From Alphaproteobacteria bacterium (GTDB lineage Bacteria; Pseudomonadota; Alphaproteobacteria; Micropepsales; Micropepsaceae), in the NCBI GenBank assembly GCA_003139615.1, contig PLJH01000041.1, forward strand, positions 33,575 through 68,422: a stretch of DNA of 34,848 nt, in the 5' to 3' direction. Positions 1 to 34,848 of this stretch are shown here, one piece after another. The position numbers and the translations under genes were made by a program. Numbering within the stretch: the first letter of the stretch is position 1; every line of letters starts with the position of its first letter. The notes beneath the pieces are model-generated. The model searched no databases. It worked only from the letters and a program-made list of their open reading frames with translations, and was not told where the DNA came from.

Positions 1-2
1 CG

Positions 3-446
3 CGGCTCAAGGCCGCCGGAATTCCGGACCGGATCTTTCCGTTGTTCCGCACCTGGGCGGATTTGCGATTCATGGATCCAGCCATCGATCCATCGGACCG
101 CCCCTGTCCCGCCTGTTATGCGGGCTCGCCGCCGCTCGCCAATCGCAATCCTCTCGGTATCGGACGTGCGAATACGTTGCGCGCATGGCTTTCGATGTGG
201 AGTCTGGAAACCTCGCATTGTCGCGGTGAGGCACAACTCGCGAAGCTCGATCTGCCGCCGCTGGTTATCCAAAGCACAGCCGATACGGGCGTCTTCCCGA
301 GCGATGCTCGCCGGATTTTTCAAGCGCTCAAAATCGCCGACAAGACGTTGGAATTCCTGCCGGGCGCGCACTATTTCGAGGATGACGACAGGAATCGCGA
401 CCGGGTCGCGGATGTGATGGCCGCGTGGATCGCAGCGCGTGTCTAA
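3..446 (+). CDS. alpha/beta hydrolase, C-terminal part (5' end outside window)
   Basis: The reading frame is open from the first bases of the window, so the start lies upstream and 147 codons are seen. The C-terminal part fits an alpha/beta hydrolase: a strand-like LPPLVIQSTADTGVFP segment carries the acidic catalytic residue position (Asp in TADTG), and about 30 residues later LEFLPGAHYFED carries the His. The stop is at 444-446, only 4 bases from the stop of the convergent FAD protein. The nucleophile elbow is not in the window, so substrate and exact subfamily cannot be given. Confidence 0.7.
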   Translation, partial: RLKAAGIPDRIFPLFRTWADLRFMDPAIDPSDRPCPACYAGSPPLANRNPLGIGRANTLRAWLSMWSLETSHCRGEAQLAKLDLPPLVIQSTADTGVFPSDARRIFQALKIADKTLEFLPGAHYFEDDDRNRDRVADVMAAWIAARV

Positions 447-450
447 GGCA

Positions 451-1878
451 TCAAATCCCCTCGCCCATGCCGAGGAAATCGGCAGTGGTGAGACGCGGCG
501 CCGGCGTATCGCTCGAAAGCTGCGCGACAAGACGGTCGATCTGGATGTTGATCTCGGGCACGGCCGTGATCTCCCACCACGCCGGGCGTGTAAGCGGTCC
601 CAATGCGAACAACCAACTCGATGGTCGTCCATTTGCATCGAGCACCGCACAGTCCTCGGTTTCGAATCCGACCCCGAGAGAATCCGCCCTGGCCAAACCC
701 CGCTCCCGCAAATCGGCCACCAGCGGGATCGCGATCTTGTCGAAGTCGTTGCCGGGACCGGTGCAATTCACGACCTGCCCTGCCTTGAACACGCGTGAGC
801 CGCCGCCGCGCAGCTTCAACGTGGCCTCGACCTGATTTCCGGCTTCCTGGAATCCGGCAAGACGTCCCGCAACGATCTCGAGCTTGCCGTTCTTGAGCAA
901 CGAATCCAGCTCTTCGCCGATGCGCGGCGCCATGCGGTGGCGATGAATGTCCCAGCGCACGCGAAGGTGGCGCAGGAATTGGCGGCGACTCTTGTCGTCC
1001 CAATTGTTCCAGACACTCGCGACCGCCGGCCGCGCCGCGTCGAACACGCGCTGCCACGGAATGTTCTGTGCTTCTGCTTTTTCGATTTCCGCGCGAACGA
1101 TTTTCGCCAGTGCCAAAGGCGACGCCGGAATTTTGTCGTGCAGGAACGGTACCCATGCGCCACCGCCTTTGTGCGTGCGCGGGTTAAGACCCCGCCGCGA
1201 CACGGCCAGCATCTTGCCGCGATGGCCTTCATCGGCGAGACGCAACGCGATATCGACCATTGTCAGACCGGCGCCGATCAGAAGGACCGGCTCGTCGGGA
1301 TCGATGTCGTCGAACGCATCCGCGGCCCACGGATCCGGCACGAAGTAACCCGTGTCATAGAGCCAGTTGTCCGGCCCACTGGGTGGACGCGGGGGCAAAT
1401 TGCCCATCGCCAACACGACGAAATCCGCTCTGATCTCGCGCCCGTCCGTGAGCAACACGCCGCGCCCTTGCGAAAGCAGGCGCACGGCTTCGCCGCGCAC
1501 CGCCGTCAAACCCGTGCGTGTTTTCGCGGCCAGAGCTTCGCCGATGCGCTCTTCCATATAGTCGCCGAACAACCGGCGCGGCGCATAGGCGGAGGGAAGA
1601 TCGAGGCCGCTTTCGACAAGAGCTTCCGCCATCTCATTGCGGCGCGGCTCAAGCCATTTGGCGAAACCGGGTGTGAGCCCGATCTCCATGCGGCTCACGG
1701 GCACATTCAAAAGATGTTGCGACCCGCAGGCGCCATATGCGACGCCGCGGCCCAGTTTCTTTTTCGGCTCCACAATCACGATGCGCCAGTTCGGGTGCGC
1801 GCGATGCAGCTTCAACCCGAACAATGCACCGCTGAACCCGCCGCCGACGACAACGACGGATTTTTCCTGGATTATCAT
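451..1878 (-). CDS. FAD/NAD(P)-binding protein (COG4529-like)
   Basis: A 475-residue flavoprotein of the FAD/NAD(P)-binding type. The N-terminus has a Rossmann dinucleotide motif, VVVVGGGFSG (residues about 8-17), followed by an acidic strand end (IVIVEP). A second nucleotide-binding motif, LLIGAGLTMVDIAL, lies near residue 200. The family generally uses FAD with NAD(P)H, but the substrate is unknown. I chose the ATG at 1876-1878 because it sits just before the Rossmann strand; a longer frame reaches 2040 but would overlap the upstream gene and adds no family-like sequence. The Shine-Dalgarno site is weak (GGAAA). It lies 92 bases downstream of the acyl-CoA synthetase/GNAT gene on the same strand and may be co-transcribed. 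Confidence 0.8.
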   Translation of the reverse strand: MIIQEKSVVVVGGGFSGALFGLKLHRAHPNWRIVIVEPKKKLGRGVAYGACGSQHLLNVPVSRMEIGLTPGFAKWLEPRRNEMAEALVESGLDLPSAYAPRRLFGDYMEERIGEALAAKTRTGLTAVRGEAVRLLSQGRGVLLTDGREIRADFVVLAMGNLPPRPPSGPDNWLYDTGYFVPDPWAADAFDDIDPDEPVLLIGAGLTMVDIALRLADEGHRGKMLAVSRRGLNPRTHKGGGAWVPFLHDKIPASPLALAKIVRAEIEKAEAQNIPWQRVFDAARPAVASVWNNWDDKSRRQFLRHLRVRWDIHRHRMAPRIGEELDSLLKNGKLEIVAGRLAGFQEAGNQVEATLKLRGGGSRVFKAGQVVNCTGPGNDFDKIAIPLVADLRERGLARADSLGVGFETEDCAVLDANGRPSSWLFALGPLTRPAWWEITAVPEINIQIDRLVAQLSSDTPAPRLTTADFLGMGEGI

Positions 1879-1970
1879 AGGAGACAATTTCCAATGCCGA
1901 TGAGGCGCCGCGGCTCCGGCACCTTTTATGGCATTGCGATTCGGGAACTTCAAATCGGCGAAGTTGCCGC

Positions 1971-4637
1971 CTAAAGAACGAGCGTCGCGCGAACGATGCC
2001 ACGGGACGGCGCCGAAATCTTGAATCCGAGTTCCCGGCACAGGGTCAGCATGGGTTCGTTTTCCACCAGCGTATCGCCAAAGAGCTCGTGGATGCCCCGC
2101 GCCCTGGCGTAAGCGATCAAGCGGTCCATGAACAAATGGCCAATCCCGTGTCCCTTCAAATCGCTGCGCGCGAGCACCGCAAACTCGGCGCGTGCGCCAT
2201 CTGGGTCGGCGGATAAGCGTCCCACACCGGCAACCTCGTTTTGTGCATCAAACAGAACAAAGGCCATTTCGCGGTCGTAATCGATCTGGGTGAGGCGCGC
2301 GAGAAGCGCGGGCGGCAAGGTCTTGAACGGAGAGAAAAAACGCAGGCGAACATCTTCCGGCGCCAACCGTTCGGACAGGCGCACAAAGGCGGGCGCATCT
2401 TCGGGCCGCACCGGTCGCATCAGGAATTCACCCAGCCCGGGGATCGTCTCGCGACTCTCGAGTTCCTGGGGATAGGGCCGTATCGCCATCCTGCGATGCG
2501 GTATTGCAGACGGGTCGGTCAGCGCAACGCGGATGCGGGCATCGACGGCGATGACGCCGCGCTCATCCGCGAGCAGCGGATTGATATCGAGCTCCGCGAT
2601 CTCATCGAAATCACAGACGAGTTGCGAAAGCTGCACGAGCGTCAACGCGATCGCATCGAGCGCGGCGGGCAAGCGGTCGCGATATCCTTTGAGTTGATGC
2701 CAGATACGCGTCCGCTCAATCATCTCCTGTGCGAGTTTGAGATTGAGCGGCGGCAGGCCGAGCGCTTTGTCGGCGATCACTTCGACGGCCGTCCCGCCAT
2801 GTCCGAACAGCATGAAAGGGCCGAACGTCGCGTCGTCGGCCATGCCGAGAATAAGTTCATAAGCGCCGGGGCGGCGGATCATCTCCTGAACCACGAAACC
2901 TTCAAGATGGGCTTTCGGCGCTGCCTTTGCGACACGCGCCAGCATCGCTTCCGCTGCCGTCTTCACCGCATCCGCACCATTCAGATCGAGCGCCACGCCG
3001 CCGACATCGGATTTGTGCGTGATGTCGGGCGAATAAATTTTGAGCGCAATCGGGGCGCGATACTCGTCCGCCTTCGCCGCGGCTTCGGCAGCATCGGTCA
3101 CCCGTGCGGTTCGCGCCACGGGAACACCATAAGCCGTCAGCAAATCCTGCACGGCAATCGCATCGAGCCAGCCCCCGCCCGTCTTGAGCGCATCGCCGAT
3201 CACGGATTTCGCCTTCGTGAGATCGGGCCGGAATTCCGTGGGCGCCGACGGTGGCACCTCCATCAGCGTTTCCTGCCCGCGCCGGTAGCGCACCATGTGC
3301 ATAAAGCCACGCACGGCTTTTTCCGGCGTGTCGTAGGTTGGGATATTGGCCGTCTCGAATTGGCGCCGAGCCTGCTCCGCTGATTGCGCGCCAAGCCAGT
3401 TCGTGAACACTGGTTTACCGAGTTTCGGCGCCGAAGCGATCACGGCCTGCGCCGCCTCGATGCCCGATGCGACGGCCGTCGGACAATTCAGGACCAAAAT
3501 GGCATCCGTATCCTCGGAACCGATCAGAGCTTCGAGGGCAGCGCTGTAACGCGCGCCATCGGCATCGCCGATGATGTCGATCGGATTGCCGTGCGACCAG
3601 GTTGGCGGAAGCGCCACGTTGAGTTTCGCAAGTTCAGACTCGGCGAGCGGCGCGAGCTCGCCGCCCTGCGATATCAGGGCGTCAGTCGCCAGCACACCCA
3701 CTCCGCCGCCATTGGTGACGATGGCCAGCCTGTCGCCATTCACACGCGGCCGTGTCGCCAGCGTTTCAACAGCATCGAAAATCTCGTCGAGATCATAGAC
3801 CCGCAGGATACCTGCGCGCTCGAACGCCGCGTCATAGACGGCGTCCATTCCGGCCAAGGCGCCCGTGTGCGATGCAGCCGCCCGTGCGGCAGCGGCCTGG
3901 CGTCCGGCCTTGATCGCGATCACGGGTTTCACGCGCGACGCCGAGCGCGCAGCAGACATGAATTTGCGCGCCTGCGTCACTGCTTCCACATAGAGAAGGA
4001 TCGCCTGCGTGCCCTCGTCCATCGCGAGATAATCGAGCATGTCGCCGAAATCGACATCGCTCATGTCGCCTAACGACACGAGATGCGAGAACCCGATACC
4101 GCGGCCGCCGGCCCAGTCGAGCACAGTCGTCACCATCGCGCCCGACTGGGCAACGAACGCGACATTGCCCGGCTTCGGCGTGGACTGCGCAAAGGACGCA
4201 TTCAGCTTTGCGGGGGTCGACAGCACGCCGAGGCAATTGGGTCCGACAATACGCAGCAGATGCGGTTGCGCGGCATCAAGCACGGCTTGCTGGAGCACGC
4301 GGCCCGCTTCGTTACCGCCTTCGCGAAACCCGGCCGTGACGACAATGGCCGCCCGCGTGCCCCGCGCACCGAGTTCGGCGACGAGGTGCGGCACGGTCTG
4401 CGGCGGCGTGCAGATAATTGCGAGGTCGGGTACCAGCGGCAGGTTTGCGACGCTCGGATAGCAAAGGATGCCCGCGACCGATTTGTGCGCAGGGTTGACC
4501 GGCAGGATAGGGCCGTCGAAACCGCCAAGCCGCAGATTGTCGGCGATCACCGCACCGACCGAATGCGGCCGATTGCTCGCGCCGATCAGGGCAACGCACT
4601 GAGGACGGAATATGGCGTCGAGATTTCGAATGGACAT
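1971..4637 (-). CDS. Fused NDP-forming acyl-CoA synthetase / GNAT acetyltransferase (Pat-like)
   Basis: An 888-residue fusion. Residues about 10-140 form the CoA-binding Rossmann domain (LIGASNRPHSVG, GPNCLG). The succinyl-CoA-ligase-like part follows, with SHTGALAG and its His at 257, the position of the phosphohistidine in active ADP-forming enzymes. Residues about 478-705 are an ATP-grasp domain (ITHKSDVGGVALDL, ELDINPLL). Residues about 738-888 are a GNAT domain with the acetyl-CoA pyrophosphate loop LKGHGIG. This order (CoA-binding, ligase, ATP-grasp, GNAT) matches the Pat family of protein lysine acetyltransferases, which often regulate AMP-forming acyl-CoA synthetases. In several Pat proteins the ligase half is thought inactive; here the His is kept. 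The ATG at 4637 has no strong ribosome site. The protein is cytosolic. Confidence 0.9.
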   Translation of the reverse strand: MSIRNLDAIFRPQCVALIGASNRPHSVGAVIADNLRLGGFDGPILPVNPAHKSVAGILCYPSVANLPLVPDLAIICTPPQTVPHLVAELGARGTRAAIVVTAGFREGGNEAGRVLQQAVLDAAQPHLLRIVGPNCLGVLSTPAKLNASFAQSTPKPGNVAFVAQSGAMVTTVLDWAGGRGIGFSHLVSLGDMSDVDFGDMLDYLAMDEGTQAILLYVEAVTQARKFMSAARSASRVKPVIAIKAGRQAAAARAAASHTGALAGMDAVYDAAFERAGILRVYDLDEIFDAVETLATRPRVNGDRLAIVTNGGGVGVLATDALISQGGELAPLAESELAKLNVALPPTWSHGNPIDIIGDADGARYSAALEALIGSEDTDAILVLNCPTAVASGIEAAQAVIASAPKLGKPVFTNWLGAQSAEQARRQFETANIPTYDTPEKAVRGFMHMVRYRRGQETLMEVPPSAPTEFRPDLTKAKSVIGDALKTGGGWLDAIAVQDLLTAYGVPVARTARVTDAAEAAAKADEYRAPIALKIYSPDITHKSDVGGVALDLNGADAVKTAAEAMLARVAKAAPKAHLEGFVVQEMIRRPGAYELILGMADDATFGPFMLFGHGGTAVEVIADKALGLPPLNLKLAQEMIERTRIWHQLKGYRDRLPAALDAIALTLVQLSQLVCDFDEIAELDINPLLADERGVIAVDARIRVALTDPSAIPHRRMAIRPYPQELESRETIPGLGEFLMRPVRPEDAPAFVRLSERLAPEDVRLRFFSPFKTLPPALLARLTQIDYDREMAFVLFDAQNEVAGVGRLSADPDGARAEFAVLARSDLKGHGIGHLFMDRLIAYARARGIHELFGDTLVENEPMLTLCRELGFKISAPSRGIVRATLVL

Positions 4638-4984
4638 CGGGCAGCCGTCTGGAATCGGCGAAGGCTAATGCGAATCGCGCGTTCACGCCAGATATTCGCG
4701 CGAATGTATCGTGCCCCGCATGATAGTTTGCTGCGTTCCCCGAACGTCGCGATTTGCGCAGCAAGATTGCGCGCAGGGCCGTCACCGCAAACGCGTGAAT
4801 TCCAGATACGTCTAAGTATCGCGGCCGGATCACTGCGGCAGGATGAATTGCGCAAAACATCACTTGGCTCGCGTTTGATCCACAAAGCCATGCACGGCGT
4901 ACACCTTTCGGTTGCCGCGCGAGAGGAGCGTTCGCTCACGTCGCAGACAGGTAACCCAAAACAGCAATTCCGGAGATGGCCTCA
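4638..4984. other. Intergenic region between divergent acyl-CoA synthetase/GNAT and fasciclin genes
   Basis: About 350 bases without a supported gene. Both flanking genes are transcribed away from it, so it should carry two promoters. I cannot place -35/-10 elements with confidence. The clearest structure is the perfect palindrome ATTCGCGCGAAT at 4694-4705. Frames crossing this region on both strands look like random arginine-rich translations. Confidence 0.5.
4694..4705. promoter_or_regulatory. 12-bp perfect palindrome, possible operator
   Basis: ATTCGCGCGAAT is a perfect palindrome, flanked by GATA on the left and TGTATC on the right, which extends the symmetry imperfectly. It lies 57 bases upstream of the start of the minus-strand acyl-CoA synthetase/GNAT gene. 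A regulator site is inferred from symmetry and position only. Confidence 0.25.
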
Positions 4985-5557
4985 ATGAAACATTTCAATA
5001 CGTCGAGCGCGATGGCGCTCGTGTTACTCAGCACTTCGCTCGCGCTGACAGCGGCAAGCGCTGCGCCGATGTCGAACCCAATGGTCGGCGGTCAGGCAAT
5101 GATGAAGAATATGGATATTGTCGACAATGCCGTGAACTCGCCCGATCACACGACCCTCGTGGCCGCTGTGAAAGCAGCCGGATTGGTGGATACATTGAAG
5201 GGACCCGGTCCGTTCACGGTTTTCGCGCCGACGAACGAAGCGTTCGCAGCTCTTCCCGCAGGAACAGTCGACACGTTGCTGAAGCCTGAAAACAAGCCCA
5301 CGCTGACGAAAGTCCTCACCTATCACGTCGTTCCCGGCCGCTGGGATTTTGCGTCGTTGTCGCGCGCGATTCGCTCCGGCGGAGGTACGGCCGATTTAAA
5401 AACCGTCGAGGGCGGAACGCTGACCGTCATGATGAACGGGCCTCACAATATCGTGGTGCGCGACGAGAAGGGCGATATCGCCGATATCTCGACTTACGAC
5501 GTCTATCAGTCGAACGGCGTGATTCAGGTCGTCGACAAAGTCCTGATGCCGAACTGA
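4985..5557 (+). CDS. Fasciclin (FAS1) domain protein, exported
   Basis: A 190-residue secreted protein with one FAS1 domain. The first 27 or so residues form a signal peptide (MKHFNTSSAMALVLLSTSLA then ASA-AP). The FAS1 domain covers about residues 45-190: GPFTVFAPTNEAFAALPAG is the H1-type box, TYHVVPG the YH motif, and NGVIQVVDKVLMP the H2 box. Bacterial FAS1 proteins are usually periplasmic or cell-surface adhesion-like proteins with no enzymatic activity. I chose the ATG at 4985 over the one at 4976 because GGAG at 4972-4975 is correctly spaced for 4985 and touches the other. Confidence 0.92.
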   Translation: MKHFNTSSAMALVLLSTSLALTAASAAPMSNPMVGGQAMMKNMDIVDNAVNSPDHTTLVAAVKAAGLVDTLKGPGPFTVFAPTNEAFAALPAGTVDTLLKPENKPTLTKVLTYHVVPGRWDFASLSRAIRSGGGTADLKTVEGGTLTVMMNGPHNIVVRDEKGDIADISTYDVYQSNGVIQVVDKVLMPN

Positions 5558-5566
5558 TTTAAAGCA

Positions 5567-5599
5567 CCCGGCGCTGTGCACGTGTTGCGCGGCGCCGGG
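5567..5599. terminator. GC-rich hairpin between convergent genes
   Basis: CCCGGCGC (5567-5574) and GCGCCGGG (5592-5599) are perfect 8-base inverted arms around a 17-base loop, between the stops of the convergent fasciclin and MFS genes. There is no clear T-run on either side, so termination is inferred mainly from placement. Confidence 0.4.
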
Positions 5600-5647
5600 C
5601 GCCTCATTGTTGAAGCCTCGAACACGCAAATTCGCGAGTCGCGAAAA

Positions 5648-6913
5648 TCATGCCCCAACCGGAGCCCACAGCACCGGTTCGACGCGTCGAATGATGACGC
5701 CCCAGCCGACCGCGCCCGCGAGACTGACGGCACCTGCAACGAGAAATGCCAGTGCGAACTGGCCTGTACGATCGACGATCGCACCGGTGACAAGGGGCGC
5801 CATGATGCCGGCGCCGTTGCCTACGCAATTCTGCAATGCGATCCATTTCCCGCCCGCTCTTGGGCCGGCAAGGGTTTGTCCGACGGCATAAATCGTCGGA
5901 GTATTGAAGCCGAAGAATATTCCGGCGAACAGTAGGCTTCCGATCGAAATCAGAGGACTGCCGATCGCGCAGACGAGCATGCTGATTGCAATGCCCACAT
6001 GCGCCGAGACCGAGAAGGTCTTTCGCACAAGCGTGTCGCTGGCACCTCTGCGCATCCACCAATCGGAAACCCGGCCCGTGAAATGCGCGGAGACGGCATA
6101 GACGACATAAATCGTGCCGCCGATCTGCGCCATCTCGCTCACGGAAAAGCCCCGCGCCTTCACAAGATAGAGCGGGAGCCAGGAAATGACGAAATAAAAT
6201 GCGTAATTGGCGGAAAAGTGACCGAGACTGGCGCCCCAGGCATCGGGCTTCACCAGAATTGCAAGGAACGACGGCGCCGACGCCTTGGAGTTGGAATTTG
6301 CGGCGAGCGATGCCTGGCGCGTCGCAAGCATCCATGGAATCAACCACAGCATCGAAGCAATGCCGAACAGCAGGAACACCGGTCGCCAGCCGAGATGCGC
6401 CATGATCGTGCCGCCGCCATAGGTACCGAAGGCCGGCCCAAGCGCGAGACCGACGCCGATCAATCCGTTGGCCGCACCGAGGCGATGGCGCGGCAGATGT
6501 TCTGCGAGGAGCTTCGAGCTGCACGGAAACGCCGCGCTTTCGCCGAGGCCCAAAACCAGCCGCAATACGATGAGCGCAAAGAACCCGCTGGCGATGCCCG
6601 ACAACGTCGTCGCGAGCGACCAGATCGCAAGGCCGAGCGCGAGGGTGCGATAAGCGTTGATCTTCTCGGCAAGCCAGCCCGACAGGATCTGCCCCGGCGT
6701 GTAGGTCCAGAAAAACGCGCTGAGGAGCAAGCCGATTTGCGTATTGGAAAGTTTCAGCTCGTTGCCGATCAGCGGCGCTGCGGTCGCGAGATTGCCACGA
6801 TCGACATAATTGATGAACACCGCGAGCGCGAGAAGCGCGACGACGCCCTTGCCGATGCCGTCTGCGGCATCTGAAGTCGCGCGCACCCCACCTGCAATCT
6901 CAGTCGATGCCAT
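5648..6913 (-). CDS. MFS transporter (anion:cation symporter-like)
   Basis: A 421-residue inner-membrane carrier with about 12 hydrophobic segments. The start (VALLALAVFINYVDRGNLAT, then LSNTQIGLLLSAFFWTYTPG) resembles the anion:cation symporter family, which carries organic anions such as hexuronates, tartrate or phthalate; the NYVDRGN motif in helix 1 is typical. The ATG at 6911-6913 has a GGGGGG ribosome site about 4 bases upstream; the frame extends to 7084 but would overlap the divergent thiolase gene. The substrate is unknown. The gene is divergent from the thiolase/sulfatase pair, so shared regulation is possible. Confidence 0.85.
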   Translation of the reverse strand: MASTEIAGGVRATSDAADGIGKGVVALLALAVFINYVDRGNLATAAPLIGNELKLSNTQIGLLLSAFFWTYTPGQILSGWLAEKINAYRTLALGLAIWSLATTLSGIASGFFALIVLRLVLGLGESAAFPCSSKLLAEHLPRHRLGAANGLIGVGLALGPAFGTYGGGTIMAHLGWRPVFLLFGIASMLWLIPWMLATRQASLAANSNSKASAPSFLAILVKPDAWGASLGHFSANYAFYFVISWLPLYLVKARGFSVSEMAQIGGTIYVVYAVSAHFTGRVSDWWMRRGASDTLVRKTFSVSAHVGIAISMLVCAIGSPLISIGSLLFAGIFFGFNTPTIYAVGQTLAGPRAGGKWIALQNCVGNGAGIMAPLVTGAIVDRTGQFALAFLVAGAVSLAGAVGWGVIIRRVEPVLWAPVGA

Positions 6914-6989
6914 ATGCCCCCCGATAGGCCGAATGCGCCCACTATGTGCTGGCGCAAGATGGCCAGCAAGCGGGCCGAATTCGGGTTTG

Positions 6990-7003
6990 TCCGGATGTCC
7001 GGA
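6990..7003. promoter_or_regulatory. Repeated TCCGGA palindromes in a divergent promoter region
   Basis: TCCGGA-TG-TCCGGA lies in the 158-base region between the MFS and thiolase starts. Each TCCGGA is itself palindromic. A possible -10 element TATAGT lies at 7031-7036, towards the thiolase, without a convincing -35. A regulator site is inferred only. Confidence 0.25.
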
Positions 7004-7071
7004 AATGCTTCCGCCGTTCCGGGAAAGGGCTATAGTCCATCGGAACCAGCAATCGAAACGGGAGTATTCCA

Positions 7072-8310
7072 ATGGCAGAAGCATTGATCATCGACGCGTG
7101 CCGGACGCCGCGCGGCATCGGCAAAGTCGGCAAAGGCGCACTCGCCGATATCCACCCGCAGCAATTGGCGGCATCCGTTCTGAAGGCGATGGCGAAGCGC
7201 AACGACCTCAACACCGCCGAAGTCGACGACATCATCTGGGGAACGTCGAGCCAGCGCGGCAAACAGGGCGCGGACCTCGGCCGTATGGCGGCTCTCGATG
7301 CCGGTTATGACGTCAAGGCGAGTGGCGTCACACTGGATCGTTTCTGCGGCTCGGGCATCACCACGGTGAATATGGCGGCGGCGTCCATTATGTCCGGCAT
7401 GGAAGATCTTGTGATCGCGGGCGGCACGGAGATGATGTCCTACACCTCCTCCACCGCCGATCCGAAATCACCGCCGATGATGGATGGCGGCAATCTGCGT
7501 TTGCGAGCGCGTCATCCGCAATCGCATCAGGGCGTTTGCGCCGATGCCATCGCAACCATGGAAGGCATTTCGCGGCGCGCGACGGACGAACTGGCGCTTG
7601 TCAGCCAGCAGCGCGCCGACGCCGCCATCAAGGGCCGGCATTTCGACAAGAGCCTCGTCGCCGTTCACAGGGAAGACGGAACGCTTGCGCTCGACCGCGA
7701 AGAATTCCCCCCTCCGCAGACCACGCTCGAAGGTCTTTCGGCGCTCAAGGCATCATTCGAGGTGATTGCCGAAGTGCCTCTCGACGAAAAGGGTACGACC
7801 TATGGCGGGTTGATCCGGCAGGTCTATCCCGACCTCAAGATCACGTACATTCATCATGCGGGCAATTCGTCCGGCGTGGTGGATGGCGCAGGCGCCGTTC
7901 TGCTCGCTTCGCCCGAATATGCGAAGAAGCACGGCCTCAAGCCGCGCGCGCGCGTGGTCGCGATGGCGAATATGGGCGACAGTCCGACCCTGATGCTGAA
8001 CGCGCCCGTGCCGGCCGCCCGCAAGGTGCTGGAGAAGGCTGGACTGACGCTCGACGATATCGACCTGTTCGAGATCAACGAGGCGTTCGCCGTGGTTGCC
8101 GAGAAATTCATCCGCGATCTGAAGCTCGATCGCGAAAAGGTGAATGTGAATGGCGGCGCGATGGCGCTCGGTCATCCGATCGGCGCCACGGGATCGATCC
8201 TCATCGGGACGATCCTGGACGAACTCGAGCGGCGCGATCTGAAGCGCGGGCTTGTCACCATGTGCGCGGCAGGCGGCATGGCGCCCGCAATCATCATCGA
8301 GCGCATCTGA
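7072..8310 (+). CDS. Acetyl-CoA acetyltransferase (thiolase)
   Basis: A 412-residue thiolase, the usual length. The nucleophilic Cys is Cys92 in RFCGSGITTVN, His368 is in GGAMALGHPIGATGS, and Cys398 is in MCAAGGMAP, so all catalytic residues are present; INEAFAV near residue 335 is the other signature loop. It condenses or cleaves acyl-CoA with CoA, as in beta-oxidation or acetoacetyl-CoA formation. The chain-length preference cannot be read. The ATG has a good ribosome site (GGGAG at 7060-7064). The sulfatase starts 18 bases after its stop, so the two are probably one transcript. Confidence 0.93.
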   Translation: MAEALIIDACRTPRGIGKVGKGALADIHPQQLAASVLKAMAKRNDLNTAEVDDIIWGTSSQRGKQGADLGRMAALDAGYDVKASGVTLDRFCGSGITTVNMAAASIMSGMEDLVIAGGTEMMSYTSSTADPKSPPMMDGGNLRLRARHPQSHQGVCADAIATMEGISRRATDELALVSQQRADAAIKGRHFDKSLVAVHREDGTLALDREEFPPPQTTLEGLSALKASFEVIAEVPLDEKGTTYGGLIRQVYPDLKITYIHHAGNSSGVVDGAGAVLLASPEYAKKHGLKPRARVVAMANMGDSPTLMLNAPVPAARKVLEKAGLTLDDIDLFEINEAFAVVAEKFIRDLKLDREKVNVNGGAMALGHPIGATGSILIGTILDELERRDLKRGLVTMCAAGGMAPAIIIERI

Positions 8311-8328
8311 CCGAATAACGCTGCCGCG

Positions 8329-9609
8329 ATGGCGAGACCACCGAACTTTATTGTGATCCTCGCCGACGATCTCGGCTATGGCGATCTGGGCTGCGACGGC
8401 GGGCGTATCATCCGCACGCCGTCGCTCGACCGGATGGCACGCGAAGGCGTGCGGTTCACGGATTTCTATGCATCCGCGAATGTCTGCACACCGTCACGCG
8501 CCGGTTTGCTGACGGGCCGCTATGCGATCCGCAGCGGCCTCGCGCATGAAGTGATCCAACCTTCGGATACGATCGGCCTGCCGGTATCTGAAGTGACGAT
8601 CCCGAAAGCGTTGAAGCCTGTCTATGCATCCGCGTTAATCGGCAAATGGCATCTGGGCCATGTCGCGCCGCACTGGCCGCCGACGGTCTTCGGCTTCGAT
8701 CGGTTTCGTGGCCTGCCCTACAGCCATGATATGCGCCCGATCGCGCTCTATGAGGCTGAAGGCGAGCATATTGCCATAAGCGAATCCCGCGTCGATTTCC
8801 CAACGCTGACGCAACGGTTCTTTGCAGAAACGTTTGCCTTCGCAGAGGCCAATCGCGAGCAACCCTTCTTCATCCTGCTCGCGCTGACCGCACCTCATGT
8901 TCCACTGCGGCCCAACCCGGCGTCGCTGTCGAATTCGCCGGCGGGCGATTACGGCGAAGTCGTCGAAGAGATCGATCGCAACGTCGGCGCGCTTCTCACG
9001 CGCTTGGGCGAACTCGGACTGGAGCAAGACACGCTTGTGATGTTCACGTCCGACAATGGGCCATGGTTTGAAGGTTCAAGCGGCCCGTTCCGAGACCGCA
9101 AAGGCGGATCCGGTTGGGACGGCGGCTTCCGTGTGCCGTTGATCCTGCGCCAGCCCGGACGCATCCCGGCCGGCGTTGTCACGTCTGCGCTCGCCGGCAA
9201 TCTCGATCTGCTTCCGACACTGACCGCGATGGCCGGGCTTCCCCTCCCCGAGACCGAACTGGATGGTCGCGACCTGAGTGCCGTCATCTTCGAGAACGCG
9301 CCTTCGCCGCACGAAGAGATTATTCTCTTCGACAACACCCATATTGCGGCAATCAGAACCGCGCGCTGGAAATATGTCGTGCGCTCCTACTACCGCAAAT
9401 ATGACGTCTCGCTTGCATCCTTCGGCTATCCGCTGCTGTTCGATCTCGAGCAGGATCCCGGTGAGAACTACAGTGTTGTGAGCCGCCACTCCGATATTGC
9501 AAATGAAATGAAAGAGCGCGTGGAACGCGCACGCGCGAAATACGAACCTCTCGCAAAGGCATTCCCGCCTTACATCCCGCCGCCCGGCGCCGAGAATCAT
9601 CCGGATTGA
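8329..9609 (+). CDS. Sulfatase (arylsulfatase-like, Cys-type)
   Basis: A 426-residue sulfatase of the alkaline-phosphatase superfamily. Cys53 in NVCTPSRAGLLTGR is the site converted to formylglycine (CxPSR motif). Metal-binding Asp13 and Asp14 are in ILADDLGYGD, and GKWHLG and FTSDNGPW provide further active-site residues. It should hydrolyse sulfate esters, with the exact ester unknown. There is no signal peptide, so it appears cytosolic, which is unusual for a degradative sulfatase. The ribosome site is weak and the gene is probably translated from the thiolase transcript. It needs a formylglycine-generating enzyme; the SUMF1-domain protein at 13873-14793 does not look like one. Confidence 0.92.
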   Translation: MARPPNFIVILADDLGYGDLGCDGGRIIRTPSLDRMAREGVRFTDFYASANVCTPSRAGLLTGRYAIRSGLAHEVIQPSDTIGLPVSEVTIPKALKPVYASALIGKWHLGHVAPHWPPTVFGFDRFRGLPYSHDMRPIALYEAEGEHIAISESRVDFPTLTQRFFAETFAFAEANREQPFFILLALTAPHVPLRPNPASLSNSPAGDYGEVVEEIDRNVGALLTRLGELGLEQDTLVMFTSDNGPWFEGSSGPFRDRKGGSGWDGGFRVPLILRQPGRIPAGVVTSALAGNLDLLPTLTAMAGLPLPETELDGRDLSAVIFENAPSPHEEIILFDNTHIAAIRTARWKYVVRSYYRKYDVSLASFGYPLLFDLEQDPGENYSVVSRHSDIANEMKERVERARAKYEPLAKAFPPYIPPPGAENHPD

Positions 9610-9680
9610 ATCGGATGTGATCCAAATTGCGCCATCACGCGTAAAGATCATCCGTGGGCATATCTTCGAAGCCATCGGCC

Positions 9681-10187
9681 ATGCAGAAAATCGTCGTCGT
9701 CCACGACAAGATGCAACAAGGATATCGCTACGCTCGCGTGGCGCTGTCGGGCAAATCCTTCGATGTGGCGTTCGCGCCTGACCTGACGCCGAAGGAGATG
9801 CTCGAACTGGGCGTGTTCGGCGGCAAATATATGACGGACTGTCGGTCGGAATTTCCTGCAAGTTGGTTCACACATGCCAAGCTGTCGCCCGTCAAACGAA
9901 ACCCGCGTCTAAATTTTTTCGGCGTCGATGCCAGCCAGCCCCTCGCCGAATGGCGCAGGAAGGGCTGGATTCACGATGACGACCCACGCGGCTGGTTCCA
10001 ATGGTATTGCCGCTATTACATGGGCCGCCGCATGCCGGACGAAGACCGGCGGCAGATCGGCCGTTGGAAAGCAATGAAGCGCCACATCGCGCAGATAAAG
10101 GCCAATTGCGATCCCGGCAACATCCTTTGCCGCCCGCGTCAGCGGCAAGCCCTGCTCCACTGGGCCTATGACAGCCGGAAGTTCTGA
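9681..10187 (+). CDS. Conserved-looking hypothetical protein, 168 aa
   Basis: I do not recognise the family. The protein is soluble-looking, with a folded N-terminus (QKIVVVHDKM), a middle part with FAPDLTPKEMLELGVFGG, then a segment rich in Trp, Tyr and Arg (GWFQWYCRYYMGRRMPDEDR) and a basic C-terminus. No signal peptide or membrane segment is seen. The start is uncertain: the ATG at 9681 begins the first strand-like segment, while a GTG at 9654 would add nine residues. It follows the sulfatase on the same strand after 71 bases. The absence of low-complexity sequence and the balanced composition support a real gene. Confidence 0.65.
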   Translation: MQKIVVVHDKMQQGYRYARVALSGKSFDVAFAPDLTPKEMLELGVFGGKYMTDCRSEFPASWFTHAKLSPVKRNPRLNFFGVDASQPLAEWRRKGWIHDDDPRGWFQWYCRYYMGRRMPDEDRRQIGRWKAMKRHIAQIKANCDPGNILCRPRQRQALLHWAYDSRKF

Positions 10188-10212
10188 CGGCTGGTTCGCG
10201 TGGATATATACG

Positions 10213-10250
10213 AAGGTAACCTTTGTAGTTTGCCTTAGCATCTGCTAGGC
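10213..10250. promoter_or_regulatory. Inverted repeats in the marR-like leader, candidate operator
   Basis: AAGGT-A-ACCTT at 10213-10223 is a perfect inverted repeat, and CCTTAGC-ATCT-GCTAGG at 10233-10249 is a near-perfect one, both within 45 bases of the MarR-type regulator start. MarR proteins commonly bind such sites in their own promoters. Autoregulation is inferred. Confidence 0.35.
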
Positions 10251-10257
10251 TTCGAAA

Positions 10258-10710
10258 ATGAAGACGCAGAAAAGCGATTTCGATGCCGCGAAAGCATTGG
10301 CCTTGGCGGTGGAACTTCACGTTTTGGCAGGCAAGCTGAAACGGCGGTTGCGCGAACAGGGAAATCCCGGCGACTTGACGCCGTCTCAAACCTCCGTGCT
10401 TCGCCATCTGGAGCGCGAAGGCCCGGCGACGGTGACGTATCTGGCGCGCGCCGAAGGTGTGCGACCGCAGTCGCTGGGTGCCACCGTTTCCGTGCTCGAG
10501 GCGGCAGGACTCATTAGCGGAGAAGCGGATCCCGGCGACGGACGGCAAACCATTTTGTCGCTCACGCCCGCCTGTCGGAAAATGATCAAAGCAGGACGTG
10601 CGGCACGCGAGGATTGGCTGTTCCGCGCCATCCGCTCGAAGTTCACATCCGCCGAGCAGGAAGAGCTTGCGAAAGGCGTGCAATTGCTCAGGCGCCTCGT
10701 CGATGCATAG
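10258..10710 (+). CDS. MarR family transcriptional regulator
   Basis: A 150-residue winged-helix protein. LTPSQTSVLRHLEREGPATV (about residues 40-59) is the start of the MarR helix-turn-helix. The recognition helix region is YLARAEGVRPQSLGATVSVL, and the wing follows with DPGDGRQTILSLTPACRKMI. MarR dimers usually repress nearby genes and release DNA when a small phenolic or other ligand binds. The gene leads a same-strand operon with an isochorismatase-fold hydrolase, a membrane protein and an MFS exporter. There is no strong ribosome site, but symmetric sequences lie just upstream. Confidence 0.9.
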   Translation: MKTQKSDFDAAKALALAVELHVLAGKLKRRLREQGNPGDLTPSQTSVLRHLEREGPATVTYLARAEGVRPQSLGATVSVLEAAGLISGEADPGDGRQTILSLTPACRKMIKAGRAAREDWLFRAIRSKFTSAEQEELAKGVQLLRRLVDA

Positions 10711-10756
10711 CCGCTCACACGTTCATTGCGGCCCCAATCACCACCAGGAGAACACC

Positions 10757-11317
10757 ATGGCCCCGACCACTCTCGACACGAAGACCGCCCTGATCCTGAT
10801 CGATCTGCAAAAGGGAATCGTCTCGCTTCCCACAGCGCACTCGACAGCCGATGTCATAAAGCATGCCGGCGCATTGGCGGAGGTATTCCGAAGTCACCGT
10901 CTGCCGGTCGTGCTCGTCAATGTTGCCGGCGGAGCACCGGGACGGACCGAGCAGCCGCGCAGAGGCGGAGATTTTCCCGCCGACTGGACCGATATCGTCC
11001 CCGAGCTGAACCAAAAACCGCAAGATCACACGGTGACAAAGCGGACATGGGGCGCGTTCACGAAGACCGACCTCGAGCAGCATTTGAAAGCGCTCGGCGT
11101 CACACAAGTCGTGATCGCCGGCGTCTCCACCAGCGTCGGCGCCGAGTCGACGGCCCGCGAGGCATATGCACTGGGCTTCAATGTCACTCTCGCGACCGAC
11201 GCGATGACCGACATGAACGCGGACGCGCATCACAACAGCATCACGCGAATTTTTCCAAAGCTCGGCGAAACCGGCACAACGCAGGAGATTATCGATCTCC
11301 TCAAGAAAGGACGCTGA
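10757..11317 (+). CDS. Isochorismatase-family hydrolase lacking the catalytic Cys
   Basis: A 186-residue isochorismatase-fold protein. The catalytic Asp is in LILIDLQKGI and the Lys in TKRTWGAF. In the third signature, GVSTSVGAESTAREAYALGF, the position that holds Cys in nicotinamidase and N-carbamoylsarcosine amidase types is Gly. True isochorismatases such as EntB and PhzD also have Gly there, so an ester- or vinyl-ether-type hydrolysis is more likely than an amidase reaction. The ATG at 10757 has AGGAG at 10746-10750. The next gene starts one base after the stop (TGA-G-ATG), showing tight translational linkage. It is cytosolic. Confidence 0.9.
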   Translation: MAPTTLDTKTALILIDLQKGIVSLPTAHSTADVIKHAGALAEVFRSHRLPVVLVNVAGGAPGRTEQPRRGGDFPADWTDIVPELNQKPQDHTVTKRTWGAFTKTDLEQHLKALGVTQVVIAGVSTSVGAESTAREAYALGFNVTLATDAMTDMNADAHHNSITRIFPKLGETGTTQEIIDLLKKGR

Positions 11318-11318
11318 G

Positions 11319-11648
11319 ATGGATTGGATTCACGACACATCCTACTTCTTCGCCGGCGCCTTTCTCACAAACGCCGTTCCGCATTTCGTCAGCGGCGTGA
11401 TGGGTCGACCCTTCCAAAGCCCATTCGCCAAGCCTCCCGGCAAAGGTCTGTCTTCGTCGACTGTGAATGTGGTGTGGGGATTTCTCAACCTGGTTGTCGG
11501 TTATCTTCTGGTGTGTCGTGTGGGCGATTTCGATTTGCGTTCCTGGGAACAGGTCGCAGCTTTGGGATTGGGCGTTCTTCTTGCCGGAGTCATGTCGGCG
11601 CGCGGGTTCGGACGATTTCACGGCGGCAATGCTCCGCGGAACGCATAA
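11319..11648 (+). CDS. Small integral membrane protein, unknown function
   Basis: A 109-residue protein with hydrophobic segments at about residues 8-28 (SYFFAGAFLTNAVPHFVSGV), 50-68 (VWGFLNLVVGYLLVCRVGDF) and 76-95 (EQVAALGLGVLLAGVMSARG). I do not recognise a named family. It sits between the isochorismatase-like hydrolase (1-base gap) and the MFS exporter, whose ATG directly follows this stop codon (TAAATG), so all three are translated together. A role in export or resistance with the MFS protein is possible but unproven. Confidence 0.8.
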   Translation: MDWIHDTSYFFAGAFLTNAVPHFVSGVMGRPFQSPFAKPPGKGLSSSTVNVVWGFLNLVVGYLLVCRVGDFDLRSWEQVAALGLGVLLAGVMSARGFGRFHGGNAPRNA

Positions 11649-12965
11649 ATGCATATAAAAGGAACCTTTCGTTCGCTGAACGGCTACAACTATCGCGTCT
11701 GGGCCGGCGGAGCGATTGTATCCAATGTCGGTACGTGGATGCAGCGCATTGCCCAGGACTGGATCGTCCTCACGCAACTGACACACCATAACGCAACAGC
11801 AGTCGGCGTCGTGATGGCGCTCCAGTTCGGACCTCATCTTCTGTTGCTGCCGTTGACGGGTTTTGCGGCCGATCATCTCGACCGGCGCAAGCTCCTGATT
11901 GCCACGCAGGCCGGCCTTGGCGTGCTCGCACTGGGGCTGGGCATTCTCACTGTCAACGGACTCGTACGGCTTTGGGAAGTGTACGTGTTTGCGTTTCTAC
12001 AGGGTTGCGTCACGGCATTCGACGCACCGGTGCGGCAGACATTTGTCTCGGAGCTGGTGGGCGAAGCCGACCTGCCGAACGCAGTGTCGCTGAATTCCAC
12101 TTCGTTCAACGCGGCCCGGATGATCGGTCCCGCCATCGCGGGCATCCTCATCGCGCGCGTGGGTTCAGGCTGGGTATTTCTGATTAATGCCGCATCGTTT
12201 GCAGCCGTGCTCTGTTCGCTGTACTTCCTTCGCACCGGCGAGCTTCACGTGAATGCGAGAGCCGTTCGACATCGTGGGAGCCTCTTGGAAGGGTTTCGTT
12301 ATGTCTGGAAGCGTCCCAATCTGAGAGCCATTGCTCTGGCGCTTTTCCTGATCGGCACATTCGGACTTAACTTTCCGATCTTTATTTCCACCATGGCTGT
12401 CACCGCCTTTCATTCAGGCGCGGGCCAATACGGGTTGTTGATGTCGATCATGGCGATCGGAACGATCGCCGGCGCGTTGCTCGGTGCCCGGCGCGCCCAC
12501 CCTCGCATGGATCTTCTCTTCGGGAGTGCCGCGATTTTCGGGGTTGGCTGCGCACTGGCCGCGATCATGCCCAATTACTGGCTCTTTGGCCTCGCTTTGA
12601 TCGTCATCGGCGTGTCGGCGCTGACCTTCGCCAACTCGACGAACAGCTTGATGCAACTGTCGACCGAGCCGGCGATGCGCGGTCGCGTGATGGCGATCCG
12701 CCTCGCCATCGCTTTGGGCTGCACGCCCATCGGTGCCCCGATCGTGGGTTGGGTGGCAGACCATTTCGGCCCGCGCTGGGCGCTTGCCGTGGGCGCGGCC
12801 TCGGGTTTTGCCGCCGCAATCGTCGGGATTCACTATTTTGCAAAACATCGTCGCCTGCGCGTGCTCATCGGTGCGGGACGCGTGCACGTTCACTTCGACG
12901 GCGACGACTCTGTGACCGTTTCGCGTCCAATCGACAATAGCACGGCCGAGCGGAAAGCGGCGTAA
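11649..12965 (+). CDS. MFS transporter (MFS_3 / enterobactin-exporter-like)
   Basis: A 438-residue MFS protein with about 12 membrane segments. The start (FRSLNGYNYRVWAGGAIVSN, VGTWMQRIAQDWIVL) is typical of the MFS_3 group, which includes the EntS-like siderophore exporters and macrolide efflux proteins. The intracellular loop DHLDRRKLL is the motif between helices 2 and 3. The ATG abuts the previous stop. With a MarR regulator at the operon head it is probably an efflux pump induced by its substrate or a related small molecule. The C-terminal 40 residues are hydrophilic and cytosolic. Confidence 0.88.
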   Translation: MHIKGTFRSLNGYNYRVWAGGAIVSNVGTWMQRIAQDWIVLTQLTHHNATAVGVVMALQFGPHLLLLPLTGFAADHLDRRKLLIATQAGLGVLALGLGILTVNGLVRLWEVYVFAFLQGCVTAFDAPVRQTFVSELVGEADLPNAVSLNSTSFNAARMIGPAIAGILIARVGSGWVFLINAASFAAVLCSLYFLRTGELHVNARAVRHRGSLLEGFRYVWKRPNLRAIALALFLIGTFGLNFPIFISTMAVTAFHSGAGQYGLLMSIMAIGTIAGALLGARRAHPRMDLLFGSAAIFGVGCALAAIMPNYWLFGLALIVIGVSALTFANSTNSLMQLSTEPAMRGRVMAIRLAIALGCTPIGAPIVGWVADHFGPRWALAVGAASGFAAAIVGIHYFAKHRRLRVLIGAGRVHVHFDGDDSVTVSRPIDNSTAERKAA

Positions 12966-13075
12966 ACCATGGACTTCTCGGCACCTTTGCCGGGAATACC
13001 CCATGCGGAATTGTCTGGATGGGGCGGCCCGGGCGGGCTAACTTTTGGCTTGGTCGGTATTCTGCCCTTCAGGCG

Positions 13076-13858
13076 ATGGATTTGATTGCGCGTCTAGATG
13101 AATCGTTCGCTGCGACGCCTCTTGCCGCGGGCGACAATTACGTTCGCGAGAATGGTCCCGGGCTTATCGGCTCCGTGGCGCTGCACGCGTTGGCAGCGCT
13201 GATCGTTTTGCTTTTCCTGTCAAAAACCCAGTCGCCCCAACAGCAAACCATCACGCGTATCTTTCCGGTGGATGTCGTGCGGTTCGGCGACAAGACAATG
13301 TCGCCCCCGCAGCTGCAAAAAGCGCCGATCCCGCGCCAAAGATCTGCGCGCATCCCTGTGCCGGAATCCGCGAGTCCAAAACTTCCGGTCGGTGTGGCGC
13401 CGAACAAGAGCGCGCCACCTGTCGACGAGTTGCAGGCAAAACTTCGCTCTCTGGCGAGATTGCGCCAGCCCGAGACTGCTCTGGCGCCGCTCGACGATTC
13501 GCCGAACAGTGACACGGATTCGACCAGCGACGATGCGGTGTCCGGCGATCGTGCCCTTTATAGTGTCCGGGATTTCATTCGTGCCACGGTCGAACGGCGC
13601 TGGAGTTTGAATCTCTCCATGCTGGGAGCCCACGAGTATAAAGTTCGAGTTCACGTGCAGATGACGCGCAAGGGCGTTGTCACGCTCGCGGAAATCATCG
13701 ACCAGCAGCGCTTCAAGACGGATGCCGCCTACCGCGAAATCGCGCTCAGCGCACGGAATGCCGTCTTGCTGTCGTCGCCCTTTGCGCTGCCGCCGGGCGA
13801 TTATCACGACGGGATGGATATGATCCTGAGTCTCAATCCGAGAGACACGTTGCGCTGA
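13076..13858 (+). CDS. TonB/TolA-like single-membrane-span protein
   Basis: A 260-residue protein with one membrane segment at about residues 28-48 (IGSVALHALAALIVLLFLSK), a proline-rich periplasmic stretch at 75-115, and a folded C-terminal domain at about 165-255 (YSVRDFIRATVERRWSLNL, VRVHVQMTRKGVV) like the TonB/TolA C-terminal fold. TonB proteins pass proton-motive energy from ExbB-ExbD to outer-membrane receptors, while TolA works in cell division. No ExbB, ExbD or TolQR gene is near, so the system is unknown. The ATG at 13076 is preferred; a frame beginning at 13019 is unlikely. It is convergent with the SUMF1 gene 14 bases away. Confidence 0.75.
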   Translation: MDLIARLDESFAATPLAAGDNYVRENGPGLIGSVALHALAALIVLLFLSKTQSPQQQTITRIFPVDVVRFGDKTMSPPQLQKAPIPRQRSARIPVPESASPKLPVGVAPNKSAPPVDELQAKLRSLARLRQPETALAPLDDSPNSDTDSTSDDAVSGDRALYSVRDFIRATVERRWSLNLSMLGAHEYKVRVHVQMTRKGVVTLAEIIDQQRFKTDAAYREIALSARNAVLLSSPFALPPGDYHDGMDMILSLNPRDTLR

Positions 13859-13872
13859 TTGGCGACGGGCCG

Positions 13873-14793
13873 CTAGGGCAGATCGCGCGCAACGCGAAAC
13901 GTCGCCAGGCTTGAATAATCGAACTCGCCGCCATCTGCCAGAGAACCCGTCCGCGTCGCCGAGCGAATGAAGATCGGCACATTGTCCCACGAGCCGCCTC
14001 GCAGCACATATTTGTTGCAGTCCTTCTCCATCCAGGCCGAACCGTTCGCGGACGCACCGACATAGCTCTTGTGCCAGCAATCTGCCGTCCACTGCCAGGC
14101 ATTGCCGAGCATCCCATAAAGGCCGAACGGATTGGGACGGAATTTGTCGACCGTCGACAAATCGCTGTCGTCCCATCGGCTGCCGCAGCCGTTGCAATTC
14201 GCATTTCCTGTGCCGATCGCGCTGCCCCACCATCTCGCCGTGGTCGTACCCGCACGAGCCGCATATTCCCATTCGGCTTCGCTCGGCAATCGATAGGGGC
14301 CAGTTCGCTTTGCGAGTTCGGGCCGCGCGGCCTTCACCCTGGTATTGAGCCACGCGATATACGCGTCGGCGTCGCGCCAATCGAGACAGACGGCGGGCCA
14401 GCGCAAAGGCTCCGCCTCGTCGGGTGCAACCGCACGTCCGTCGTCCAGCACATGCCAACCGAGATTCAAAATCTTGTTGCAGGGCGCGGGCTGATAGTGC
14501 GTGGCTTCGAGGAAGTTCCGAAACTGTTCGCTGGTGATGTCGAACTTACCGAGCGCGAAGGCTTTGACCGACTCCACATGCTGCGGGCCTTCATTGTCGT
14601 AGCGGCCCGGCTCGCTCGCCGGACTTCCCATGACGAAGCGCCCTGCCGGGATGCCGACCAGAACCGGGCAATCGGTGCATTCCTGAAATTCGCGATCGCT
14701 GCGCTCCTGGGCGAATGCGGGAACTGCGATGGCGATGGCAACGCCAAGAACTGCCAGGACAACCGCCAAACACACAAAACCAATTGATTTCAC
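13873..14793 (-). CDS. SUMF1/FGE-fold protein with signal peptide, catalytic Cys pair absent
   Basis: A 306-residue exported protein. Residues 1-28 are a signal peptide ending in AFA-QE. The SUMF1 (formylglycine-generating enzyme sulfatase) domain covers about 40-304: CPVLVGIPAGRFVMGSPASE, PVCLDWRDADAYIAWL-like sequence, YRLPSEAEWEYAARAG, GLYGMLGNAWQWTADC and YVLRGGSWDNVPIFIRSATR. In true formylglycine-generating enzymes the RGGS motif is followed by two Cys that bind copper; here DNVPIFIRS has none. It is therefore unlikely to activate the window's sulfatase, and a binding or other oxidative role is possible. It is last in the minus-strand block after the tRNA-dihydrouridine synthase. Confidence 0.88.
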   Translation of the reverse strand: MKSIGFVCLAVVLAVLGVAIAIAVPAFAQERSDREFQECTDCPVLVGIPAGRFVMGSPASEPGRYDNEGPQHVESVKAFALGKFDITSEQFRNFLEATHYQPAPCNKILNLGWHVLDDGRAVAPDEAEPLRWPAVCLDWRDADAYIAWLNTRVKAARPELAKRTGPYRLPSEAEWEYAARAGTTTARWWGSAIGTGNANCNGCGSRWDDSDLSTVDKFRPNPFGLYGMLGNAWQWTADCWHKSYVGASANGSAWMEKDCNKYVLRGGSWDNVPIFIRSATRTGSLADGGEFDYSSLATFRVARDLP

Positions 14794-14897
14794 AAAGCTT
14801 CTCGCGGGCTGTTCGCCGTCAGTATAGGCATAAACGACAGGAATTCAGCAGGCCCGGGACGGAAATCACGCTTTCGTGGCGGGAAGGCGCGAACGCG

Positions 14898-15893
14898 TCA
14901 ATGAACCGTGGGTTGCGGGATATGTCTCCAGAAGTCGACCAGAAACGACTCGACCTCGCGAGGGTCGGTCAACCGGCAGGCTGTCGACTTGGCAGCCCGC
15001 CGCGCTTCGGCATTGATGGGCCGCGGCGCGTTCTCGAGATACCAGCCCAGATGCTTACGAAATACTCGAACGCCCAACGCATCGCCGTAGAAATTCAACG
15101 TGTCCCCAAAATGATCGAGCGCAATCTCCAGTCGCGCGTTCAAGTTCGGCTCGATGATATCTCCGCCGGACGACAAGGCGCGATCGATCGCCGGTGCAAT
15201 CCATGGTCTCCCATAGGCGCCACGACCGATCATGACGGCATCCGCGCCGGACGCCGCAAGCGCCGCGCGCGCTGTCGCAGCGTCTGTAATGTCGCCGTTG
15301 ACGATGACCGGCAGAGTGGTCGCGGCCTTGACCTCTGCCACGGCATTCCAATCGGCGGCATCCTTATAGAATTGCTGGCGCGTGCGGCCATGCACGGTAA
15401 TCGCCTTCACGCCCGCGCGTTCTGCCCGCATGGCAAGCTCCGGCGCATTCTTGCTGTGGTCGTCCCAGCCGAGCCGCATCTTCAATGTCACGGGTCGCGC
15501 GGTCGCGCCGACCGCTGCACAAATCAGCGATTCGGCGAGATCGAGATCGCGCATGAGCGCCGAGCCCGACAACGCACCCGTCACTTCCTTGGCCGGGCAA
15601 CCCATATTGAGATCGATGATATCGGCGCCGGCTTTTTCCGCGAGCGCCGCGCCTTTGGCGATCCAATGCGCTTCGCGGCCAACAAGCTGCACCACCATCA
15701 GGGGGAGTCCTTCGCCGACGGCAGCGCGCCGCACAACGTCCGGTCGGCCGCGCGCAAAACTATCGCACGCCACCATTTCGGTCGCGACATAGACGGCACC
15801 AAGCTTCGACGCCGCGCGCCGAAACGGCAGATCGGAGACGCCGGTCATTGGCGCGGTCAACACGCGCCCACCGACCCGCACATCTCCGATCAT
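14898..15893 (-). CDS. dusB: tRNA-dihydrouridine synthase (DusB-like)
   Basis: A 331-residue FMN enzyme that reduces uridines in the tRNA D-loop. LTAPMTGVSDLPFRR is the N-terminal barrel strand. IIDLNMGCPAKEVTG carries the catalytic Cys, LKMRLGWDD and ITVHGRTRQQFY provide tRNA and FMN contacts, and VIVNGDITD and VMIGRGAYGRPW bind the FMN phosphate. The motif set fits the DusB branch, but assignment within the family needs a tree. I chose the ATG at 15891-15893, just before the first barrel strand; longer starts (GTG 15911, TTG 15932) would abut or overlap the upstream isomerase gene. It lies 22 bases after that gene. Confidence 0.9.
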   Translation of the reverse strand: MIGDVRVGGRVLTAPMTGVSDLPFRRAASKLGAVYVATEMVACDSFARGRPDVVRRAAVGEGLPLMVVQLVGREAHWIAKGAALAEKAGADIIDLNMGCPAKEVTGALSGSALMRDLDLAESLICAAVGATARPVTLKMRLGWDDHSKNAPELAMRAERAGVKAITVHGRTRQQFYKDAADWNAVAEVKAATTLPVIVNGDITDAATARAALAASGADAVMIGRGAYGRPWIAPAIDRALSSGGDIIEPNLNARLEIALDHFGDTLNFYGDALGVRVFRKHLGWYLENAPRPINAEARRAAKSTACRLTDPREVESFLVDFWRHIPQPTVH

Positions 15894-15915
15894 GAGAGGC
15901 AAAGAACTCACGGTA

Positions 15916-16425
15916 TTATTGCGCGGGCGCAACCGAGATCAGCGTCATGTCGAATACGAGAGCCTGATTGGGCGGGATCACGCCGCCGGCGCCCTGTTCG
16001 CCATATGCCAGATTCGCCGGGATCACCAATTCCCACTCGTCGCCTTCCTTCATCAGCGACAGCGCCTCGACCCAACCGGGGATCAGGCGGCCGGCCTGGA
16101 ATGTTGCCGTGTTGCCCGGCTGCGTCTGATCGAACACCTTGCCGGTGATGAGCGCGCCGCGATAGGTCACCGTAACCATGTCGCCGGGGCTCGCCACGGG
16201 CTTGCCGCTTCCGGCATGGATCACGCGATATTGCAGCCCGCTGGGGCGCACGATGACGCCGGTCTTGGCCGCGTTGTCGGCCAGGAACTTCTTGTTTGAA
16301 TCGGCACTGAGGTCGTAGGTCGTCGATGCTTTGGCAGCCATAACGTTGTGGTCCTTGCAACTTGCCAGTGAAATGGCGCCGGCTGCGATCATCGCCGCGG
16401 CGATCAGATTTCTTGCACGTATCAT
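15916..16425 (-). CDS. FKBP-type peptidyl-prolyl isomerase, lipoprotein
   Basis: A 169-residue protein. Residues 1-22 are a lipoprotein signal with lipobox LASC (Cys23), so it is probably anchored in the periplasm. The FKBP domain covers about 70-166: SGLQYRVIHAGSGKPVASPG, VTVTYRGALITGKVFDQT, LIPGWVEALSLMKEGDEWEL, IPANLAYGEQGAGGVIPPNQ. The aromatic and Asp residues of the active site (Tyr, Asp in VFDQT, Trp in PGW, Tyr in LAYG) are present. It catalyses prolyl isomerisation during protein folding. The ATG at 16425 has GGGAG nine bases upstream; a longer frame to 16494 is not needed. Confidence 0.92.
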   Translation of the reverse strand: MIRARNLIAAAMIAAGAISLASCKDHNVMAAKASTTYDLSADSNKKFLADNAAKTGVIVRPSGLQYRVIHAGSGKPVASPGDMVTVTYRGALITGKVFDQTQPGNTATFQAGRLIPGWVEALSLMKEGDEWELVIPANLAYGEQGAGGVIPPNQALVFDMTLISVAPAQ

Positions 16426-16503
16426 TGGTGGGCTCCCGGTCACTTGTCGGTACAGGCGAAGACGGTGGCTCGCACGCGGCGCCGCGCGCGTCAATGGTTG
16501 TCG

Positions 16504-18315
16504 TCAGATCGCGCCTTCGATTTCAGCCCGCAGCGTTTCAAGTTCGATCCACCTGTCTTCCAAGCCGGATAGGGACGCCTGTGCTTCCCCGAGCCGGGCC
16601 ATGATCGCGGCGAAGCGGGCCGGATCGCGCGCATAAAGGGAATTGTCGGTTAATTCCTTTTGCAGTGCAGCGATTTCGGCTTCGAGACTCGAGATCCGCC
16701 TGGGCAATTCCTCAAGCGCGTGCTTGTCCTTGAAGCTCAGACGACGTTTCGATGACACGGCTTTCGGACCCGCCGCGTTTCCCGAAATCTTCTGCGGTAT
16801 CGCGGCTGCGACGCTTTTCGCCGCAACGCCGCTGCCGCGCTGCGCAACCATGTCGCTATAGCCGCCCGCATATTCGACGAAGCGACCATTGCCTTCCGCC
16901 ATCAACACGGACGTGACGGTGCGATCGAGAAAATCGCGGTCATGGCTGACCAGAAGAACTGTGCCCGGATAATCGGCGATCATCTCCTGAAGCAGGTCGA
17001 GCGTTTCCAGGTCGAGATCGTTGGTCGGTTCGTCCAGCACCAGCAGGTTCGACGGCATCGCCAATGCTTTGGCGAGAAGCAGCCGCGCCCGCTCGCCGCC
17101 GGATAGGACGTGTACGGGCGTTCGCGCCTGTTCCGGTGTAAAAAGAAAGTCCTTCATGTAGCTCACGACATGCCGCGACTGCCCCGCGACGACGATGTTG
17201 CTGCCGCGGCCGCCAGTCAGGACATCCTGCAATGTGGATTCCGGATGGAGTTTCGTTCGGTCCTGATCGAGCGACGCCATGACCACATTCGCTCCCGGCT
17301 TGATCTCACCGCTGTCCGGCGCGAGGCGGCTGGTCAGCAGATTGACAAGCGTCGTTTTCCCCGAGCCGTTTGCACCCACCATGCCGACGCGATTGCCGCG
17401 CAGAATGCGGATGGAAAAATCATCGACGATCTTTCTCGGCCCATAGGATTTCGTAGCGTGCTTCGCCTCGACGACGCGCGTTCCCGATTTGTCGGCCGCT
17501 GCGGCATTGAGATTGACGTCGCCCGCGACGCGGCGTTGCTCTGTGCGTTCCCGCCGCAATTCTCCGAGTCTCGCGAGCCGGCCCTGATTGCGCTTACGCC
17601 GCGCGCTGACGCCATAGCGTACCCAATGCAGTTCCATCGCAATTTTGCGGTCGAGCTTGTGACGCTCGAGTTCTTCCTGCTCCAGCACGCCGTCTCGCCA
17701 CACTTCGAACTGCCCGAATCCCTGTTCGAGCCGCCGTGTTTGGCCGCGGTCGAGCCAGATCGTGACCTTGGACAGATTCGCGAGGAATCGCCGGTCGTGG
17801 CTGATCAGAACGAGCGCCGAGCGCATCCCGGCCAACTCGCTTTCGAGCCATTCGATGGCGGGCAGATCGAGATGATTGGTGGGTTCGTCGAGCAGAAGAA
17901 TGTCGGGAGACGGCGCGAGTACGCGTGCCAGTGCCGCGCGGCGCGCCTCTCCGCCGGAGAGTTCGCCGGTCTTTTCATCACCGGTCAGACCCAGTTCCCC
18001 CAGCAGATAGGTGACGCGATGCGGATCGTCGCTGGGCCCCAATCCGGCAAGCGCATATTCGCCGACGGTCGCAAAACCGGAAAAGTCCGGCTCCTGCGGC
18101 AAGCATCGAAGTGTCGTGCCCGGCTGAAAGAACCTTCGCCCGTCATCGGGCTCGACCAGACCTGCTGCAATTTTCAGGAGCGTCGATTTTCCGGAACCGT
18201 TACGGCCAACCAGGCATAAGCGCTCGCCTGCGCTCACGGAAATCTCCGCACCATCGAGAAGCGCGGTCGTTCCGTAAGTGAGGTGGATGTCCTGGAGGTG
18301 AAGAAGCGCGGCCAT
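16504..18315 (-). CDS. ABC-F family ATPase (Uup-like)
   Basis: A 603-residue soluble protein with two ABC nucleotide-binding domains and no membrane segment. The first has Walker A GRNGSGKST (38-46), signature LSGGE (119-123) and Walker B LLLDEPTNHLDL. The second has GANGSGKTT near residue 320, LSGGERARLLLAKALAMPS and LLVLDEPTNDLDLETLD. The linker between them is charged (ELERHKLDRKIAMELHWVRY). Residues about 520-603 form a C-terminal coiled coil (FKDKHALEELPRRISSLEAE), as in Uup. ABC-F proteins act on ribosomes or nucleic acids, and Uup is linked to DNA stability and ribosome rescue. It is first in the minus-strand block. Confidence 0.92.
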   Translation of the reverse strand: MAALLHLQDIHLTYGTTALLDGAEISVSAGERLCLVGRNGSGKSTLLKIAAGLVEPDDGRRFFQPGTTLRCLPQEPDFSGFATVGEYALAGLGPSDDPHRVTYLLGELGLTGDEKTGELSGGEARRAALARVLAPSPDILLLDEPTNHLDLPAIEWLESELAGMRSALVLISHDRRFLANLSKVTIWLDRGQTRRLEQGFGQFEVWRDGVLEQEELERHKLDRKIAMELHWVRYGVSARRKRNQGRLARLGELRRERTEQRRVAGDVNLNAAAADKSGTRVVEAKHATKSYGPRKIVDDFSIRILRGNRVGMVGANGSGKTTLVNLLTSRLAPDSGEIKPGANVVMASLDQDRTKLHPESTLQDVLTGGRGSNIVVAGQSRHVVSYMKDFLFTPEQARTPVHVLSGGERARLLLAKALAMPSNLLVLDEPTNDLDLETLDLLQEMIADYPGTVLLVSHDRDFLDRTVTSVLMAEGNGRFVEYAGGYSDMVAQRGSGVAAKSVAAAIPQKISGNAAGPKAVSSKRRLSFKDKHALEELPRRISSLEAEIAALQKELTDNSLYARDPARFAAIMARLGEAQASLSGLEDRWIELETLRAEIEGAI

Positions 18316-18405
18316 GCCGATTGCTATACGGGACGCATCGCCTGGAGCAAGCTTTCTCCAAACGTCGGCACGGCCTTGGTCAGCGCTCTCTTCAGATTAA
18401 CGAAC

Positions 18406-18918
18406 TCATCCGCCAGGCGGGGGAGCACCATATCCGGGTGACGGCTGATTATACCCTTGCGGCGGTGCATAGCCTTGCTGCGCGCCATAACCCTGCGGGG
18501 CTGTGTAACGCTGCGGCCCGTAATAGGCCTGCGGTGGTGCGTAGCCTTGCGGGGGACCGTAATAGCCTTGCGGCGGGCCGTAATATCGGGGTGGCGCATA
18601 ATAAGCCTGCGGCGGCGGATAGCCTTGATACCCACCGTAATAGCCCGGCGCTTGGCGATAATAGCCTTGCGGCTGCGCATAGTATCCGCCGCGCTGATCG
18701 TAGCTCGGCCCCGAGGCCGCATTCGCGATGATGGCGATTGGCGCAGTCGCGATCGTTGCGGCTCCCACGACTACTGCCGCACCGAGACCAAACAACCCGA
18801 AAACAGGACCGCCGCCATGCCCGTGATGGAAAAAATGCGGCCACGCCGCAGCGGATGAAATCGGTGCGGCGGCAAGCGCGATCGCCAGAACGCCGATCGA
18901 TAGTGCTCTAATTCTCAC
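18406..18918 (-). CDS. Exported Tyr/Gly/Pro/Gln-rich repeat protein
   Basis: A 170-residue protein starting at a GTG (18916-18918) with a strong AAGGAG ribosome site nine bases upstream. Residues 1-25 form a signal peptide ([20 protein letters not shown], then SAAA-W). A His/Gly-rich HHGHGGG stretch follows, then a hydrophobic segment ([20 protein letters not shown]). The C-terminal half is built of short imperfect repeats such as [19 protein letters not shown]. Such tails are disordered and common in surface or outer-membrane-associated proteins of alphaproteobacteria. The function is unknown. A frame extending to 19245 on this strand overlaps the M20 gene and is not real. Confidence 0.75.
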
Positions 18919-19004
18919 CTTGGCGTGCTCCTTAACAAGGGACGCCCCCCGCGCTGCTTGTATCACGCGATGTCCCAAACAAGATAGTCCGGCATGAACG
19001 TAAC

Positions 19005-20225
19005 CTATGTTGGGTTCCCTTCGAAGCCATTGCTTAGAAACGCCTCCGCATACGCGCAATGCATCGCCACACCGCGCGCCATCGCATTCTCGTCGAGGAC
19101 CATGCGATTGGAATGAAGGCCGCAACAGGTTTGGAAATCTCCGCCTTCCGGTGTTGCGCCCAACATCACCATGACGCCCGGAACTTTCTGAAGCACATAG
19201 GAGAAATCTTCCGCGCCCATGATGGGGCTCGGCATGGTGAGCCACGATGCATCGCCGAACAGGCTCTGCGCCGTGGCTTTGGCGAGCGCCACGGCTTTGC
19301 TGTCGCAGTTCGTCACGGGAAAACCCGGAATGATTTCGACCGACACATTCGCGAGATGCGCCGCGGCGATATTGGTCGCGACGCGATGCAATCCTTCATG
19401 CGCAAGCGCGCGCGATTCGGGCGAGAAGCTGCGGATCGTTCCTTCGAGCTCTGCCGTCTCGGGAATGACGTTGTTCGTCGTGCCCGAGGTGATGCGCGCA
19501 ACCGTGATGACGACGGGATCGAATGCCGGAATCCGTCGCGTCACGAGACTTTGCAGCGCGGTCACGATTTCGCAGGCAATTGGAATGGGGTCGACGGCCA
19601 GATGCGGCTGGGACGCATGCCCGCCTTTCCCGGTCACGGTCAAGACGATGCGGTCGGCGGCGGCCAGGAGCGGTCCGGGCCTGCTGCCAAACATTCCGCT
19701 CGGAAGGTTTGGCGCCATGTGAAGCGCGAACGCGGCATCGGGCAGCGGGTCGATCAGGCCGTCGTCGAGCATATAGCGGGCGCCGTGATGGCCCTCTTCG
19801 CCCGGCTGAAACATGAACATCACGGAGCCGGCCAACTGCTCCCGCCGCGCGCACAAGGCCTTCGCAGCGCCGACCAGCATTGCAACATGGGTGTCGTGCC
19901 CGCAGGCGTGCATCTTGCCGTCATCATTCGACGTGAACGGCAGGCCGGTATCCTCATGGAGCGGCAGCGCGTCCATATCGCCCCGCAACAGGACCGTGCG
20001 CCCGTTTGCCGGGCCCCGCAGCAGAGCGATGAAGCCGGTCGTTGAAGGTCCTTCGACGATTTCCAACGGAAGCCCGGCGAGTGCCGCTTTGGCCTTGGCT
20101 GTGGTTTTCGGCGTCATCAGGCCGAGCTCGGGCTCTGCGTGGATCGCCCGGCGTAGCGCGACCATTTCGGGCATGAGCGCCCGCCCTGCTTCCGCCCATT
20201 CGCCCGAGAAAGACTGCTGCGTCAT
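19005..20225 (-). CDS. M20 family amidohydrolase (hippurate hydrolase/aminoacylase-like)
   Basis: A 406-residue metallopeptidase-fold amidohydrolase. Metal-binding motifs are [31 protein letters not shown] and [14 protein letters not shown] (catalytic Glu pair), and the dimerisation domain includes [40 protein letters not shown] near the C-terminus supplies the last metal ligands. The family removes acyl groups from amino acids or processes indole-acetyl and hippurate-type conjugates. The ATG at 20223-20225 has GGGG upstream; a GTG start at 20261 would add 12 residues. There is no signal peptide, so it is cytosolic. It is divergent from the histidine kinase. Confidence 0.92.
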
Positions 20226-20461
20226 CTTGATCCCCACAATTTGAGTCGTATCTGCGAACACCCGGCAAAAGCAGCGGGCCGACCGAATCTAACAGGGTCC
20301 GCCATCGGTTTGCACGCGTCCGTTTCGAACCCCCGCCCCCGATTTGCACCGGATCACCGCGCATTGGATTAACGCTCCATTATTCGGGACTTGTTACACA
20401 TTCGTTGTCTCGGATTTGGGGAATTCCGCGACTGTATTGTTCCGGGACATCGGGGTTCTGA

Positions 20462-22186
20462 ATGGTCGCGCCGATCTCTGACATTGCTCCGCGCGCTTTG
20501 CGCGGCCCCTCTGCATTGCGGCTGCTCGCGATCGGCATCCTCGTTTTCGCCTCGGCCTGCTGCGGATTGGAATTATCCGACCTGATTGCACACACAAGCG
20601 CAATCTGGATCGCAAACGGAATCCTCGTCTACTTCCTTCTCAAGCATCCGCGGCGGGAGTGGATTGCCGTCCTGGCCACCGGATTGGGCGCGAATTTTTG
20701 CGCCGACATCGTCATGGACGACAGCATCTTCGCGGCAACGATGCTGACGCTCTGCAATGCCGTCGGCATCCTGATCATTGCCGCGCCGCTGCAGCTCATG
20801 GGCTTGCACGGCGATCTCGCCCGCACAAAGCCTCTTTGTGTGTTCTACGCATTGGCGCTGGGTGCAGCGCCCATGGCTTCGGGGTTGCTGTCGGCAGCCT
20901 TCTTCCATTTCACCCAAGGTCGCGATTTTCTTTCGGCCGCACTGGACTGGTATGCGACCGATGCGCTCGGCTACAGCATCGTCGTTCCGATACTCATGAC
21001 GGTGCATGTCGACGCCATTAAAAGGATGTTCGCGGCAGATCAGATAGTCGGCACATTCCTGGTTCTCGGCACCGTCGCCGGAACGATCGCGCTCAACTAT
21101 TTCACCGGTTACCCTCTTGCCTTCCTGCTTTTTCCGGCCGTCCTTCTGCTCACGTTTCAGCGCGGATTTGCCGGCGGGTCCATCGGCCTCCTCATGGCCG
21201 CAGCCTATTTGATGACACCCGTGCTGATGGGCGCGGGGCTTAGCGGGCTCAAGCCGCATTCGCTGCGCGAGCAGATTATCATCGTGCAAATTTTCGTTGC
21301 CGTGATCGGGTTTTCGGTGATCCTGGTCGGCGCAACATTGGCGGAGCGACGTCGACTCGAAAGCGGTCTCGCCGCGGCGATCGTCCGCGCCGAGACGTCG
21401 CGCGAGGAAGCGGTCGTGGCGAAGGATTCGGCGGAGCGGGCGAACCGGCTGAAGTCGATGTTTCTGGCCACCATGAGCCACGAATTGCGCACGCCGCTCA
21501 ACGCCATCATCGGATTTTCCGAATTGATGCATGGCGAGCTGTATGGATCGCTCGGCGATGCGCGCTATCGTGAATATTCCGGCCTGATTCAGGGGGCAGG
21601 CCACCACCTTCTCAGCCTCATCAACGACGTCCTCGACATGTCGAAGATCGAAGCCGGCAAATTCGAATTGCACCGCGAATCTTTCGACATTCGCGAGATC
21701 ATTCGCGATTGCCTGGATTTGATGCGCGAGCGGGCGCAGCACAGCGATGTCGAACTTTCGGAGGATATCCAGGCGACGCCACTGGAGATCAAGGCCGACC
21801 GGCGCGCTATCAAACAGATATTGCTCAATCTGCTGTCGAACGCGATCAAGTTCACGCCTGCGGGCGGTCGCGTGATCGTTCACGCCAAATCGGCCAATAA
21901 CTCGCTTGTGATTTCCGTCGAAGATACGGGCATCGGCATCCCGGCCGATCAGGTCAGCCGGCTGGGCAACCCGTTTGTCCAGGTCAGAAACAGCGCAGGC
22001 GCGGCGCACGAAGGAACCGGGCTGGGTCTGGCGCTGGTGCGCGCCCTGGCCGAGATCCATGACGGCCGATTGAAAATCGAAAGCGTCCTGGGTCAGGGCA
22101 CCATCGTGAGCGTTGTTTTGCCCGGGACGTCCGACCGCCTGCAGTCCGCTTCGGCCGGGCTTGGCATCGCGCAGGATGCGGCATGA
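20462..22186 (+). CDS. MASE1-domain sensor histidine kinase
   Basis: A 574-residue membrane kinase. Residues about 18-295 carry about eight hydrophobic segments of the MASE1 sensor domain (SAIWIANGILVYFLLKHPRR is its typical early motif). A short coiled linker follows (ETSREEAVVAKDSAERANRL). The HisKA domain has MSHELRTPLNAIIGFSEL with phospho-His340. The ATPase domain has the N box ILLNLLSNAIKFTPAGG, G1 VEDTGIGIP and G2 GTGLGLALVRAL. It should autophosphorylate and pass phosphate to an unlinked response regulator; none is adjacent. The ligand sensed by MASE1 is generally unknown. The ATG at 20462 has GGGG about seven bases upstream. Confidence 0.92.
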   Translation: MVAPISDIAPRALRGPSALRLLAIGILVFASACCGLELSDLIAHTSAIWIANGILVYFLLKHPRREWIAVLATGLGANFCADIVMDDSIFAATMLTLCNAVGILIIAAPLQLMGLHGDLARTKPLCVFYALALGAAPMASGLLSAAFFHFTQGRDFLSAALDWYATDALGYSIVVPILMTVHVDAIKRMFAADQIVGTFLVLGTVAGTIALNYFTGYPLAFLLFPAVLLLTFQRGFAGGSIGLLMAAAYLMTPVLMGAGLSGLKPHSLREQIIIVQIFVAVIGFSVILVGATLAERRRLESGLAAAIVRAETSREEAVVAKDSAERANRLKSMFLATMSHELRTPLNAIIGFSELMHGELYGSLGDARYREYSGLIQGAGHHLLSLINDVLDMSKIEAGKFELHRESFDIREIIRDCLDLMRERAQHSDVELSEDIQATPLEIKADRRAIKQILLNLLSNAIKFTPAGGRVIVHAKSANNSLVISVEDTGIGIPADQVSRLGNPFVQVRNSAGAAHEGTGLGLALVRALAEIHDGRLKIESVLGQGTIVSVVLPGTSDRLQSASAGLGIAQDAA

Positions 22187-22276
22187 GCTGACGGGACGCT
22201 GCTTCGCACGGCGCTTCATGTCATAGACTGCCGGCGCAACAATCCGCGATTCGCCGCGAACACCGGAATCGACCCC

Positions 22277-23125
22277 GTGAGACCGACCAGGAACAAGCCT
22301 CAGAAGCGGCACGCGACGCATCACGCGCCGGGCAAGCCCGCCGCTCACCCGCCCCGCCCGAAGCAACCGCAGCAGCTGCCCACCAACCTCGAGCGGATCT
22401 TCGGCAAGCATTCGGTTCGCGCCGTGTTTCTGACCCGGCCGCGCACGGTGAAGCGCCTGATCATCGCGGGCGACGAATCCTATCACACCGAGTTCATCGA
22501 AATGGCGGAACGCGCCGGCATCAAGCCGGAGTTTCTGGCGTGGCCCGAGTTCGAACGCCTGGGACATTTCACCAAGGATGAGAAACACCAGGGGATATTC
22601 ATTCTCGCCGACCCTCGAAAGATCTACGCGGAGAAGGATTTCGATTCTCTCGCCGATGCGCGTGTCGTCTTGGCGCTCGATCAGATTTCCAATCCGCAGA
22701 ATTTCGCGACCATTTTGCGCAGCGCGGCATTCTTCGGTGTCGAAGCCGTCATCGTTCTGCGCGATCGATCCGTGGATGTGTCGTCGGAAGTCGTTCGTTA
22801 CGCCGTAGGCGGGGCAGAATTCGTCAGGATCTTCCGGGTGACAAATCTTTCCCAGGGTCTCGAAGAGCTCAAAGACCTTGGCTTTGCGGTCATCGGCCTC
22901 GACGAACGCGGCGAGAAGACGCTTGCCGAAACTATCTTCCCCGAAAAGATCGTGTTCGTCGTCGGCGCAGAGGGCGAAGGCCTGCGTCCGAAGACGAAGA
23001 AGTATTGCGACACGCTTGTCCGCATTCCGGGCGGACGTCCCGGTCTTGAGAGCCTCAATGCCGGTGTGGCGACCGCGGTCGCCGTGGCGGAAATATTCCG
23101 GAACGCGCCGCATACTACGCCGTAA
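22277..23125 (+). CDS. TrmH/RlmB family RNA 2'-O-methyltransferase
   Basis: A 282-residue SPOUT enzyme. A basic, Pro-rich N-terminus (1-35) precedes the RNA-binding substrate domain (NLERIFGKHSVRAVFL). The knotted domain has motif 1 LDQISNPQNFATILRSAAFF, motif 2 VFVVGAEGEGLR and motif 3 RIPGGRPGLESLNAGVATAV. It uses S-adenosylmethionine to methylate a ribose, on G2251 of 23S rRNA if it is RlmB. Which RNA is modified cannot be fixed from sequence. The start is a GTG at 22277, since no ATG lies near the N-terminus. Its last 11 bases overlap the end of the convergent VOC gene. Confidence 0.92.
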   Translation: MRPTRNKPQKRHATHHAPGKPAAHPPRPKQPQQLPTNLERIFGKHSVRAVFLTRPRTVKRLIIAGDESYHTEFIEMAERAGIKPEFLAWPEFERLGHFTKDEKHQGIFILADPRKIYAEKDFDSLADARVVLALDQISNPQNFATILRSAAFFGVEAVIVLRDRSVDVSSEVVRYAVGGAEFVRIFRVTNLSQGLEELKDLGFAVIGLDERGEKTLAETIFPEKIVFVVGAEGEGLRPKTKKYCDTLVRIPGGRPGLESLNAGVATAVAVAEIFRNAPHTTP

Positions 23126-23807
23126 TCGATCCGACGATCGATGCGCGCTGGGACAGTTCGATCCAGTTGCCGTCGGGATCGCGGATCATCGAGATGCGCG
23201 CGGTTTCGCCCAAGGTTGTGGGCGCCAGGCCTTCGCGCGCGCCATGTGCAAGTGCGTGCGCATGCTCTTCATCGACCTTGTGAATTTGGAACGTGATGTA
23301 GCGCCAGCCATAGCCGTCAATGACAGCGTCGCTCGGCGCGTCGTCGGATTCGTCCAGCAGGATCAAGCTGTCACCCGCGCGGAACGCTGCGCCGGCGCCG
23401 TCAACTCGTTCCTCTGCGAGCCCCAGCACATCCGCATAAAAGCTTCTATGCGCAGCGAGATTGCGCACGGCAACGCGAATGCCGATCTTGTCGACACTGA
23501 GATGCCCCGGCGGAACGAGCGCGACGCGATTGCCTTCCGGATCACGCAAACTCAGCGGCTCTGCGATGTCGCTTCGCGCGACCAGCAATTCGCGATAGCC
23601 CGTCGGGGGATTCTCCGGCACAGGTTCGCGTGAATTGTTAATCTTCAGCACGGACCCGAAAAGATCGTGGCGATGCTGACGCACACCGCGCCGGATCGCG
23701 AGCGTGTGGTCGAACACGGCGCCGACTTTTTGCTGCCAGAACGTAAGAGCGGCGTCCGTGTCGCGCACATAGAGGCCCACATCGAGGTGCGGCTTGACGA
23801 GTTTCAT
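23115..23807 (-). CDS. Two-domain VOC family protein
   Basis: A 230-residue protein with two vicinal-oxygen-chelate modules: residues about 1-115 (VKPHLDVGLYVRDTDAALTF) and about 118-225 (KIGIRVAVRNLAAHRSFYAD), each with a beta-alpha-beta-beta-beta pattern ending in RDPEGNRVAL and RDPDGNWIEL. Such proteins bind a metal and act as glyoxalases, extradiol dioxygenases or resistance proteins; the reaction here is unknown. The MFS gene ends 3 bases upstream (stop at 23811), so they are co-transcribed and probably act on the same compound. Its 3' end overlaps the convergent TrmH-like gene by 11 bases. Confidence 0.88.
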   Translation of the reverse strand: MKLVKPHLDVGLYVRDTDAALTFWQQKVGAVFDHTLAIRRGVRQHRHDLFGSVLKINNSREPVPENPPTGYRELLVARSDIAEPLSLRDPEGNRVALVPPGHLSVDKIGIRVAVRNLAAHRSFYADVLGLAEERVDGAGAAFRAGDSLILLDESDDAPSDAVIDGYGWRYITFQIHKVDEEHAHALAHGAREGLAPTTLGETARISMIRDPDGNWIELSQRASIVGSITA

Positions 23808-23810
23808 CCG

Positions 23811-25127
23811 TCACTCCGCCGGACTGGCCGCCGCAATCTCGGCGGCAACGTCTGCGCCGCGTTCCGGATTGGCCTGACCGTCCGTCGTGGCGATCAGATA
23901 TTTCGGAATCAGCAGGAGCAGAGGCAGGATCAGCGCGTAAACCGCAGTCGTCGCGAGCACGCAATAGAGAAAACCGTAAGTCGGACTGAGATTGTAAAGC
24001 CCGACACCCAGCACGTCGCCCGCGCGATTGGAGAGAAGATAAACGCCGTCCACCATCATCATTAAGGAGCCCTGCAGACCGGCCGGGCAGGATCGCATCG
24101 AAAGATCGTAATAGGCCGCCGCTGCAATGCCGCCCATCACACCGATCGGCACAGCCAGGATCAGCGCCTCGGCTCCCGTGTGGATGAAGGCCAGCGGAAT
24201 CATCTGCGGCACGGTGATGATCGTTCCCCACCACAGCAGCTTTTTCAGCGACACGAATTTGCAGATGTAACCGTAGAGGAAGAACACTGGTATGAACGCC
24301 GCCGCGAAAATACTGTTGAAGTCGCCATATATCTGGTCCGACACATGCAGATGATTGGACAGGTAGTATTGCAGGGCCGTGTTCGATCCGGGCGCAAACT
24401 GGAAGAAGAACATGATCAGCACGGCCGGATAGACGGGGCGATGCCTGAGGAGCCGCTTGATGTCTCCCCAGAGATCGGCCCCCTTGGCCAGCGGCTGATC
24501 GTAGATGTGGCTGAACACCGACCGCGGCTTCCACAGCCCAAGAAACGCAACGGCCACGGAGAGCGCTGCCATCAGAATGAAAGTCTCGCTGGGCCGCAGA
24601 TGCATCGCGATCCAGCCCGATGCGAACCCGCCGACGATATAGGGGATGGAATTGACGATGAGCCACAGCGCGCTGAGCCGGCCGGACATCAGCTTCTCCT
24701 GGCCGACAAGCGCCATCAGCCCCATATATCCCGCCGACACGAAACGGAACGACACCATCACGAGAACGGTGCCGAGAAAGAGTCCGGCGTAAGATAGGTT
24801 GGACGCAGCCATCCAGAGGAATATGGCCGCGGTCAGCGGTGCGAAGATCAGGAAATAGCCGCGATCGCGCAGGCCGAACGGGTTCCAGAGATCCCGGGCG
24901 AATCCAAACACGACCGAGACATAGACCGGAATCGTCACGAAGAACCGGAAGAGTGTGACCTGTACATCCGTTGCGTGCAGCTGGTTCTTCAGCATGTAGG
25001 ACGTGGCGATGTCCAACAGGTAGCCATGCGGCAGCACCAGATAAACGAGCAGAGTCAGCGGCGTGAAATAGAGAAAGACCTGCCTGGTGTTTGACGAGTC
25101 CGTACGCGCGACAACTGTTTCGGTCAT
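23811..25127 (-). CDS. MFS transporter
   Basis: A 438-residue inner-membrane protein with about 12 hydrophobic segments, beginning FLYFTPLTLLVYLVLPHGYL. A cytosolic loop between the two halves holds a charged stretch (YDQPLAKGADLWGDIKRLLR). It has no signature that fixes the substrate; the N-terminal shape recalls BT1/folate-biopterin-type or AmpG-like carriers, but I cannot decide. It is first in a two-gene operon with the VOC protein (3-base gap), which points to uptake or export of a small organic compound handled by that protein. The ATG at 25125-25127 begins MTETVVARTD. Confidence 0.85.
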   Translation of the reverse strand: MTETVVARTDSSNTRQVFLYFTPLTLLVYLVLPHGYLLDIATSYMLKNQLHATDVQVTLFRFFVTIPVYVSVVFGFARDLWNPFGLRDRGYFLIFAPLTAAIFLWMAASNLSYAGLFLGTVLVMVSFRFVSAGYMGLMALVGQEKLMSGRLSALWLIVNSIPYIVGGFASGWIAMHLRPSETFILMAALSVAVAFLGLWKPRSVFSHIYDQPLAKGADLWGDIKRLLRHRPVYPAVLIMFFFQFAPGSNTALQYYLSNHLHVSDQIYGDFNSIFAAAFIPVFFLYGYICKFVSLKKLLWWGTIITVPQMIPLAFIHTGAEALILAVPIGVMGGIAAAAYYDLSMRSCPAGLQGSLMMMVDGVYLLSNRAGDVLGVGLYNLSPTYGFLYCVLATTAVYALILPLLLLIPKYLIATTDGQANPERGADVAAEIAAASPAE

Positions 25128-25427
25128 TCAGACATCCTCAGGAAGGCCGGCTCCGGACAATGGGAAACGGCAGAACGAACCGTATCCTCGACCGCGGAGA
25201 GCGGCGTCACGAGGATCACGGACATCGGCAAATTCCTCGGCCGCCTTGCTAAACGAGGCCGCGCTGGAGGGGAAGGCACAACCCCGCCGGCTTCCCAAAC
25301 GCGCGCGCTCACGATCCTCTTCCGCCACGATCCGCATACGCTGAAGCTTCGGCGGATTGAACGCAATGTCCGGCGAAGCCTTGCCTGCGCGCGCTCCAAC
25401 ATCGACCATGGCCCGCAGTTTCCCCTG
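25128..25427. other. Intergenic region with no supported gene
   Basis: About 300 bases upstream of the minus-strand MFS gene. Short frames on both strands (for example 25128-25409 minus and 25087-25344 plus) have no recognisable domain. The end of the region enters the palindrome at 25419-25441. A promoter for the MFS/VOC operon should lie here but cannot be placed. Confidence 0.45.
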
Positions 25428-25441
25428 TTAAACAGGGGAAA
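25419..25441. repeat. Perfect 23-bp palindrome
   Basis: TTTCCCCTGTT-A-AACAGGGGAAA: two perfect 11-base arms around a single A. The stop codon of the minus-strand DUF5681-like frame (25428-25430) lies inside it. It could be an intrinsic hairpin, a repeat-family end or a protein-binding site. The placement 27 bases from the REP-like element suggests that they belong to one compound element. Confidence 0.6.
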
Positions 25442-25895
25442 ATAACAGGCGAAACTTTGCCCCGGTCTCGATCCTCTTCCCCCGCAAGCGGGGGAAGTCC
25501 GGCCGAAGGCCGGGAAGGGGGGAGTCAACGCAAATCCCCCCTCCCCCACGCCTGGGGGAGGAGGATCGGCATAGAGGCTCGTCGCTCAATGCAGCGTATC
25601 CTTGCGGCCTACTCCCGGAGGCGGATTTTCTCGCGAAATTTTTTTTGCTTCCAAAATCCTGTGCGGAATCAATGGCTTGGGTCTCTGGATCAGGGCTTTC
25701 GCGCCCTGCCGAATTCCCAGCCAAATCCCCTGCAAACGGCCCCTTCTTGAGATGCGGAAAGATGTGCGGCCAGTCGGGATAGAGCAGCTGCTGCTCTTCC
25801 TCCCGCGACAATGCACGGCCTTTCGGATTGCCGGATTGTCCCTTCTTCCAGCGGGTTCTTATGTCGGCCCGTTCCGAATGCGATGTCTCTTCCAT
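25428..25895 (-). pseudogene. DUF5681-like small protein, 3' part overrun by a repeat element
   Basis: The frame starts at an ATG (25893-25895) with GGAG six bases upstream. The N-terminus has RTRWKKGQSGNPKGR, the hallmark of DUF5681 proteins, which are often found near phage terminase genes. After about 75 residues the sequence loses protein-like character (GSKKNFARKSASGSRPQGY), and the last 45 codons run through a palindromic element (25469-25568) and stop in the 25419-25441 palindrome. The 155-residue product is therefore probably a truncated or degraded gene whose 3' end was replaced by a repeat. It may still be expressed as a short protein. No terminase or phage structural gene is nearby. 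Confidence 0.5.
25469..25568. repeat. REP-like element of nested hairpins (about 100 bp)
   Basis: The element is bounded by CGATCCTC (25469-25476) and its complement GAGGATCG (25561-25568). Inside are four hairpins in a row: CTTCCCCCGC-AA-GCGGGGGAAG (25476-25497), CCGGCC-GAA-GGCCGG (25499-25513), AGGGGGGA (25516-25523) with TCCCCCCT (25535-25542), and CTCCCCCA-CGCC-TGGGGGAG (25541-25560). Such G/C-run hairpin elements are typical of dispersed intergenic repeats in alphaproteobacterial genomes. Copies elsewhere cannot be seen from this window. Confidence 0.7.
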
Positions 25896-26278
25896 TGCAA
25901 ACTCCACGTCGGAAAACACCCAACATGGCGACGAAAATTCCCACGCGCAATCGTATGAAACGCAGATTCTTGAAACGAAATTCGAACACGCGTCGACTTC
26001 GTTGCAGAAACGTTCCAGCGAAAAGTTTTGCGTGTCAGACGGTTGGGAAGAGGACGCAATTTTCGGATTTATTTTTGTTCATGCAGCGATCATCGATCCG
26101 GTGCCAGGGGACGGTAAATTGATTTCCAACATTTATCGCGGCTGAAACCGGCGACAGTCCGCGACGGAAAGGCGCGACGGCGCGAAACTTCTCCGACAGT
26201 CGATATGCAATATGCTCGTCATGGCTCGTCGAGAACATCGGCCGACGAACGAGCGGAGATTGGCGGGATGCAGAGGCG
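25896..26278. other. Intergenic region, AT-richer, no supported gene
   Basis: About 380 bases between divergently oriented genes (DUF5681-like frame on minus, TY-Chap-like gene on plus). It is richer in A/T than its surroundings around 25950-26140. Short plus-strand frames (25811-26122, 25828-26145) have no family-like sequence. Promoters for both directions should lie here. Confidence 0.45.
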
Positions 26279-26827
26279 ATGGTGACGTGGCGCGGCGCAT
26301 TGACGATTGCAGCCTTTATCGTCGTGTCGGATACCGTTTGCGTAGCGGCCGCGGATGACGGCCTTTCCGATTTTGTGAATACGTATCAGTGCTCGCTCGC
26401 GGACCTGATCGCGAGGATCGCGGCGCACCACGGCAAGCCCGGCGAGAAAGGACGATTCGTCGTCATTTCGTCTCCCGGTCAGGCAGCGAGCTATGTGCAA
26501 TGCGCTTTCGACCGTGAAAACCGGGAAGGGCTTTGCGAGGCGGCCTCGGGCTGGTGGAATGATCCCGGGACGAAACCGCATTTCAGCCCGGTTCAACTGA
26601 CTGCCCTGGCGCGGCTCGGTTTTTCGACCGACGGCGTGCACGGCAATTTCCAGCAGCAAATGCACTTTCCGCCGGAGGGGCTGGATTCGAATGGGCTCGC
26701 GGACCTGATGCTGAGTGCGCTCTATGAAGGTTATGGCGCGCGCAAGGATATGCCCATCGAAGTGGTCGCCCCCTTCGCGCTCCGCCACGGCTACCTGCCG
26801 CGGCAGCGTTGCGCGCTGATCAGTTGA
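26279..26827 (+). CDS. Exported small protein, possible TY-Chap/YbjN-like domain
   Basis: A 182-residue protein with a signal peptide (residues 1-25, cleavage after VAAA). The mature part has GRFVVISSPGQAASYVQCAF, then CEAASGWW, then LTALARLGFSTDGVHGNFQQ, and LADLMLSALYEGYGARKDMP. This order (a strand pair ending in YVQ, an acidic/Glu strand, L-x-x-LGF, a C-terminal helix ending in GYG) recalls TY-Chap domain proteins, but the match is from memory and could be wrong. It opens a same-strand run of five genes including the modular protein at 26963. If exported it acts in the periplasm. The ATG follows AGAGG by only two bases, so the start is uncertain. Confidence 0.55.
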   Translation: MVTWRGALTIAAFIVVSDTVCVAAADDGLSDFVNTYQCSLADLIARIAAHHGKPGEKGRFVVISSPGQAASYVQCAFDRENREGLCEAASGWWNDPGTKPHFSPVQLTALARLGFSTDGVHGNFQQQMHFPPEGLDSNGLADLMLSALYEGYGARKDMPIEVVAPFALRHGYLPRQRCALIS

Positions 26828-26962
26828 TGACGCGATTTGCAGGGATCGCTGCCGATCCGGCATGGGGCCACAAGACCGCATTGGTTTCTGCAGAACCGGT
26901 CTGGACTCTTCTATTTGTTCATGATACGTTCCTCTCTGTAACTGGCCTATGGGTGAGAGCAA

Positions 26963-28207
26963 TTGACCCGCGAATTTCGATTGTCAGCGCCCGGCACCGG
27001 GCGCGGCGTGTCGTGCGACGCAAACGGCGCCTTTATCGGCGCTATATCGCTTTTGCAGCGAACCAGCATGCATGGCGAAGAGCGATGGGAGCCGCGCCAC
27101 TGCGAGGATCTCTCGAAACAGCTTGGTTTGGAATTTGATCTTCCCATCGACATGTCGTCGAAGACGGGCGGTCTGAAGGCGATCTGCAACGCGCTCAACG
27201 AAGGCGATGTTGCGCGCGCGCAAATCGCCACCGTGCTGCTGGGCATTCCCGAGCCGCCGACGCTTTCCAATGGTGTGCACACGCGCGACGAAATGATGAA
27301 ATTCATCCGCGATCTTCATTGGAGCCGAATGATCGCGTGGAACGACGAGGGTCCAACCTTGCCGTCGCCGACCGAACCAGAGAATTCGGCCCTGCGCAAA
27401 AGCGAAGCTGTTCTGGCCAAAGCCGGCTACAATTCCGATGAGCCGCGCGATGAACGCGGACGGTGGACGAGTGACGGCGGCTGGAGCGCCGCGCCGGGCA
27501 CGGAAAATCGCAACCCGCGCACACAACTTGCAGACGCCGGTATGAGCGATGCCGACAACGATCCTGTCGTGGAAGCAGTCCGCGTTGCCGCACGGCAAAA
27601 TTCGGCTTCGCGAGAAACCGCGTCCTCGCGCGCTCATCCACCAGTGCATCCGAATGTGGTGGACTTCATACGGCAGAACCACGCCGCTGCGCAGCGTCTT
27701 GCAAATCAAATTCCCGGCGTAACGCCCGAGATGATGCTTGCCGCCATGGGGCGCGAGTGTCATTTCGGTGCTGACTGGAAAGCAGTGCAATACGGAAACT
27801 ATGGCGGAGTTCACTTCGCCGACTGGTATACCGATGCGAACGGCAAGCACATACCGGTCAATCAAGGGCAACGCGGCAATAAACCGTTCCTACCCGGTCA
27901 GACCGGAATCTTTTGGACGGCAGGTCGCCCTTCTCCGAGCAATCCCAATGTTCGGGTGAAGCGCCAGGAAATGGCATCTTTCCCCTTGGATCAGGGATTC
28001 GAATTATCGGGGCAAATCGCAATAAACGAAATCAGGCCGTACGTTCCGCAGGGAGGCATTCAGAGTCCGGAAATGTTCTTCGAACTTCTTCACGAACACG
28101 GATACGGCGTGGGGAATCCCACATACGTGCGAGACACGCTTCTGCTGGGGCCGCCAAAATGGGGCCCTTATTGGCTCGTGCTGGCTGCGTCAAATGCGGA
28201 GGAGTAG
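26963..28207 (+). CDS. Modular protein with PRDERGRWT linker and possible lysozyme-like C-terminus; candidate effector
   Basis: A 414-residue protein. An in-frame stop at 26954-26956 forces the start to be close, and a TTG at 26963 is the best choice. Residues about 1-125 form a first module (FDLPIDMSSKTGGLKAICNA, GDVARAQIATVLLGIPEPP). I recall similar N-termini in rhizobial proteins with variable C-termini. Residues 158-171 are a linker, DEPRDERGRWTSDG. Residues about 225-410 are the C-terminal module: ITPE-like GVTPEMMLAAMGRECHFG with Glu265 recalls the catalytic Glu region of glucosaminidase/lysozyme-like enzymes, followed by FFELLHEHGYGVGNPTYVRD. There is no signal peptide. The next gene, an exported small protein, overlaps by 14 bases. 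A secreted cell-wall-degrading effector is an inference. Confidence 0.6.
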   Translation: MTREFRLSAPGTGRGVSCDANGAFIGAISLLQRTSMHGEERWEPRHCEDLSKQLGLEFDLPIDMSSKTGGLKAICNALNEGDVARAQIATVLLGIPEPPTLSNGVHTRDEMMKFIRDLHWSRMIAWNDEGPTLPSPTEPENSALRKSEAVLAKAGYNSDEPRDERGRWTSDGGWSAAPGTENRNPRTQLADAGMSDADNDPVVEAVRVAARQNSASRETASSRAHPPVHPNVVDFIRQNHAAAQRLANQIPGVTPEMMLAAMGRECHFGADWKAVQYGNYGGVHFADWYTDANGKHIPVNQGQRGNKPFLPGQTGIFWTAGRPSPSNPNVRVKRQEMASFPLDQGFELSGQIAINEIRPYVPQGGIQSPEMFFELLHEHGYGVGNPTYVRDTLLLGPPKWGPYWLVLAASNAEE

Positions 28208-28682
28208 CCCTATTTTCACGAAATGGAGTCATTCTTTTCTGCCGATCGCCATCATGCTGGCGCTGATTGGCGAGGCGCCGGCGTCTCCAGCGGTCAAACC
28301 ACTGGTGGCCCTTGGAGAGGCTGAACATCTCGTCATGGCTGAGTTGATTCATGAGCATCGGAGCAAGTTGCCTGGGCTGGTCCTGTCGAGCAGCCCCGAC
28401 CGATATCTTCCTTCGTTCTGGGTTATATCCGTCGACTGGGACGAAAGGGTCAACGGCGAGCAATATGGAACCGGCCATTATGGATACTATGCCGTCGACA
28501 AAATGACCGGCGATGTCGGGAGCGCGATAAGCTGCCAAGACTATCATTCTCGGGAGCTGGCACGGGCGCAGGGGCAATTGCGCCGGCGGCTCCGAATGAG
28601 CGCGCGAGATTACAAGATACTTCGCCGTGATGGGCCGTATTGTGGCTGCACGGAGCCTCCTGTGCTTGGGCCCTGTCCCTAG
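28194..28682 (+). CDS. Exported protein, paralogue A (candidate immunity protein)
   Basis: A 162-residue protein with a signal peptide (SFLPIAIMLALIGEAPAS). The mature part contains GEAEHLV, a helix with LIHEHRSKLPGLV, YGTGHYGYYAVDKMTGDV, then SCQDYHSRELARAQGQLRRR and a Cys-rich end (YCGCTEPP, GPCP). It matches the protein at 28997-29491 along its length. No known family is recognised. The ATG at 28194 lies inside the last codons of the candidate effector gene; the GGAGGAG at 28198-28204 is downstream of that ATG, so the true start may be a later non-ATG codon. Direct overlap with the effector-like gene suggests a functional pair. Confidence 0.7.
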   Translation: MRRSSPIFTKWSHSFLPIAIMLALIGEAPASPAVKPLVALGEAEHLVMAELIHEHRSKLPGLVLSSSPDRYLPSFWVISVDWDERVNGEQYGTGHYGYYAVDKMTGDVGSAISCQDYHSRELARAQGQLRRRLRMSARDYKILRRDGPYCGCTEPPVLGPCP

Positions 28683-28707
28683 GAAATTCAGGAAATACGG
28701 GACAACT

Positions 28708-28974
28708 ATGGGTGTGAGATTTCTGCCGGTTCTCCTCGCTTGTATCGCCTTAACCGCGGCGTGTGGCCCGAGATGCTTGTATTGGTGGGATGCGACCGGG
28801 AAAAATCGAGACGAGCGCATCGCTGTTGTCGACAGCAAAACATGTCATCTCGATGAGGCCTACCGTATGAAAGATTTTCTCGCGCAGGACCATGCCTATG
28901 ATCAGATGTTCGATTGCATGAAAAGACATGGTTGGGTGATGTCGGACCGCGTCTGTCCACCCAACGAGCGTTAG
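28708..28974 (+). CDS. Small lipoprotein, unknown function
   Basis: An 88-residue protein with lipoprotein signal LALTAAC-like IALTAAC (lipid-modified Cys19) followed by GPRCLYWWDATGKNRDER. The mature part is short and hydrophilic (TCHLDEAYRMKDFLAQDHAY, FDCMKRHGWVMSDRVCP) with several Cys that could form disulphides in the periplasm. I do not recognise it. It sits between the two paralogous exported proteins, starting 25 bases after the first stop, and so belongs to the same transcript. Confidence 0.65.
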   Translation: MGVRFLPVLLACIALTAACGPRCLYWWDATGKNRDERIAVVDSKTCHLDEAYRMKDFLAQDHAYDQMFDCMKRHGWVMSDRVCPPNER

Positions 28975-28996
28975 AAACTTCACGACGGAATGCTTG

Positions 28997-29491
28997 ATGA
29001 CCTTACAACACCCAAACCCTATGCGTGCAATATCGGCTCATTTTCTCGTGGCGGTGGCGATCATGTCGGCGCTGATCGGCGAGGCGGCAGCTTCTCCGGT
29101 CGTCGGACCACTCGTGGGTATCGGAGAGGCTGAACACCTCGTCAAGGCTGAGATGATTCATGAGCACAGGAACAAGTTGCCGGGCCTGGTCATATCTTCG
29201 GAACCGCGCCAGGACCCAAATATGCCTTCGTTCTGGATTATATCTGCCGATTGGAACGGAATCGACGACGTGGGAACAGGCGGGCACTATGGATATTTTG
29301 CCGTCGACAAGATGACCGGCGATGTCTGGTTCGCAACAAGCTGCGGCGCCTATCATTCTCCGGAACTGGCGCGCGCGCAGGGGCAATTGCGCCGGCGGCT
29401 CGGAATGAGCGCGCAAGATTACAAAAGACTTCGCCATGATGGGCCATTCTGCGGCTGCAAGGAGCCTCCTGCGCTACCGCCCTGTCCTTAG
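28997..29491 (+). CDS. Exported protein, paralogue B (candidate immunity protein)
   Basis: A 164-residue paralogue of the protein at 28194. Shared blocks include GEAEHLV, MIHEHRNKLPGLV, GHYGYFAVDKMTGDV, ELARAQGQLRRRLGMSAQDY and the end CGCKEPPALPPCP. Nucleotide identity is also long in places (for example gcgcaggggcaattgcgccg in both), which means the duplication is recent. A signal peptide lies at about residues 10-35 (FLVAVAIMSALIGEAAAS). ATG 28997 is used; an internal ATG at 29021 gives a shorter signal peptide, and a TTG lies at 28994. Duplicated immunity genes after a toxin gene are common in antibacterial effector loci, but no direct evidence of immunity is present. Confidence 0.72.
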   Translation: MTLQHPNPMRAISAHFLVAVAIMSALIGEAAASPVVGPLVGIGEAEHLVKAEMIHEHRNKLPGLVISSEPRQDPNMPSFWIISADWNGIDDVGTGGHYGYFAVDKMTGDVWFATSCGAYHSPELARAQGQLRRRLGMSAQDYKRLRHDGPFCGCKEPPALPPCP

Positions 29492-29712
29492 GGAATTCCG
29501 TATGCAAAAAACGGAGAGACGGGCCATAAAGATAAGCCCGGAAATACGAGGAAGACTATCTACCCACGGGCAACTACCATGAAACAAATTCCCCGTTTCG
29601 CTTGGCGGCGGAGCCTCTGAATGAAGAGGCCGTAGGCCTGCCGCCGTTCAAATGGGCATTGCCCGGAGCTGATAAGCGACACTCTGAGCCCGAACTTCCT
29701 CGATGTAGAGGG

Positions 29713-30102
29713 TCACGGCGAATCAAGCGCACTGATGGTGACGTAGTAGCCGTCGCGGTCCCGCAGCGAAAACTCCGCGGTTCCGGTGCTGGGATTTACA
29801 TGCGGCTCTTCTTCCAGCCGGCTGACGAGCGCGCGCGCTTTTTGCAAAGCGACGTCATAGTTGTCGACCCGGAAGAACAGGAGAAGGCCGTTGCCGGGTT
29901 TGGCAGCGTGCGGACTTGCCAACGGGGGATGCTCGTGGGCGCCCCATTCGTGAAGGCAGAGCAAGACCGTTCCATCCGCGTCGAGGATTTGCCCGAAATC
30001 GTCATGGGCAGGCGCCGTCTCCGGCAGGCCAAGCAGCGACTGGTACCATTTGAAGCTCCCGGATACGTCAGCGACGCCGATGATCGTCCATAAACGCTTC
30101 AT
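29713..30102 (-). CDS. VOC family protein (glyoxalase/bleomycin resistance type)
   Basis: A 129-residue single-module VOC protein: RLWTIIGVADVSGSFKWYQS, LGLPETAPAHDDFGQIL, LLFFRVDNYDVALQKARAL, then AEFSLRDRDGYYVTISALD. Metal-ligand positions typical of active glyoxalases are only partly visible, so it could be a binding or resistance protein. The ATG at 30100-30102 has AGAGGA close upstream; the frame extends to 30162 without need. It lies downstream of the broken AraC-type gene on the same strand, a pairing often seen between regulator and target, so its regulation may have been lost. Confidence 0.85.
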   Translation of the reverse strand: MKRLWTIIGVADVSGSFKWYQSLLGLPETAPAHDDFGQILDADGTVLLCLHEWGAHEHPPLASPHAAKPGNGLLLFFRVDNYDVALQKARALVSRLEEEPHVNPSTGTAEFSLRDRDGYYVTISALDSP

Positions 30103-30247
30103 AGGTTCCTCTGCGATCCGACAATCATGAGATTGATTCCCGAACGATGCCTTTGGCAACAATTGATTCCAGCCGAAGGGTGGATTGGCAGTTTCGGATT
30201 ACCTGTAGCGTGAGCTGGACATTTCCTATTGTAATTTTTTGACCGCG

Positions 30248-30349
30248 TCAGCCGACGTCGGACATCAGGCGCAGGAATTCCGTCGGCGTCGTGCCGGCAA
30301 ATTGGCGGAATTCCCTGATGAAATGGGATTGGTCGAAATATTGCCACCA
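30248..30349 (-). pseudogene. AraC family regulator, last 33 codons only
   Basis: Reading the minus strand from 30349 to the stop at 30248-30250 gives YFDQSHFIREFRQFAGTTPT followed by EFLRLMSDVG and a stop. This is the second helix-turn-helix of AraC/XylS regulators: the YFDQSHFxREFR and G-x-TPTEF motifs are diagnostic. Just upstream (30347-30352) the frame reads Trp then a stop (TAG at 30350-30352), and no family sequence continues, so the first nine-tenths of the gene is missing. The break falls at about 30341-30350. It is a remnant left by a deletion or insertion. Confidence 0.85.
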
Positions 30350-30428
30350 CTAAGCGTCCCTAAAATATGTCTCCGCCGTTGAGCTGACAAGTCCTACGAT
30401 GGTCTCAACTGTTCAAGAGGCTTCAAGC

Positions 30429-31124
30429 ATGCCGGAACGCCGCGCAGAAAGACACCATACGGGAAAAGCCGGATGGCTGCGCGCAGCGGTATTGGGAGCA
30501 AACGACGGCATCCTGTCGACAGCCAGTCTGGTGCTGGGTGTCGCCGCGGCACATGGAAGTCGGAGCAGTTTGCTTATAGCCGGAGTCGCCGGTTTGGTCG
30601 CGGGGGCTATGTCGATGGCCGCAGGCGAGTACGTTTCGGTTCACTCCCAGGCCGACACCGAGCAGGCCGATCTCAAGCTTGAGCGCAAAGAACTCCGAAC
30701 CGACGACAAGGGCGAGCACCGGGAACTCGCTGCGATCTACGTCGGCCGTGGTCTCGAACCCGCTCTCGCCAAACAAGTCGCCGAACAGCTCATGGCTCAT
30801 GACGCTCTCGGTGCGCATGCACGCGACGAACTCGGCATCACGGAAACTCTGCGTGCCCGTCCGATCCAGGCTGCACTGGCGTCGGCCGTCAGCTTTTCCG
30901 TAGGGGCGGCTGTGCCGCTCTCTGCGACCGCGATTTCTCCTCAGGCGAGCGTCATCGTCTTTGTTTCTGCGACTTCACTGGTTTGTTTGGCCGGTCTGGG
31001 GGCGCTGGCGGCGCAGGCGGGCGGGGCGAGCCTGGTGAAGGGCGCAATACGCGTCGCATTCTGGGGTACCCTGGCGATGGCCGTAACCGCAGGCGCAGGC
31101 GCCTTATTCGGGGCACTTCTTTGA
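30429..31124 (+). CDS. VIT1/CCC1 family Fe2+/Mn2+ transporter
   Basis: A 231-residue membrane protein. LRAAVLGANDGILSTASLVL is the first signature with the conserved GANDGILST. A second membrane segment includes VAGAMSMAAGEYVSVHSQAD, the AGEYVSVxSQ motif. A cytosolic, Glu-rich metal-sensing stretch (EQADLKLERKELRTDDKGEH) comes next, then three more hydrophobic segments near the C-terminus. VIT/CCC1 proteins move Fe2+ or Mn2+, usually out of the cytosol. I chose the ATG at 30429 because AAGAGG lies eight bases upstream; the ATG at 30399 has no site. It lies before the HiPIP/cytochrome genes, on the same strand, but with a minus-strand gene in between. Confidence 0.9.
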   Translation: MPERRAERHHTGKAGWLRAAVLGANDGILSTASLVLGVAAAHGSRSSLLIAGVAGLVAGAMSMAAGEYVSVHSQADTEQADLKLERKELRTDDKGEHRELAAIYVGRGLEPALAKQVAEQLMAHDALGAHARDELGITETLRARPIQAALASAVSFSVGAAVPLSATAISPQASVIVFVSATSLVCLAGLGALAAQAGGASLVKGAIRVAFWGTLAMAVTAGAGALFGALL

Positions 31125-31282
31125 GCGGACTATGCGCCAGGTTTCTGAGTTGCTCGCGGTCGAGCGCGTCGCTTAAGGGGCCGCCGATGACGGAATTGCC
31201 GGACGCCATCGGCGCCACCAACATGACAGCGGATGCGATCTTTTCGCGGGCATCGTCGCCGCCGGGCGAAAGACACGTCTGC

Positions 31283-31795
31283 CTACCAGGTGCAACCGTA
31301 AACCGTGCAATGCGGCGAAGGCATTCCTGAATTCGCATTCGGCTGCGCCGGGGTCGACGGCCTACCAGCTTTGGTGGGCGCGGATACGCTCACAATGCGC
31401 GCTTGCATATGTTCCGCAATGTCCTGTGCGTCGACGATTCCGGTTGCACGCGGATTAATGTCGCCCGCGCGATAGACATTGATCGTCACGTTCACCCCGG
31501 GTCGTATCAATTCATTGCCGCTGCGGTCCGATCCAACGCTATCCGCGCCCATAATCCGGAAATAGCGGAAGCCGTGATCGAGCGTCATCGCTGCCGCTTT
31601 GACGAGGACGATCTGCGTCGCATCGTTTGGATTAAATCCGGAGGTCTCTCGACCTGAGATCACGGCTGTACGATCGGTCAGCATGGGCGGCGCTGCATGC
31701 ATGCATGCCGTCAGCAACAACCCGCACAGCGCCACGGTCGCTGCGCCGGCGCTGCGGGCCTCGAAATGGATTTCACAGGACCTTCGCATCTGCAT
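31283..31795 (-). CDS. Small lipoprotein (resembles CC0125/CC1285 family)
   Basis: A 170-residue lipoprotein with lipobox LLTAC near residue 31 (ALCGLLLTACMHAAPP). The middle contains SGRETSGFNPNDATQIVLVK, then AAAMTLDHGFRYFRIMG, a pattern of a helix with A-x-T-L followed by a strand F-x-I, seen in the CC0125/CC1285 type lipoproteins of alphaproteobacteria; this is a tentative match. The C-terminus ends in HCTVYGCTW. The ATG at 31793-31795 has GAGGGA about five bases upstream. It is opposite in direction to the HiPIP cluster, and its start faces that cluster's promoter. The function is unknown. Confidence 0.65.
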   Translation of the reverse strand: MQMRRSCEIHFEARSAGAATVALCGLLLTACMHAAPPMLTDRTAVISGRETSGFNPNDATQIVLVKAAAMTLDHGFRYFRIMGADSVGSDRSGNELIRPGVNVTINVYRAGDINPRATGIVDAQDIAEHMQARIVSVSAPTKAGRPSTPAQPNANSGMPSPHCTVYGCTW

Positions 31796-31811
31796 CACAT
31801 CCCTCAAGCAC

Positions 31812-31842
31812 TTCCCCGGATTTTTCCAGTTTTTCCGGGGAA
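31812..31842. promoter_or_regulatory. Palindrome in the leader of the minus-strand lipoprotein gene
   Basis: TTCCCCGGA (31812-31820) and TCCGGGGAA (31834-31842) are perfect 9-base arms around a 13-base T-rich loop, 17 bases upstream of the lipoprotein start. It may be a 5' leader hairpin or an operator for that gene. A smaller CACCC-TGC-GGGTG hairpin lies nearby at 31858-31870. Confidence 0.4.
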
Positions 31843-31945
31843 TCATTATCTTATTCTCACCCTGCGGGTGTGCAATTTTGACCAGTCAACATGACGACGG
31901 CGCTCTACACTTATATCCGAAAGATTACACGGGGGATAAGCCCAG

Positions 31946-31961
31946 CTTGATCTGAATCAAG
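31946..31961. promoter_or_regulatory. FNR/FixK-type box
   Basis: CTTGATCTGAATCAAG contains TTGAT-CTGA-ATCAA (31947-31960), a perfect match to the FNR/FixK/Anr consensus TTGAT-N4-ATCAA, with one further symmetric base on each side. It ends 105 bases before the HiPIP ATG and starts 151 bases from the lipoprotein start on the other strand. Proteins of the Crp/Fnr superfamily that bind this site activate genes in low oxygen. Because the box is symmetric it could serve either direction; the HiPIP/cytochrome operon is the more likely target. Confidence 0.8.
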
Positions 31962-32065
31962 GTCGTCCGACCGAAATTCCAGTCAATTGCCGGAATCACA
32001 TGCTGCCATTGGTCGACTGGTCAAGCCGTTGGCGGCGAAAGCATTTTGGAAAAGGGGAAGCACCA

Positions 32066-32344
32066 ATGTCCGAATGCAGGAAATCCAACGAAGTTTCGCG
32101 TCGCAGTCTTCTAAAGAACGCGACGATGATGGCGGGCGGCGCCGCGGCACTTGCCGCAACTATTGCGGCGACTCCCGCAGAGGCAGACAAAATGTCCCAG
32201 AAAGGGGCTCTGTATCAGGACGCCCCGAAGAACGGGCAGCAGTGCGATGGATGCGCACTTTTCAAGGCGCCCGCTTCCTGCACGATCGTAGACGGCACCA
32301 TCAGTCCCACCGGCTGGTGCAGATTCTTTTCGAAGAAAAGCTGA
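32066..32344 (+). CDS. High-potential iron-sulfur protein (HiPIP)
   Basis: A 92-residue periplasmic electron carrier. Residues 11-40 form a Tat signal (SRRSLLKNATMMAGGAAALA, then AEA), as expected for a cofactor-loaded protein. Four Cys hold one [4Fe-4S] cluster: Cys60 and Cys63 (QQCDGCALF), Cys72 (ASCTIV) and Cys85 (TGWCRFF), the standard HiPIP spacing. HiPIPs pass electrons to reaction centres or terminal oxidases. In Acidithiobacillus a HiPIP called Iro has been proposed as a carrier in iron oxidation. The ATG at 32066 has AGGGGAAG upstream. It is the first gene after the FNR/FixK-type box, with the Cyc2-like gene 55 bases downstream. Confidence 0.93.
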   Translation: MSECRKSNEVSRRSLLKNATMMAGGAAALAATIAATPAEADKMSQKGALYQDAPKNGQQCDGCALFKAPASCTIVDGTISPTGWCRFFSKKS

Positions 32345-32399
32345 AGTCTACGACCGTTCGGGCGGCCCGTTGGTCATTGAATTACTAGGGGAAATTGCC

Positions 32400-33776
32400 A
32401 TGTCGCATCGTCCAGGGCGCGCGCAGTGGTTGTTGCGTATTTTCTTTGGCCTTTTTGCATTCGTTCTGACGGGCCTTCCTCAATCGGCTCTCGCGGTGCC
32501 CAGTTTCGCCCGGCAAACCGGACTTGCCTGCGAGGCCTGTCATACCGTTTTTCCACAGCTCACGCCGTTCGGCCGCGTGTTCAAGGCAAGCGGTTATACG
32601 CTGTTCAACACGCAGAAGGTCGAGGACATCGACAGGACAAAGCAGAGTACGCTTTCCTTGAGCGATCTGCCGCCGATTTCGGCCATGATTATTGCCGGAA
32701 CCAGCTCTGTCGCCAAAGCCAACGACGCCGACTCGAGCAAAGTGTCCACGGACTTCCCGCAACAGGCGAGCTTGTTCTACGCGGGGCGCATCTCGGACAA
32801 TATCGGCGCTTATTTTCAGTTGACCTATGACGATCAGAGCGGGTCTATCGGGATCGACAACACCGATATCCGCTTCGCGGATGTCGCGAATGTCGACGGT
32901 CACAATGTGATCTACGGCGTCAGCCTGAACAACAATCCCACGGTTCAGGATCTCTGGAACAGCACGCCCGCCTGGGGCCAGCCCTTCATCAGCGCTCCGT
33001 CCATGCAGACACCCGCCATTCCGGGAGCCCAGATCGAAGGCGCGATGGCACAGATCGTCGCCGGACTGTCCGCATATACGTTTATCGACAATTCGCTTTA
33101 CGTCGAGGCCGGCGTCTATCGTTCCGCATTGCAAGGACAGTCGGTCGCCAACAACGGCAATACGACCAACAATATCATTTCCGGCGTCGCGCCCTATTGG
33201 CGCGCGGCCTATGAGTGGGATTGGGGCAAGAACTCCTGGGAATTCGGCACGTTCGGCATCTCAGCCGCGCTCGAGAACCCGACCACGCCTGCGGGAAACG
33301 CCATCAACAACTCGCTGCAGAGTGCGCCGACGGATCGGTTCCTCGATGCGGGGCTGGATTCGCAATATCAGTTCATCGACGACGAAACGCAGATTTCCAT
33401 CGATGCGCGGTGGACGCACGAGAACCAGAATCTCGATGCGAGCTATGTTGCGGGTTTCGCATCGAACAAGAGCGATCGATTCGACAGCGCAAATCTGATA
33501 GCCGGCTATTACTGGCACCGCAAATTGGGCGCGAGCCTTGGTTTCTTTGCCGTCAGCGGTTCGAATGACCCGCTCTATCTCGGGACCGCGTCCGGTAATT
33601 CCAACAGCAGTTGGGGGACTGCGGAGATCGACTATCTCCCCTGGCTCAACGTGAAACTCGGGCTGCAATACACCGCCTACATGCGATTCGACGGCGCGTC
33701 TTCGGACTATGACGGCGCCGGGCGAAATGCCTCCGACAACAATCTGCTCTACGCCTATCTGTGGCTCGCGTTCTGA
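32400..33776 (+). CDS. Fused mono-heme cytochrome c / outer-membrane barrel (Cyc2-like)
   Basis: A 458-residue protein. Residues 1-32 form a signal peptide ending ALA. The N-terminal block VPSFARQTGLACEACHTVFP, then LTPFGRVFKASGY, has a single heme c site CEACH (44-48). The remaining 390 residues contain alternating polar/hydrophobic strands, many aromatic and Asn-rich turns, and end in NLLYAYLWLAF, a C-terminal Phe signature of outer-membrane barrels. A one-heme cytochrome fused to a porin is the architecture of Cyc2, the outer-membrane Fe(II) oxidase of Acidithiobacillus and Mariprofundus, of similar size. Related proteins of unknown role also exist, so Fe(II) oxidation is inferred. The ATG at 32400 has AGGGGA nearby. 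It is downstream of HiPIP and upstream of cytochrome c4. Confidence 0.8.
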   Translation: MSHRPGRAQWLLRIFFGLFAFVLTGLPQSALAVPSFARQTGLACEACHTVFPQLTPFGRVFKASGYTLFNTQKVEDIDRTKQSTLSLSDLPPISAMIIAGTSSVAKANDADSSKVSTDFPQQASLFYAGRISDNIGAYFQLTYDDQSGSIGIDNTDIRFADVANVDGHNVIYGVSLNNNPTVQDLWNSTPAWGQPFISAPSMQTPAIPGAQIEGAMAQIVAGLSAYTFIDNSLYVEAGVYRSALQGQSVANNGNTTNNIISGVAPYWRAAYEWDWGKNSWEFGTFGISAALENPTTPAGNAINNSLQSAPTDRFLDAGLDSQYQFIDDETQISIDARWTHENQNLDASYVAGFASNKSDRFDSANLIAGYYWHRKLGASLGFFAVSGSNDPLYLGTASGNSNSSWGTAEIDYLPWLNVKLGLQYTAYMRFDGASSDYDGAGRNASDNNLLYAYLWLAF

Positions 33777-33798
33777 ATTCGCGAAGGAAAAGACGTCC

Positions 33799-34410
33799 AT
33801 GAAGCTTAGATTGGTCGCGATCCTCGTCGCCGGCGCGTGCCTCGCCGCTTCCTTGGCATTTGCGGAAGACAATGCCGCCGGGAGGGCCGCGGAAGCCAAA
33901 GCCACGACGACCTGCCAGGATTGCCATGGCCCGAAGGGCGATAGCACAGTGGCGACGTTTCCGCGGCTGAACGGCCAGCAAGCCGATTACATCGCGGCCC
34001 AGCTCAAGAATTTTCGCGATCACAGCCGTTCGGACCCACATGCCCAGGCCTATATGTGGGGCATGGCCTCGCAACTCGACGATTCGATCATTACCGAACT
34101 TGGAAAATATTATGGCGGCCAAACACCGACGCCGCCGCAAAGCGGCGGCGCGCTCGCCGCGGAGGGCAAAAAGCTCTATCTGAGCGGCGCTCCCGCGCAG
34201 AACGTGCCCGCCTGTGCGACCTGTCACGGCGCGCACGCCGAGGGCAACAGCATCATGCCGCGGCTGGCGGGTCAGCATGCCGACTATCTGAAGAAACAGC
34301 TCGAGGCGTTCCGCTCGACCCTGCGCGAAAACGACATCATGCACGCCAACACCAAGGACATGACCGACAGCCAGATCGAGGCGCTCGTCTCCTATCTCGC
34401 CAACGATTGA
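33799..34410 (+). CDS. Di-heme cytochrome c4
   Basis: A 203-residue exported protein with signal peptide (1-22, AFA-ED). Two CxxCH sites lie in two similar halves: CQDCH (39-43) with YMWGMA providing the likely Met ligand, and CATCH (139-143) with a Met near 181 or 188. PRLNGQQADYIAAQLKNFR and PRLAGQHADYLKKQLEAFR are the repeated halves of cytochrome c4. In several bacteria c4 transfers electrons from a periplasmic donor to a cbb3 or other oxidase. The ATG at 33799 follows AAGGA. It starts 22 bases after the Cyc2-like gene, so they form one operon. Confidence 0.92.
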   Translation: MKLRLVAILVAGACLAASLAFAEDNAAGRAAEAKATTTCQDCHGPKGDSTVATFPRLNGQQADYIAAQLKNFRDHSRSDPHAQAYMWGMASQLDDSIITELGKYYGGQTPTPPQSGGALAAEGKKLYLSGAPAQNVPACATCHGAHAEGNSIMPRLAGQHADYLKKQLEAFRSTLRENDIMHANTKDMTDSQIEALVSYLAND

Positions 34411-34431
34411 ACAATCGCTATCGACAATCGT

Positions 34432-34447
34432 CCGGATCGATATCCGG
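34432..34447. terminator. Hairpin after the cytochrome operon
   Basis: CCGGAT-CGAT-ATCCGG, perfect 6-base arms with a 4-base loop, 22 bases after the cytochrome c4 stop. There is no T-run afterwards, so terminator function is only suggested by placement. Confidence 0.3.
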
Positions 34448-34605
34448 CACCGGGTCACTATGGTAAGGGGCGGGCCGTGCTGGCGGCCGAAGGCTCCAAA
34501 AGCTCCGCCGATTGAGCTGTCAAGAGTTGCACGCCGAAGCTGGATCGGCCCTGGCCGGTGTGGATGATCGCATTTCAAACGCTTGAGGTAATATGGTAAC
34601 ATGGC

Positions 34606-34621
34606 CCTGGCACTCGCCAGG
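34606..34621. promoter_or_regulatory. Hairpin in the Crp/Fnr leader
   Basis: CCTGGC-ACTC-GCCAGG, perfect 6-base arms, lies 27 bases before the Crp/Fnr start. It may be an operator or a leader stem. A TAATAT resembling a -10 element is at 34589-34594, without a convincing -35. Confidence 0.3.
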
Positions 34622-34648
34622 CGAGCCGCAGGGAAGTGAAGGCCTGCC

Positions 34649-34848
34649 ATGAAAGCTGCGAAGAAAAAGCCTCTGTTCGACCCCAAGGTGTTTCTCTCGA
34701 AGATCAACGGTGGCCGAACCGTATCCGAGTACCGGAAAAACCAGCGTGTCTATCGCCAGGGCGATCCTGCGGATTCGGTTTTCTACATTCAGACAGGGAA
34801 AGTGAAGGTCACTGTCATCTCGCCACAGGGCAAGGAAGCGGTGGTGGC
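34649..34848 (+). CDS. Crp/Fnr family transcriptional regulator, N-terminal part (runs off window)
   Basis: The first 66 codons are visible. YRKNQRVYRQGDPADSVFYI and TGKVKVTVISPQGKEAVV form the start of a cyclic-nucleotide-binding-fold sensor domain, close to a group common in Rhizobiales. There is no cluster of N-terminal Cys, so it is not an oxygen-sensing FNR with a [4Fe-4S] centre, and the DNA-binding domain lies outside the window. GGGAAGTGAAGG precedes the ATG. Located after the electron-transfer operon, it could regulate it, but that it recognises the TTGAT-N4-ATCAA box cannot be shown here. Confidence 0.9.
   Translation, partial: MKAAKKKPLFDPKVFLSKINGGRTVSEYRKNQRVYRQGDPADSVFYIQTGKVKVTVISPQGKEAVV

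Follow-up and report, generated by a model that had tools for sequence, protein, structure and literature searches.

At the end of the window, by which we mean the whole analysed stretch of 34,848 nucleotides, three consecutive plus-strand genes encode a HiPIP, a Cyc2-type monoheme protein and a di-heme cytochrome c4, and both the coordinates and the contents of this set given in the original prediction are correct. The genes form an operon-like run with intergenic gaps of 55 bp between HiPIP and cyc2 and 22 bp between cyc2 and c4, and a purine-rich run lies 5' of each of the three ATGs; scans for sigma-70 promoters and terminators returned values inside the spread of shuffles. The window end is also the contig end, and the readable stretch stops 438 bp 3' of c4.

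The HiPIP gene (32066..32344, plus strand, ATG at 32066 and stop at 32344) encodes 92 aa with a twin-arginine signal and four cysteines for a [4Fe-4S] cluster. The twin arginines of its SRRSLL motif, as well as the cysteines C60, C63, C72 and C85, are identical in all 16 aligned HiPIPs, and the protein matches PF01355 with 22.8 bits, barely above the cut-off of 22, which is in accordance with the predicted Tat-exported HiPIP. Its nearest solved relative is PioC (E 1.9e-10), which serves phototrophic Fe(II) oxidation as the HiPIP of the R. palustris pio path. Among the NCBIfam models "iron oxidase" Iro (NF041615) scores highest, with 74.3 bits, below the cut-off of 100 bits, and at that cut-off the model is found in none of the 96 genomes of the order.

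The second gene (32400..33776, plus strand, ATG at 32400 and stop at 33776) encodes a protein of 458 aa with an N-terminal monoheme domain, a presumed outer-membrane barrel and a C-terminal Phe. According to the available part of PMC8406198, Cyc2 proteins are defined by a CXXCH, an AxPxFAR[Q/K][T/Y] motif, PxL, a length of at least 365 aa, a signal peptide and a 16-stranded barrel, and fall into clusters 1-3. The Cyc2 signature of the window protein lies at 32493..32543 on the plus strand: AVPSFARQT (32493-32519) is a strict match to the published motif shortly 5' of the single CXXCH, which is CEACH (32529-32543, residues 44-48) near the N-terminus, a PQL corresponding to PxL follows at +4 residues from CEACH, and 458 aa is above the minimal length. 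A candidate signal peptide, recognised by eye, consists of a hydrophobic stretch with ALA before VPSF. In our own tree, which is without named cluster 1-3 references, the protein groups with four Cyc2-like proteins of the same genus (100/100), and this clade lies inside a large group with Acidiphilium and Caballeronia proteins, so that the proposed check, whether a tree would place it far from all Cyc2-type fusions, brought no refutation.

Pfam and NCBIfam models assigned no family to the 458-aa protein, and among solved structures sequence searches gave best E values of 0.12 and 1.3, and thus no relative. AlphaFold was run with the window protein and the L003 sequence, then also with P0005 from L089, and with these two and three sequences the mean pLDDT was 26 and 29; scans of viral contigs for alignment depth yielded one usable protein, L089 and L091 being the same contig and L092 (22%) being left out. 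Foldseek with the low-pLDDT model gave 106 matches at E up to 10, none of them at 0.001 or below, which speaks neither for nor against a barrel. In a hand-made strand count, for which the values of aromatic residues in the hydrophobicity scale had been changed, the protein could not be told from soluble controls. Alignment-averaged strand-like periodicity was found in 0.53 of the scored segments, slightly above the 0.41-0.48 of four soluble proteins and the 0.26 of c4 and near the 0.48 of OmpF, a signal too weak to count. The Cyc2-like character that had been predicted is borne out by the one heme site CEACH, the C-terminal Phe and the published signature, and the outer-membrane barrel is presumed from motif and family.

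The third gene (33799..34410, plus strand, ATG at 33799 and stop at 34410) encodes 203 aa with two CXXCH sites, CQDCH (33913-33927) and CATCH (34213-34227). Solved c4-type cytochromes match it over the two domains, and together with the heme sites this confirms the di-heme c4. The nearest solved relative is cytochrome c-552 (1h1o, E 3.8e-36), the c4 of the Acidithiobacillus (A. ferrooxidans) cyc2 operon.

Cyc2-like relatives were found in 36 of the 96 genomes of the order, the source genome included, and in five of 30 loci of the order, the window counted, both HiPIP and c4 lie within 1.5 kb of cyc2. Three of these five full-module loci have the one-strand HiPIP-cyc2-c4 order of the window, and in the other two (L006 and L007) HiPIP and cyc2 are arranged divergently. 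Both partners are equally close in one of six named plasmid loci. The same order of HiPIP, Cyc2-type and c4 genes is present in Caballeronia sp. SBC1, where c4 is 43% identical to that of the window, HiPIP is distant (29%) and its gene lies some 0.7-0.8 kb 5' of cyc2. Since the full set recurs in other loci, chance adjacency of the three genes was ruled out. On the other hand, a HiPIP gene adjoins cyc2 in none of 36 later-fetched loci, and therefore HiPIP is no general partner of Cyc2.

Divergent from the operon, on the minus strand at 31283..31795, is a gene for a predicted lipoprotein of 170 aa which belongs to no known family. It adjoins the module in all five genomes with the whole module, and none of the remaining 91 genomes in the order has a strong match to it. 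The linkage is observed and the role is a guess: the lipoprotein is plausibly a fourth component, which may hold the others at the membrane or help to assemble them there. A VIT-family transporter (PF01988; 30399..31124, plus strand) lies farther 5' and stands beside the module in two of the five full-module genomes (the source genome and G071), within the stretches covered. On the other side of the operon the contig end cuts a Crp/Fnr-type gene (34649..34848, plus strand), of which the first 66 aa with a cyclic-nucleotide-binding domain are readable; it has no relative in the other loci compared and was rejected as a conserved part of the module.

Between the lipoprotein and HiPIP genes, 105 bp 5' of the HiPIP start codon, lies a perfect FNR/FixK-type box, TTGATCTGAATCAA (31947..31960), which is the single perfect TTGA-N6-TCAA site in the whole window. 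Neither this box nor the lipoprotein gene figured in the earlier description of the operon. Of the 30 loci of the order 12 have such a box 5' of cyc2/HiPIP, as have nine of 17 loci elsewhere in the phylum and eight of the 36 later-fetched loci (28 being without), whereas no control motif occurred at more than one locus in any of the three sets. FNR/FixK boxes are enriched 5' of cyc2/HiPIP, again in the later loci. This does not extend to the named plasmid loci, where one of six has a box, nor to the distant family f39 with none in 11 loci, and the box is absent at L003 despite its full module. In R. palustris the pio Fe(II)-oxidation operon has a proximal FixK box to which FixK binds, and a fixK mutant is defective in iron oxidation, as the available portion of PMC3050613 describes; it also reports that pio expression is up in the mutant under other conditions, so control through the box need not be simple activation. 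When the Fnr model was compared with the genome three weak matches were obtained, none above cut-off, in a draft in which the Crp/Fnr-type gene at 34649 is incomplete.

We consider it probable that the module works at low oxygen as a Cyc2-type Fe(II) oxidase from which electrons pass to HiPIP, c4 and an aa3 oxidase. In favour of this reading are the Cyc2 signature, the nearest solved relatives of HiPIP and c4, the gene order shared with rus and with Caballeronia, the co-occurring lipoprotein, the enriched boxes and the adjacent VIT-family transporter. The Cyc2-type protein, presumably in the outer membrane, would take an electron from dissolved Fe(II) onto its single heme, and the periplasmic HiPIP and di-heme c4 would hand it on to the genome-encoded cytochrome c oxidase of the aa3 type, whose CtaD is above the model cut-off. 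A regulator of the FNR/FixK family, presumably binding the box at 31947, would switch the operon on at low oxygen, a condition in which Fe(II) lasts and the oxidase still finds some oxygen, and the linked lipoprotein may join in at the membrane. A RuBisCO match is lacking in the draft genome, the one genome searched, and for that reason the electrons would probably supplement a heterotroph's energy or redox balance and not serve autotrophy; the draft consists of 142 contigs and is 96.7% complete, therefore gene absences are not final. Of the predicted electron-uptake operon the gene set, its operon-like run and the alphaproteobacterial host stand, and Fe(II) as donor and the inward direction of electron flow we infer from homology.

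The main rival is a reversed flow, in which c4/HiPIP and the Cyc2-type protein discharge respiratory electrons to Fe(III) or a different extracellular acceptor at low oxygen or anoxia. We regard it as unlikely: the nearest solved HiPIP, PioC, comes from an Fe(II)-oxidising path and so does the nearest solved c4, 1h1o. The FNR/FixK box would suit such anaerobic use, and for acidithiobacilli the accessible text of PMC10715153 describes a ferric reduction path made up of Cyc2 and Cyc1 isoforms, but known HiPIPs of this type are high-potential, PioC having about +450 mV according to the part of PMC10879576 available, and therefore flow towards oxygen is favoured.

Still less probable is that surface oxidation of Fe(II) or another metal serves to keep the metal out when oxygen is low and yields little energy. 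The VIT-family transporter beside two of the five full modules, within the stretches covered, and the lack of a RuBisCO match in the draft would agree with such detoxification or homeostasis; however, adjacent genes for periplasmic carriers and the presence of an aa3 oxidase suggest that the electrons get used. That the Cyc2-like protein draws its electrons from something else than iron, in which case the Cyc2 signature would be no sign of Fe(II), seems very improbable to us. Distant Cyc2 homologues may differ in function, as the part of PMC8406198 at hand notes, and a phylum sample of 398 genomes contains 42 with Cyc2-like relatives, another order 45 among 250 genomes, yet the partners HiPIP and c4 and the switch site resemble those of known Fe(II) systems.

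On a broader scale, and tentatively, it is possible that in Alpha- and Betaproteobacteria many Cyc2-type modules assist respiration when oxygen is low, with FNR/FixK as the switch, and that in this genus a dedicated HiPIP and a new lipoprotein were gained to give a four-part electron-uptake unit. Cyc2 homologues occur in many bacteria not known as iron oxidisers, where their use is described as open in the accessible part of PMC8406198. A site of oxygen-sensor type in front of a good part of Cyc2 loci suggests looking at low oxygen, and a genus with this gene set, a linked lipoprotein and no RuBisCO match in the draft (one genome) offers a direct test of whether heterotrophs draw additional electrons through Cyc2. 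If they do, microbial iron oxidation would extend farther than is now known.

We found no description in the literature of the four-part unit of HiPIP, Cyc2-type protein, c4 and lipoprotein. With pioABC of R. palustris TIE-1 the locus shares an alphaproteobacterial host, a PioC-type HiPIP, FixK boxes in front and, presumably, electron entry at the outer membrane, but PioAB consists of a decaheme cytochrome held inside a porin, whereas the window has one heme on one protein, plus c4. In Acetobacteraceae a neighbouring gene for a mono- or di-heme c-type cytochrome accompanies Cyc2 and HiPIP is present in some genomes, but no operon that unites HiPIP with Cyc2 and c4 is described in the available text of PMC10715153. 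HiPIP in an iron-oxidiser setting is also represented by Iro, below whose model cut-off the window HiPIP falls, and by HiPIP-41 of Ferrovum (PMC10879576, in part), with a role described as unknown in the literature accessible to us. The Cyc2 fused cytochrome-porins of the Acidithiobacillus rus operon and of Mariprofundus (Cyc2PV-1) share with the window protein one CXXCH, AxPxFAR[Q/K][T/Y], PxL and a length above 365 aa. Compared with rus, the window has the HiPIP gene in front, the linked lipoprotein and the FNR/FixK box, and rusticyanin, cup and cox genes are absent from it, as readable to 438 bp past c4. The c4 gene lies directly 3' of cyc2 in both (PMC10654088), and in Ferrovum, as given in the part of PMC10879576 available, a c-type cytochrome gene is found 3' of cyc2.

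Three consecutive plus-strand genes lie at the right end of the window, which is also the end of the contig in this draft genome (4.65 Mb, 142 contigs, 96.7% complete). They encode a HiPIP (32066-32344), a Cyc2-type heme protein of 458 residues (32400-33776) and a di-heme cytochrome c4 (33799-34410), and the original prediction, which had named these same products, was correct according to coordinates, heme sites, the PF01355 match, the Cyc2 signature and the c4 structure matches. Their third-position G+C is 0.67, 0.73 and 0.76, respectively; tRNA and Rfam scans of the whole window gave no match. The HiPIP scores 22.8 bits against PF01355 (cut-off 22), and its best match among solved structures is PioC (E 1.9e-10), followed by the HiPIP of 1isu (2.7e-5). 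The NCBIfam "iron oxidase" model, Iro, matches it over its full length at 74.3 bits, which is below the cut-off of 100, so we did not class it as Iro. The twin arginines and four cysteines are invariant across 16 aligned HiPIPs. A second HiPIP gene of the genome stands on contig C97, and the 3.3 kb around it contain no gene of the Cyc2 type. A tandem HiPIP pair precedes the Cyc2-type gene in two genomes of one family (f2) of the same class (L096 6107-6685; L047 2957-3537). For the c4, four of ten matches to solved structures are named c4 or cytochrome c-552, with both heme domains covered; the first is cytochrome c-552 of 1h1o (E 3.8e-36), which we take to be the c4 (Cyc1) of A. ferrooxidans.

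The window's Cyc2-type protein has no Pfam or NCBIfam family match and no solved structure related to it by sequence. It agrees in a motif check with every point of the Cyc2 sequence signature as described in PMC8406198: AxPxFAR[Q/K][T/Y], CXXCH, PxL four residues later and a length above 365 aa. The barrel is presumed from sequence; two AlphaFold runs on too few sequences gave pLDDT values of 26 and 29. Among 29 examined Cyc2-type proteins of the window genome's order, 20 (L013-L032) lack the signature arginine, have PxL at +6 and carry a two-residue insert of the GGFGPQLTPFGR type, so that a screen with the published motif would drop them. For six of these 20 a HiPIP gene lies no more than 1.5 kb away, and several have an FNR/FixK box.

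Comparison of neighbourhoods revealed one further shared gene (31283-31795, minus strand), coding for a protein of 170 residues that has a lipobox-like cysteine and no Pfam or NCBIfam match. Matches with E < 1e-50 occur in five of 96 own-order genomes (G000, the window genome, and G022, G032, G060 and G071), always adjoining the full module; these genomes are kin and thus do not represent five independent events. A second copy lies 13 kb off in G022, where both copies have an internal stop, and the L074 row of the alignment is without a clean start. Weaker matches (about 1e-14) were found in G007 and G044, none in G052, where HiPIP and Cyc2 genes stand at a contig end that cuts the module (L008), and in 289 class genomes only the window's own gene matched at 1e-8.

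Cyc2-type relatives were present in 36 of the 96 own-order genomes, window genome counted (E up to 1e-5; one family, 7 genera). Judging by how this taxon is composed, the order may be Micropepsales and the genus Rhizomicrobium. Wider searches with a 24-row profile matched 42 of 398 genomes of the phylum sample at 1e-20, 13 of 385 of the class sample and 45 of 250 of the order of G433, the latter two at 1e-40. The distant family f39, which may be Zetaproteobacteria in view of its small genomes and tandem copies, accounts for 24 of those 42, with the match covering only about the first third. Nine plasmid records also match. In Caballeronia sp. SBC1 the HiPIP, Cyc2-type and c4 genes follow the window's order, but the HiPIP is a distant relative at 29% identity, and about 0.7-0.8 kb separates its gene from the Cyc2-type gene that follows; in Acidiphilium cryptum the Cyc2-type gene is followed by a c-type cytochrome gene. 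A Methylocystis sp. MJC1 plasmid has three consecutive c4-type genes behind its Cyc2-type gene (L035 6663-8642). The Cyc2-type gene of the Acidithiobacillus ferrooxidans YQ-N3 plasmid (CP084173.1, L039) is identical in coordinates, neighbours and scores to that of Acidiphilium cryptum pACRY03 (NC_009469.1, L033), for which both transfer and a mixed culture are possible.

Module make-up was scored from genes no further than 1.5 kb from the Cyc2-type gene, and loci truncated at contig ends (L008, L011, others) were counted as found. The 30 own-order loci comprise five with HiPIP, c4 and lipoprotein, seven with HiPIP alone, five with c4 alone and 13 with none; two of the c4-alone loci (L015, L022) gave short c4 matches only, and their cytochromes may be mono-heme. 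The 17 phylum loci outside the own order and f39 include three with HiPIP, four with c4 and ten with none, the nine later class loci three with c4 and six with none, the 27 of the G433 order 14 and 13, and the six named plasmids one with both, two with c4 and three with none. In f39, 11 of 12 loci have neither, and one (L068) is without a Cyc2 call. HiPIP plus c4 is therefore rare (six of 89 loci outside f39), and these counts indicate that c4 is the common partner of Cyc2-type proteins and that in some lineages HiPIP accompanies them. In L006 and L007, two of the own order's five full modules, the HiPIP gene is divergent from cyc2.

In a midpoint-rooted tree of 59 proteins (L008 omitted as too short; seven of 12 f39 loci included) the window protein groups with four same-genus proteins having the identical full set (support 100/100), and close to them are L009-L012, four longer proteins of the c4 type from this genus (85/71). 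The 20 own-order members that lack the signature arginine fall in a separate 22-member group together with Polymorphobacter and L043 (100/100), and f39 is remote on a long branch. Two genomes of the genus carry the full module (L003 7543-10578) and a reversed c4-Cyc2 version (L078 7783-9900) between common flanks that include amt, ftsK and a dapC-like gene at one end and etfBA-like genes at the opposite end, which places different module versions at one chromosomal location; this arrangement fits replacement or repeated insertion.

A perfect FNR/FixK-type box by motif, TTGATCTGAATCAA (31947-31960), lies 105 bp before the HiPIP start codon. Chance predicts 0.02 perfect sites in the window, a figure that alone proves little because the box was first spotted by eye, and 0.42 of the looser FixK form TTGA-N6-TCAA. 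In relatives, the region examined was the 300 bp preceding a cyc2 or HiPIP profile match. With one mismatch allowed, TTGAT-N4-ATCAA was found in 12 of 30 own-order loci (13 sites in the region, which makes up 7.6% of bases, and four outside), 9 of 17 phylum loci and 0 of 11 in f39. Loci fetched afterwards gave 2 of 9 for the class (one, L102, from the window's own genus) and 6 of 27 for the G433 order (best 30 of 49 matches, three seen before), while named plasmids gave 1 of 6, no enrichment. With kinship ignored, binomial p values are 4.8e-12 (order), 1.8e-8 (phylum), 0.005 (class) and 9.1e-6 (G433 order). None of 19 re-ordered control motifs occurred in more than one locus of any set. Exact TTGA-N6-TCAA occurs in 13/30, 9/17, 0/11, 2/9 and 6/27 loci of order, phylum, f39, class and G433 order. 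The full module L003 has no box within one mismatch. In R. palustris two FixK boxes precede pioABC, of which FixK binds the proximal one; a fixK mutant is defective in iron oxidation, yet under other conditions it showed higher expression (PMC3050613). In A. ferrooxidans, RegA binds upstream of the rus operon (PMC5506826). An Fnr model gave three weak matches in the window genome, none above cut-off.

Electron uptake by the module, as originally predicted, is likely; Fe(II) as donor and the direction of electron flow we infer. CtaD of an aa3 oxidase and CyoB of a bo3 quinol oxidase, the latter fused to a CyoC-like segment that does not reach the cut-off of its own model, score above cut-off in the window genome, and RuBisCO large subunit gave no match. 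In the accessible literature, with subscription papers mostly outside its scope and hence as weak evidence of absence, we found neither a described HiPIP-Cyc2-c4 operon nor FNR/FixK control of Cyc2, and no paper on Rhizomicrobium with Cyc2. The linked predicted lipoprotein and the oxygen-type switch box are additions to the Cyc2 kind, and make this a variant open to a clear test. Elsewhere in the window two consecutive plus-strand genes (28194-28682, whose product has no Pfam match, and 28994-29491) encode similar, probably exported small proteins of 162 and 165 aa, apparently a tandem duplication.
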